From NCBI GenBank assembly GCA_910589415.1, contig OU342630.1, positions 50,624,012-50,688,011 on the forward strand: a stretch of DNA of 64,000 bases, written 5' to 3'. This document shows, piece after piece, positions 1 to 64,000 of this stretch. The stretch is from Malachius bipustulatus (Eukaryota > Arthropoda > Insecta > Coleoptera > Melyridae). The notes under the pieces are model-generated. The model did not search any database and was not told the DNA's origin. It saw only the letters and a program-made list of their open reading frames with translations. The position numbers and the translations under genes are program-made. Every line of letters starts with the position of its first letter. Position 1 is the stretch's first letter.

Positions 1-229
1 GTGTTGCGTGGTTGGCTGCCTTCGGTTAGATTGGGTAATTCATGTTCAACTTTACTTTTTCTCTCTTTTTTCTCTGTATATTTTTGTGCATTTTGCTTGT
101 GTGAAAAACATTGTTAGGTATATATGTGGTATTTTCTTTTGTTTTTCATTGAGTCACATAGAATTGTTTCTTGACTCTTTTCAAATTGTAATAAAATAAT
201 AATAATAATACATTTGGGTTGGGGATCCG

Positions 230-419
230 CTACAATGTTAGAGTTTTTAATATCGTGCTGCCTCCACTGTGCGCGCCATAGTTCCTCAGTTGAGAGATCG
301 GTTAAGTTGACTGGCTGTTCTAATTGCCAGGCAGTCTCGATTTCAGCTTTAGTTGCGAATTTGTGAGGACTGTGGAGCGCAACAAGACGTCTAAGTGAAG
401 GGGGGGCTATGTTGCTCAA
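230..419 (-). pseudogene. LINE reverse transcriptase C-terminal block
   Basis: The minus-strand frame begins NIAPPSLRR, matching the motif that follows the thumb in many LINE proteins (usually preceded by STPLPWLPV). It continues to a W-x-x-x-W motif (LWRAQW) and reaches ADPQPK just before the (ATT)n tail. This fixes the 3' end of the element near 195-215. Remnant only. Confidence 0.55.
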
Positions 420-905
420 GACAGGCTGTCGGAGTAGTTTTTATTGTCCCAATAATGACGCAATATTCCACAGCGGAGTAGATTAAGGCAAGGGCTCTGT
501 TTCTCAGTGTTCTCGAGGTTTTGTATGATATTCGAGCGTGTTCTTACTTTGGAAGCGACATTCTTCTGTCAGGGTTCGATCGAGTGTGACACGACGGTAT
601 GGATTATTTATAAGAGCCTTCAAGTTCGACATTGAGTTCTTAATTGAGTTGTTGAAATGAAAGGCTTAAACTTCAGCTTTAGTTGGATTTGGTCGAAGAC
701 CCAATTTCTTAAAGTATTCATTCTGACCTGGAGGTCATCATCTGTGGATATAAATTTCCGAGAGGCAGTGGTGGAGGAATCGGATGTTAATTCAGATAGA
801 TATTAAACATCAGAAGAGACACCACGGATTGCTGGGGGAGGCCATTTTGTAGACTTCGGAACTTGCTATTTTTAGCGTTCAGTGTCGTCTTGAAGAGTAT
901 GTCTC

Positions 906-1235
906 TCAGTCGTTCAGTAATTCATGTATTAGTTGTAGAAATTTCTTGCATGGAACTAAGCTGTTTAGTCCAGTGAGGAAGTCCTCTTTCCACACAGTAT
1001 CGTAAAACAGGTTTGGGATCTTACGCCTATCTATGATGTTTCTGTAGAACTCCGGAAGCCAGGCACGAGCTCTTAGGCCAGTATTCATTATAAATTCTGG
1101 GAAGATGTTGTCAATTCCCGCTGCTTTTCGGCACTTTATCTGTTGGAGTGCGGTATCTAGTTCTTCAGGAGTTACCTGGCTCATGACGGGCACGAGTTGC
1201 TTTTGACTATTCCGGATTTCATTGAGATGGTGCAT
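906..1235 (-). pseudogene. LINE reverse transcriptase N-terminal block
   Basis: A 109-residue open frame contains the start of a LINE reverse transcriptase. It shows an alternating helix ending QQIKCRKAAGIDNIFPEFI, equivalent to the K-A-x-G-x-D-x-I-x-x-E motif that opens the polymerase fingers, followed by a typical helix-rich stretch. The downstream part carrying the catalytic YxDD box is not visible in this frame. It lies between the endonuclease block and the C-terminal block of the same decayed element. Non-functional remnant. Confidence 0.65.
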
Positions 1236-1594
1236 AACTTCATTTTGAGCTCTTTAGCAATAATTAAAGGTTTTGACAGTTTTTTTATTCGCATGCTTAT
1301 GGTGTTGGAGTTTCTTCTTCTATGAGACCGTTATCTAATTTTCTTAACAGTTTCTCTAATAGGTTCTCTAACGTCTCCTTACATCTAGTCTTTCTGCCGT
1401 TGTTAAGCGACTATAGGAGTTGTTCGCCCAGATCTGTTCCAGTAGTTGTTTAAATAGGTCCCATTTCGTCTTTCGAAAATTCCATCTAGGGAGGAGTAGT
1501 GAGTTCGTTATAGGGGGTTGCGCAAAGTGTTGTGATTATAGGCCGATGTTGTGATTTAGGAAAGTGGTCAAGGACGTCCCTACGAGCATTGCCG

Positions 1595-1990
1595 CTATTG
1601 GTAGGGCTGGTGGACATAAATGTTAGACCAGAGTTGTACCCCTGTTCCATCTTCCTGAATGGAAGCTTGACTTTTGTTTTGCATCATACAGAAGGCTAAG
1701 GTTATTTCTTTCCGCCCTATCAGCCACTCTGTCTCCATCTTCATTGCTGTCATTATAGCCCCGCAGGTGTGGTGATGGGAGTTGAAATCGCCAGGACCAT
1801 ATCGTTTGGTCATCTAGCAATATACTTCTGGTACAGCTGGCTATTCCGTATTGTGGATAGTTAATTGCCCCGACGATGGTTGTAGCCCGGGATGTTACCT
1901 CTGGAGTATATTTTGTAGTTGTCTGCCGTGTGGGTTTCTTGGACTGTGACAACGTCGACGCTTTGACCATAAGGAGTTTTCCAATATATT
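1595..1990 (-). pseudogene. LINE endonuclease (EEP family) fragment
   Basis: Two overlapping minus-strand frames together carry the signatures of a LINE-type endonuclease/exonuclease/phosphatase domain. One frame has INYPQYGIAS and then NLSLLYDAKQ with SGRWNRGT. The other has GDFNSHH, the loop that carries catalytic Asp and His in this family. The conserved pieces switch frame around position 1750-1800, so at least one frameshift separates them. In a working element this domain nicks target DNA to prime reverse transcription. Here it cannot be made as one protein. The match is from family motifs, not a search. Confidence 0.7.
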
Positions 1991-2257
1991 CGCTTTTGCT
2001 GAGACTTATACCTACCTTCTATGTTTATCAAATGTTTATCAAGGGATCAAAGAGACAGTCGGCGGTTCGTTGTTGCTGCTTATTTAACGTTGCCCTGGAG
2101 GCATGTGTGACTGTTATATATTATATTATTTCCCAAATAATAGTTCTCTAGCAGCGGATGAAAAAAATTATTATTACTATAAGGAAAGTGCAGCATAGTT
2201 TCTCGCCAATTGGAGCCCGACGACCTGCTGCTCGAGGAAGGAGTAACAAATACTTAC

Positions 2258-2296
2258 CTCGGCGAAGTAAATGAATTTTTTCTCAATTACGTCCAT
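2258..2296 (-). CDS. Candidate first coding exon (13 codons), uncertain
   Basis: On the minus strand an ATG at 2296-2294 (context AACGATGG) opens 13 codons (MDVIEKKFIYFAE). They end exactly at GAG|GTAAGTAT, a strong splice donor whose GT is at 2257-2256. No stop interrupts it. The piece is too short to identify, and no downstream exon is recognisable because the DNA beyond it is a LINE. A chance match is quite possible. It is listed because start context, frame and donor agree. Confidence 0.2.
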
Positions 2297-2299
2297 CGT

Positions 2300-4870
2300 T
2301 AACGTTGCAACGTTTACGGGTAATGGCTGGAACAATTATCAACAGAACACATTTGAGTTCTTGAGGATGCCAGTTGATCGTCGTGATCATTTATACGATT
2401 TCGCAAAACAAAAGGATAATAAATAATAACAAAAAAGGATAATCCGCTCAATAAATTTAGTTAAATATGTCACTTTATTCGACTGTATTGGGTACTTATT
2501 AGAGAGCATCAATAATTTAGGTATCTAAGTATCAGAATATTCAAAACCATTCTATTAAGAGGAAGAAATAGTACAAATCATATCCATATGTTTTCGAGTT
2601 CTAAGGTCATCAAACTATGTAGTAGAAAAGCGTTGATATAATAGGTGCTTACTTCAATATAATCTAACAAATTAATTTACAATAATAGTTTGCAGGTACC
2701 TACAGTTAAAAAAAATCCCAGATTTCCTTTCATGCCGAAGAAAACAAAAATTGACCACAAACAACTGCGTGCCCGGAAGGTGTTTAGGTCCGCGTAGCCG
2801 TTTAAAATTTCCTCTCCGAAGTACCTTACATTCATTATGAAACTCCTACCCTAAATGTAAAATTGGCCAGTACCACAAAGAAGCGATTCGACAATTTAGC
2901 AGCTCACCTGAAATTATCCGCCCCGGCATTTTGAACGGGCCTCGATAAACGCTTCTTGGCCGGCGGGCATTCGTGATATTCCCTGTATTTCAGGTTTCAG
3001 GATCGAGAACGGTAGAATCTGTTATTACGTTGAATTATTTACCTGTCGGAACTGCCGTATAGGCGGGTATTTTCGGCAATTTATGCACGAAACACCGCTG
3101 GCGTGTGCAATACTAGCATCACAGACGGGACTTGAGATAAAGTAATGGTATTGACAGTTGTTGTTGCATGATCTGTAGTAGTTTTGATACATTTTTGCTA
3201 AGTAGACTTAAAACGAGTTAAAAAAGATGAAAGCATATAATTAGGTATAACCTTACTTCTTATCTGAATAAGAGTAGGTGCATCTAAAATGCAAAAAGGT
3301 CACAATAATTATGATGAAATATTCGGGTGGGCAGTAAAATATCGATTTTTTTTTCTTCGGAGTTAAACTTGGAGTTCAACAATAATTATTGACTGGCTTC
3401 TTTTTGAGGGGGAACAAATTTTTCATTCATCTTATATTTCCATTCACCACTTTACGTGGTGGGGATATGTGGGGAGTGTTTTTGGGAGTGTATTACATGT
3501 GTTGTAATTCGGGTAATTGGTATTATTCATCTGTAAACGAAATTTATTATATTGTTAACCAAAAATCCTTATTTGTTCTCTTTTCAGTTTCAAAAACCCT
3601 TGGCCTATCTTGCCCTTATATCTACGCCACTGTTAATTAGTTAATAACAAATTTCTTATAGTTTCGAGAGTTGAATATTGAAATGTCTTGCCTACTATTG
3701 ACTATTGAAAATGTCGCCCACCAAATTTGGATAACTACTTCCTGGATAAACTACTTCCTTTTAAAGTAATTGAAGAAAAATACAATTTTCTTTTAACCGC
3801 AATCTCTTTCATTGTATTTTTCAATAAAACTTTCCACATTATCGGCTCATTCAACTCGAGCAATAACAATAAACTATAAGTGGTAAGAAGCATCAACACC
3901 TTTGCCTACGATATTAAATCACTATAAAAGTCCTGGGACAACGTCTGTCGGCGCATCTCCGCATGCACATATCGTTTCGATCTTGGTAATAACACCGTCA
4001 CTTGGTCTGGTGATTACGTCGGCCAGATGTTGCGGAACGCGGTCAACTCTGCGTCCCGCTGAAGACGTCATCGAAGAGTCCATCAGAGCATGCCTGATGG
4101 ACGTCTTCACGGACTGTCCGGGATTCTCTTACTGTCGCATGGACCATGTAGGATATAAAAGGATGATTGTACCATTGGTGTGGGTATTTAACACGAAAAG
4201 GTGAACAATTTTATATGTGTACCTACCTAATAACACTGTATATCGACTGATTGATCTTACAAAAATTGAGCCTCTTGTAGAATCATTTTACTCTTATACA
4301 AAGAGACATCATTCCCGAAACATCAAGAGAGCTTGGTACCTGTTCTGTAGTTTTCTATTAATACAGTTTTTCTGCATGTTTTTGAATATGTTGGAAGATT
4401 AAACGTCAGATACGTCAAATTTATTATAGTGCACTTATTCAATGTCATCCACATTTTCATTAGCATATCTGTCAAAAATTAATTATCCATTAACTTGGAT
4501 CAAACCAACATTATCTTGTTAATTAAACTTTACCAGAAACATGCTTGGAGAAAAAGTATTGAACACAACTCGAATTGTAAGGCTAGGTCTATAATTACAA
4601 TTCTCAAAAAAACATTCAAGAACGTTAACAAAATGGGCACTCACTTTATCGATTTTTTTTAAATTGATGAAAAAATTAATTGTTAATTAATTCAAGAGGT
4701 AATTGAGGTGCCCTCCATCCTCCTGGACACATTTTAATACACGGTTTCTCACTCCACTAGAGGCACTCTGTATCAGTTCTAATTAGATCTAATTATTAGA
4801 TCTCAAATTTTAAATTAGATCTAATTTAGATCATATTTATCCTAATTCTGCCAAATAGGATTTTATTGAA
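2300..4870. other. Gene-free AT-rich stretch
   Basis: No convincing coding region or RNA gene. Slightly GC-richer patches lie at about 2740-3060 and 3940-4130. The second contains an imperfect inverted repeat, with GAAGACGTCATC at about 4061 facing GATGGACGTCTTC at about 4096. A cluster of overlapping AGATCTAATT palindromes lies at 4778-4838. The 100-residue frame at 3902-4204 has no recognisable domain. Confidence 0.5.
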
Positions 4871-4879
4871 TTTATTGAA

Positions 4880-5560
4880 TTTTTGATGTAAGGCTATAAA
4901 AATAAATCACATGGTGTGAGGTCGCAGGATCTGGCTGGCCATGTTATGGGTGTTACGACTAATACGTCGATCGTCAAAGTGCTCCCTCAGTAAATTGAGC
5001 TGTTTCGACAGTGAAATGTGGTCGTGCACCGTCCTGCTGAAATTATCCTGTTCGTCGTCTTGCAGCTCATAAACATACAGTCATCATAAATGGCTGAAGA
5101 ATTTCCTCCCTGTACCGCACAGCATTTATATTCCCTTCAAAAAAAAAGGTCCAATTAATCTCCTAGCACTAATCGCTGCCCAAACGTCCACTTTTTCAGG
5201 ATGAAGTGGCTTTTCAATAAACCCATCGGAATTGAAATATCCCGATCTTTGAAACCATGCTTCATCTGTGAAGAAAGTCTTGCTGAAAACTTCTTCGTTA
5301 TGTTGTAAATTTTGGGAAAACCGTCGACGAAAATTTAACCGCTCAGGAATGTCTCGAGGTAGAAACTATTGCACCACCGTCACTCGATAAGGATACAAGT
5401 GTGCTTCTTTCCGAAGTTGCCTATTCCAGCTTCCCACAGAAACAGCAATTTGTAGTAAATTCGATATTGTTGACATACCTATGACATTTGATTGATATAA
5501 TTCGTATTTTAAATAATTAAAATATGCCACCAGTACTTTTAACCTCATAAATTGTTTAAT
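4880..5560 (-). pseudogene. Degenerate Tc1/mariner-type (DUF4817-like) transposase
   Basis: Read on the minus strand, scattered frames give the ordered motifs of an IS630/Tc1/mariner transposase. LHPYRV-like (LYPYRVTVVQ) is near 5370. Then come FFTDEAWFQ with the first catalytic Asp near 5265, VDVWAAISARRLIGPFFFEG near 5190-5130, FQQDGARPHFT with the second Asp near 5030, and WPARSCDLTPCDLFL with the third Asp near 4910. The order and wording match the intact transposase at 15995-17080, so the two are related families. Frameshifts and stops (including TAG right after the last motif) make it dead. No TIRs were found around it. Confidence 0.8.
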
Positions 5561-5569
5561 TTATTTAGA

Positions 5570-7911
5570 GTGGATTATTCGAGGAAAAATCTACGCCAAT
5601 GAGATTGAAACGCTCAAACAAAGTTCTGTCAGTCTGCTGGATTTTCGGTTGACTGGACGCCTTTATATCGCTTACTCCGTAATGGCCACGGTTCATCACC
5701 TCGGATTTATTAATTAATTAATGATAGAGAAGGCTTATTAAAAGCCTTTCCATGCATCGAAATATCAGGGCACAGACGGGCGTGATAATTGAAGGTATTA
5801 AGACCGAGATACGAGAGGAACGAACACGCAAACCATGCACCATGACATCTTGCCGGGATTTCTCATTGTGACCGATGTATTAATGTGTTTCACTATTCAA
5901 ATTTAAAGATCGTCAAGAATTAATGCCGTGACTTTTTTTGCAAAATATTTCTTATTGTAATTTTAGTTGATTCGTCAAAAAATTCAAAACAAATGAAAAA
6001 GTTTTTTTTTATTAAAATATTCAGCTTGTGGACTGTGCTCTGAAATCAATGAATCATATTAGTCACATAATAATGAAGTTCCTTTATTTGGAAACAATAT
6101 TTAACCAGTTTCGGGCAAACGATCATCAACAGGACTACCTATGAGTTTTACCGTTAATTTTTTTTTAATTTCGTCTAACCAATGACAGAAAATCATTTTT
6201 TCCTCGATAAAGGTCGCAGATAAAACGAAACTATGAAGACATAAGATTCTAAACAAAACAGAAAACACACTTCGTATTTTACAGTTCAGCAGCGGTGCAC
6301 CGCAAAAAATTTCTGGGATAGAAAACGGGGCATGGCCCCTGAAAAAATATTAAAAAATATCTCCTTTTTTAGCGAGTTTTTTAGATCTTAGATTTTTTAT
6401 ATCTTACAATTTGGCATGCCCAATGATGTAAGCCCTAAAGCGTATCCTGTATTCAAATTTGAACTAAATATCTCAAAAACTATGGGAGCTCTGAAGAAAA
6501 AAATATTTTTTTTAATTTCAACATCCTGTAGATCGATAACAAAGCGGTTGCGGATCTATGTTTATATGAACTCTTAGGCATAAAAGGAGTTAAAGAATTT
6601 TTAACACCTTTTGCACTTAAGTACAAGCATGCAATTTAAGTATAGAAATTAAATTTTAAAATTTAAAAAAAGTTCCTGAGAGCTTTTTTCCAAAAAAAGT
6701 ATTTTCCAATTATTGAAATTGTTCTATGATTTTGTGACCATGTTACTAGGAGTAGAAGGGGGTAATTTTTTGGTGAATTCAATAGTTACTGCCGAGGCGA
6801 CGCCGAAGGCGAACAATTGAAAAAAGCAGCTTTTAACATTTCTCTACAAACCTACAAGTGTCTCGCGTCAGTGCGCTGTAAATCCTTCAACCTACGTTTC
6901 ATCCATCTTCCCTCATGCCGTGGTCTTATCTCTTGTTACAAAACTAGAGTTGTCAATTTTTCTGTCGTAATTGTCAAAAGATATTATTGTACTAGTACAA
7001 GAATGAAGAAATTATTTCTGGAAACATAATAGGGCCCTTCTGTAAGATGTATTCATAATATTGCGCATTAAACCCGAACAAATCATTAGATTTTATCTTT
7101 TATCATTGCATATCTGCACTGAATGGATATCTGCTTGGCATTTTTGATTCGAATTGGATAACGACAATGGTCATTAAATTTGGTATTAAATGGAACGCAT
7201 ATTTTAAGGTAAATCGGATCTTTTGTTCCAGTTCCTTTAGAGGCGTTCTGATTATGACAATTTTCCCCGTGGTTGGCCATGAAATTTATGGTTCCCATTT
7301 AGTGAATTAATGTACCCGTAGTCAGATAATGAAGTTATCAATGAGCCCGGTACAATTATTTTCCAGGCAGTGTCATTTATTGTTTCTAATAACTAAATAT
7401 AGGCATGTTTAATGACAGTTTATAGATAGAGTGTGTACTTTAGAGTGAACGTGACTGATTTATAAGCGGTCAGGTGGGTGGCTGCGATCGAGCATTAAAA
7501 CGTTTGACAAACTAATTATCAACGTTTAGTAGGTGGACTTCCCACAGGCAACTTTCTAAAATAAATTAATGCGCTCTTATGGAATAAATACATAAATTGA
7601 ATAATTCAGGATTAGTCTCTCTGATACGTACAGTTTACAGGTGTCTCTTCTATCATTATTTATTAATAATTATATTTCTGGCATTCGGTTTCAGATTAAC
7701 GGATCTTCGATTAATATTCGCGTCATCTTTCTTACCTACAGCAAGCGAATCGTGAGAAGTTTATAGACTTCGGTGATATTTTTATGGACCTACTAAATAA
7801 AACAATAAACTGATAAATTTCCATTTTTCCATTGCAAATTTTAAATAGTAACTAAAATTAGCAGACTACGTAAAACTTGAACTGTAAGGATAGTCAAGGA
7901 TAGATAATTAA
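5570..7911. other. Gene-free AT-rich stretch
   Basis: Nothing coding is recognisable. It holds a possible Penelope-type 3'-end motif at 6104-6133 (separate entry). The frames at 6817-7029 and 7086-7298 show no domain and look like chance. Confidence 0.5.
6104..6133 (-). other. Penelope-type or hammerhead-like 3'-end motif
   Basis: The minus strand reads CCTGTTGATGATCGTTTGCC followed by CGAAACTGGTT. The arrangement TGATGA, short stem, CGAAAC recalls the hammerhead-derived motif found at the ends of Penelope-like elements. The CTGATGA box is altered (CTGTTGATGA), and I do not see the third strand of the ribozyme core. Confidence 0.25.
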
Positions 7912-8306
7912 AGGGTGTTTGGTAATCGTTTTAACACAAAAGGCAGAAGAATTTTTTTCAAAAATCAGGCCGCGTTTAGGAAATATTTCCAAAAATGTAA
8001 AACTAAGGCTGCTGTGGTAAAAAGATTTTCTTAGTAACTGGATGGCCGCGAAATCGAGAGTCATGTATAAAATCAAATTTTAAGGATAAAAGAGAGAATA
8101 ACTTTTTTCAGGATCAGACAGCGTTTAGGAAATATTTCCAAAAATGTAAAATTTTATGTAGCAAACTCTTCTTATAGTTTTATAATAGTTTTGTTATAGT
8201 TTATAAAACGAGGCCTAATCTTGAAAAAAATTAGTTTTTCATTTATGTTTAAAATGCAACTTTAAACATGACGCTTAATTTTGGCTGCCCAGTTACCAAA
8301 CACCCT
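7912..8306. mobile_element. Non-autonomous inverted-repeat element (MITE), CAGGGTGT ends
   Basis: The ends AGGGTGTTTGGTAA (7912) and TTACCAAACACCCTG (ending 8306) form a 14-15 bp TIR. Inside is a direct repeat, GCGTTTAGGAAATATTTCC and neighbouring bases, near 7971 and again near 8124. There is no transposase. The ends resemble mariner-derived MITEs; a flanking TA duplication is not clean. Confidence 0.65.
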
Positions 8307-9697
8307 GTGTACTTTCGTTTTCTTACCTAATAAAAAAATAAAATAAAAATTACTCTTTTAGTAATAAATAAATTATCGTCATAAATCGAATCTGTAATAA
8401 TAGCAAAGATAACCGAGTCAAGCAGTGCTTAAAATACTGATGTGTACTTCTTCAAACCGAAAAGAACTGCAAGATGGTACATTATCCTGGAAAATAATTA
8501 CGACAATACTCATTTGCATATGCAAAGTAGAACACCAACCAGCGGACTGACGCGAGCTCAACTCTTTGCAACTGTTGAACTTCTGGTTAACACGCCACTA
8601 CTTCATATTTATTTTCTGCCATTGATGTTCATGTTCGGTATAATATTAGCTCGTGTTAGCTATGAAAGATGAGTGTAATTATAGCAGCGGAGCAAGACCT
8701 AGGTGACAAATAGTACCTCACCTGAGATACGCAGAAATTGTTTTCTTAAAAAAAAATACTGGGACATGCTTTCCAGTCTATTAACTAGTTCGCTTCAGTT
8801 GCCTACAAGAAAATGATTGTTTCTTTTACGAAGTAACGTCGGTCTTAACTGTGTAGATATTAGATGATAAGACATTTGTTCTCTGGTAATTTTGGCTTCG
8901 AGAACTGCCTAATTCAGCCAAAGACACATTTTTATGTAAACAGTTGAAAAACTGATTCAAATGTAAAATTAGTACCTACCAAAGTAGCAAAATTTGTAAT
9001 GAGACTCTGCATGAGAAGAACTCGATAAAAGCTCGAGGTTATGGCCAAGCTCGTTAGCGTGGTCGCACACTCGATGAGTTCGGGAGAACATGAAGGCATT
9101 TGTTCTTGCGTTTCCTCGAAAATCTTTCCTTGAGGAACGTGAAGAGATATTTGGGAGAAGAGGTCAGGAAAATTAATGTGATCATTCAAAAAACCCGAGG
9201 GGAAACGAACGAGTATACACGCGCCGAGCTTCAAGACTTTTGAAACCGAATTCGTCCAGAACTACCCCTCTGGATAACCTCGAGAATGACATGAACCTAT
9301 CAACTTACAATGTAGAAATAGTAAACAAAGTTATGTAAAAAATGAGTTAAGTGACCATCAGAAAACGCAGTCATATACAAACATGGGCAGAACAGGGGTA
9401 ATAAACAAATAAATATTGTATGGCTGTGGTAAAGCCCAAGTGTCAGAAGTTTTCAAGTTTCTTCAAGGGCCTACGACATATTATGTTATTAATGACTGCT
9501 GTGAAGACCCCCTTTTTTTACTAACTTTTTTTACCACTATAATTTTGGTCACCCATCCAAGTACTGACCAAACAAAGCCATGCTGCACTTTAGAGATCGT
9601 TTGACCGAAACTCAGGGGTACTAAAGAGTGGGATCAGGGTAGCAGTATATGTATTGAAAAAATCAAATATCATTTATCTCCGTAACTACATTCCCAG
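8307..9697. other. Gene-free stretch
   Basis: No gene or repeat recognised. The 100-residue minus-strand frame at 8932-9234 has no motif I know. Confidence 0.5.
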
Positions 9698-9854
9698 ATC
9701 AAAATTGATTGCAGTAACTAACAGTACCTACTGAAAAAGCCATTTCAGAGAAGCGACAAGCAGAAAATTTTCCTCTAAATGTAAGTTTCTGCTTGCCGCT
9801 TCTCTGAAATTACTATTTTAGTAAACAATGTCAGTTACTACCGTCACTTTTGAT
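9698..9854. repeat. Long imperfect hairpin (inverted repeat)
   Basis: The inner arms TTTCAGAGAAGCGACAAGCA (about 9745) and its complement (about 9790-9812) pair with one mismatch around a loop of about 20 nt. Weaker complementarity continues outward through AGTAACT and GATCAAAA on both sides. It could be a small foldback element or a structured RNA. No TIR motif shared with neighbouring elements is seen. Confidence 0.6.
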
Positions 9855-10887
9855 GTTTATATAGGCGAAGAATCAAAAATTGGAGATCAAAAATTACTTT
9901 CAAATAAAGGTCGCAAGCCCTTCCGATTAAAAAATTTAGGGGTGATAGTGAAAGCGGCTATAGTCGCGTTTCCCAATCAATGATGCCATTGGCTGGGCGA
10001 CCAAGAAACCCATTTTTTACGAAAATGGCTCAATTCCTATTTATGACCGCCTATTATGATCTAAGATGAAAATTTTGCGCCCTCAGGTTCGTCCATGCGA
10101 GTTTTCCAAGATGCGATATTGCGATTTTACCGTTGTAAACTCTTATGTAAACGTTTAATTTCCTCTTTTTATAACTTCCGTCACACAGTCGCAAAACTGA
10201 GAGCTCCGAACTCAAATCTAATAGCGTATTTTTTTTACCATGGATTCTCCCCTCCCCCTTCCAATTAAGGAGCACAAATTCAAGATTACCAAAATCAAAA
10301 ACTATGATTATGGAATTATGACACCTGATTGAGACCCTTGATCAACTGAGACCCCACTTCCACCTCCGTGCTACACGCATATCGCTTAACTACGCCTTCA
10401 ATATATCCTCAAATCCCAATTGTTTTTCAACTTCCCCTTATTGATTTAAATAGACAAAAGGTGAAAAAACCAACGTATACGCAGAATTAAATCTGAGACA
10501 AATCTTCACAGCCCTAGGTCACAATCCATCTCTCCAACCCTCCCAGCTCGCTGGGCCTCATCTCGACTCCCTCTTAACCTATCACTCTCAAGATTCAAGA
10601 ATCTCAAGAACTCTCAAGAATCCATAACCATAGCAAGCAGGTATTCACGCAGAACTTCAGAGAAGCAATTTCCCGCTACCCCAATTTGAACAGACATATC
10701 TTAAGTCCGATGACAAAGTCTCTTGCTCCGTAATTACCCCTTCTAGCTATTCGCCTCCCTAATCATCTCTAACCCCGAGCATCACTTCATTATCTGCTCC
10801 AATTTACTTAGTGCTCTTCAAACCATCCACCTTATCTTCCCCTCAAAAGACCTTTTTTTATACAGATTATATTTAAACTTAGTGAAT
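9855..10887. other. Gene-free stretch
   Basis: No gene recognised. The part from 10320 to 10830 is pyrimidine-rich on the plus strand and has only short frames. Confidence 0.5.
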
Positions 10888-11260
10888 GCCAAGTAGTAGT
10901 AGTAGTAGTAGTATGGTGGGTTGGGGTGGTGCACCCCAAGCGACTAGGCCACCGAGGGCCCTTTTCGCCGCACCCAAACCAACCCAAAACAACCCAAAGG
11001 TTGTTGTATGAGAGGAGTTTCATTTCTTCCTCTTGTAGCTCCTCAGACCCAAAGATGTTGAGCCTGAGGTTGCTATATACCTCGCATACGCCTACATAAT
11101 GGTGGGAGTCCTCGTCATCCATTCCGCATTTAGGACAGACCTGGTCCCGAGTGACCCCCATCACTTGTAGGTGTCTGTTCAGACTGCTGTGACCGGTGAG
11201 AACCCCGACTAGTAGTCTGAGTTCTTTCCGGTTCATGCCGGAGTGAATGCCACAGTAGAA
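10888..11260 (-). mobile_element. 5'-truncated LINE 3' end, (ACT)n tail
   Basis: The minus-strand frame 11236-10832 contains LRLLVGVLTGHSSLNRHL followed by a cysteine/histidine knuckle, CPKCGMDDEDSHHYVGVC. This is the C-terminal end of RNase H-bearing LINE proteins of the R1/jockey kind. The tail is (ACT)n on the minus strand, seen as (AGT)n at about 10890-10913. The frame runs through the tail, so the normal stop has been lost or lies elsewhere. A related copy lies at 53778-54440; both share a GGCGAAAAG...GTGGCCTAGTCGCTTGG segment. Confidence 0.8.
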
Positions 11261-13272
11261 TCATCTTTTTATCTACCCCCTCCCATTTTGGCGTCGAAGG
11301 TAATAAACGAACGACGCGCTGGCGAGGGCATTCGGGTTTTCTCCGCAACTCACTGTTTCATTCCTCCAGCGACCTAGAAGATCGCAATAGAACCAAAATA
11401 AAATCAGACATAAGAATTAGAACTTCAACCAATCTTTTCTTAAATCTCTTATGCCCTCTGTGTCCACAAGTATTCCTCTCCCCAGCAATAATACATAATA
11501 CTTGATCACACCTTCTCTCCGGAGAAATACCTCCTACCTGTCCATCTCATGCCCAGTTCTACATCCATCAAGATCTAAACAAAGAATCCAACTTTCCAGT
11601 GTCATCCTTTCCTATCTAAACCAATTTGATCGCATATTAAGGATCATTAGCATTAACTATTCCATTAATTAGTGGATCTAATTCCTTATTAATATTATTA
11701 TTAGATAAGAGAAAATTGCTGAATATGTTTCCTAATGAAATAGACAAGTTAAACCATTTTAGAATGCTAATTTATTGAAAAATTTAAAACTATACCACGC
11801 ATATTCCGGTTTCATCAGGTACATTTAGATAATTGAAGCTGTTGCTAACGGGGAGCAGCTTAAATGGAACCGATTGTTTTTTCTCATCGGGAGCAATAAA
11901 AAAAACCACCCCATCAATAAATGAAAACGAGATTTGCCCGCAAACACAATTCGCAATGTAATTATTTAATCGCAATACCAACCTTCAATCGCGAATTTGT
12001 CCGCTTGTAAGTTGTAAGTGATTTATTCATCCATACCTGTCGGTTCGGAGGACCATCGCTCCCGCTGAGAATTAATGACATGCGGTTACAGAGAATAATG
12101 CAGAGTTTCAATGTAATTGTGTAAGCCGATGTAATGTAAATTACATCGTGCACACATCAACACCAGTAACCGACCCGAATTACGCTTTACTGAACTTTTT
12201 CGCTTGTAAATCACCTGTCACGCAAAACCACTGAAACTTTAGCCCCATATAATCATTCTGGTTAGAGAGGATTTATACTACTTATACATGTATGCGTTGT
12301 TGTCAAACGGAATAATAAATTTCAAGGAAAATTGCGCAAATTATGGCACGAATTAGATGTCCTCTTCCAGGATTAAAAGACAAAGTAGGTACTTCAAAAG
12401 ATATATAAATGATATTTTGAAAAGAAAAGCTGAAATGAGATACTTATATTGTAAAAAAAAGCAATCTTCTGGTCTGATAGTTAAGAATTAATGGCTAAAG
12501 TGGCAATTTATAAAGGATATTAGACATCCTGGATTTAACACTGCAACATTTCTAATAGCTTTTGCAGTAATAGTCGTTCAATTTTAATACATGTATTTTG
12601 CCCTGATCAATGACGATAAAACAGAAACAACACCAGTTGATTCAAACATTTCTGAAATAATCGACGACGGCGACAGTTAAACCCGAGTTCTTAATTGTAA
12701 TTACTCTGCTTCTGCTACAACGGACAACAGACAAAGCTTGTTCCTTTAAACCAGACGCATTTCTTACGCTGAAACTGTTATTTATCCTAATTACGCTATT
12801 AAGTTTTATTAATAATAATGAATGATCGTGATCGTACACTTGAGGCTTTTGCGAGTAAGTTAACACTACTGGTGTAGCTGTGAAGGTGTATTTAGATTGG
12901 TGAGTAAATTTATTTTATATTCTCTAATCTTATTGTTCAATAATGTGAGTAGGTACCTACACCTTTACAGCTAAACTAGATGAGTTCTAAAATACTTATA
13001 CCTAGTCTATCATCATTAATGCATTAATTATTAAATGTCTATAGCGTAACTATGATCAAATAACAGTATCAAAGTCAGAAGTGTCTACATCAAAAGATAA
13101 ACGAGCTGGTTAAGCTAATGACTAAATTTTGCAAGAAAATCAGAGTTATGGAATGCTGATGAGCCTAACCGATCTTTACGTTCTTTTAATAATGATTGCT
13201 AATAGAAAAATGAATAAACGAAGAAGATCCCTGAAGCTATTATTTGTAATTATTAGGGAGATGGTGACAAAA
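11261..13272. other. Gene-free stretch
   Basis: No coding region recognised. A perfect 9-bp-stem hairpin (GATGTAAT-GTAA-ATTACATC) lies near 12130-12150. The rest is AT-rich with no domain in any frame. Confidence 0.5.
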
Positions 13273-13662
13273 ATGCCTTGTTTACTGTAAGGTTGGGCAA
13301 ACTTCACAGACTGATTCTTCAGACTATAATAATAAAAAAAAAATTATACAGGGGTGTCCGGAAACACTTCCTAAGAAGAATATACGCGTTCAAAGTTTCA
13401 AAAATCTCGTTCTAAAAATTTATGAAACGATAAAAATAATAACGGAACAACCTGTATATAAGAATTATTAGTAACCATAGCCTCCGTTATTATTTTTATC
13501 GTTTCATAAATTTTTAGAATGAAACTTGAAACGAGAGCGTATATCTTTTCTCTTTTGTAGGAAGTGCTTCCGAACACAACCCTGTGTATAGATTTTTTTC
13601 ATTATTTTAGTCTGAAGAATCAGCCTGTGAAGTTTGGCCAACCTTACAGTAAACACCCTGTA
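13273..13662. mobile_element. Foldback non-autonomous element
   Basis: Almost the whole 390 bp is an imperfect palindrome. GTTTACTGTAAGGTTGGGCA at 13280 returns inverted and ends at 13654. An inner pair around AAATTTATGAAACGATAAAA flanks a short loop near 13440-13490. The right end reads AAACACCCTGTATAG, giving a CAGGGTGTTTACTG terminus; the left terminus is mutated. No transposase. Confidence 0.75.
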
Positions 13663-14662
13663 TAGTTCGAGTCCCCTTCTCAAAATCCCTCTTGTCAAGC
13701 AGGAGTAGCTTGACCATTTGTAGCAAGTACCATTTGGAAGGAAACTACCGGGGGGCATCTGGACAATTTCTCCAATTGAGGTAAAAGCATTTTCTTCCAA
13801 TTTGCTCCTTGCGGTAACAACCAGTACCCGATGAGCCATTAATATGGTCACCGAGAATATCTCAGAAACTAAGCGTCCTACATCCTCAGGCAAAATTTTT
13901 TCAAAGGAAAGTGACCCTAAAAATTCGTTGGAAAATAGTTTTGAGCTTCTAAAATGGCCGCTAGGGGGCGTTAGAGCCATGACTAAATAAAAAAAATCAA
14001 AGATTAGGTTATATTAAAAATATCATGGGTGCTATGATTAAATAGCATCATTTTTTATCTTGGAGTTTTTTTAATAGCTCCTTAAATAAAGTGGTGGGGG
14101 AACGTCAAAACTTTGTTTCTTCAAAGGTCGATTATTCCGATTAACCTCAACGGAATTTAACCAGATTAGTCTCATTACGAAGAGTTTTCCTTTCTTCTGT
14201 TGATTGCATCTTACGAATTATTCTTTTTATTAACACATCAACCGCTAGAGGGCGTTATCTGACATATAGAATTATCGCAATTTTTCTAAAAATCTCCCTA
14301 ACTATTTGCTCTTCTTAGTTATTTCAGTGTCGTCTGCAGTTTGCAAATTACACACAAAATTATGATTCTAAGTTGTGGCACGAAGAAGCAATTTTTATAA
14401 GTTGCTGTCACTTTTTCCGCTAGAAATAGTCCATTGTGAAGTCTTACCAATATTTAAGTCATACCGCTAGAAAAAAAAAGAATTTCTCTTCCAGAATTTA
14501 CTTAGACAGAAGTGATATCCAAAAATAAATGTGACTGTCATATCAAAACTTTGCCACGAAAACAATGTAAGGGTCTTTTTGAAGGCTTTAGTGAAATTCT
14601 ATGGAGATACAATGGTATAGAATCTCACTCGAGAAATTATTTTATTATATTTTAAGCATGTG
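13663..14662. other. Gene-free stretch with two CTCF-like motifs
   Basis: CCGCTAGGGGGCG at 13958-13970 and CCGCTAGAGGGCG at 14242-14254 both fit the AGRKGGC core bound by CTCF in animals. The 158-residue minus-strand frame 13504-13980 crosses the end of the foldback element and is judged spurious. Nothing else recognised. Confidence 0.4.
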
Positions 14663-15073
14663 AGACAATCCAAAGAATTTCTCGGGAATTTTAACCGAGA
14701 GAATTAACAGAACACTGACGGGATTCCTAACGGGACATTGCAAGCTCAAGGAACACCTGAGGAAGCTAGGCATAGAAAAAATGGCGTCTGCAGATTCTGC
14801 GGGAAAGGAGACGAGACACCACGTCACCTGCTGCTCAACTGCGATGCGATAGAACTCAAAAGAAGTAATGTTCTGGGCCACCACCAGCTAGAGGCAGGGA
14901 ACTTACCCGACCTTGATCCTCTCAAAATCCTGAAGTTTCTCAGGGAAACGGACTTGGAGAGGGTGCTTCGCTAAAGGGATTCCACACCAGGCGAAGCACA
15001 GTAGAGGGGATACAATAGATCTTTTAGGTCGCAGTAACTTAATCACCCTCAAAAATACAATACAATACAATAC
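14663..15073 (+). mobile_element. 5'-truncated LINE with 9-bp target duplication
   Basis: AAGCATGTG occurs at 14654-14662 and again at 15074-15082, an exact 9-bp target-site duplication that bounds a 411-bp insert. The plus frame 14738-14974 carries the zinc-knuckle end of a LINE protein (CRFCGKGDETPRHLLLNC) and stops at 14974. A short 3' UTR follows, ending in (ATACA)n. The 5' end is truncated. The same family appears on the minus strand from 63389 to the window end. Confidence 0.88.
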
Positions 15074-15125
15074 AAGCATGTGTTGTTACCATGTTAACCT
15101 CAAGAAATTATATGAATTACATATA

Positions 15126-15844
15126 CAGGCGGGCCAATTAGTGCGACAAAGGTCAATATCTCCTGTACCATTGAAGATAGCGGAAAACTTTTTTCAAGAA
15201 AGTTATTAAGGGTTAAGAGATGCATCTTTTAAAATTATTTTCGACTATACAGGGTGCTCCATAAAGGCGGGACGGTAAAAAGTTCATGTTTTTTAAATGG
15301 GACGCCCTGTATATTTTCACATATTCTAATTCACCGTGAAATTCTGTAGGTAGCAACACAATTATTTATGCACATTTTTGCAACGTTGCCAAATAGATTG
15401 GAAAATTCTTTAAATTTGTGAAAAAACATGGCTCAATGAAATGTGTAATATTTTTTAACTTATATACTAATTGGGAAAAAAATTGTTTTTTAAAGCAAAG
15501 AAGAATGTTGACAGGAGCCGTCTAAGGTAACATAGAATAATGTTTTTGTACAGGGTGTTTTCTATGGGCGTGCCAACATTACGAACTTTAAACCTAATTT
15601 TCGTGATTTTCTTAAATGGAACACCCTGTATTTGATTACACTATCTTGTAGGGATTTTAATCTCCTTTAACTTTTGTAAAGGTCTTCCTATGCCTATCTT
15701 TACCAATTTTGGTGGTATTTCAATTTTTATTTAAACTCTAGCAAAAAACTAGATGTTTTTCAACCTTTTCGCTTTTCTAGTCACCTGTAACACATAAAAT
15801 AAAAACAAAATGTTGTAATTTTAAATAAAACGTCAATTTGGTAG
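15126..15844. repeat. Left terminal inverted repeat of the mariner element
   Basis: It contains two nested units that begin CAGGGTG, end CNCCCTG and are each flanked by TA: 15251-15309 (59 bp) and 15551-15628 (78 bp). The two units share end sequences (AAATGGRACRCCCTGTAT). The same pair occurs in the right arm. Confidence 0.9.
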
Positions 15845-15994
15845 TTTTCCCATTGATTTCCATAAATAATTAACCTCAAAACAATTTAATCATACTGGAG
15901 GATACATTCACAAAATACAAAAAAGTAACACAAAAAAAAAGTCACAAAAATATTTTAGCGACTCAAGTTTGCGGACAATTTCTAAAATAAATTA

Positions 15995-17080
15995 TTACGT
16001 AATTATTTGTTCAAAGTGGCCCCCATTAACTTGGATACACAATTCAACACGTTTTTCAAACGATTGAGTCATGTTTCTACACATTTCCCGAGTAACACTT
16101 TGAAAACAGTTCCTAATACGAATTTTCATATCATCTCTTGTAGTCGGGGGTATTTTATATACCTGATCTTTTACAAATCCCCATATACAAAAATCCATTT
16201 TTGTTAGATCTGGTGATCTAGCCGGCCATGGTACTGGCGCTCCTCTTCCAATCCACTGCTGCCCATACCTTTCATTCAAGAAGTTAGTAATATGCCCTGT
16301 ATAATGCACGGGGGCTCCATCATGTAGAAACCAAAGACGTTCACGAACTTCATTTGGTATCTGAACCATTAATTGCGGTAAATTAAATCGTAAAAAATCC
16401 AAGTATAATTGTCCTGTTACTCTGCCCTCAAAAAAATGCGGTCCAATAACATAGTCTCCTACAACTCCTCCCCAAACGTTTAAGGACCATCTGTTTTGTG
16501 AATGGGTTCTTGCGAAATAGGGATTGCTGTTAGCATAATAATGAAAATTGTGCCTATTCACGTTTCCATTTTTATGAAATGTTGCTTCATCACAAAAGAA
16601 TACTAAATGTGCAAAATTTCTTTGTTGTCTCGTTTTTTCCTGTACCCATTCACAGAAATTTATTCTTCTCTGATAGTCTTCTTCATTTAGTTCCTGCAAC
16701 AACTGGATATGATAAGGATGCATTTTGTGTGCTTTCAGTATGTTCTGAATCGATGATCGTCTAATATCTAATTGATTGGAAATATTTCGTTGGCCAATGT
16801 GTGGATTTTCATTTACTGTTAAAAGAACGTCTAATTGATTTTCTTCAATTAAAACACGTTTTCTTCTTTCATTTTTATTATAGGCTACACTTCCCGTTCT
16901 TTGAAAACGCTCCATTACCTTTTCAAGCGCCCTTCTATTAGGTTGTCTTCGGTTTGGATATTTTTCTTTGTATATCCGCGTTGCTAACAAGCAGTTTTTG
17001 TCGCTAGCTCCTAGTACAAATACCATATCCACCATTTCGGCATTTGAAAAATTCATATTTAATACTTTTTGTACAAACAA
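15995..17080 (-). CDS. DUF4817/DDE-type mariner transposase (DD41D)
   Basis: This 361-residue frame is intact. It should bind the element's own TIRs and catalyse cut-and-paste transposition at TA sites. Residues about 10-130 form the DNA-binding part (FSNAEMVDMVFVLG, then a second helix-turn-helix with IGQRNISNQLDIRRSSI). The catalytic domain follows: first Asp in LVFFCDEATFH (about residue 165), second in WFLHDGAPVHY (about 255), third in PDLTKMDFCIWG (about 297). I count 41 residues between the second and third Asp, so it is DD41D. The length suits the family (about 340-370). Translation could start at M1 or at MNFSNAEM eight residues later. It is the only gene in the element and lies between the long TIRs. 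Confidence 0.9.
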   Translation of the reverse strand: MFVQKVLNMNFSNAEMVDMVFVLGASDKNCLLATRIYKEKYPNRRQPNRRALEKVMERFQRTGSVAYNKNERRKRVLIEENQLDVLLTVNENPHIGQRNISNQLDIRRSSIQNILKAHKMHPYHIQLLQELNEEDYQRRINFCEWVQEKTRQQRNFAHLVFFCDEATFHKNGNVNRHNFHYYANSNPYFARTHSQNRWSLNVWGGVVGDYVIGPHFFEGRVTGQLYLDFLRFNLPQLMVQIPNEVRERLWFLHDGAPVHYTGHITNFLNERYGQQWIGRGAPVPWPARSPDLTKMDFCIWGFVKDQVYKIPPTTRDDMKIRIRNCFQSVTREMCRNMTQSFEKRVELCIQVNGGHFEQIIT

Positions 17081-17111
17081 ACCACCAAATCACTTTAATT
17101 GTCATCTAATT

Positions 17112-17871
17112 GCCACCAAACTGACGTTTTATTTAAAATTTAATATTTTGTTTTTATTTTATGTGTTACTAGGTTACCAGGTGTGTTACTAGGTGACCAA
17201 GTGTGTTACTAGGTGACTAGGAAAGCGAAAAGGTTGAAAAACATCTAGTTTTTTGCTAGAGTTTAAATAAAAATTGAAATACCACCAAAATTGGTAAAGA
17301 TAGGCATAGGAAGACCTTTACAAAAGTTAAAGGAGATTAAAATCCCTACAAGATAGTGTAATCAAATACAGGGTGTTCCGTTTAAGAAAATCACGAAAAT
17401 TAGGTTTAAAGTTCGTAATGTTGGCACGCCCATAGAAAACACCCTGTACAAAAACATTATTCTATGTTACCTTAGACGGCTCCTGTCAACATTCTTCTTT
17501 GCTTTAAAAAACAATTTTTTTCCCAATTAGTATATAAGTTAAGAAATATTACACATTTCATTGAGCCATGTTTTTTCACAAATTTAAAGAATTTTCCAAT
17601 CTATTTGGCAACGTTGCAAAAATGTGCATAAATAATTGTGTTGCTACCTACAGAATTTCACGGTGAATTAGAATATGTGAAAATATACAGGGCGTCCCAT
17701 TTAAAAAACATGAACTTTTTACCGTCCCGCCTTTATGGAGCACCCTGTATAGTCGAAAATAATTTTAAAAGATGCATCTCTTAACCCTTAATAACTTTCT
17801 TGAAAAAAGTTTTCCGCTATCTTCAATGGTACAGGAGATATTGACCTTTGTCGCACTAATTGGCCACCCTG
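17112..17871. repeat. Right terminal inverted repeat of the mariner element
   Basis: It is the inverted copy of 15126-15844. It differs mainly by a three-copy tandem of about 19 bp (GTGTTACTAGGTGACCA) at about 17162-17217, which is single in the left arm. Confidence 0.9.
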
Positions 17872-17894
17872 TATGTCAATAAACATAATACTTA

Positions 17895-18513
17895 CAGTAT
17901 ATCTGCGTAAGTCGGAGTCATATGGAAAACATTTTTATTATTCACTTTAAGTAAAAAAAGTTATTCTCCATAAATAGTTGTGCATGGTCTAAAATCAAAA
18001 ACGAAATAGGTAGTCAGACATCAAATTTTTGCAATCGTATACGAGGTTTGTCCAAAAAAAAATGAATTTCCCCAGAGAGTAAAGTACCTTTGACAATATC
18101 AAAAATAATTGTTATAGTAAAAAATTGATCAGCACTGCAAATAACATTCAAATACACAATAACATGCAGTTGCGTAACCTAAAAAGAAACAGCATAAAAG
18201 CTTAATTACTACTGATAATCGTACTTCTTTGAAAAAATACATATTTAATAAATTGCATAAATTTGAATGTTATTTGTAGTGCTGATCAATTTGTTTCCCT
18301 AAAATTTTTTGATATTGTCGAAAATAAAGCTACTTTACTCTTTGACAAGAGTCATGTTTTTGAACAAGCCTCGTATACGACTGAAAACATTTGATGTCTG
18401 ACTATTTTATTTTATGTTTCAAGCCAAGCAAAACTTTTTATGAAGAATTACTTTTTTTCCTAAAATGGTTAATAAAAAAGTTTTTCATGACTCCCACTTA
18501 TGTAGACACACTG
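17895..18513. mobile_element. Foldback MITE between mariner and BEL elements
   Basis: TA-flanked (17893-17894 and 18514-18515). The ends CAGTATATCTGCGTAAGTCG and, inverted, CAGTGTGTCTACATAAGTGG pair, and pairing continues almost to the centre, where AATGTTATTTGTAGTGCTGATCAAT faces its complement. There is no coding capacity. It starts 22 bp after the mariner TA and ends 11 bp before the BEL LTR. Confidence 0.85.
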
Positions 18514-18524
18514 TAGATGCTTAC

Positions 18525-19041
18525 TGTTCAGTAATGAATGTATGAATTAATTTTTATTTCTTTTTGTGACTTATAGTAGTTATTGTTAGCGATAGGATCG
18601 GATCGGTATAAATCCTGGTTAAGTTAATTTGTGCAACTAGGTCTATTGTGTTACTATTTCTGTGGTTATTTTTTTTGTTGTTGTTTGATTTGGCGCGCTC
18701 TGTTCACCATTTACTGACGAGGCGACTTATCGGCTGCGCCGTCGTGACGAGAGCATCGAAGAAGACCAACGAAGGCCGTCGTGATCGCAATCCAATCGGG
18801 ATCGATACAATAATTATTTTCTTGAATTGTCGTGAATTTCGTGCTATTATTAGGGAATGCCAAATAGATGGATCATCTCATTGAAGTTGGTGTAGACCAT
18901 GTGTGAGGGCCCTCCGAGCAGCTGGATCTCCTAGAATCGGGGTAAGTCGATGCCGTCAATTCGTTGGTTTAAAAATGGTGAATTCGATCAATAAAAACCA
19001 TTTATATTGAATTTTTAAAACTACTATTCGAGTAATTTACA
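18525..19041 (+). repeat. BEL 5' LTR
   Basis: It starts TGTTCAGTAATG and ends TTTACA (TG...CA). The 78-residue frame inside it is duplicated in the other LTR and is not considered a gene. Confidence 0.95.
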
Positions 19042-19042
19042 T

Positions 19043-19062
19043 TGGTCCTTCGAGCCGAGGAT
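19043..19062 (+). promoter_or_regulatory. BEL tRNA primer-binding site
   Basis: One base after the 5' LTR the sequence reads TGGTCCTTCGAGCCGAGGA. It starts with TGG, as needed to pair with a tRNA CCA end. Identity of the tRNA not determined. Confidence 0.6.
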
Positions 19063-19439
19063 AGTTGAACCTCAGAAATAGTCGTGTTCTACTTAAATTA
19101 TTTGAAATTTAGTAGACAAAAATATTGTTAAAATAATTTCATTAATAACCATTGGAATTCGATTTTAGCTGGATAGCCGGTCTTCATACCGATAACGCCA
19201 ATCTTATCGCTCGCTATAGGTGTACCTACCTTCTTAAAGTAGGTATTTATTTTTAAATAAAATTATTGAATTTTTATTATTGTATTAAAGATAATAGTTA
19301 TTTTGTTTATTAGTCTATTAAGCAATTGATTGAATAGATTGATCGAGCTATAGAGTCAAATTTGTATTTAAAGAACAAACTTATTTTTGTTAGATTTGTT
19401 CGTTCAAGAACAAAACTTTCTGTTTGCTTTTGATTTATA

Positions 19440-22400
19440 ATGGCTAATTTGCAAAAGTTAACGCAAAATAGAGCCACCAGGGCTTATCATATTGATAGAA
19501 TAAATGAAATGCTCGTGGTCGCTGAAACTGCGCTCAAGGATCAGGCAATGCATACAGAGTTCAAAATGCGATACGCTAGCTTAGAAACTACCTTTAAATC
19601 GGTTGAGGTTTTTAATGCAAAAATTATTAGTATGGTTAGCGTTTTAGAACAGAGGGATGAGGAACTTAATCAGGAAAAAATTGTTAGAATAAACGTTGAT
19701 AAAAATTATTTTAAAATTAAAACGATTTATCATGATCTTTTTTCGGCTCAGAATGTATTAAATCAATCGGTACGGCAGCCTGTCGCTAATAATGTCAAAC
19801 TTCCAAGAATTGCACTACCGTCCTTTAATGGTCAGCTGAAGGATTGGTTGAATTTTGTCGATTTATTCACCACCTTAATTGATAGTAATGAAGATTTATC
19901 AGGAATTGAAAAGTATCAGTATTTGATTAGCTGTCTTTCGGGAGAACCTTTAGATATTGTTAAAGGAATTGCCTTATCCAATGATAATTATGCCATAGCA
20001 TTTGACAACCTTAAAAAGAGGTACGACAATAAAAGACTGTTGGCAACGTCATTTTGGAATGAAATCGTTAATTCTCCAAGAATGGAGAAGGAGAGTCTAA
20101 GTGTTCTTCGTGATTTAATTAATAAATTCAAAGAAAACTTAGCCGCCCTGGATTCGCAAGGTTTTCCTGTTGATCAGTGGGACTTTCCTCTTTTCAATAT
20201 ATTATTAGGAAAAATTGATACGAAGACGCGTACCCGTTTTGAGTTAGAGTTTGGTAAAACTGAATTGCCCACTTATCCTGATTTGATAGAATTTCTGAGC
20301 AATCATTGCAAGGCTATGGGGACTGTGGAATTTGCCCAGAATTCTTCGGCTTCTCAGAAAGTATACTCAGCATCGATTTCTTCTAAGCAACATAATGTAA
20401 AGTCCTATCGTCGTTCGTCGTTGCATGTTAGTGGTGACGTTACCCATGTAAGAACCGTATGCTCGGATTGCAAAAGCTATCATCACATCAGCAAATGTCC
20501 TTCCTTCGTCGCCAAAGCACCTCATGCTAGATATGTATTTTCCAAAAAGCATCATTTGTGCTTAGGTTGCTTGAGTGACTCTCATAACTTGAAAGATTGT
20601 CGAGAGGCTTCAAGATGTCGAATCTGTCAAGGAAATCATCATGAATTGCTGCATTTCGAGAAGAGTGATAAAGAAAGGCCAAGGTCTGCGGTCGTCTCCT
20701 CCGAAAAAGCTGACAGGGTATTGGCCAGTGAATGTCTTGAGCTGGGGGGCGCAGCCGGTCAAGGTTCCGTCTTGAGTGCTGTGGCCAATTCTGACTCGTC
20801 ATATTCTACGGTGTTGCTGTCGACAGTTGAAGTGAATGTTTTGGATGCATTTGGAAGTCTTCAAAAGGTTAGAGCCTTGATCGATAATGGTAGTCAAGCT
20901 TCATTTATTACCGAGTCATGTTGTAAACGTTTAGGTTTCAGGTACTCGACAATGGCGCAGTCAGTTCATGGTATCGGAAATTCGTCGATGGTTCATCCGA
21001 AGGGCAGGTTATCATGCATTATTCGGCCTGTTCATTCACAAACTCCTCAACTGAATGTAGAATTTTTCGTTTTGTCTCGAATTTGTGCTGACATGCCAAG
21101 TCAGTCGTTTGTAAACAAGGGCTGGTCACATCTTTCGAATTTGCAGATGGCTGATCCTTATTTTAATTGTTCGAAGCCCATCGATATGCTACTTTCAGCT
21201 GAAGTATTTGCACAGATCCTGTGTAACGGTAGAATAGAGGGTGGGCCAAATGAGCCTATTGCGCTTAACACGAGTTTTGGTTGGCTCGTGAGCGGTCGCA
21301 TCCAACACCAATCATCAATATCTTCGAAAATTAATTCGTTTGTCACCTCCTTGCTGGTCACGTCCCTCACTGATCAATCACTAGAAGTCACTTTGAAAAA
21401 GTTTTGGGAACTTGAATCGGTTCCTTGTAAAGTCGTGTCGTCTCCGGATGACATTCAATGTGAGGAGCTCTATAAGCGGACGGTCACTAGAAATGACGAA
21501 GGTCGCTACATAGTATCGCTCCCGTTTCGCGAAGGAGAAAATCCTTCATTAGGGAATTCTCGGGATAGGGCTCTTCGTAGATTTTATTCACTTGAGAATC
21601 GTCTTTCGAAAAACGAGAGTCTTCGTAGTCTATACAATGATTTTATGCAGGACTATCTCAATTCGGGTCACATGCAACTTGCGTCTCTACTCAGGGACCC
21701 TTCATTGGGGTATTACATTCCACATCATTGTGTTATTAAGACGGACTCCCTGACTTCTAAACTTCGCGTTGTCTTTGACGCATCCTCAAAGACTTGTGAT
21801 GGGTTATCATTAAATGATACCCTGTTATGTGGGAAGAAACTCCAAGCAGATATCGCTGCACTTCTCCTTCGTTTTCGAACACATAAAGTGACCTTCACAG
21901 CTGATATTCGGCAGATGTACCGTCAAATTCTCATTTCTCCCCTTCAAAGAGATTATCAAAGAATCATTTGGAGATTCTCTCCAAAGGAACCGCTAAAAGA
22001 GTACGTCTTGAAAACGGTAACGTACGGTGTCTCGTCATCACCATTCTTAGCTCTTAGAACTCTTAGACAATTAGCACTTGATGAAGGCAATCGGTATCCT
22101 TTAGCTGCGAGAATAATTTTGGAGGATGAGATTTATGTGGATGACATACTGTCTGGGTGTAATTCCGTGGAAGAAGCAAAGCTGGTTATCCAGCAGCTCA
22201 TCGCCCTACTTCGTTGCGGCGGTTTTGAACTTCGCAAGTGGGCAAGCAATTGTCCACAACTTTTGAAAGATATTCCCGAAGAATTCAAACAAGTACCATT
22301 GGACTTTGATGAAGATTCCGTTATTAAAATTTTGGGACTTCGCTGGAATCCTTCAAGAGATACGTTTTCATACTCGGCGAACGTATTGTCAAAGTCATGT

Positions 22401-24698
22401 ACGAAACGAAGCATTCTGTCTGAATTAGCTCGCATTTTCGACCCGTTGGGATTTCTAACTCCATTGACGTTTTTTGCAAAATATTTGATGCAGCATTTGT
22501 GGGCCTTGAGAGTCGATTGGGACCAGGAACCACCGGATGATGTCGTCAATGTTTGGAAAAAGTATAAATCTGAACTCCCCTGTTTATCGTCGCTAGAAAT
22601 ACCTCGTTCGTTTTCGACCACTGTTGGTTCGATTTGTGAACTTCATGGATTTGCAGATGCCAGTGAGCGAGGTTACGCTGCTGTCGTTTATTTTCAAGTC
22701 AAGACGGGTGAGCTCTCCAAAGTCTTTTTGATTTCGGCTAAATCCAAAGTAGCACCCATGAAAAGGATCTCGTTACCGCGGCTAGAGTTGTGTGCGGCAG
22801 TATTATTATCTGATCTATTATCCTTCGTCAAGTCCACATACCATAATCTATCTTTCACTAAGATCTCAGCTTGGTCAGACTCTACGATCGCTCTCCAATG
22901 GATCAAATCCTCTCCACATCAATGGAAAACGTTTGTGTCTAACAGAGTCACTCACATTCAAGAAAGAGTTAGCCCCATAAATTGGCATCATGTCTCGGGT
23001 CGGGAGAATCCTGCGGATGTCGCTTCTCGAGGAGCTTTACCCGTTGAATTGTTGAACCATCCTTTATGGTGGGCGGGACCTCCATGGTTGTCGTCCCAGA
23101 ATTCTACACCGATTCCGCCGCAATTGTTACAGTCCTGTGCGGAAGCCTTGGTTGAGGAACGCAAATTTGTGTTACACACTGCATTAGACCCTCATCCTGT
23201 TTTATCATTGTTTGATAGGTATTCGAGCCTAGAAAAGATCCAAAGAATCGTCGCAATCTGTCTGAGATTTATTTCGTCGGTTGTCAGGCGCATCAATGCA
23301 AAAAATCTTGCTGTTGCAATCAAAAACAGTTTTTCCGCATTCGATTCTAATAGCAGCTCCCTTAAGCCCGTTGAACTTGAGACTAGTCTATTGGTTATTT
23401 GTCGTTTGGTCCAACATGACATATTCTCGGAGGAAATTTTGTGTTTGAAAAGGGGCAAGTTGCTCTCAAAATCGTTTAGGCAGCTCAGTCCTTTTCTAGA
23501 TGATCTAAGTATAATCCGGGTAGGCGGTAGACTAGTGCATGCGAAATTAACTTATGATCAGAAATTTCCCATATTGTTACCGCGTCAACATCGATTGACG
23601 TATCTTATAATCGATCATTTTCATAAGAAATACTCACACTGTGGACTAAGGACATTGCAGTTTCTTATCGCGCAACAGTTTTGGATTCTATCACCTAGAC
23701 GAGCCATTCGTCATGTTTTATCGAAATGTTATAGATGTTTTAGGGTTAATCCCGTTCCTTGTCAGCCGACTATGGGAAACTTGCCAGTTTCACGGGTTTC
23801 GCAAATAAAACCCTTCTCGTGTGTAGGATGCGATTTTGGTGGACCATTTTCGGTTACCCTTGGTAAGTCTCGCGGGTCAAGGTCTCAAAAGGCATACCTC
23901 TGCTTATTTGTTTGCTTCGCCACGAAAGCTGTTCACCTCGAACTCGCTTCGGACCTTTCTGCCGAATGTTTTCTCGCAGCTTTTCGACGTTTCATTTCGC
24001 GGCGAGGCAGATGTTCAATGGTGTACAGCGATTGTGGCACAAATTTCGTAGGTGCTTATAAATATTTAAGGGACCTGATGAAGGGTGCTGTGGAATCTGA
24101 AAAAATTGAGTGGCACTTCAATCCTCCGTCTGCGCCTCATTTCGGAGGACTCTGGGAAGGCGGTATAAAATCCGTTAAATCGCATCTCTCGAAGGTCGTC
24201 GGGGAACAAATTCTCACGTTCGAAGAGTTATACACAGTACTGGTCAGTATTGAATCAATTTTGAATTCACGCCCCCTGGTTGAAATGAGTTCGGATCCTC
24301 ATGACTTGTCGGTCTTGACACCAGGTCATTTTCTAACTTTGGAGCCGCTGACCGCAATTCCCGATCATGACCTCACTCATTTAAATATGTCTCGTTTGAA
24401 TCGTTGGCAGCTGCTCCAAAGGCTCCAGCAAGATTTTTGGAAGCGATGGCATTCGGAATACCTGCATTCGTTAATGCAACGTTCAAAATGGACGAAGCCT
24501 GGCAAAGGCCTTATTAAGGGAGATTTGGTCGTTATTAAGGACGAACAATCCCCACCTTTACGTTGGCGCTTAGGACGGGTAACCGATCTACAGGTGGGCC
24601 CAGATGGAGTACCTCGCGTCGCTAGCGTGAAGACTGCCACCGGAGTGCTGTTGCGTCCGTTGGTCAAATTATGCCCTTTACCGGGCACTGCCGAATAA
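19440..24698 (+). CDS. BEL/Pao Gag-Pol polyprotein, intact (1752 aa)
   Basis: One uninterrupted ORF encodes all BEL proteins. The N-terminal Gag part includes the DUF1759 region (LPRIALPSFNGQLKDW, about residue 121). Zinc knuckles follow at about 340-400 (VCSDCKSYHHISKC, CLGCLSDSHNLKDC). The aspartic protease has LIDNGSQASFI near 480. Reverse transcriptase shows FTADIRQMYRQI near 820 and catalytic EIYVDDIL near 897. A BEL-type RNase H region has GFADASERGYAA near 1070. The integrase zinc domain (H-H-C-C) spans about 1380-1440, the integrase core has YSDCGTNFVGAY near 1530 and a GGLWEGGIKSVK Glu motif, and a DUF5641-type C-terminal domain lies near 1670-1745. In-frame fusion of gag and pol is normal for BEL. 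A 398-nt leader separates the 5' LTR from the ATG. Confidence 0.95.
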   Translation: MANLQKLTQNRATRAYHIDRINEMLVVAETALKDQAMHTEFKMRYASLETTFKSVEVFNAKIISMVSVLEQRDEELNQEKIVRINVDKNYFKIKTIYHDLFSAQNVLNQSVRQPVANNVKLPRIALPSFNGQLKDWLNFVDLFTTLIDSNEDLSGIEKYQYLISCLSGEPLDIVKGIALSNDNYAIAFDNLKKRYDNKRLLATSFWNEIVNSPRMEKESLSVLRDLINKFKENLAALDSQGFPVDQWDFPLFNILLGKIDTKTRTRFELEFGKTELPTYPDLIEFLSNHCKAMGTVEFAQNSSASQKVYSASISSKQHNVKSYRRSSLHVSGDVTHVRTVCSDCKSYHHISKCPSFVAKAPHARYVFSKKHHLCLGCLSDSHNLKDCREASRCRICQGNHHELLHFEKSDKERPRSAVVSSEKADRVLASECLELGGAAGQGSVLSAVANSDSSYSTVLLSTVEVNVLDAFGSLQKVRALIDNGSQASFITESCCKRLGFRYSTMAQSVHGIGNSSMVHPKGRLSCIIRPVHSQTPQLNVEFFVLSRICADMPSQSFVNKGWSHLSNLQMADPYFNCSKPIDMLLSAEVFAQILCNGRIEGGPNEPIALNTSFGWLVSGRIQHQSSISSKINSFVTSLLVTSLTDQSLEVTLKKFWELESVPCKVVSSPDDIQCEELYKRTVTRNDEGRYIVSLPFREGENPSLGNSRDRALRRFYSLENRLSKNESLRSLYNDFMQDYLNSGHMQLASLLRDPSLGYYIPHHCVIKTDSLTSKLRVVFDASSKTCDGLSLNDTLLCGKKLQADIAALLLRFRTHKVTFTADIRQMYRQILISPLQRDYQRIIWRFSPKEPLKEYVLKTVTYGVSSSPFLALRTLRQLALDEGNRYPLAARIILEDEIYVDDILSGCNSVEEAKLVIQQLIALLRCGGFELRKWASNCPQLLKDIPEEFKQVPLDFDEDSVIKILGLRWNPSRDTFSYSANVLSKSCTKRSILSELARIFDPLGFLTPLTFFAKYLMQHLWALRVDWDQEPPDDVVNVWKKYKSELPCLSSLEIPRSFSTTVGSICELHGFADASERGYAAVVYFQVKTGELSKVFLISAKSKVAPMKRISLPRLELCAAVLLSDLLSFVKSTYHNLSFTKISAWSDSTIALQWIKSSPHQWKTFVSNRVTHIQERVSPINWHHVSGRENPADVASRGALPVELLNHPLWWAGPPWLSSQNSTPIPPQLLQSCAEALVEERKFVLHTALDPHPVLSLFDRYSSLEKIQRIVAICLRFISSVVRRINAKNLAVAIKNSFSAFDSNSSSLKPVELETSLLVICRLVQHDIFSEEILCLKRGKLLSKSFRQLSPFLDDLSIIRVGGRLVHAKLTYDQKFPILLPRQHRLTYLIIDHFHKKYSHCGLRTLQFLIAQQFWILSPRRAIRHVLSKCYRCFRVNPVPCQPTMGNLPVSRVSQIKPFSCVGCDFGGPFSVTLGKSRGSRSQKAYLCLFVCFATKAVHLELASDLSAECFLAAFRRFISRRGRCSMVYSDCGTNFVGAYKYLRDLMKGAVESEKIEWHFNPPSAPHFGGLWEGGIKSVKSHLSKVVGEQILTFEELYTVLVSIESILNSRPLVEMSSDPHDLSVLTPGHFLTLEPLTAIPDHDLTHLNMSRLNRWQLLQRLQQDFWKRWHSEYLHSLMQRSKWTKPGKGLIKGDLVVIKDEQSPPLRWRLGRVTDLQVGPDGVPRVASVKTATGVLLRPLVKLCPLPGTAE

Positions 24699-24815
24699 TT
24701 ACTATTTTTCGATAATCATTTTAAATTGAGAGTTTTGTTTTTTGTTAGTGTATAGCTCGATCAACTAGATAATAATTAATTTTTTTTTTTTCTTTAAAAA
24801 TCGCGGTGTATTTTT

Positions 24816-24826
24816 GGTGGGCGGAA
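24816..24826 (+). promoter_or_regulatory. BEL polypurine tract
   Basis: GGTGGGCGGAA immediately precedes the 3' LTR and is the expected plus-strand primer position. Confidence 0.6.
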
Positions 24827-25343
24827 TGTTCAGTAATGAATGTATGAATTAATTTTTATTTCTTTTTGTGACTTATAGTAGTTATTGTTAGCGATAGGAT
24901 CGGATCGGTATAAATCCTGGTTAAGTTAATTTGTGCAACTAGGTCTATTGTGTTACTATTTCTGTGGTTATTTTTTTTGTTGTTGTTTGATTTGGCGCGC
25001 TCTGTTCACCATTTACTGACGAGGCGACTTATCGGCTGCGCCGTCGTGACGAGAGCATCGAAGAAGACCAACGAAGGCCGTCGTGATCGCAATCCAATCG
25101 GGATCGATACAATAATTATTTTCTTGAATTGTCGTGAATTTCGTGCTATTATTAGGGAATGCCAAATAGATGGATCATCTCATTGAAGTTGGTGTAGACC
25201 ATGTGTGAGGGCCCTCCGAGCAGCTGGATCTCCTAGAATCGGGGTAAGTCGATGCCGTCAATTCGTTGGTTTAAAAATGGTGAATTCGATCAATAAAAAC
25301 CATTTATATTGAATTTTTAAAACTACTATTCGAGTAGTTTACA
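24827..25343 (+). repeat. BEL 3' LTR
   Basis: 517 bp, nearly identical to 18525-19041. Confidence 0.95.
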
Positions 25344-25516
25344 CTTACGGTGTAGTAATACTTAAAATAAATGTTATTCGTCAGCATAAACATTAGTGAC
25401 CGTGATCTGGCATGTTTCTATCAACATAGTATTGACCGGTAGTATAAACGGATAGGAAATAGGATTCATGAAATCAATTACAATTAAAAGGATAATTAGA
25501 TATCAATGAGAATCAC

Positions 25517-25663
25517 GCCCGTATTCACAAACGATAATTTCCTAAATAATTACGTAATCAATTATCCCCATCTCATTCTATTCCAAAAAAACTGGATATC
25601 TCCATCTCACTCATTTAAATAATTACGTAATTATTTAGGAAATTATCGTTTGTGAATACGGGC
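25517..25663. mobile_element. 147-bp palindromic MITE
   Basis: The arms GCCCGTATTCACAAACGATA (25517) and its exact inverse ending at 25663 extend over about 45 bp on each side, including AATTTCCTAAATAATTACGTAA. The middle is unrelated sequence. No clear target duplication. Confidence 0.8.
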
Positions 25664-25880
25664 ATCAAACTTACAAGTATTACTAATCCATCAAAATATG
25701 TATAGGAACAATCAATTGAAGTCATTACTAATAAAGGTAAAGTGATATTTTTGATTTGTATTAGAAATACTTCACCCTTCCTTGGTATCAAATGGCGATC
25801 CTACCCCCCTTCCGAGTTTATCACAATAATATAAACCTTTAGGAAAGGCATACTTTTAATGACCAATAACTAATAATTTT

Positions 25881-26322
25881 GACCGAATATTTCCCTTGTA
25901 ATTAAAACTGTCAAAAACAAGAGAAAAAACAAAAAAAAAAAAAATACAAAAAGAAGAAAAATGAAAAGATTGAAAGAAAAATAATGAAAAAAGAATACAA
26001 CGAAGGAAATTAGAATTGCTTGTTGAGAATTCAGAGTTTGTAACTTTGTTGTGTAAAATACTTGACGATAACCTCCTCGACGCAATTTAACTCATTTGAG
26101 AAAATTTTAAAAATCATTTAACGAGGGAGTAATCCATATTATCTAACATCTGCAAATTTCCAAGTTATTTTTTACCGAATATTTCCCTTTTTATTACAAC
26201 GGTTCAAGACAAGAGAAAAAACAAAAAAAAAATAAAAAAAAATAAAAGAAAGAAATACAAATAAGGAAAAAATTAAACAGAGAAGGAAATTAAAATTACG
26301 TGTTATGGACGAGAGGTCACAG
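25881..26322. repeat. Two diverged A-rich tandem copies
   Basis: ACCGAATATTTCCCTT is followed by CAAGAGAAAAAACAAAAAAA and then AAGGAAATTARAATT, starting near 25882 and again near 26174 (292-bp spacing). The second copy ends in ACGTGTTATGGACGAGAGGT, which matches the end of the repeat unit at 26993-27855. Frames here are low-complexity. Confidence 0.65.
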
Positions 26323-26992
26323 TAAAAGTTACCACGCTCTGGTTCATTCTGTGTTGTCCTATAACATTGTTGCATGGGGTCAAGCTGTAGAGATTAATAG
26401 AGTTAGTACTACAAAAACGAATAGTAAGAATGATGTTTGGTATTCCTCCTAGGTACAGATGCAGGGATGCTTTCAAAAACGAAAGAATTCTAACAGTGAT
26501 GTGTTTTTATACAACAATGAAATTGCTCGATAGAGACATAAACTCTCATTGTACACGAAGTGAGCGAAAATTTCACCTAAAAAAAAAATTAATCATCTGA
26601 ATTATAAAAAGTCGCCACATTACGCTGGCTGCGCAATGTTCAATAGGTTGCCAAGGGAGTGGAGGGAACTAAAATCACACACAAAATCAAAAAAATTCCA
26701 AAAGAAAATGCTTTTTACACGCTTGACGAGTTTCACATCTAATGTAAATGGCCAATGTAAACTAAGAAAATAAGACAAATTAGTCGTGGTGTGGGTGTCA
26801 CGTCATATCATTTGTGATATTTTTATTATGTGTGTCTTTGTACTCGACGTCCTATTATTTTATACAATATGTCTTATTGTTTGCTTTGTGTATGTTAATT
26901 TTGACAAATACCTTTAAGACAATCTTGCATTAATGTACTTGTTGGTTTTTGTAATCAAAGGTGATGAAATAAAGTCAAAGTAAAAGTAAAAG
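26323..26992 (+). mobile_element. LINE 3' end (reverse transcriptase C-terminus), decayed
   Basis: Plus-strand translation gives YHALVHSVLSYNIVAWGQA, the post-catalytic LINE motif Y-x-x-L-x-H-S-x-L-x-Y-x-I-x-x-W-G. After several stops come HYAGCAMFNRLPREWREL-like sequence and an end in (GTAAAA)n at about 26975-26992. The body lies between two halves of the neighbouring repeat motif (GGACGAGAGGTCACAG before, TATGTCGTAGAG after). Confidence 0.75.
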
Positions 26993-27855
26993 TATGTCGT
27001 AGAGAACCTTCTTGGGAATGTCCCAAATGGGGAATGAAAATCATTTTTGAAATAATCGAAAGTTGTCCTTTACCAAATTTACATGGATCTTGTTGGTTTG
27101 CATCAAGCTGGCCAGAACGTAGTCCACTGGTTTCCAAGATTGAAAATATTATGACCAATTCCAATGCGATGTTTACATGACAGAGACATAACAAAATTGC
27201 GTGTTACGGACGATAGGTCGCAGTATGTCGTAGAGAGCCTTCTTGGGAATGTGGACACTTAAAATCTCTTTGAAATAATCGAAGATTGTCCTTTACCAAA
27301 TTTACATGGATCTTGTTGGTTTGCATCAAGCTGACCAGAACGTAGTCCACTGGTTTCCAGGATTGAAAATATTATGACCAATTCCAATGCGATGTTTACA
27401 TGACAGAGACATAACAAAATTGCGTGTTACGGACGATAGGTCGCAGTATGTCGTAGAGAGCCTTCTTGGGAATGTGGACACTTAAAATCTCTTTGAAATA
27501 ATCGAAGATTTTCCTTTACCAAATTTACATGGATCTTGTTGGTTTGCATCAAGCTGACCAGAACGTAGTCCACTGGTTTCCAGGATTGAAAATATTATGA
27601 CCAATTCCAATGCGATGTTTACATGACAGAGACATAACAAAATTGCGTGTTACGGACGATAGGTCGCAGTATGTCGTAGAGAGCCTTCTTGGGAATGTGG
27701 ACACTTAAAATCTCTTTGAAATAATCGAAGATTGTCCTTTAACAAATTTACAGGGGATCTAGATGTTCTACATCAAGCTGATCAGAACGTAGTCCACTGG
27801 TTTTCAAGATTGAAAAGATTATGACCAATTTCAATGTGATGCTTACATGATAGAG
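26993..27855. repeat. Tandem repeat, ~223-bp unit, four copies
   Basis: Units beginning TATGTCGTAGAGA start at 26993, 27224, 27447 and 27670, a spacing of 231, 223 and 223. Units 2 and 3 are nearly identical. The fourth is diverged and incomplete, fading near 27855. No coding sense is evident. Confidence 0.9.
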
Positions 27856-28281
27856 ACGTTACATTATAATACATTCATTAAAACAAAAACAAAATTAATA
27901 ATAATAATTGATTGCAAAGCGCTGATGTAATTTCTATTCTATTTAATAAGGTATACCTATCAAAAATAGGTAAAAAATTAAACATCAGAAAGGATATAGG
28001 TATGAATCGAAAATAATTGAAGCTTTTATTTAAATGATGGAGAAGCCTAATGTTAAGAACAACTTTTCGTTACTCGAAATAAATTAACTGCATAACTGCA
28101 TAACTGAAACGTTACTAGATTAAAGTACTCAGACAGCTATAAAAATAAAAAATGCAGCATTAGTAATAATTAGTCTGGTATAAAAGATAAATTAAATATT
28201 CCGAAGCTTAAAAGCAGCCTTCACCTCACCTCAATATTCTAATTGTTGTTACATCCGCACCTATAATTAGTACAATGTACA
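27856..28281. other. Short AT-rich flank
   Basis: Nothing recognised. Its last four bases, TACA (28278-28281), are the gypsy target duplication. Confidence 0.5.
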
Positions 28282-29879
28282 TGTAACGTCGTTAAAGGTT
28301 TTATTCTTTAATTAGCTCCATTTAATATTATTAAGTAAGATATCATTGTCTAAATCCCTACTATAAAGGTGTCCGCCTAGCCACTTTATTTGATTGAAAC
28401 ATGAATTTCGATCCAACATCGCCACCTGTTGCCGAGTGGTAAAACTAACTAAACTAGGCAAGTTCAAGATCCCTACCTTGTAGTACAATCTGTAACTTCC
28501 TTCTCTTACAATCTTCCTTTTCGATTAACTAGAAACACAGATGTCGCTGTGATGTAGTTTCGGAAGATGAACTAACACCCTTTTGAGTTGCGCAAAAGGA
28601 TTGGTCCTTTTCGCGAGTCTGGAACAGGCTCGGCCATCTTCCATTCTTGGTGCTTGAAGCGACAAGTCGCACCCCTACCTTTTCTCTTTATCTAAGGACC
28701 GATTAATAAATCGGGTAAGTAAATTGTTCAAACTATCTGAAACTTTCTCTAATAGAGTTTATATATTGTTATAGTTCTTTCTACCTACCCTATCAATCGG
28801 GGTACTATCTTATCTCGTCTGAAAACCTATCTACGGAGTAGAACCCCACCTGTCTTCCCGGACGCCATATTGGTTTCCATTTCTGGTACATCCGAATATC
28901 CGCTTTTATGGAAGGAATCTCTTACACTATCTGAAAGTTTTGCTGCTACCTGCCCCTAAATACTGGATCTCATCATTCGGAGCCTCATATTTTCATCTTT
29001 CATCTAACCTCGAAGGACGACCACGCTACCAGTGTTAGGCACGTGTTCCCACGGGACGCGACACCGTCCACCAGTCTTTCTGCCACCCCAGAGGGAGACC
29101 ACGGTCTCTTATCCTGAGATTTCGTCCAGGGCCCCGCTCTCCAGTCTCGGCACGACATTCCAAGGAAGGCAAAATGTCGTATCAGTAAGCAAAGTGTGAC
29201 ATAACCTTTTATTGCTCAGAGTGATATCAGAGAAATCTATTAGGAGTTTTGTGTATTTTTATTGCCTTATCTCGTCAAGAAATTGATGATGATGTTTTAT
29301 TAATTAATACTTATAATCACCATTATTATTCAAGTAATACTTGAAATGAATTTGTCACTTTTTATGTGAAGGAAAGATAGATATCTATTTTCTCTATCAG
29401 TTAAACTGTTAAATGAGATATTTTACGATTAACTTCAGGATCAATTAATTAGTAATTTCATAACCATAGAATTTCAATCATTTATTTTGTAAACAGAATT
29501 CATAAATATACTTTTCATCAAAAGATCAACTTTATTATTCCGTAGGTAGATACTACAGTAGTTAGGAATAGTTAACATTTCATAACCTGAGTGAATTTTG
29601 ATGCCTTTATAGTTCAGGTTACTTTAGATCAATTATTCAAAAACCATAAGGCACTGGCATCCCACTATCTTTTATCTTAGAGGAAATTAAACCGTACCGC
29701 TTTATGCTGCTGATGCTACTACAGTCGCATGAAATCTGAATGAGATTTTGGTGCATCAATTAATACTTCGGCCCAACGAAGGTAAGTCGGCTTTGTCTTT
29801 CAACAACGATCGAATTTTAATTGGCCAAGAATCATTTTTAATTGGCCCAGAGCCTAATCTAATTAGCACGACCGCAGCA
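28282..29879 (+). repeat. Gypsy 5' LTR (1598 bp)
   Basis: Starts TGTAACGTCG and ends CCGCAGCA. It contains two strong splice-donor-like sites, GG|GTAAGTA (GT at 28715) and AAG|GTAAGT (GT at 29782). The second lies near the 3' end of the LTR and so within the expected 5' part of the transcript. Confidence 0.95.
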
Positions 29880-29881
29880 AT

Positions 29882-29899
29882 TGGCACTCCCCGGTGTGG
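29882..29899 (+). promoter_or_regulatory. Gypsy tRNA primer-binding site
   Basis: TGGCACTCCCCGGTGTGG lies two bases after the LTR. Its complement ends GGGGAGTGCCA, the shape of a tRNA acceptor 3' strand plus CCA. Which tRNA was not determined. Confidence 0.75.
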
Positions 29900-30596
29900 A
29901 ACGATTACTTCTTTGGATTAGAAACCAAATTTATCTTTATCTTATTTGGCTTTTATGTATCTAGGATTTTCATAAAATAAATCTCATAATTATTTGAACT
30001 TTACGATTTGTCTGCGATATCACTTGATATTTATATAAATTTCTCTTGTTGCTTACTGCATGTATTATTTATTGAAAGCTTTTGCATGATTTAGTTTTAA
30101 GCATTATTGTTCCCTAATATATGTGTACCTACCTAATTATCTTTGTGCAAAGTGCCGTGTCGCGAAAATACCTACTTTTTCTTACCGCTACACTGCCGCT
30201 AAAGGGTAACCCGTCAGGGAGCTTTACGGAGTGGTTGATTATACCGTCGCGATGTCTCGAGCAAGTTTTAGAGAAGCTTAATTCCGTACGGAGAGGATAC
30301 TCGATACGAGAGCTCTGTAGTTAAGCTGTCTTTGAAAACTGTATCCAAAAATCTTTCCCTGAAAATTACCTTACCATTTTCTCATTAAGTTAGGTTAGGT
30401 TTCCATTAATCTTTGACTCTCCAGTCAGCTGTTGGTATTAGTGCCGACGAGCGCTAAAGCTACGAGCAGTGTTGCGACGTATCCCTTGCATTCTTTACGT
30501 CAAACGTAGAAAACGAATTCTTTACGTGTAAAGATACACCATAGCGTCACATAGCTTTTTCGATCCCTACCTTACCGACTTTAGTAGATTTCAATC
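29900..30596 (+). other. Gypsy untranslated leader
   Basis: About 700 nt between the primer site and the gag ATG. Expected to hold packaging signals. No ORF with a recognisable domain. Confidence 0.6.
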
Positions 30597-32027
30597 ATGA
30601 ATCCCGTTCTAGCTTTATTAAGTGAAGAACTCGCTTACGAAATAGCGATTAGAAAACAAGTCCCATTTAATACACAGGAGAAAAGACGAATTCAGTTTCG
30701 TGCCCTGTTAAATAGGGAAGAAAATCCTCTCTCTATTTCTGAATCTGTCTACCCCTTTGACAAAGATTCTGCAGAGGTGAAAAAGACTCTTGCAGATTTG
30801 AAAATCAAAATACAGGACGCTCCCTTGTCTCTTAATGACCCTATCTGTCAAAGAATTCAATGTCGTCTGAATCATGTGATCTCTAGAATCAATAGATTCA
30901 AACTTGATCAAGATCCTGAAGCAAAAGCTTTAGCTGACGATTTATTTTCTGAGGCTTTAGAATTAGAAGGTCAATGGCTTCTGAAAAACGACCAGTCCCT
31001 AGACCAAACTGATAACTCACCCAATTCCCAGAGTGCATCAAGCTCTACTGTCTCCACTCATTCTAGACCTAGTGTTCCAGTTTATAAATGGAATATTAAA
31101 TTTTCTGGCTCTTCTAAGGATAATTTGATCCAATTTCTAGAAAAGGTCAAAGAACTTCAAAGGTCGAGAAATGTCTCAGACCGCGATCTTTTTGATTCGG
31201 CAATGGATCTTTTTGAAGACAAGGCCCTGATTTGGTTTCGCAGTGTTGCAAGCTCAATTATTTCTTGGGAAGATCTCAAGAATAAATTGAAAATTACTTT
31301 TCTCCCCCTCTCTTACGATGATGACCTATTAGAGGAAATCAAACAAAGAACTCATGGTGAATTTGAGTTAGTTGCTATCTATGTTGCCTCGATGCAAGGC
31401 TTATTTAAGAGATTGTCTACTCCTCCATCAGAAGTGGAGCAATTTAAAATAATCAAGAAAAATCTTCATCCCTACTTCCAAAACCATCTTGCCCTTGTTG
31501 AGGTAAACAACATTCAGGACATAATTTCAATTGGAAAGAAGTTAGAAGATAATAGGACTATAGTCCAACAATATCGTCCCCCTCCCTCTAAGAAGGTTCA
31601 AAGTCTCTTAAATTCAGACTTAGCATGTTCTGGAGAACCAGCTTCTTTCTCTTCTCGTAAAGCCAGAGGCACACCAACTAAAGGTGCACCTACACCTAGT
31701 AACTCCAAGATCCCAGTTACTAACCTTTCTGCAGTCACCTGTTGGAATTGTTCCAACAAAGGTCATACCTATGTAAGGTGTAATCTCCCTAGAAAAGTTT
31801 TTTGTTATGGCTGTGGCCATAAAAATGTCTACAAGTCTAAATGTCCCTCATGTTCGGCAGATTTCCTGAACTCTCTCAAAGTCACTTCTCGTTCAAAAAA
31901 CGACGAAGTTGCACAACAGGGTGCAGTGCGACAACAAGAGACAAGCCGCCCAAAGCAAGCCCTTGTAGAAAAGAGCTTGAAGTCAAAGGACGATCAGTCT
32001 CCTCCCTCTCCAATAGACCAGCACTAA
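30597..32027 (+). CDS. gag: Gypsy Gag (476 aa)
   Basis: Structural protein that should assemble the virus-like particle and bind the element RNA. The N-terminal half is helical and charged. A retrotransposon Gag (capsid-like) region spans about residues 160-330 (KWNIKFSGSS, then KALIWFRSVASSIISWEDLK, the W-F and W-x-x-L-K signature of the family). Cysteine knuckles follow near 380-420: CWNCSNKGHTYVRC is a standard CCHC, and a second C-x2-C...C-x2-C group follows (CYGCGHKNVYKSKCPSC). The reading frame ends with TAA at 32025-32027 and overlaps pol by at least 187 nt. Translation start is the first ATG after the leader. Confidence 0.92.
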   Translation: MNPVLALLSEELAYEIAIRKQVPFNTQEKRRIQFRALLNREENPLSISESVYPFDKDSAEVKKTLADLKIKIQDAPLSLNDPICQRIQCRLNHVISRINRFKLDQDPEAKALADDLFSEALELEGQWLLKNDQSLDQTDNSPNSQSASSSTVSTHSRPSVPVYKWNIKFSGSSKDNLIQFLEKVKELQRSRNVSDRDLFDSAMDLFEDKALIWFRSVASSIISWEDLKNKLKITFLPLSYDDDLLEEIKQRTHGEFELVAIYVASMQGLFKRLSTPPSEVEQFKIIKKNLHPYFQNHLALVEVNNIQDIISIGKKLEDNRTIVQQYRPPPSKKVQSLLNSDLACSGEPASFSSRKARGTPTKGAPTPSNSKIPVTNLSAVTCWNCSNKGHTYVRCNLPRKVFCYGCGHKNVYKSKCPSCSADFLNSLKVTSRSKNDEVAQQGAVRQQETSRPKQALVEKSLKSKDDQSPPSPIDQH

Positions 32028-35000
32028 TATCTTCCAGTTATCTTGTTGATTTCACTATCCAAAAGGAACAGTGGAAATCATGGTTGCAAAAAGTTGCAAA
32101 CTTTTTCGAATCTTTTCGAATACCTCCTAAAAAGGACATACCTAAACCAATAAGTGCTGACTCTTTAATACCTGTTATAGCTCCAATCTTATTATCTAAC
32201 CCTGTTGACAATAGACCATTTATAGCTGTCAAAATGTGTGACGTACCTTATACAGCCCTCTTTGACACCGGCGCCAATATCTCTGTTTGTGATTTGGAAA
32301 CCATGCAGGAAGTTCTGGGTGAACTACCCATCCCTTCTAAAAATTCGGATTTGTTGTGTTCCCTGAAAAATGCTGACGGCTCCCCTCTATCTGTTATCGA
32401 CATAATTGAACTTGACCTGACCATAGATGACGTCACAAAGAAAGTTCAATTCCATGTGGTATCTTCCATTTCACCACAAATTATCTTGGGAATAGACGTA
32501 GCTCGTATTTTCAACATGATGATTAATTTCGTAAATGAATCTTTCGAAGTTCATCCCGGTGATCCTTCGTCTTCATTATCTCCTATCTTACCTAATGAAC
32601 TTACGGTTTGCGCTATCAATAAGATTCAGGATATCTCTTGTTTACCTCCTACCGACCTGTCTAGACTTGAATCGACGATAGACAAATTCAAAAGTTTGGC
32701 CCGTGTTGATATACTCCCTGAAACCAATGTGCTATGCCATTCCATAGAAACAAAAGACGCTAAGCCTTTTAGACAGAGACAATATCCCTTATCTCCAACC
32801 CTTCAACAATATCTGAATGAAGAGGTAGATAAATTACTTAAGTTAGACATTGTCGAAAAAAGTAATTCTCCTTGGGTGTCCCCTGTCCTTTTGGTCCGCA
32901 AGAAAGACAAAACATACCGTATGTGTTTTGATGGTCGAAAGCTAAACGAGATCACCACACATGACTCATATCCCCTGCCTAGAATCGATACTATCTTGAG
33001 CAAGCTCAAAGACGCTAATTATCTTACCTCCATCGATTTAAAGCAGGCTTTCTTTCAAGTTCCTTTGGACGAAGAATCCCGCCCAAAGACCGCTTTTGTA
33101 GTTCCCGGGAGAGGTTTATTCCAATTCCGACGAATGCCTTTCGGACTGAGAAACAGTGCTCAAACCCAGCAACGACTTATGGACACAATTTTAGGTCCAG
33201 CTTTGGAGCCATTTGTTTTCGTTTATCTTGACGATATAATTATCGCCACGAATAGTTTCGAGAAACATCTAGAAATTTTAAGGGAAGTATATGAGCGTTT
33301 AAAAGACGCTAATCTTACTGTCAACTTCGACAAATGTCACTTCTGTCGAGATTCTCTCTCCTTTTTGGGTTTTATTATCGATAGAAACGGATTGCGAGTT
33401 AGTGAAGAGAAAGTTAAATCGATTATTGAGTCCCCTGTTCCTCATAACACCACTGGAGTAAGACACGTCCTAGGTATCTTACAATATTATAGGCGTTTCA
33501 TAAAGGATTTTTCTACAATCAGTGCTCCTATCTCAGCTCTGCTGCATAACCGAAAAAAGGGACAGTCAATAACTTGGAACTCAGAAGCTGATCAAGCTTT
33601 TAAACTTCTCAAGGAACGACTAACTACAGCTCCCGTTCTAGCTAGCCCAGATTTCTCGAAGCCCTTTTGCATACAGACGGATGCAAGTGATTTCGGGTTA
33701 GGTGCGGTGCTCTTTCAACTGGAGGGAGATTTTGAACACCCCATTGCTTTTGCTAGTCGAATGCTCTCGAAAGCCGAGAAGAAATACACCGTTACCGAAA
33801 GAGAATGTTTAGGGGTCCTCTTTGGTATAGAATATTTTCGCCCTTATGTCGAAGGTGCAAATTTTACAGTTTACACCGATCATGCCTCTCTTCTCTGGCT
33901 TCGCACGTTAAAAGATCCTATGGGTCGTGTAGCTAGATGGTGTTTACGCCTCAGCCAGTTTGATTTCGACATTAAACATCGAAAAGGCACTTGCAATGTC
34001 CCGGCAGACTATCTTTCCCGCTCTATTTCTTCTATCTCTCTCCAAAACTTTGTACCTGATGATTGGTATAAAGACATGGTCTCCAAAGTTACCAAGTTTC
34101 CTGAGAAATACCCTGACTTTACCATCAAAGACAATATTCTTTATAAACATGTTAAGCCTCGAGTGGAAGTCGTGTCTAACCTATCTGATTGGAAGATTGT
34201 TGTCCCTACTCCTAATCGGGAGGAAATAATTGCTCAATTTCATGACCCTCCAACTTCTGCGCATTTTGGAGTAAGTAAAACTTTGGCAAGAATTTCTGAA
34301 GTTTATTATTGGCCCAAAATGATTATCTCAGTCAAAAAGTACGTGAGAAACTGCCAGGTTTGTGGTGCACACAAAGCCCCAAACACTGCTCGTGTAGGAC
34401 TTATGGGTAATTATAAGAAAATCAATTTTCCCTTCCAATTTCTCTCTATTGACTTCATGGGACCTTTCCCTCGATCCAAGGCTAGAAACACCCAACTTTT
34501 AGTCGTCACTGATTGGTTTTCGAAATTCGTTTTGGTTAAACCAATGCCTAATGCTACAGCAGCTGCCGTTACAAAATTTCTTGAGAACCAAGTGTTCTTA
34601 ATTTTCGGTGTGCCCCAGATTCTGCTTTGCGACAACGCTCAAATTTTTAAAAGCAGTCTATTCACTAATTTGCTGAAAAACTACGAAGTTAATTTGTGGT
34701 ATAGCGCCAGGCATTTATCTCAGGTGAATCCGACCGAGAGAACGAATCGTACCATCCTTACAGCCATCTCATCTTACATCCGTGACAATCATAAAGATTG
34801 GGATAAAAATGTTTATAAAGTTGCACAAGCAATTAACTTATCGGTGAGCGAAGTTACTAAACACGCTCCAGCTTTCCTACTTTTCGCTAGAAATGTCCCT
34901 GTAGACGGAACCTTTTACGGTCCAGTCTCAGATAATTATCTAGAATTACCTGATGATCTGTCTTATGTTCATCGAGAACAAGACATATCTAAATTACCTC

Positions 35001-35311
35001 CTATCTTCAGCGATATACGTGATAGACTTAAGAAAGCTTACGAAGTAAGTAAGAAACATTACGACTTACGCAAGCGCCCCGATGTTTTCACCGAGGGTGA
35101 CCTCGTCTGGAAACATACCTACCCACTTTCGAATGCCGCAAAGAATTTTGCTGCTAAATTGGCCCCAAAATTCGTACTATGCCGGATATCTAAAGTAGTG
35201 TCTAAATTAGTGTACGAATTACAGGACCAAGAAGGCAATCCCCTAGGTCGCTGGCATTCTAAAGATTTGAAGGCTTATCGAGGCGAAGACCCGCCGAAAA
35301 GCGACGAATAG
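31841..35311 (+). CDS. pol: Gypsy Pol: protease, reverse transcriptase, RNase H, integrase
   Basis: The frame is open from before 31841. The ATG there is probably not used, because entry is by -1 frameshift near 31895. Aspartic protease: ALFDTGANISVCD, about residue 140 of this frame. Reverse transcriptase: TYRMCFDGRKLNEIT and catalytic VYLDDIII at about 460. RNase H: IQTDASDFGLGAVLF near 610 and YTDHASLLWL. Integrase zinc domain: H-H-C-C with HFGVSKTLARI...CQVCGAHK near 800-845. Integrase core: Asp in LSIDFMGPF, Asp in LLCDNAQIF, Glu in NPTERTNR. A GPY-like C-terminal part follows (GDLVWKHTYPLS). No stop or frameshift is seen, so all enzymes look intact. Confidence 0.95.
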   Translation: MSLMFGRFPELSQSHFSFKKRRSCTTGCSATTRDKPPKASPCRKELEVKGRSVSSLSNRPALISSSYLVDFTIQKEQWKSWLQKVANFFESFRIPPKKDIPKPISADSLIPVIAPILLSNPVDNRPFIAVKMCDVPYTALFDTGANISVCDLETMQEVLGELPIPSKNSDLLCSLKNADGSPLSVIDIIELDLTIDDVTKKVQFHVVSSISPQIILGIDVARIFNMMINFVNESFEVHPGDPSSSLSPILPNELTVCAINKIQDISCLPPTDLSRLESTIDKFKSLARVDILPETNVLCHSIETKDAKPFRQRQYPLSPTLQQYLNEEVDKLLKLDIVEKSNSPWVSPVLLVRKKDKTYRMCFDGRKLNEITTHDSYPLPRIDTILSKLKDANYLTSIDLKQAFFQVPLDEESRPKTAFVVPGRGLFQFRRMPFGLRNSAQTQQRLMDTILGPALEPFVFVYLDDIIIATNSFEKHLEILREVYERLKDANLTVNFDKCHFCRDSLSFLGFIIDRNGLRVSEEKVKSIIESPVPHNTTGVRHVLGILQYYRRFIKDFSTISAPISALLHNRKKGQSITWNSEADQAFKLLKERLTTAPVLASPDFSKPFCIQTDASDFGLGAVLFQLEGDFEHPIAFASRMLSKAEKKYTVTERECLGVLFGIEYFRPYVEGANFTVYTDHASLLWLRTLKDPMGRVARWCLRLSQFDFDIKHRKGTCNVPADYLSRSISSISLQNFVPDDWYKDMVSKVTKFPEKYPDFTIKDNILYKHVKPRVEVVSNLSDWKIVVPTPNREEIIAQFHDPPTSAHFGVSKTLARISEVYYWPKMIISVKKYVRNCQVCGAHKAPNTARVGLMGNYKKINFPFQFLSIDFMGPFPRSKARNTQLLVVTDWFSKFVLVKPMPNATAAAVTKFLENQVFLIFGVPQILLCDNAQIFKSSLFTNLLKNYEVNLWYSARHLSQVNPTERTNRTILTAISSYIRDNHKDWDKNVYKVAQAINLSVSEVTKHAPAFLLFARNVPVDGTFYGPVSDNYLELPDDLSYVHREQDISKLPPIFSDIRDRLKKAYEVSKKHYDLRKRPDVFTEGDLVWKHTYPLSNAAKNFAAKLAPKFVLCRISKVVSKLVYELQDQEGNPLGRWHSKDLKAYRGEDPPKSDE
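31895..31901 (+). promoter_or_regulatory. -1 ribosomal frameshift site A_AAA_AAC
   Basis: In the gag frame the codons are TCA AAA AAC GAC, so the heptamer A AAA AAC is in the X XXY YYZ phase used by -1 frameshifting. The pol frame is -1 relative to gag and is open across this point. Expected product is a Gag-Pol fusion made at low frequency. Confidence 0.8.
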
Positions 35312-36308
35312 TTCCTTATAATATCTTCTCTTTAACTTTATTTCCATACCTATCTTTATCTCTCTTTTTGTATTTGACAAAAATCCCTTTAGAAAATGAG
35401 GCCTAGCAATACGAAAATTGAGAAAGCTCCGTTTCTAGTTGTATCTTAGAATGAATGAAGAATGTATGCAGAATGAAAACCGTATCTTTCAAAGCATTTC
35501 TCAAAGATCTCGAAACTGGTTGTGTGAATGTGACGTCAAAGTGTAAATGTTGCTAATTTTGGGATCGGTATCTGCTATCCTCAGGCTCACACTCTATTTT
35601 ATCGCTCATATTTTGAGAACCCATATCTTTCTGGTTATCTGAAATCATTACCCTGAAAAGTAACTATTCGCCTATCTTGTCTGACTATGTTTACAGGTCT
35701 AATGTTATCTTATAAAATTTCTTATGTTCAATGAACTAAAGAAAATGCTATCTTGCCGTTGTATCTACCTTATCTTATCTTTTAACTTTTATCTTATCTA
35801 TCGTCTTACCAAGTTTGGGTGCTTTAAGATTTTCCGCCCTGCAAGGCTAAAGTGAAAAATCCCTCTGTTGCCTCAACGGAAGACAACAGAATATCTCTAC
35901 CTTATCTTATCTACCGTTCAAGGAAACGAAAATTGAATTTGCAATTTTCTTCTTGGAAAATGACAGGCGTAAGCTTTAGTCAAAGCTTCGTGCCTTTCTT
36001 ATCTTTAATTTCTTTTCAAAGAAAAGGAATTATCCTATCTTACCTTATCTATATCTATTAGTACCATATTAGAATGGTAGCTAATACTTATCTTCTCTGC
36101 GAATATTTTCCATAATGGAAAATAAAAATCTATGTGAATTCTAGTGTTGAATTTGCAAAGATGACTTTAGATATTCGGTGTTAACACAAATGAATTTGAA
36201 CACGGATATTGAATGTCCCCTACCTTAGCGATGAAAATGGTGGTTCCATTTTTCTTATCTTACCGAGTGAGATAAATTATCTTACCATTACCTTAATGTT
36301 TATCTAAT
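35312..36308 (+). other. Gypsy post-pol spacer, TTATCTT-rich
   Basis: Non-coding in all frames beyond about 70 codons. Repeated CTTATC/TTATCTT strings (about 35330-36060) are the complement of GATAAG. No env-like sequence recognised here. Confidence 0.6.
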
Positions 36309-36310
36309 AA

Positions 36311-36445
36311 TCCGGGCGATTATTTGAATGATTATCCAGGCGATTATCGATGTTTCCTCCATGCGATTAAGGAGAATTTATCCAGGCGATTTATTAGTTG
36401 TTGTAATCCAGGCGATTTATTAGTTATTGTAATCCAGGAGATTGA
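36311..36445 (+). repeat. Six-copy TCCAGGCGATT array upstream of ORF3
   Basis: Variants of TCCAGGCGATTA start at 36311, 36335, 36358, 36381, 36407 and 36433, at 23-26 nt intervals. The core GCGATT is kept in five copies; the sixth reads GAGATT. The array ends about 130 nt before the ORF3 start. Confidence 0.85.
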
Positions 36446-36575
36446 CAGTTTTTCCGTGCGTATAGTGAGCTTTTAAGCAATCAGTGTGTTTACGTTGCTT
36501 GAAAAATTTCACGTTGTTATCTGTTACCTGGCCTTAAAGGCAGAGTAAATTTCCCCTTTTTCTTACCCGTGCAAT

Positions 36576-37775
36576 ATGGAGTCGCGTAGGCGACGACGTA
36601 GCCAAATTTTCGCTGGCTTTAAAGACGAAAAGATTACTTTCAATTTCAGACTTTGGGAGGAGATGAAACTCCTACCCGAATTCGGAGTAAACCCGGATAT
36701 TAGGGCTTGGCAAGTAAAAGCAAATAAAGAATGTTTTCTTATTGAAAAGGACAGATATTTTAAATTTCTATCTCTTCACGCTGTTCTGGAACACCGCCAC
36801 CCTGACATAGATGTTTTAGACCATTTCTGTGAAGTCGCACAAGAAAGGTGTGACGCAGATAATATGGACGTGACCGCATCTTTGTTCAGATATAATGCCA
36901 GGCACCTTTCTACCGAGGCAGTTATCTTTGAAAATCCTATGGCCGAGGATGAGAAACAACGGTTTCGAATTCTAGGTTCATATAAAAAGCCCAGCGAAGA
37001 TTGGTTACAAGTGCACAGAAACACTTGGACAAAGTTCCAAAAACAAGGAAACCCTGAGCGAGTTAGCATTAACCGTCCAATTAAATCTATAAAGTCGAGA
37101 TTTGAACCAGAGACTGAGTTGGCGATTACTTTAGGACAGTTGTTACCTAGTCGTGTTCGTTGTCGTGAGAGGGCCATGTTGGCGATAGCCTACCCTACAA
37201 CTATGATTATTAGTCCTTGTAAGACACCCATACCTTTATATAGTAGAAGAATCTACTACCCTCGCGACATTACGCCTGATATTCATCATACGGGACGTCG
37301 ACATCCGTTAAAACATCTAGTTATTCCACTCTTTTTAGACTCGAAATTTCCCTTACCGGGAATATTCAAAAATAGGTGTGTTTGCCAACTTCTCTCATAT
37401 CGAATAATCAAAAATAATCTTTTCGTGACCGCTCTTATATTTGACCATTTAATTAAAAATTCTTCTTGTTCCCCTAGGAGCAAAGACATCTTTCCTCCAT
37501 GGCGAGAAAGTTTCCCTAAATTTTCCCCGTTGATTGACATAAGCGCAATCCAGATAATCACCCTTGCAGACACTCTTGTGCCTACACCTGTGGGACAAGA
37601 GCACTGGATTGTGTTGGGACAACTTTTAGTACGCCTGGTGAACGATGGTCAAATGTGGAGAAGGTTCGAATCTCACTTCGGTGTCCTGAATAGGGAACCT
37701 GAAGACGACTTTAATAACTTTTTATGGTTTCCAAGAAACCGTCCTAACCGTTTCCATTCCTCGAGGTATCTCTAG
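36576..37775 (+). CDS. Gypsy ORF3, protein of unknown function (399 aa)
   Basis: I do not recognise this protein. It occupies the env position (after pol, before the 3' LTR, same strand) but does not look like an envelope: there is no N-terminal signal peptide and no clear membrane segment. It opens with an arginine-rich stretch (MESRRRRRSQ), which could be a nuclear localisation or RNA-binding patch. An acidic/aromatic N-terminal region follows, with GFKDEKITFNFRLWEEMKL. The middle part is basic (residues about 170-260), and the C-terminal part is rich in Trp, Phe and Arg. The frame is uninterrupted over 399 codons in an AT-rich context, which supports real coding. A candidate splice acceptor (AAAGGCAG|AG, after 36543) lies 32 nt before the ATG and could join to a donor in the 5' LTR. 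The frame ends TAG. Confidence 0.75.
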   Translation: MESRRRRRSQIFAGFKDEKITFNFRLWEEMKLLPEFGVNPDIRAWQVKANKECFLIEKDRYFKFLSLHAVLEHRHPDIDVLDHFCEVAQERCDADNMDVTASLFRYNARHLSTEAVIFENPMAEDEKQRFRILGSYKKPSEDWLQVHRNTWTKFQKQGNPERVSINRPIKSIKSRFEPETELAITLGQLLPSRVRCRERAMLAIAYPTTMIISPCKTPIPLYSRRIYYPRDITPDIHHTGRRHPLKHLVIPLFLDSKFPLPGIFKNRCVCQLLSYRIIKNNLFVTALIFDHLIKNSSCSPRSKDIFPPWRESFPKFSPLIDISAIQIITLADTLVPTPVGQEHWIVLGQLLVRLVNDGQMWRRFESHFGVLNREPEDDFNNFLWFPRNRPNRFHSSRYL

Positions 37776-38117
37776 AAAGAGATGTTTACCTTGATGTTTC
37801 TCTATCTCATAGTCAAACTCGTTTGGGAGTCCAAGTCCCCTTGTATTATCTTTACCCAGGAAGGTTACCTATCTTTTAATTTTCTGATGCTCAGATTTTC
37901 TATAGCATCAACCCCCTTGAGGATCGATACTCTCCCTGTTTGCTACTTGAATCTGCCACTCGATCACGATGACCTTACCTCTGACTTTTCCGCCCCCCAC
38001 TGTCTCAGTGGCGGGGCATGCTTCAAAGCAGAGCGCGGGTTGTCGTTGGTCGGGGAAGCGGTGTTCAACAGTAAGGGAGATATTTCGTGCCCACCTCAGG
38101 AGATTTTTTCTTCTTAG
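37776..38117 (+). other. Open frame in phase with ORF3 after its TAG
   Basis: After the ORF3 TAG (37773-37775) the same frame stays open for about 113 more codons (ATG at 37782, stop at 38115). It has no recognisable domain. It could be a C-terminal extension separated by a recent stop, or chance. Confidence 0.25.
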
Positions 38118-38400
38118 GAATTCAAATTTTATTTATTTCAGAATATTCATTACTGTGATATCTGACAGTATTATTGATTTTGTTATCTTAGTATGTATCT
38201 TATCTTATATTATCTATCTTATCTTATATTATCTAACCATATCTTATCGTATCTTCATATCTAGTTATCTAGAACTTATTCCTTTGTTTATCGACATTGT
38301 TCGGCGAGAACAATTACCATTTAAGAAAGTTATCTTAATTATCTTGTTACTACCGTTACTAGCATATCTTTTATTTTATTGCCTTTGCAAAGGAGCATGA
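37969..38400 (+). CDS. Possible membrane-anchored ORF before the 3' LTR
   Basis: A 143-codon frame, offset from ORF3, ends in a convincing single membrane helix. Two lysines are followed by VILIILLLPLLAYLLFYCL and a short tail (CKGA). The part before it is encoded by the TTATCTT-rich tract and may be hydrophobic only because of composition. It could be a remnant or small accessory membrane protein. There is no cleavage site or Cys pattern to call it an envelope protein. Weak call. Confidence 0.25.
   Translation: MTLPLTFPPPTVSVAGHASKQSAGCRWSGKRCSTVREIFRAHLRRFFLLRNSNFIYFRIFITVISDSIIDFVILVCILSYIIYLILYYLTISYRIFISSYLELIPLFIDIVRREQLPFKKVILIILLLPLLAYLLFYCLCKGA
38181..38272 (+). repeat. TTATCT-rich tract
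   Basis: Dense runs of TATCTTATCTTATATTATCT. On the other strand these are AGATAAG-type GATA-factor motifs. Similar strings occur in the LTRs and post-pol spacer. Confidence 0.6.
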
Positions 38401-38770
38401 ATATTTTTAGTTTTATACCTTATGAATAATTATTACCTAGTGCTTAATATTTAAGTTGCATGTAATTTTAGTAAACCTAACGCTATTCCCTTTTGAAAGT
38501 TGCATGTTACCTTAGTAAGCATATATAAGAGAAATTTTATTCATTCAATGAAACAGATCAATGATGTCGTTGACAGTTTGTTCGTTCAGAATTGTTATCT
38601 TATTTTTTCGAAAGGTTCAGGTTATTTATGAACGTGATTTCTGAATCATATTCTCTAAGCTTATCGTCACCTAGTTGTCCCGCAAACATACCCTTCTTCG
38701 GGTATAGTAACAACTTGAAATACGCCTGTGCTTTTTCCAGTTGGTTTATCTTTAATCCTTTCCTTACCCC

Positions 38771-38784
38771 GGTAAAGAGAGGTG
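38771..38784 (+). promoter_or_regulatory. Gypsy polypurine tract
   Basis: GGTAAAGAGAGGTG directly before the 3' LTR. Confidence 0.7.
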
Positions 38785-40382
38785 TGTAACGTCGTTAAAG
38801 GTTTTATTCTTTAATTAGCTCCATTTAATATTATTAAGTAAGATATCATTGTCTAAATCCCTACTATAAAGGTGTCCGCCTAGCCACTTTATTTGATTGA
38901 AACATGAATTTCGATCCAACATCGCCACCTGTTGCCGAGTGGTAAAACTAACTAAACTAGGCAAGTTCAAGATCCCTACCTTGTAGTACAATCTGTAACT
39001 TCCTTCTCTTACAATCTTCCTTTTCGATTAACTAGAAACACAGATGTCGCTGTGATGTAGTTTCGGAAGATGAACTAACACCCTTTTGAGTTGCGCAAAA
39101 GGATTGGTCCTTTTCGCGAGTCTGGAACAGGCTCGGCCATCTTCCATTCTTGGTGCTTGAAGCGACAAGTCGCACCCCTACCTTTTCTCTTTATCTAAGG
39201 ACCGATTAATAAATCGGGTAAGTAAATTGTTCAAACTATCTGAAACTTTCTCTAATAGAGTTTATATATTGTTATAGTTCTTTCTACCTACCCTATCAAT
39301 CGGGGTACTATCTTATCTCGTCTGAAAACCTATCTACGGAGTAGAACCCCACCTGTCTTCCCGGACGCCATATTGGTTTCCATTTCTGGTACATCCGAAT
39401 ATCCGCTTTTATGGAAGGAATCTCTTACACTATCTGAAAGTTTTGCTGCTACCTGCCCCTAAATACTGGATCTCATCATTCGGAGCCTCATATTTTCATC
39501 TTTCATCTAACCTCGAAGGACGACCACGCTACCAGTGTTAGGCACGTGTTCCCACGGGACGCGACACCGTCCACCAGTCTTTCTGCCCCCCCAGAGGGAG
39601 ACCACGGTCTCTTATCCTGAGATTTCGTCCAGGGCCCCGCTCTCCAGTCTCGGCACGACATTCCAAGGAAGGCCAAATGTCGTATCAGTAAGCAAAGTGT
39701 GACATAACCTTTTATTGCTCAGAGTGATATCAGAGAAATCTATTAGGAGTTTTGTGTATTTTTATTGCCTTATCTCGTCAAGAAATTGATGATGATGTTT
39801 TATTAATTAATACTTATAATCACCATTATTATTCAAGTAATACTTGAAATGAATTTGTCACTTTTTATGTGAAGGAAAGATAGATATCTATTTTCTCTAT
39901 CAGTTAAACTGTTAAATGAGATATTTTACGATTAACTTCAGGATCAATTAATTAGTAATTTCATAACCATAGAATTTCAATCATTTATTTTGTAAACAGA
40001 ATTCATAAATATACTTTTCATCAAAAGATCAACTTTATTATTCCGTAGGTAGATACTACAGTAGTTAGGAATAGTTAACATTTCATAACCTGAGTGAATT
40101 TTGATGCCTTTATAGTTCAGGTTACTTTAGATCAATTATTCAAAAACCATAAGGCACTGGCATCCCACTATCTTTTATCTTAGAGGAAATTAAACCGTAC
40201 CGCTTTATGCTGCTGATGCTACTACAGTCGCATGAAATCTGAATGAGATTTTGGTGCATCAATTAATACTTCGGCCCAACGAAGGTAAGTCGGCTTTGTC
40301 TTTCAACAACGATCGAATTTTAATTGGCCAAGAATCATTTTTAATTGGCCCAGAGCCTAATCTAATTAGCCCGACCGCAGCA
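38785..40382 (+). repeat. Gypsy 3' LTR (1598 bp)
   Basis: Same length as the 5' copy. The differences I saw are near 39588 (CACCCC to CCCCCC), near 39673 (GCAAAA to GCCAAA) and near 40371 (GCACGA to GCCCGA). Confidence 0.95.
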
Positions 40383-43300
40383 TACATATAAATAAATGCA
40401 ACTACTATAAGGTATAATAATTACCATTGAACCCCGTTAAAACTAATTTAGATGCATAGTATATTTTTCATACCTATTTCATACTTACAGAGTTAATAGA
40501 TTGATCAAATTTATTACCGTATAAATTACTACCATTAAATTTACATATTATTATATTATACCTACTACTGATGCACTTATTCATTTAAATGCAGGTAATA
40601 CGCGTGCTTTGAAAATGCAGAATTATTCTCTTAATCTGATGTTGTATGCCTTTTATTTTTTTTAATTACATAATCCTACAATCGTAAACGGAAGACCATC
40701 TAAGAAGCGCGAGTCCGTCTGGCTAGTCTGGCACACGAGTCTCCAACCAACATTTTAAAATGGATGATGGAGATTATAAAGCATCACATTAATATTTATC
40801 AGAGCACTTTGCCATTTATTAAAATCATTGCATAAAGGGTCGCCAGCTTATTGCATAATATACACTTACTTAAACCGCTGATTATATTAATTATTTAATA
40901 TTAAAATTACTAATAAATACTTAATAGTGAATAATTTTATACTAAATTCATTGCCCTTATTAAACTGTGGGTAGATGAGGTAACGGATAAAAATGTGGAT
41001 TCATAATGTGATGTAGAAATTATTACATTTTTAAAAATGGTGCTATAATTTCTATTTTTAAAGTTGAAAAAATCTGTATGGTTTTTTGTCCAAACGCCTC
41101 GTTTGTAAAAAAATATTAAATGTGTTAATAAAATATTAAAAGCTGGTACTTCCCAGAATTTTCACAAGAAAGAAAAAATTATTATTAATTCGTCCAACCG
41201 ACACAAATTGCATGTGACTGAAGATAAGGAAGATAAGGACAGCATTGTTTTGCTTTCATTAAGGCTCGTCAGTCTTCAATATACCCATGCAAAAATGTCA
41301 TCTAATTGTGGATAGTATTACTAAACCAGGTAATGAGTATTCTTAACTTCAGAAAACTGTATTTTCACTCAATCTGGGGCCTTTAATTGAAAAAAATTCA
41401 ATATCATCTGTACCTAACAGTCTCAAAAAAGTGTGTTTAAGTAGATCTGCTAAAACTGTTTATCTAAATGAAATAATTTATGACGATCTCATACTAAGAG
41501 CAGAGAATCATGCCCTTGATCACAGTTAAGTCTATCATTATGCTGTTAAATAAATTAAAAGTGATCTTGAAAAACTGAATACAAGACTTTTTTGGTTCGA
41601 TTTAAACGAGTTCCTTGTAAGGAAAAAATCAGATTGTGTGGATAATTTGCATAACCAGTCGATGATAATTTTATAATCTCATTAACGGCTCTATAAGTAC
41701 ACCTACAACGAATTTATTAATTGTTAGACTATTAATTTTTGAATATTAAACAGAACACGGGGTATAAATCTTCGGAGTTGCTGATGAACCCACGCGCTGT
41801 ACGATACAATCGAAGTGTAATAACATACATAATCGTAACAGTCTAGTGACGTCGAGCTTCATTAAACGAAATTTGAAGTATTAGAAAATATTGTTATTTA
41901 GGTACTTATACCAGTAAATTTCAAAAAATCACAAAAAAAATTATTCTATATACTTAGATAGGTAATACTGTCTAATATGAAGTCAAAACTCACTCATTTA
42001 ACTTTCTTGTAGTGCAGGAGGTGTTGGTGGACATTGCGAAAATCATCAAGACAGCTTTGTCAAAGTAGCCAAAATAAAAGTTCCTATTACTGCTGCAGCT
42101 GATCTTTTACAGCTGAGACGATTATTGTTCTTTTCTTTCCAGTTGAAAATGGTACCTACTGGAAATTTTCTTATAATTCCTGCTTCGTTTATAGAGGTGT
42201 CCCTAAAAAGTCTTTACAAATTACCATAAAAAAAAGTTCTTTAGATGATGCTAAAAAATCATGATCAATGATGGAATTCGCTTTTTTTTAATTGTCAAAA
42301 ATGTTACTTTAATAATAATAAATTATTACCTACCTATGTGATATCATTTTTAAGGTCTTTTCCAATCGTTTTTATACATTGACAATTTAATTTTCTTTAT
42401 CCATTTTTCTATTTTTTCTTTCTCTTGGCTTTCAAATGCTTCAAACTTTGAAAATGAAAAGTTTCATACATTTAACTTTTGTTTGCTCAAATTTCCGTTG
42501 ACCCAACTGCATGTAAAACAAGTGAGGGAAAAAAACTGTAACAGAACTAGTCTAGATTGAAGATCGGCGTGACGGTGTTGTTGACATTCCCACGATCTAA
42601 TCCCACGCAACACAGGCTGATCACCTTATCAGTTATGTATTATCGATTATTTGTTTGCATCTCGACGCCCCCTCGATCATCCGGGGGAAACGGGGGGGAT
42701 GCCTATGGTATAGCAGCATCAAACCTCGTATAATATTTACTCTAAAAATTGTGAATATTTGTTTTTTATGTCAACATTAACCGATATATTCAAATTCACG
42801 TGTGATAAAGGAAGAAAAAATCAAGCTCTCTAGGGAGCATATAATCTCACCTAAAAATTCTCATCTTATAAATAAATAAGTTTTTTAAAAGTACCTACAG
42901 AGGTACGAGCATGTATTCTGAAATATGAGGACAATTCCGAGGTGTTCTTGACCTCCCGGTTCTGGTCCGGAATATGATTTATTGATACATTTACGCTCAA
43001 TTATTTCTTAATTTCATCATATAATGATAGATTATCTTCGAGCTTATTTAATTTATTAACCAGAGACCAGAGATATAAAAGTATATAAATGAATAAACAT
43101 AATGATGTTAATACGATACCACCCACTATGAAATATGGTCGATATCTTCAATATGTCTACAAGGTAATTAATGAATATCTAATTTACAGACTAGCGATGT
43201 TTTTTGAAGAAAAGCCTCGTTTAAAAGTTTAAAGATGCACATTTATACAGTCGAATAAAGTTATAACGACATGGATATGAAAGGAACTATAAAACCTATT

Positions 43301-43394
43301 TATATTTTATAGTACGAGTAATTATAAATATAATTCGATGTAATAATGAACGCTTTAATTTATAAAATATCGCGTTTCTTGCTCAATAAACGTA
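40383..43394. other. Gene-free AT-rich stretch
   Basis: Three kilobases without a recognisable gene or repeat on either strand. A short G-rich patch (CCGGGGGAAACGGGGGGGA) lies near 42680. Confidence 0.5.
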
Positions 43395-44886
43395 GCTTAA
43401 AGACAGAATTCATAGTATTAAGTTTAAATTCCGAGTTTAAAGTAGGAATTCTTAGTTTTAAGTCGGAGTTTTTTAAGTTGAAATTCAAAGTCAAAATTCC
43501 AAGATTAAAGTCAGAATAATTCTTAGTTTTACGTCAGAATTTCCAGTTTGAAGTTGGAATTCTTTGTTTTAAGTCGAAATTCCGAGTTTAAAGTCGAAAT
43601 TTTAGTTGTAGGTCGGAATTCCGAGTTTTAAGTCTAAGCTCCAAGTTAAAAGTCGAACTAAGTTTTGCTTCGGAGTTCCGAGTTTAAAGTCGGAATTCTT
43701 AGCTTTTAGTCGAAATTCCGAGTCTTAAGTCGGAATTCTGAGTTTGAATTTAGGATTCTTAGTTTTGTCAAAATTGCGAGTTTTGGTAACGTTGAAATTC
43801 TTAGTTTTAGGTCGAAATTACGAGTTTAAAGCCAAAATTCTTAGTTTTACTTCGAATTTCCGAGTTTAAAGTCGGAATTCTAAATTTAAGGTCAAAATTT
43901 CTAGTTGAAAGCCAAAATTCCAAGTTTTTAGGTCTGAATTCTTAATTGTTTAGTCGGAATTCCGAATTCAAAGTTGAAATTCTTGATTGTAGGTCGGAAT
44001 TACGAGTTTTAAGACGAAACTCTCAGATGAAAGTCGAAATTCTTAGTTTTACTTCTGAATTCCTAGTTTAAAGTCAAAATTCTTAGTTTTAAGTTGTAAT
44101 TCCGAGTTTTAAGTGGAATTCTGAGTTTGAAGTTGGGATTCTTAGTTTTGTCGAAATTGCGAATTTGGTAACGTTGAAATTCTTAATTTTAGGTCTAAAT
44201 TACGAGTTTAAAGCCGAAATTCTTAGTTTTACTTCGGAGGTCCGAGTTTAAAGTCGGAATTCTAAATTTTAGGTCGAAATTTTTAGTTTAAAGCCAGAAT
44301 TCCGAGTTTTTAGATCTGAATTCTTAGTTGTTTAGTCGGAATTCCGAGTTCAAAGTTGAAGTTCTTGGTTGTAGGTCGGAATTCCTAGTTTTAAGACGAA
44401 ACTCCCAGCTAAAACTCGAAATCTTAGTTTTACTTCTGAATTCCGAGTTTGAAGTAAGAATTCTTAGTTTTAAGTCGTAATTCCGAGTTTTAAGTCAAAA
44501 TTCTGAGTTAAAGTTGGGATTCTTAGTTTTACTTCGGAATTCTGAGTTTAAAGTTGGAACTCTGAGTTTGAAGTTGGGATTCTTAGTTTTAATTCGAAAT
44601 ACCGACTTAAAGTCGGAGTTTTGCGTTTAAAGTCAGAATTCTTAGTTTTAAGTATAAATTCCGAGTTTAAAGACCGAAATGTTAGTTTAAACTCGGAATT
44701 TACTAAAATAAAACTGGTGTGCTGTTTCTGGTCGTAATTCCGAGTCTAAATACGGAATTCTTATAGTTTTACGTCGGAATTATTAGTTTAAAGTCGAAAT
44801 TCTGAGTTCAAAGACGGAATTCTTAATTTAAAGTCGGAATTCCGGGTTTGAAGTCGGAATTCTCAGTTTAAACTCGGAATACGCTT
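43395..44886. repeat. Satellite: ~20-bp palindromic unit with ~382-bp higher-order repeat
   Basis: About 1.5 kb of degenerate units alternating forms such as AGTCGGAATTCCGAGTTTAA and AGTCGGAATTCTTAGTTTTA. The core TCGGAATTCCGA is a perfect 12-bp palindrome. A higher-order pattern is visible: GGTAACGTTGAAATTCTTA occurs at 43785 and 44167, with the units on both sides in the same order (382-bp period). Frames are uninformative. Confidence 0.93.
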
Positions 44887-45951
44887 TTAAATAATAAACT
44901 ACATAACCTTCAAATAAAATAACCAATTTTTCTTTTGAAATCATCACTCTCACAAATCATTCACTCAGAACTAAATACAACTTTTCTCTTTTACGTTCGC
45001 AAAAATCGGAGGTACATACCTACTAATACCTAGTCACTTATCACTACTCTAACTCATTACTGTCTCTTATCACATTCCAAAAACTAAACACCACTACTTA
45101 CTTCTGTCTCTAACTCTCGAACTCGTTTTACTTCCATAACATTCAAAACTAGACCGACTAATGTGCTCTTATAATGTCAAATGTAGCGATTTTGCATATT
45201 TTCGAACACAACATGCGTATATACCTACCAGAGCCCCAAATAAAAATTAATTATTTTATTTTGAAGAGAAATATGACAGAAGAACTATTTTTGTTTATCT
45301 CTCAGAAATGCCTTGGGAAAATTGCATTGAATTGAAATTAAAAGTTTCCTATTGAAATGTTTCAGCAATTTTTTTTTTCGATCGAGAAGTCGGATTATTA
45401 CACTCATGTCAGAAGGAACAAGATCATAACAGGAGTGCTATCGCAGTAATCGTATTCATTCATTGGATCAATAAATATCAATTAATGCTGAAGAGTTATG
45501 ACGGTGAAGCGCAGTGCATCTGATATCAGTTAAAGTAACTAGAATATTAATTGCAATCAAGCTTCTCTTATCAGTTCTTTCATCATATATGCGTCTTTGT
45601 ATAACTCTGCAGCCAGGCAACTCAATCTAGTTTGCATGGAATCAACCGATCGCCCACGCCAACAACAGCTTAATTTATTTAACGGAATTAATTATTGGAA
45701 CTCTCCGATAAGTTATGCGCTATGTAGCAAAATCTCCTCCATCATAACAACGAATTAACAATTTTTTACAAATTTACCATGGTAGGTTGGTGTTGGTGTT
45801 GGTATCTCAGAACTTAAAAGGTAAGGTAGCAGCAGCACCGGATCGACTCCTGCACCGATCAGCTGGAATGTCCTGTCAGTGCTGTCAGAGTGCATTGTTT
45901 ACAACCCAACACACATGTGAGCCTGATAGGGATCTTCGTACATGAGTAAGC
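44887..45951. other. Gene-free stretch
   Basis: AT-rich to about 45780. From 45780 it becomes GC-richer, leading into the candidate exon. Confidence 0.5.
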
Positions 45952-46086
45952 ATGTCGCATCGCCCACTTACTTGCCCAAATGGGGGGATGACGAGACACC
46001 CACTCGAGAGACACCCTCACTCTGACACCTCGGGGGAGGACGCGGGCATGTCATCGCCTCGCTGCCCACGCTGTCTCGACAGAAGG
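45952..46086 (+). CDS. Candidate host coding exon in a GC-rich patch
   Basis: Within an AT-rich region, 45830-46090 is distinctly GC-rich. An ATG at 45952, with an in-frame TGA 9 nt upstream, opens a 73-codon frame. Its first 45 residues are compositionally protein-like, rich in His, Pro, Arg, Ser and Cys (SDTSGEDAGMSSPRCPRC). A possible but weak donor, AAGG|GTACAG, lies near 46086; beyond it the frame turns AT-rich. I do not recognise the protein. It may be the first coding exon of a host gene with large introns, or chance. Confidence 0.3.
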
Positions 46087-46174
46087 GTACAGAACTATTT
46101 AGGCCAGTCTTTTAAGGAGTTGCTTAATGTTTCTGAATGTTTCCTGCGTCATTATACTAATTATACGTATTGAT

Positions 46175-49100
46175 TTCTAGTCATATCCGACGTTTATACG
46201 TAATTGCACCAGCACCAATCATTTATTTTGTAAAAAAATATTAAGTAGGTAGGTACGTCATGCCGGATGGATACGATACGAGCGATGATCGCCTTTAAAA
46301 AAATTCTGAATACGATAAAATGTAGATCAAGAGGAAGTAAAAGAGGATGGTTGTTTTCAATTAATATTATCCTCTTATGTTATATGTGAATTTAATTCAA
46401 GTCTCTCGTTATATTTATTGATTCTTGTAGACTGGCCTATAAGTTTTTATCTGTCCATAGAAGTGCATGTTCTCCATAATTCCTATTCCAGATTTCACGT
46501 CGTCGAGATCGATTACTTATAGAGAGGACGCCTACAACGAGTCCATTATTCATTCCATCGTCCTTTGCTGGTAATCTAACTGTGATAATGTAAAACACCT
46601 AGACACCGGGACACACCTTGAATAAGTCCACATCGCTTAAAATTCGATCTGCTACCGTTTAGAATCGACTAATTAGGAGCGTGTCTAAATATAGCCTTCT
46701 AGCAGAAAAAAATTATTATAATTTATTTCAAAGCTCTGAGCTGTATCACACAATACCAGCTGTTGAAAATTTTCACTCCAGAATTAATAGAAATATAATA
46801 ATCTCCAGACAGGTATTAAATTAGGTAGGTAGTACGCTGGAATAATTAAGCTGAGAAGAAAGTATCGTCGTCATCGACAGTCCTGTAATCTGTAATATAG
46901 AACCTCCAGCTCCAGCAAGGTTTAACTAGTTTCTTGTTCTTATTCTTTATTTTTTAGGTAAACGCTGGAAAGTATTTTTTTATTAAATCGCCTTCACTAG
47001 TATGGCACTTATATCAAGAAGATACTTCTTCTGTTGAACACTTTTTCGGGCTGTTGAAAAAATAATGCATTTCAAATTCCAGCAGTTACGTAAAACAAAA
47101 TCCGCGTGAGGATTTGCGCCTTTACTTATTAATCACCCTGTGTCAGTTTTCTTATTAACTAATTCAAAAAATTAAAAGCTCACTCTTCCATCAGTGACCA
47201 GCCTCAAATTTCCGAATGTGGTACACCGAACAGGATCGGTAACTATCTCAGTGCATCCGACATCCATCACTGTCTTCACGGATGATGGTCTTTTCTCTAA
47301 GTGAAATGCAGAAACTGCATAAAACCGAGAAGTTTTTGCAATTTTTTTCTCCGGCATAAGTGCCGCTGCGGGTACCTATAACGATGCAGTCCGGTGATTT
47401 ATTCGATATCAATCCTGTCAGTTTGTCTCCAGAGATTGACTTATTGTGATAATTCGAGAATTGATGTTGGCAAGCTGCGATAAATGCACCGATCATTTGT
47501 CATGTTGATGTTTTAATTATGTTAATGTCTTTTTACATGCGCAACTAGTGAACATATTGTATATTGCCTGGGTATATCGTATGTCGTTCATTCGATACTG
47601 GCCAAGCTCAGAGCCATATGTTATTGTTGACCAACATTCGCAGTCCATCTCGGTTTGTTTGAGTCCTGAAATTGAAAGATTACATCCATGGAAAATTGTG
47701 TTGTTAACGGTTTTTTAAAAGGAAATAATTAATATCGGAATCATCTAACATGTACCTGCTGTTATTTTCAAAACCTGGGAAATTTTCTTGAATCGTTTGA
47801 ATTTGAGTCGCAATAATCATTGTACTAATAGTTAGAAAAAGCCTAATGTTAATGTGCCGCAGAAGTAATCCATAACAAACGGGATGCCATAAAACGCAAA
47901 GTCTCCTCTCCTGGTTTAATAATTACAAATTACAAAAATTGCAGTATTGTTCTAAATCAGTTCTCTGGCCATTAAGTTGGGACGTTATCTTGATAGCGAG
48001 CAAATTTATCTCTATAATTACTGGGTAATGGCGATTTTAATTGGTCGACATTATTAAGCTGTATGAGCAAAGTGTTCAAGCACGCGCAAACAATGAAGAG
48101 TGCACTTTGATAGATACAAACGATGTGGCGAGAGAGCCAGCCTCAGGTACACCTGCGTTTCTGCTTCAGGGAACAATTCTTGTAACTCATAGAGAAACTT
48201 GACAAAGACAAAGTAATCGTAGCAGTGTAGCATATCTAAGAATTTTACCAATTCTGAGCTGCTCCATTATAAAATTGTGCATGAACTGGTTTTTAAAAAT
48301 TTCAATTTCTAGTTTTCTACCATCTGTAAACATTACTTTGCTGCTGATACATATTTTCATTTTCTCGCTTGACTGATTTTTATACTTTGAGAAATTTCCT
48401 GTTTCTTCATTGTCTCAAACCTAGAAACCAATAATTAACCAAAAATAAATTACCTATTTGGGTATACGAGGTGTTATCAAAAATGGTAAGATAAAGAAAT
48501 TGCCTTTAAAATGACCGTATCACAAGTAGGGGGTTGTAATTTGAGATTTCATGATTGGGGTGGGTGGAGCTTTAATTAGAATTGCTGGGGGTGAGTAATT
48601 TATTACGCCATTTTTGTTCCCCTGTCCTATTACACAAACGGTTTCTTGCTATTTTTGATATACTAATTTTTGGTTTTAAGATTTCACTAATGGCATTCTT
48701 TTAAAAATGTCACCCTTGTATAAGTATAATGCCTAGAGCATTATACAAAAAAGAAAAGTGACGTTATCATTTCTAGAGGAAGTTCAAATGTTTACCATCA
48801 TTAAATTAAAATCGCGATGATGAGATGTGTGGGTGTTCCAAATTATTATTAAGCGTATGCTCCATATTGGTTGTTTTTTTTATGTTTATTCCTTATTAAC
48901 GTTACGAAATAAAGGAAAGCAGAAATTTCAAGTTTTTGCTCTGTCATAACAAGAACCGCACCAAAAGTAATATCAATAAGAGCTACCGAAAGAAACTGGA
49001 GCAACTACTCTGCGACAATGTGTAACGAAAAGTGATTAAAATTTCACTTTTTAATAACAACCTGGTAGGTATACGCACATGCCAATTACCGTTGGAGATA

Positions 49101-49480
49101 AAACCGGGGGTCAGAGATGGACTTGGCGGTTCTGCTGTGAAAGTATGCATCAGTAACTGTATCAAGCCCAAATTATACCTCCAATTCCGCCGATAATAAA
49201 GGTGATTTATACACTACTTATCTGGTGTATAATGTAATTTCTAGGTGCTATTTAAAGTGTGATAAATAATTTTCTAATACGTTATTAGCTACCGGCCACG
49301 GCTAATCCACCAAACTTAATTTTGGAGGAGCAAATTCTACGGCAGAGATGTGAGACGCGCCTATATCCGGCTAAGGTGGTCATTAAACTAGAAATTTTTA
49401 ACATTACCTGACAATAGAAGCAATAATAGAACAGAGAGAATGATTAAAGAATCATAAACAATATTTACACAACAATCAAC
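46175..49480. other. Gene-free AT-rich stretch
   Basis: No domain in any frame. The overlapping minus-strand frames at 47172-47496 and 48054-48251 are unrecognised. If the exon at 45952 is real, this could be intron. Confidence 0.5.
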
Positions 49481-49489
49481 GATGACTAT

Positions 49490-51390
49490 GGTGCGTTTTT
49501 ATCCGGTTCAATATTATGTAAAGACAAATAAATCATCTAAAGAATTGAAAGTGAAACCTTGCCGATTTACTTATGATGAGGTTTGTTCTTTATCCAGTCA
49601 AAGAGCCATCATTAACTCTGAGCCTCTTTATCATGAACTCTTCCAGTCATAAAGTTGGAAGTAGTATAACAAATGGAGTGCATAATCGAAACCAAAATCC
49701 CATTAAACGTCTTGGTATAAAAAGTGTTTTAGGTATTGATCAAGAAAATGATCTAGTATGTCTAGGATTCACAATCTAGCAGACGTAGGCATGCCCATTA
49801 CAAGTAAAACGGTAGGAAAATGTGTATTTTCATATGCAACAAAAATTAACTTACCGGCTCCATTTTTCTAACACATCTAAACTAGCAGGAAGAAAATGGC
49901 ATAAATTGTTTTTTGCAAGACATCCCGATGTAGCCAGATGGAAGGCTCAACAAATGAATCCAGCTAGAGCCCAAAAAATTAACCCTTTCATTGTGAAGGA
50001 ATATTTTGCGAAATTAAAAGCGCAGTTTTGACAAAACTGAAATCGTTTGATGAACCAAGCAATGTGTATAACAGCAGATTGTTTTGGCAAAGAAAGGTGC
50101 TAAACGTGACCATTTGACTGCCAGAACACGGTGAAAATGTAAATACTGTGGGATTTAGTAATGCTCTAGGACAAGCCATCCCACCATTTATTCTTTTCAA
50201 TGGGAAGAGATTGTAGCCTGAATGAACAGACAATAGACAATCTACTACCGGGGTCAGCTGCGATAATGACTCAGAAAGGAAGTATGACAAATGAGGCGTT
50301 TATTTTATGGCGGAAATATGAGTATTGTGGGATTTAGTAATGCTCTAGGACAAGCCATCCCACCATTTATTCTTTTCAATGGGAAGAGATTGTAGCCTGA
50401 ATGGACAGACAATCTACTACCGGGGTCAGCTGCGATAATGACTCAGAAAGGGAGTATGACAAATGAGGCGTTTATTTTATGGCTAGCACATTTTGCAAAA
50501 TAAGCATAAAGGACCTATACTTCTAATATTCCACGGTGAAAAATCGCACCTTGACCTAAGTATTATTGGAGCTGCAGAAAATTTTGGTGTTAATTTTGTT
50601 TTTTTCTTCATAGTAACACCACTCGCTAACTGCAACCGATGGATAAAGATTTGGGATCAGGAAGTACCTACTAAACTTTTTGGTAACTCAGTTTGGTTAA
50701 AAGCGATGACACCAGCGAACATCATATTCATCATGTTCAGGGCTACAGATATATATCCGTTTAATCCAGACATCATCCCTGAATCTATTTTTGCACCAAG
50801 TCTTGTAACTCATGTTGAAGAAAATATGTTACAGCAGTCAAAATGTATTGACGTTATTAACGTAACTAAACCATCAATTTCCATTCGATGATGAAAATAA
50901 GACTGATCAAAACGGTCCCAGCACAATTGGAATCAGTGCAAATAAAAATGCACCAATGAAAAACAAAGGTTCAACAAAAAGGCCCCGTTTATATAACGCG
51001 TTTATATCTTCTTCTGAATCAGATTTCAGTGTTGACGATCATTCATCTAACGATATAAACAGCGATGGTGATGATTTGATAAAGAAGAATTCGGAGATGT
51101 GAAGCAACAATGCATGCTAAAAGCAAAGAAAATATGATGCCATCTACTCCAGAAAAAGATCCAGTTCCAGATACTTCTTTTAAAGGTATCGGCTTACTAA
51201 TTACGCCCGAAATCAAGATAGCTGCTATGAAGCGAAAACCGGCAATTAATAGCAAGGCTCAAGAAGTAACAAAGGATTTATTTCCTTCAGCGGTACTAAA
51301 AACAGACAAAGGTAAACAATGTAACAAACGTCCTTCCAAACAACCAAAAAAAAATTATATAAGACGGAAAGCAAAAACAAAGATTTAAAA
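49490..51390 (+). pseudogene. Decayed pogo/Tigger-type transposase
   Basis: A long plus-strand protein with several frameshifts follows the pogo family layout. The N-terminal part is near 49670-49750. ADVGMPITSKTVGK and a CENPB-type DNA-binding domain (FSNTSKLAGRKWHKLF, ARHPDVARWKAQQMNPARA) lie near 49780-50030. DDE_1 segments follow: VYNAD near 50070, GFSNALGQAIPPFILFNGK near 50150, GSAAIMTQKGSMTNEAFILW, then LLIFHGEKSHLDLSI at about 50525 and MTPANI...FRATDIYPFNPDIIPESIF at about 50710-50800. The C-terminal tail runs to 51388. The second catalytic position, normally Asp in FDGxxSH, is His here, and the Glu after the first Asp is lost. Dead copy; TIRs not located. Confidence 0.85.
50147..50484 (+). 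repeat. 179-bp tandem duplication inside the pogo pseudogene
   Basis: TGTGGGATTTAGTAATGCTC starts at 50147 and again at 50326. Both copies run through GTATGACAAATGAGGCGTTT. The first copy carries an extra 8 bp (an ACAATAG repeat) near 50231. Confidence 0.9.
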
Positions 51391-52915
51391 AAATGAAAAT
51401 AAGCATACAACACGTTGAACAAGACAAGATAAACAACAAAAACAAATAAGAAGAAGAAAAATGGAAAACCAACAAGAAGAAACTGAGACAAACAGCCGAA
51501 ACAATGAACAAATAAAAAAATAAACGAACAAAATTAACAAAACAAGAACAGAAAAAACAATGAAAACAAAAAAAACAAAAAAAAATCAAAAGTAGTGAAT
51601 CGTGATTCTGTTTCGTGGTCTTACTAAAAATGACAAGGATGATTCTAATTCTAATAATGAGGAAATTTGATTCTTAAAAAAAAAATATCTCTTAACGTGG
51701 CACTATTTGGCTCACTTAACTTTAATTTTTGTATCACCTCAGCTTTATACAAGATTTCGCCGTTGATGACAGTAAACAAATAAACAAATAAGCAAAGATC
51801 AAACACAATCAGAATACCGGTGTATAAGTTTTCCCCTTCTCTAAAGATCAATTACCTACTTATTCTAAGCCAACATGAGAATTTTTCATGATAATAAATA
51901 ATTGAAAACGCCACTTGAAACGACGAACTTGATGGAAACAACAATTTAATAAGAAATATGATGACTAAAGTCTAGTAGGTATCCTATCTTATGGTTTATT
52001 ATATCGGCATGCTATAAATTACCATGAACTCTAAATAGTTTCTCTAATTACATCCGATTACTCTCAGAAATAAATCAACAAGTAAGAACATTCTCTTATG
52101 CAGTTCCTCTTGTATTTATAATGTTGTAGGTATTAGAGCCGCATACTTGGACATCTTTACTTATATAGGCAATAAAGACAAAAAATAACCCAGATTTTTT
52201 ACACGCCTGCAATAATACCTACCTATATGAGGTTGCCATAAGATTCATTTTATAAGAATCGTTAAGTAGAATATGGATCCATATATCCATCCAGTTCCAG
52301 TACTACAGTACTATTTGATAAATTCTAAATTTCTTTAAACGGCTTTAAATCCATCAACGAGACATTAATGGCTATGTAATGGAATACATAATGAATATTT
52401 ACTTGATACATGTATCAGAAAGAAGTAATTAAGATTATTTAGTTAACTCATTCGAGTAAGGTGAGCTTGATCAGAGCAAAGTCTGAGAGTCTGAGATGCA
52501 CAGCCTCCCACGTCCTCTGATTTCGTTATTCATGGCCTTTTTATGTCTTTATCATATTTCACCTTTAAATCACTCTCTGGTGGTCACCGAATCTATTTAT
52601 GTGCCTATAAAACGATAATTTCCATAAATTTAATAACACCATAAAAACTCTAATATCTCACATAAGTGTACGTAATCTATTCTAAATAATTCCAGAGATA
52701 GATTCCTAGAGCTGTTATTACACTGTAGCATTTTCATGAGCGTCAATGTAGTTTTTCATCAAATTGTGCCGCGATTTTTAAGAAAAATCTAAGCATTGCT
52801 CCTTTAATAAAGTTCTCTCACAAAATTACGATTGGATTCTCTCACCAAATTGTATGGATTACACAAGATTCACAAGTTAAACAAGCCCGTTAGTCCAGTC
52901 GTTTCTTCTCAGCTC
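51391..52915. other. A-rich tract then gene-free stretch
   Basis: 51390-51600 is A-rich low-complexity DNA that generates spurious Phe/Leu-rich minus-strand frames. The remainder has no recognisable gene. Confidence 0.5.
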
Positions 52916-52919
52916 TCCT

Positions 52920-53771
52920 TATTCTATTAAGAATTCATCAGAATTAATAGAGGAAATAATACCTTCTGACTGTTTACTGGTATCTTCTGCTGTTTCAAGC
53001 CTTTTTAGCAATGTTCCTATTGCACAGACGTTTGTTTTCTTTAAGAATATCCTTATGAACTCGTCATTCATGGTCAATAGTTTATTTCAGTTGGTCAAGG
53101 TATGTATGGACCAGATTTTTTTTCTTCATTTTCGATGGTCACTACTATAGAACTAGAGATGGCCTGGGAATGAGCAACCCACTCTCGTCTTTCCTAGCTG
53201 AGGCATTCTAGGCATTCTTGTCCTTTTTCGAACAAAAGCTGGTATTTGCTGTGAATTTCCCTCTCATTCCAAAAAGGTAATCTTCGATATGAAAGTGGAG
53301 CAAGATTTTTCGCTCTCTTTCTTAGACCTGTTGCTTAAAAGATCATCAAACAGAATCGTTTTTTGACATTCACAGGAATCCCACGCGAACAGATGATCTG
53401 TTAGATGTGCAATCAACACACATCATGACTCTTTCCTCTCTCTCTCCTCTCACTCTATCCCCTTGTCTGTCTAAAGCGAATTTCAGAAAAGAGTTAGGCT
53501 TGATTTTCTTGCTGATCTCAAAGAATACATATGGTAGGTATAGAGGGCTTTGATGCAGAATAACGTTTATAAGCGTCGTTTGAAATTTGACAAAGTTGCT
53601 GCTTTTAGCGTCGTTCAGCCGGAGGTTAAGCCGGTGAAATATGTCATTCTGGGATATTTTGGCGCAATTTCTACCGTTTTGGGTTCGATTTTAAAGAACA
53701 GTCATTTTAGAATTTCCTTCGTGGCATCAAACACTTTATACGATTTGTTTATAGATAACAGGGATGTTTAA
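52920..53771 (+). pseudogene. Penelope-like element reverse transcriptase, decayed
   Basis: Plus-strand frames give Penelope-like reverse transcriptase motifs in order. VSSLFSNVPIAQTF lies near 53000. GHYYRTRDGLGMSNPLSSFL lies near 53140-53200 (the family's G-x-x-MG-x-PLS motif). FDMKVEQDFSLSFLDLLLKR, the FTMExE...LPFLDxL motif, lies near 53285. RNPTRTDDLL, equivalent to RKPTHTDRYL, lies near 53375. VKYVILGYFGAISTVLGSIL and NTLYDLF near 53635-53750 correspond to the pre-GIY part. Stops and frame changes occur between them, and the GIY-YIG endonuclease is not seen. Dead copy. Confidence 0.75.
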
Positions 53772-53777
53772 AGATGT

Positions 53778-54440
53778 CCAAAGATGCCAGCATCATACAC
53801 AAGTCGTCCTTCGGTTTGAGACTCTAGGAATGTGCCGAGGCACTGAACAGGCTGGCTAACTGGAACAAGGGGCAAGCATAGATAGTATAGGTTCCTGCTT
53901 ATTCAGAAATACTGAGTAACGAGCTGACAGATCACTATGCAAAGCTCGAGAGTAGGAAAAACCTTTGTGAACCGGATCCTGAACTTGGTCAGACAAAAAG
54001 TCTTCTGAGCGAGGCTATTAAAGAATGGACACAAAAAGATTTAGAGAAGTGTTAGGAAGATATACACTGCATGCAGTCAAGCCAGATTGTTCCTGGCCAA
54101 TTCGAAACGAAACAGGTTGGTCAACATGATCAAACTGAAATGGAGGCAGCTTAGACTACTGGTTGGAGTACTCACAGGTCATAATAGTCTGAAGAGGTAC
54201 TTACAACTTATGGGATTGGGGGGGATTCCCATCATTAGATAGGTGTATGCAATATAAGACTCGATATATCTGGGTCAGCGGCACTAGAAGAGGAAAAAAT
54301 GGGGCTCCTCTCATAGACTTTATAAGAAGGTCAGGAATGTTTAAGTAGAAGTTCCATCATGGTGCGGTCATGGCGAAAAGAGTCCTGGTGGCCTAGTCGC
54401 TTGGAACATAACCCTTTTCCACCACACCCATACCAAACAA
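53778..54440 (+). mobile_element. LINE remnant (RNase H and 3' end), plus strand
   Basis: Plus strand gives ECAEALNRLANWNKG near 53830, the middle of a LINE RNase H domain. Later comes LRLLVGVLTGHNSLKRYLQL near 54155, then a 3' UTR with GGCGAAAAGAGTCCTGGTGG. It is the same family as the copy at 10888-11260, but more decayed; the zinc knuckle is lost to a frameshift. Confidence 0.75.
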
Positions 54441-54785
54441 TACTCTCCAATACGGTTTTTTTCAAATATATTGGCTTTACAAGCTTGGATGTACCTACTA
54501 CTATTAACTAACCTTAATAGAGATAATTGCTTAAGTGATTCATTATAAAATTCCAGCCTCGAGAAGACTATATAGGTACCTGCTTCCTCAGTTCAAGACT
54601 CGCCAAAGCAGCTGTGGAAGATGGACCGAACCACTATCTTGGGTGGTATCTTGGTTTCTTAGTCATTCGTAATGATTCTTGGCATCTTCTCCTGAACATA
54701 AACAAAGTATAAATTCGCTTTTTGCAACTAGTAGGTCTTCAGCAGTTTTTGCTGTTTTATCCACTTGACCACATGTTTGAGTATC
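54441..54785. other. Gene-free stretch
   Basis: Nothing recognised. Confidence 0.5.
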
Positions 54786-55545
54786 ATTAGTATCATGAAT
54801 TTATCTAACACCGATATTTCAAGGAAGATTCCAGGAGATGTTGAAAGTGGCTGAGGGTAGAGGGCAGATTTGATACACTCTGAGCATCTCGATCTGCTCA
54901 GGGTGATGCTCTCCAGCACTGACTGGTTTAGTCGTTGAAATTGGTCCTTATTGTGATCTTTTTCTGATCATTCTCCTAGTCTTTTGCAGCATTTATGTTC
55001 TCTATGTTGATTTGCTTTGTCTTCCTTGTCATCTGTTGATTGATGCCCAAGTGGTGTACCTTGAATTGTCTCATTCCGATATTTCAAGCAGATTTCCTAA
55101 GAGTAAAATAAATGTAGAAAATAGATGAGGGTAGAAGTCAACTTTGAAGCACGCTGAGCATCTGAATCTGCTCAGGGTGATACTTTTCAACTTTTACTGG
55201 TTTATTCGTTGAAATTAGCCCTCATCCTGATTTTTTCGTCTTTTTCTGATCACTTCTCCTATAGTCTCCTGCCGCATATGTGTTCCCGATATGATTTACC
55301 TTGTCTTCCTCGTCTTGTGTTGCTGACCAAGTAGTGTATCATGAATTGATCTGACGCCGATATTTCAAGGAAGATTCCCTAAGAGTAAATGTTGAAAATA
55401 GATAAAGGTAGAAAAAGCTATTTTGATGCACTCTGAACATCTAGATTTATTCCTAGTGATGCTCTCCGACTCTGACTGGTTTAGTCGTTGAAATTGGTCC
55501 TCATCCTGATTCCTTGTCTAACCACTTCTCTTAGTCTACAATCTG
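54786..55545. repeat. Three-copy tandem repeat, ~265-281-bp unit
   Basis: CCGATATTTCAAGNAGATT starts at 54811, 55076 and 55357. Each copy continues through CTGGTTTAGTCGTTGAAATT (middle copy varied) and a TTTCTGATCAYTTCTCCTA segment. The copies are well diverged. No coding sense. Confidence 0.85.
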
Positions 55546-57101
55546 GTCATATTTTCTGGTCACAAGGACTAATAATCGAAAAACATGAGCATAACTCATA
55601 TCAAATCGTCTTTGTAGGAGTACCGTGCGTCAGCATCGTGAAGTTTTCGAACATTTACCGTACTTGTTTTAACTTATATTCCAAAGTTTTTAAAAATGCA
55701 ATTATTTTAAAATAAATTGTTGAGTATTTCTAATTCTTGCTATTAAATCCTTCCTATACCTATTTAATTTATTTTTTGAACTTAATTAATTTAAACTGAA
55801 CAATTAATCAATCCCAAATATAAAGGTGTAAGAGTGATTAAGGCTTCCAAATTAAACTCGGTGCTACGGCAGAAATAATTGTTACGTCATGGAGTTCCAG
55901 TTGATCGGTCACATTTATCTGAGAATTTGCATACATTATTATTTATTTATTGGCTGCTATTGGTTTATAAATTATTTGGTACAATGTTAGGAAATTCAGT
56001 TCATGTGGATTTATAGCATTCCTGCGCCGGCCGGCCGGCCTTATCTGTCGATCGTCATCCACTTAATACTTGGTGAATTTCTTTTTGAGTCCTCATCGGC
56101 TGTATCAGCTGTTATTTATGTCACCGATTTCAGTGTGCTCGCGTAAAGCAGGCTTTTAGTTAATAATTTATTGATTTAGGATTTTGTCAAACATTTTTTT
56201 AGAGCTTGTCTTTTTCTAATGTGAGAATCTGCGCTTTGAGCTGTGTTCGGCTATAGGTTCAACGTACAAGTTAAAAATGGACGAGCTCTCCTTAAGTTTC
56301 GGCAGCAGGTTCAGTTCCGTGTAAGGTCGTGATAAATGATTGTAAGGTGGTCGTTTATTTAGGAATATTTGCCACTTCTTCACATAACATGAAATTCGTT
56401 CTCTTTCAATTAATCACAATTACTCACGTCAAAGTGGTGACCGTTTGTGGGATGGTCAGTAAAGTAATGAGAATGCTTTATCATCCATTGGAAATGGCTA
56501 TTTTGGTTAAAACCCATTAAAATACAGAAAATTATTAAATTTATCTGATGAAGATCTATCGAAAGGAAGTCAAGACAATCATGAGTAGTTTTAAAAATTT
56601 ATGCAGTAATTATATTTTTTTGTAGCTTACGTTTATATCGAAAAATGTGTCCCAATTTTCCAAATTTCTAAAAACCTCAAAAAACTTATAAAATGCAATT
56701 AATTCCTGTAAAAAATGTAAAAAAGTCACAATCCTCCCGCTGGGCGCTCGAGTTGTTACTATGGATGTTAAGGTAAAAGTGATTAATTGGTTATTATAAA
56801 TAATTACCGGTGATTATTCATAATACCCAACAGAACTAGTTATTATGATTAATATCTTGAAAATTCTTACATTTACCGACTATTATTAATAATCTCCACT
56901 GTTCTATTAACTAGACCTAACGTGCATGCAGAGTTGAAAGGTTGTAAGTACTGTAACAACCTATAGGTATCCTGCGTCACGGGACCAATCTGTATGGTGG
57001 CCCCTGACTAAAATGTCCCAAATCGTAGGCCGAACTGATTTAATTAAAAATAAGTTGTTGACTGTTGAATTCTCGTCCTGACGTCTAACTTTTAATTTGA
57101 G
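55546..57101. other. Gene-free AT-rich stretch
   Basis: No gene recognised. A (CCGG)n run, GCCGGCCGGCCGGCC, lies near 56027. Confidence 0.5.
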
Positions 57102-57109
57102 GTTATCCC

Positions 57110-59205
57110 CAGAGCCGGTCCTAGCGGGCGTGCAGTGCGTGCCCGCACGCAGGCGGCAACTTCATAGGGGCGGCAAAAAAATCATAATTCCTAACAAATA
57201 GCAATAACAAACAAAATAATATAATAGGAATTAGTTGAGTATTAGTGGCCGAGGGGCGCGGGGGCGCATGCTACATTCGATTCGACAATACTATTATGTA
57301 ATTTTTTTTTGTTGGGTTTTTAAGTAGCTGTGCTCGAGCAATTAGTAATATACCGTGTGAGCAATGACGTTTTCGGTAATGTTGACCATAAAAAAAAATA
57401 AATAGGTAAACAAAAAATTATATAGATAATTAGAAAATAACGAAGTATTGCACCATTATACCCATCTCTATATTGCTATCTCTTAAACGCTAAGATATGC
57501 AGGGTCAGTTAATTTAGAGAAAAGATGCGTAATTTTATGGCCATCTCGAATCCATCAAGACATACAAAATATCTGTGACCGTTCCTGAAATATCCTGAAA
57601 AAACTGAAAAATCGAGATTTCTTATTTTTTCCATTCATACAGCTTGACACACGTAAGGTGGCCAGTGGCGCAGTAGCCTTTGGGGAGTGGCTTAATTTTC
57701 AAGTTTGTCAGATTTAACGAATTTTACTATCCATGCAGACAGGTTAAGACTTTATGCAAAGTCAATTGAAATTACAAAAAAACTAAAAAGCACCAGATAA
57801 TAGTAATTTCGGTAGGTACTGTCTTATCTTATCACCATAATAAAAAACGTATTGTTTATAAATTCATTAATAGAGGTGTTTTTGAGTCATTATTACGGTA
57901 AGTCAATCAAATAATTTAAATCGCCGTCTTTTCCAATCCGCTTATTTATTAATTAAATAGGTATGTCAGTACTCGTCAAGTCAATATGGACTCGCGAAGA
58001 GAGCGAAGGGAGCTATAAGTTATATAAGTTCAATAATAATAATTTTGTTATCTTTTTGGTTTTATTTAAATGTAAAATCGGACCGTACTGTCAACTTTAC
58101 AACCCAGCATTTCTCTATTCAAATAGGGCGGCGTGGTTCAAAAATATTGAGCTAAACCTCGTGCTCGTGAGTTGTGAATTATGGTGACCGCATCTTCATA
58201 TATTAAAAATAAAATACTTTTTGGCCAAAGTCGTGATACAAAAGTCGTTACTAAAGTAATAAAATTCCGTATTTTAACATTAATTACAGAAAATTCATTT
58301 TTAGTCAAGAACATTGATACTCAGTGTACCGACCACAGTCATGGTTTGAATATGTCGCTTTCTTTCTAAAAACCTCTCGCGTCTCGATCTGCGCCTCTCA
58401 GCGGCCACCTTAGATGTGTCGACCTGTATATGTATATCTTTCTTACAATTGGAAATTAATGAATGATTTCTCGTAGGTTTACATAAGGCATTATGAGCTA
58501 TTCATCTGACGCGATTCAAAAATTTTCAAAGCCGACTAGGTAGATGCCAGAGTTTTCAGTCAACTTTTTTTTCTTATGGCCGCCATATTATTTTTTATGT
58601 CGTTCAATATGAAAAAAATAATGCAAACCAATAATTAATAAACTTCAAAAAATAAATTTCAAAAATGTTTGAAATTATTTTTTAGAAAAAAAGATAACTT
58701 TTTAGACCCAGTATCATAGAGAAATAAATTAAAAAAATCATAAGACAAGCAGTATGACTTCATATTAACGTATTTCAGCGAATTTTTTTTTGTTTTTTTT
58801 TTCGAAAAAATAATAAAAATTTTGGAATTTTTTTTCGAAATTTATTAATTTTTGGTTTCCATTATTTTTTTTTTTTTGTATACATTTGTATACTGAATTT
58901 TCTTTTCATCAGAAACATTTTAATTGCATGGCGTTGGGGGTGGAGAGAATCTTGTATCTAATGTTTTTTAAATTATTTTATGTTATTATTAGCATTACTT
59001 TTGTGTTATATTATTTATTTATAATAATGTTTTCATTATTGTTGTTAATTTTTGTCTTTCTATCAATAATTAATGTATAATTGTTTTTATTATACATTTC
59101 TTAACAAATTTTTTTTTTCTTTACAAACATTTACATTTAAAAGTGGGGGGGGGGCGGCAATTTTGTATTGGCACGCAGGCGGCAAATAGGCTAGGCCCGG
59201 CCCTG
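57110..59205. mobile_element. Non-autonomous hAT element, 2.1 kb
   Basis: The 8-bp duplication GTTATCCC lies at 57102-57109 and 59206-59213. The ends CAGAGCCGGTCCTAGC and, inverted, CAGGGCCGGGCCTAGC form a hAT-type TIR with two mismatches. GCACGCAGGCGGCAA occurs near both ends in the same orientation. No transposase motif is seen in any frame; the open frames inside are short. Confidence 0.88.
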
Positions 59206-59213
59206 GTTATCCC

Positions 59214-59680
59214 GCCCTGAAGTCTTAGAGATTATTTGAACTGATTGAAATTCTCTCGCCCTCCACCTAGCCCCTTTAAAAACCCGTGATTTTACCTGTG
59301 ATTGTGATCGACTAGTCTTTAACCCTGTGGACCTTCTATGTTTTGTTCGTTGTAACCCTATTTTGTTCGTTCGTAGCAAACGCTACGAAAATACTTGAAT
59401 TAACCAATTATTGGGAGAAATGAGATATTATTAAAACACAGGAATTTCCCGCTATGAAATGAAATCAAACTTTTTATTCCCCTTTTTAACCCCCTCCAAA
59501 ATGCCAAATTCGGTGCAAGTAATCAGATCAGAGAAAGAACCCTTGCAAAGAAAACTCTGACTGGTTAATACAAATGACACAACACATAAAATTCAAATTA
59601 ATAAACAAATCTGTTTGTAACGGTCCAAATTGTATTTTACTTAATTCCGGGTTTTATTATTAAAATATTATATTTCTCAT
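59214..59680. other. Gene-free stretch
   Basis: Nothing recognised. The 62-residue minus frame at 59191-59379 overlaps the hAT end. Confidence 0.5.
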
Positions 59681-60003
59681 CAATTCAGTCAGTCATATCG
59701 ACGGGATTCAACGTTCGTCGATAAAGTTTTTTTATCAGCGCTCGAACGGTCGGAACTGCGAGGCGAGGCCGGCAGATTGGATAGAGGAGAATAAGGCGGC
59801 GGTTACATTGGATGCGAATTCGTACGAAAAACCAATCGTACGAATTCGTACGAATACTTACGAAATCATCAGAAAGAAACAAACGCGTACATGTTTATGC
59901 ACATGGTTACATTACTTGCATATATTTCTTACAATTTCGTACAAACTCGTACGATTTCCTCAGGCGATCAAAATAATTTGTTTTTTCTGCGACTATTCGT
60001 AAG

Positions 60004-61733
60004 ATGGATGCTGAAAAATTAATATTACTGGTTCAAGAAAGGCAATCTTTATGGGACCAAAAAAGTAAACAATACAGCAACCGAGACTTGAATAAAAAAT
60101 TATGGAAGGAGATAGGGGAGAAGATGAATGTACGAGGTAAGTTTTTAATTTATGTATTTAATAATATTATGTAATAATGTAACCAAAGAATTACAAAATA
60201 TATAGGATAAGGTCTGTTTATCAATTACAAATTAAAATATTGTACAAATTTGTTGCGAATTTGGTAAGCTATGTCAGTAGCTCTGTTGAAACACCGCGGT
60301 CCATTTCTTTGTTGTTGATTTTGCTCGAGGTTTTGAATAATTTGCAAGTCAGCCGGACTACCCTCCAAGTTAATAATTATATTATGTAATAAACAAATAC
60401 ATTTTACAATAACATCCACTTTGTCAGGATCAATTTCAATTTCAGATTTTAAAATTCTCCATTTTGAGGTTATGATGCCAAAAGCACATTCAACAAGACG
60501 TCTTGCTCCGGAAAGTCGATAGTTGAAAACTTCTTGTTCTGGAGTCAGATTTTGTCCTGGAAATGGCCTCATCAAATATTTTTTCAGCGGATACGCTGCG
60601 TCTGCTACAAAAACGTGTGGCACGGTAATATCTGTATTTGGTATAGAGATGAATTTGTGAAAATACCACCATCGCTTTGCTTTCCATAGCTTCCAACTTC
60701 AACACTAATGAATTTGTAATTTGCGTCTACTAGACCTTGTAGCACTATGGAAAAATATTTCTTATAATTGAAATACAGATCCAGAATTTGGAGGGCATTT
60801 AATTCTAATGTGTTTGCCATCAATGGCTCCGACACAGTTAGAAAATTTCCATTTCTTGTAAAATTGATCTTCAATAGATGAAAACATTTTTTGTGTTGGA
60901 AATGGCATATGTTGTTCATATAAGGACGACCATATAGCTTCACAGGTTTCATAAACAATTTTTCTGATTGTCGTGTGAGACATTCGAAATGAGAAAGCTA
61001 ATGATCGAAAAGATATGCCGGTAGCAAGGTACCTGCAAAAATAATTGATAATTATCTTCGAAATAAAGGATTTACCAAATATTTAATAATACGTAATATA
61101 TAAATATTAAATAGTATTTTGTTACAGACGACATTGTGCGTCAGAAATGGAGAGGATTGCGAGATACTTTTAGGAAAGAACTCGTTAAACTGCAGCAAAA
61201 TAGAAGCGGAGATAGTGCAGATGAGGCTGATGAAATATCAAAATGGAAGTTTTTTGACAATATGCTGTTTATTAAAGATTTTTTTGGCTCGGAAAACAAG
61301 CGGAAATATTTCAAGACTTCAAAAAAAATCTAAACGTAGTGAGACTGACCAAATGAATACATCATCAGAATTAGTGAACAGTGATAATGAGCAATCACAA
61401 ACTGAAACAGAAAACACTTTGATAACAGAAATTGAACCTGTACTTGCTACACCACCCCTAAATGAAAAACGACCTCCGATTGCCACAAATCTAGAATCTA
61501 CCAATACTCGAAAAAGAAAGATAACTGGGAGGGACGCTACAATTAAACAATTACTAGCGATAGAGCAACGAAAATTGGACCACCTCAAACATACCTCTCA
61601 ACAACACGAAGATGATGATACCTATTTTGTTTTAAGTCTTGTTCCATATATGAAACAACTTCCAACCCATAGAAAATTATATGTTCGAACAAAGTTTCAG
61701 GAATTACTTATGAATGAGCATGAACTAATATGA
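60004..61733 (+). pseudogene. MADF-BESS partner protein of the Harbinger element (two exons)
   Basis: In Harbinger elements a Myb/MADF-type DNA-binding protein helps transposase reach the TIRs and the nucleus. Exon 1 is 60004-60136: MDAEKLILLVQERQSLWDQ opens a MADF domain, ending at G|GTAAGT. The intron is 60137-61127 (ends TTACAG). Exon 2 starts at 61128; the split codon G/AC gives Asp, and the MADF domain continues DIVRQKWRGLRDTFRKEL. A linker follows, then a BESS-like motif (FVLSLVPYMKQLPTHRKLYV) near 61625-61680. The frame breaks at an A8 run (about 61323-61330), where one base fewer would restore it. A Ser/Thr-rich frame at 61730-61960 may be the true C-terminus after another shift. The intron holds transposase exon 2 on the opposite strand. 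Confidence 0.85.
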
Positions 61734-62480
61734 CTCGATCCCACGATACTACACAAGAAGTAATTTCACGTCAATCTCGTCAATATACCACAGTACCAAC
61801 GCCTTCACCTACATATAGTTCTACTTTAACAGATTTTTCACAGTCACCTTCAGTTCAATCAGTGAATGATTCTACCTTCAGTTCATTAAGCTATGATCGT
61901 GATCCTGGCAGTGGTACAACACAATCATATTTCTCGAACTTTCAATCGGATTTTCCATAAGTTATGTACCTACTACATTTTATGAAATAATAATAATTGT
62001 TACTGATGGACTGTTATAGAAAATATGTTAAGACTGTTAAAGACTGTAAGAAAAGACTGTTAAAAAATATACTCGTATTACTTGATATGATAATTTTTTA
62101 CTTAATGCCTACCTTAACGTTACAATTAATTTTTCTTCAGGTGTAATGCATTCTCGAAAATTCGGGTGCTTGTGAAGTTGAGTTTCAACAGATTTTAGTA
62201 TGCAATCGAATGTAGTTGGTGTCATTTTTGTACATTAAAAAAAATTTTTATCATTTAACTTGAGCTCATTAAAAGATCTCACAAATTCGCCGTCTGTACT
62301 CCTTGACAAAAAAAAGTCATCAACCCAAACTCTAAGGTTCTCCAATAATAGATACTTTAATAATAACGATGTTTCAAAGCAGTAAAACTTCTCAATTTCA
62401 TTCATTGTTATTAACCACAATCTGAAAACTCTGATATACTGCGGTTTTTCGTCAGCACTCACATCATCTAATGTAACCAA
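60225..62480 (-). pseudogene. PIF/Harbinger DDE transposase (two exons, damaged)
   Basis: Minus strand. Exon 1 is 62480-62113: RVWVDDFFLSRSTDGEF, then MTPTTFDCILKSVETQL, ending TTAAG|GTAGGC. The intron is 62112-61033 (ends TTTTGCAG). Exon 2 starts at 61032, completing Arg, and continues YLATGISFRSLAFSFRMSHT. Catalytic residues are all visible: GAIDGKHIRIKCP (first Asp, about 60830), VFVADAAYPL (second Asp, about 60608) and ARRLVECAFGI (Glu, about 60505). The exon ends with a stop at 60225. Damage: a TAA at 62237-62235 inside exon 1, a frameshift near 60780 after PPNSGS, and another with a small apparent deletion near 60640. The copy is therefore not expected to make transposase. The intron holds exon 2 of the MADF-BESS gene. 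Confidence 0.88.
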
Positions 62481-62833
62481 TCTATCTTACGTATTCGTAC
62501 GACTTAATTTCTTACGAATTCGTAAGAATAAATTTTCGTACGAATTCGGATCCAATGTAACCGCCGCCTAAGTCGAGAAAAGAGGCGTTCGATTGCAATT
62601 TTTCAATAGTCCAGTTTTACGATAACTTCCGGATTGTGTGTGATTTAACCGGGATAATTGTTGGAAAATTATTGTGTTGAAGTCGTTTATTTGATGGTTG
62701 GATGTCATCGGCGACTAAAACATCACCGCTAGAAGTGGGATTCTTTTCGGCGTCTCCAAGAGACTACTATTTTCTATTTACTGCCTATTACCATCATTAT
62801 TCGACTGGGTGCCCCTAAACTGTCTTACTTAGG

Positions 62834-63388
62834 GTAAGTCTCCAAACTTATTATTGTCATCATATTATGATCATTCCTCCAATTTAATAATGAAGTAATT
62901 CGAATGTTTTTCTGGTTCTCCAGTTATTGTTTTTTTGTGGTGGTTTATCAGCTCGTATTATCAATTAGGTACATACTTTGGAATCAATTCTTTTTTTTGA
63001 CTTAGGGTTTGTTCGGAGGGCGAAAAAGTTCAGGAAGGCAATAGAAGTGCTGTAGGAAGCGATTGGGCTTCATTGGTCTAGGCGAGCTTCGCCTACTGGT
63101 CGAAAGGGCTGGTCCGAGGTTCTTCTTCAAGTGAATGTTCCTGCTCCAGGATAGTGATGAGTACCTTTCCTAATTTACTATTTCGATAGTCTGCATAAGA
63201 CCATTTTCACGTCCAGAGAGATATCGCGGAACAAACGCTATCTGAACTACCTAGTGATTATTTCTTTGCCGCCTTTCGGATTTTGTTGTTTTTTTTTTAT
63301 TATTCTTATTGCCAACTTTTAGTTGCCAATATTTTAGTGTCAACTTTAGTGTCAGAAGCGGTCAAGGAAATTGTAGGAGCTGACCTAG
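62834..63388. other. Gene-free stretch
   Basis: No gene recognised. A small inverted repeat, AGGCGAGCTTCGCCT, lies near 63079. Confidence 0.5.
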
Positions 63389-64000
63389 TATTGTATTTGT
63401 ATTTTTGAGGGTGATTAAGTTACTGCGACCTAAAAGATCTATTGTATCCCCTCTACTGTGCTTCGCCTGGTGTGTAATCCCTTTAGTGAAGCACCCTCTC
63501 CAAGTCCGTTTCCTTGAGAAATTGCAGGATTTTGAGAGGATCAAGGTCGGGTAAGTTCCCTGCCTCTAGCTGGTGATGGCCCAGAACATTACTTCTTTTG
63601 AGTTCTATCGCATCGCAGTTGAGCAGCAGGTGACGTGGTGTCTCGTCTCCTTTCCCGCAGAATCTGCAGACGCCATTTTCTTCTATGCCTAACTTCCTCA
63701 GGTGTTCCTTGAGCTTGCAATGTCTCGTTAGGAATTCCGTCAGTGTTCTGTTAATTCTCTCGGTTAAAATTCCCGAGAAGTTCTTTGGATTGTCTCAACC
63801 CCAAGAGGTTCCTCCAATGAGTTTCTCTCAGTTTTCTTCTTCCTTTTGGAATTCTGCTTGAAGAAAGTATGTTCGAAGCCACAGAATGGTTCTGGTCCTA
63901 TGAAGGGTTTCGATGCTCCTTTTCTTGCCAATGAGTGGGCATTCTTCTTGCGCTCGAGGTGGTCACGAGCACAAGGATTGTTTAGATTGCCGACTGTCTT
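63389..64000 (-). mobile_element. LINE 3' end, same family as 14663-15073, runs off the window
   Basis: The minus strand matches the copy at 14663-15073 almost base for base, from the AATACAA tail through the 3' UTR (GATCTTTTAGGTCGCAGTAA) and the zinc-knuckle coding segment. It then continues 5' into more LINE sequence up to the window edge. One frame of the knuckle region is broken by short indels relative to the first copy (ATTACACACC versus ATTCCACACC nearby). The 5' extent is unknown. Confidence 0.88.

What the first reader, a model, noticed from the sequence alone, without database searches (positions are those of the whole stretch)
60004..62480. Two transposon genes with mutually nested, interlocked exons on opposite strands
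Seen: the exon order along the DNA is MADF exon 1 (+), transposase exon 2 (-), MADF exon 2 (+), transposase exon 1 (-). Exon 2 of each gene lies wholly inside the single intron of the other. Both introns have GT-AG ends, and both junctions restore conserved protein motifs in phase (NVR-DDIVRQKW and LIVTLR-YLATG). Known: Harbinger elements carry a transposase and a Myb/MADF-like protein, usually as adjacent genes. Inference: the spliced mRNAs would share no complementary exon although the pre-mRNAs overlap. That would limit sense-antisense pairing after splicing and would link expression of the two genes to splicing.
Basis: partly seen in the sequence, partly recalled or inferred. Interest (0 to 1): 0.78.

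Follow-up and report, generated by a model that had tools for sequence, protein, structure and literature searches.

The report
Jumping gene with two interlocked genes
In this insect-like genome a jumping gene carries its two genes threaded through each other on opposite DNA strands, so that half of each gene sits inside the spliced-out part of the other, and the same arrangement recurs in many distantly related families there, one of which has near-identical copies and so has probably moved recently.

Summary
Window 59795-62568 is a 2.8-kb PIF/Harbinger transposon with terminal inverted repeats and TAA target duplication. Two two-exon genes lie on opposite strands, MADF-BESS (+) and DDE transposase (-); exon 2 of each lies inside the single intron of the other. 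The window copy is decayed; four relatives in the same genome (544 Mb) keep the order.

It is not one odd copy. Of 26 transposase families sampled in this genome (80% clusters), 16 show the interlocked order, 12 with all four exons; 8 have ordinary convergent genes; 2 are unassigned. The 16 share 37-70% identity in transposase exon 2. One interlocked family has six full-length copies at ~100% identity with perfect 64-bp repeats; the one copy that I spliced gives two intact proteins. Intron sites recur: transposase phase 2 at LR|Y, MADF phase 1 inside the MADF domain. Between two interlocked families all four exons show far more silent than replacement change.

I infer inward transcription from both ends, each pre-mRNA discarding the other gene's antisense exon. 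There is no RNA evidence, and the interlocked order is shown in one genome only. That mature mRNAs share no complementary sequence is plausible at the transposase end, open at the MADF end. My literature listings showed no such transposon.

The parts
59792..59794 (.). Target site duplication TAA, left
   Evidence: Sequence read directly; same 3-mer at 62569-62571
59795..59854 (+). Left terminal inverted repeat
   Evidence: Inverted repeat I1, 66-nt arms 59789-59854 and 62509-62574, 86% complementary; GGCGGCGGTTACATTGGAT found only at the two ends of the element in the window, expected 0.00 by shuffles
60004..60136 (+). MADF gene exon 1 (first half of the MADF domain)
   Evidence: Pfam PF10545 positions 1-37 of 84, E 4e-9; donor G|GTAAGT
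60137..61127 (+). MADF intron, holding transposase exon 2 on the other strand
   Evidence: GT...AG, phase 1, restores NVR-DDIVRQKW (and spliced copy L009); same place and phase in other families, read by eye
60225..61032 (-). Transposase exon 2 with DDE_Tnp_4 domain (frame-shifted, 49-bp gap in this copy)
   Evidence: PF13359 E 7.9e-21 and 4.6e-8 in two frames; copy L010 has an open 270-aa frame; gap seen in alignment A1
61033..61127 (.). 95-bp spacer with the two 3' splice sites back to back on opposite strands
   Evidence: spacing between the exon-2 profile hits 64-290 bp in 10 of 13 loci measured, 422 in L042, 672 in L048, 1047 in L046 (approximate where a hit is partial)
61128..61960 (+). 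MADF gene exon 2: second half of the MADF domain, linker, BESS motif (frame-shifted in this copy)
   Evidence: PF10545 positions 42-84 E 1.8e-7; BESS E 1.2e-11 at about 61611-61715; open over 281 aa in copy L009
61033..62112 (-). Transposase intron, holding MADF exon 2 on the other strand
   Evidence: GT...AG, phase 2, restores LIVTLR-YLATG
62113..62405 (-). Transposase exon 1 (in-frame stop in this copy)
   Evidence: Open in copy L009 from MNEIEKF to LIVTLR; profile TPex1 E 1.7e-33 in L009
62509..62568 (-). Right terminal inverted repeat
62569..62571 (.). Target site duplication TAA, right

Best explanation
The element belongs to a lineage of insect PIF/Harbinger transposons whose two genes are interlocked. 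Each gene starts near one terminal inverted repeat and is transcribed inward. Its exon 1 lies outside, and its exon 2 lies beyond the exon 2 of the other gene. Each pre-mRNA therefore contains the antisense of the partner's exon 2 within its own intron (about 1 kb in the window). Splicing removes it and joins the two halves of the MADF domain, and the N-terminal part to the catalytic part of the transposase. The two proteins then serve transposition, the MADF protein probably as the DNA-binding partner, as in other two-gene Harbingers (recalled). I think the order arose once or twice from convergent genes with introns at these sites, by exchange of the two second exons (for example a tandem duplication of the central block followed by complementary losses). 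It then stayed because neither intron can be lost cleanly without damage to the other gene. Shown on sequence: exon order, splice signals, phases, conservation over many families, near-identical full-length copies of one family, more silent than replacement change in all four exons between two families. Inferred: transcription, splicing, protein cooperation, the route and direction of origin.
For: Same-family copies keep the order, 4 of 4 near-complete ones fetched (L009-L012). Sixteen of the 26 transposase clusters of this genome at 80% identity show it, 12 with all four exons. Transposase intron ends at the homologous site: GT-AG in 15 and GC-AG in 1 of 16 interlocked loci in which both ends could be placed, L022B excluded. 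L043 is intact (64-bp perfect repeats, TAA duplication, 405-aa transposase, 308-aa MADF protein with full MADF and BESS), and six full-length copies of 3140-3143 bp at ~100% identity lie on five contigs. L043 against L053: silent sites near saturation (75% to over 100% by the count), replacement sites 20-27% differing, in all four exons. The convergent families are scored by the same profiles, so the profiles do not impose the order. L026 is convergent and has a 62-nt intron at the same transposase site and phase. Of other insects' and unnamed assemblies' transposase relatives, 43 of 46 frames that run at least three residues upstream of exon 2 without an exon 1 hit have R directly before it (24 R in 627 other upstream residues), as an AG acceptor in phase 2 would translate; 13 of 120 have exon 1 joined exactly at this junction.
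Against: No RNA data. The interlocked order itself is seen in one genome only: two scans of viral contigs gave no relative, and the one contaminant contig found among prokaryote genomes (L049) has a transposase without the intron and only a BESS-profile hit at E 0.049. A single origin is neither shown nor rejected (two changes on the tree; 3% of 200 bootstrap trees have one; AU p 0.116). Copy pairs within a family show no clear purifying selection (L034/L036 transposase exon 2: 2.5 silent, 12.5 replacement changes; L047/L054 ratio 0.73), as expected of decaying copies. The other between-family pair, L048 against L022 (which mixes the two elements of L022), is less clear: ratio 0.69 for MADF exon 2, 0.29 from there through BESS. 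L022B had only a weak MADF exon 2 hit (E 0.024, absent) and is not counted. MADF exon 2 hits are weak in L045, L046 and L048 (E 7e-3, 2e-3, 4e-3; L048 has BESS at 2e-14).
Confidence: 0.86

Rival explanations
1. The arrangement is kept because it regulates: convergent transcription and antisense introns make double-stranded nuclear RNA or polymerase collisions that dampen the element, so that only efficiently spliced transcripts give protein.
For: In the interlocked loci exon 2 of each gene is antisense to the other's intron. The order persists over 16 families with 37-70% identity in transposase exon 2.
Against: No expression or small-RNA data. Convergent families (for example those of L057/L058 and L059) have many copies with open transposase frames in the same genome, so the lock is not needed for success.
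Confidence: 0.25
2. The two second exons are complete genes run from a bidirectional promoter in the 95-bp spacer, and the first exons are relics.
For: Head-to-head second exons with a short spacer.
Against: The MADF domain is split between exons. First exons are found with matching phases in 12 families and between L043 and L053 they change mostly at silent sites. The spacer holds a 3' splice site on each strand. Thirteen of 120 listed transposase relatives join exon 1 and exon 2 exactly at this junction (most are gene models, not known RNA).
Confidence: 0.04
3. A one-off: one transposon inserted into another, or a chance pattern of a decayed copy.
For: The window copy itself is decayed.
Against: The end motif lies only at the outer ends; the same order is found in 16 families and the whole 3.1-kb L043 element in six near-identical copies.
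Confidence: 0.01

Closest known systems
PIF/Harbinger DNA transposons of insects with transposase and MADF genes (PMC9710019; passages and section 6 seen)
   Same: Same two proteins; the paper describes domesticated transposase-MADF pairs next to each other, not always in the same direction, and a cockroach domesticated transposase (BPLG2) with two exons and an intron of about 900-1500 bp in most species.
   Different: What I saw describes neighbouring genes (97 and 179 bp apart), not genes inside each other's introns; the words opposite, orientation, overlap and nested have no occurrence in its main text. Its figures were not seen.
Mutually nested host genes, Dync2h1 (btv) and CG5674 in Drosophila (PMC10556659; two passages seen)
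   Same: Oppositely transcribed genes described as strongly mutually nested, all CG5674 exons within btv introns.
   Different: A host gene pair; here a compact mobile element carries the lock in about 3 kb, in many families.
Convergent Harbinger families of the same genome (L025, L026, L038, L055, L056, L058, L059, L060)
   Same: Homologous transposase and MADF; L026 has an intron at the same transposase site and phase.
   Different: Exons of each gene lie together, not interlocked; MADF hits are weak in L038 (exon 2, E 6e-3) and L060 (exon 1, E 0.04).
Giardia introns thought to be retained through sense-antisense overlap (PMC6545626; abstract and outline seen)
   Same: An intron kept because another gene lies across it.
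   Different: Sense-antisense pairs in a cellular genome, not reciprocal exons in a transposon.

Membership tests
PIF/Harbinger DNA transposon | DDE_Tnp_4/HARBI1-type transposase | tested here: met
   PF13359 E 7.9e-21 in the window piece, E 1.3e-31 in spliced L043
PIF/Harbinger DNA transposon | Terminal inverted repeats with 3-bp TAA/TTA target duplication | tested here: met
   Window. Of 16 interlocked loci tested, eight have both (L009, L010, L043, L044, L047, L048, L051, L054); L041 has 22-bp repeats but flanks AAA; none found for L036, L039, L042, L045, L050, L052, L053
PIF/Harbinger DNA transposon | Second gene with a Myb/SANT-like DNA-binding domain | tested here: met
   MADF PF10545 E 1.3e-19 and BESS E 3.6e-11 in spliced L009; 5.6e-17 and 6.3e-5 in spliced L043
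PIF/Harbinger DNA transposon | Transposition activity | not testable with these tools
   Six ~100% identical full-length copies of the L043 family suggest recent movement
PIF/Harbinger DNA transposon | Catalytic DDE residues | not tested
   Only the Pfam domain match was scored, not the residues one by one
Mutually nested gene pair | Each gene has at least one exon inside an intron of the other, opposite strands | tested here: met
   On sequence:
Mutually nested gene pair | Both genes transcribed and spliced as predicted | not testable with these tools
   No RNA reads were available

The most novel reading that the evidence does not exclude
Reciprocal interlocking of the two genes is an ancient, insect-wide design of one Harbinger lineage, created by an exchange of second exons between convergent genes. 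It is kept because it forces both genes to depend on splicing and on each other's integrity, so that central deletions cannot leave an element with one working gene and the introns cannot be lost.
Probability: 0.4. Interest if true: 0.8.

Novelty: new variant of a known kind. Interest (0 to 1): 0.66.

Why it matters
The one precedent for mutual nesting that my searches showed is a host gene pair. Here the arrangement recurs in a compact mobile element, over families whose transposases share as little as 37% identity in exon 2, and in a family with near-identical copies. Convergent families in the same genome serve as natural controls. That makes questions about why overlapping genes persist, whether introns are kept by what lies across them, and whether antisense transcription tames a transposon directly testable. 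It also bears on annotation: gene finders may split such elements into orphan second exons, as 54 of 120 database frames that begin at exon 2 without an exon 1 hit suggest.

Tried and rejected
Chance or nested insertion: rejected by recurrence. Head-to-head stand-alone second exons: judged unlikely as above. Other species: viral contigs with one protein and with alignment A2 gave none; genome contigs gave one contaminant contig without the intron. Shared contig lengths of transposase and MADF hits (P0001 and P0121, both 3487 bp) hint at one contig, but the same kind of coincidence at 1210 bp (P0091, P0133) cannot be one contig holding both frames side by side, so I give this little weight. Within-family dN/dS: uninformative. 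Poly(A) signals: inconclusive for MADF. Single origin: undecided. Rfam and tRNA scans of the window: nothing. Papers: eight searches. Searches found no paper; of the others 3 of 3, 20 of 67, 20 of 56, 20 of 161, 20 of 21 and 5 of 5 papers were listed, and no listed title or abstract start describes such a transposon. Subscription papers and Repbase entries could not be read, so absence from print is not shown.

Rows dropped before counts: 53 loci were scored (L009-L061), 45 have a transposase exon 2 hit. L013-L020 have none and were left out; L049 (not this genome) and L022B (weak) are left out of the 16 interlocked families, although L022B was counted as interlocked; L040 is unassigned. Loci were not chosen at random: 20 regions from the more distant of the 46 matches, then 8 and 12 regions from the 147 matches, mostly high-scoring.

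Full report
What is in the window. Position 59795-62568 is a 2774-bp element with inverted repeats (I1; end motif only at the two ends) between two TAA triplets. It carries a MADF-BESS gene on the + strand and a Harbinger transposase on the - strand. Their exons alternate: MADF exon 1, transposase exon 2, MADF exon 2, transposase exon 1. The window copy is broken in both genes.

Other copies. The genome of the window (544 Mb, 52 contigs, unnamed) holds four further long copies at 94-95% identity and shorter pieces. In L009 the MADF gene reads as an intact 321-aa protein, and the transposase reads through the junction to a stop near its C-terminus. L009-L012, 4 of 4, have the same exon order. 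L013-L020 are shortened or decayed relatives; in 8 of 8 the profiles find neither transposase exon 2 nor the MADF half in MADF exon 2.

Diverged families. I took loci around transposase matches and scored them with profiles for the two halves of each gene and for BESS. Of 53 loci scored, 45 have transposase exon 2; one of these holds two elements, so there are 46 rows. At 80% identity these are 27 clusters; 26 belong to this genome. Sixteen are interlocked: 12 with all four exons (the families of L009, L036, L039, L041, L043, L045, L046, L047, L048, L051, L052, L053; the MADF exon 2 hit is weak in L045, L046 and L048) and four with three exons (L022A with L021 and L023, L024, L042, L050). Eight are convergent, with the exons of each gene together (L025, L026, L038, L055, L056, L058, L059, L060; the MADF exon 1 hit of L060 is E 0.04). 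L040 and L022B are unassigned. itself printed 17 interlocked clusters; I removed L022B because its MADF exon 2 hit was weak. Identity in transposase exon 2 among the 16 interlocked representatives is 37-70%, median 46%, over 120 pairs. The profiles find both orders, so the order is not built into the search.

Splice sites. In 16 interlocked loci where both transposase intron ends could be placed, 15 have GT-AG and one (L039) GC-AG, all at the same site and phase, with introns of 434-2115 nt (L022B excluded; in the other interlocked loci one end was missing or altered). The MADF junction contexts, read by eye, fit a phase 1 intron at one place in the domain; L034 and L035 have lost the acceptor AG, and L052 shows GC at the donor. 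The two second exons lie 64-290 bp apart in 10 of 13 loci measured, further in L042, L046 and L048. Among convergent families, L026 has a 62-nt intron at the same transposase site and phase, whereas L025, L055, L056, L059 and L060 are contiguous there.

A young family. L043 and L044 have perfect 64-bp repeats and TAA duplications. Spliced L043 gives a 405-aa transposase with a full DDE_Tnp_4 domain and a 308-aa protein with a full MADF domain and BESS. Six full-length copies of 3140-3143 bp at ~100% identity lie on five contigs, each with the 64-bp repeats at 100%. The interlocked form has therefore probably multiplied recently. Which proteins moved it is not shown.

Selection. Between the related interlocked families L043 and L053 nearly all silent sites have changed (TPex1 35.3 of 42.0, TPex2 107.3 of 142.5, MADFex2 17.2 of 19.0, BESS 15.8 of 20.0, MADFex1 15.3 of 14.3 sites by my Nei-Gojobori count), against 20-27% of replacement sites. 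All four exons thus behave as coding sequence in this pair. L048 against L022 is less clear (0.69 for the MADF part, 0.29 through BESS) and mixes the two elements of L022. Pairs of copies within a family do not show it (L034/L036, L047/L054, L009/L010), as dead copies would not.

Phylogeny. On a maximum-likelihood tree of exon 2, interlocked and convergent loci need two changes of state; 12 of the 13 convergent loci group together (98/91) with three unassigned loci, and L026 stands apart in an unresolved region. One split is not rejected (AU p 0.116), nor supported (3% of 200 bootstrap trees). The 19 database proteins that I put on the tree (of 120 listed), from beetles, flies and mosquitoes, an aphid, a wasp, a butterfly, a dragonfly and unnamed assemblies, all fall in a well-supported group of 31 rows (100/99) that holds 10 interlocked and no convergent loci. 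They were chosen among close hits, so this is a prediction about their gene order, not a finding.

Other insects. Of 120 listed transposase relatives (of 3399), 14 contain exon 1, 13 of them joined to exon 2 exactly at this junction (P0025 skips the first residues of exon 2); 54 begin at the start of exon 2 without an exon 1 hit, and 52 begin inside exon 2. Of 46 frames with at least three residues upstream of exon 2, 43 have R just before it, and 40 of those have mostly F/Y/C/L/I/S/V/H before that R, as a pyrimidine tract with AG read in phase 2 would give. This speaks for the same intron in many insects; it says nothing about the place of MADF. MADF relatives were few (13 and 17, 18 in all): six carry both halves joined, one only exon 1, eleven lack exon 1. 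P0138 of the firefly Abscondita terminalis shares 91% over the 13% of the query that is exon 1 and leaves it near the same point for unrelated sequence.

How it works and why it lasts. The start codons lie about 160-330 bp inside the element ends (window and L043), so I infer inward promoters near both ends and overlapping convergent transcription across the middle. Splicing would strip the antisense exon from each transcript. AATAAA or ATTAAA lies in the gap after the transposase stop in 9 of 9 loci examined and after the MADF stop in 4 of 9. Convergent genes with an intron at the same transposase site exist (L026), so an exchange of second exons by duplication and complementary loss is a short path; neither the path nor the direction of change is demonstrated. 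Once interlocked, precise loss of either intron would delete part of the other gene, which alone could freeze the design. A regulatory use through antisense RNA remains open.

Known work. PMC9710019 (passages and section 6) treats insect PIF transposase-MADF pairs as neighbouring genes. PMC10556659 (two passages) gives a host precedent for mutual nesting. PMC6545626 (abstract, outline) proposes that sense-antisense overlap preserves introns. Eight searches of the open-access library showed no transposon of this kind in their capped listings; this is not proof of absence. That Harbinger transposition needs the second DNA-binding protein is recalled, from no call.

Noticed in passing
window 19434-24698 (+): Long open frame (1754 aa) of a BEL/Pao-type retrotransposon (Peptidase_A17, integrase zinc finger).
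   Followed up: no
window 30588-35311 (+): Gag and pol frames of a Ty3/gypsy-like retroelement, overlapping in two frames.
   Followed up: no
window 15995-17089 (-): Open transposase frame with DUF4817 and DDE_3, Tc1/mariner-like.
   Followed up: no
window 36549-37775 (+): Open frame of 408 aa without a Pfam match at E 0.001.
   Followed up: no
L013-L020: Shortened or decayed relatives of the window's family; in 8 of 8 no profile hit for transposase exon 2 or for the MADF half of MADF exon 2.
   Followed up: partly
G000, matches to L043 ends: Many short pieces sharing the two ends of the young L043 family, MITE-like.
   Followed up: no
L049 (JAHZIU010000197.1): A contig filed under a betaproteobacterial MAG carries an animal-type Harbinger transposase; probably contamination.
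   Followed up: partly
P0138: Firefly gene model whose start is 91% identical to MADF exon 1 and then continues into unrelated sequence; a possible host fusion or a prediction artefact.
   Followed up: no
L039, L045: The two opposing 3' splice sites are only 64 and about 75 bp apart, so that their branch and pyrimidine regions probably overlap on opposite strands.
   Followed up: no
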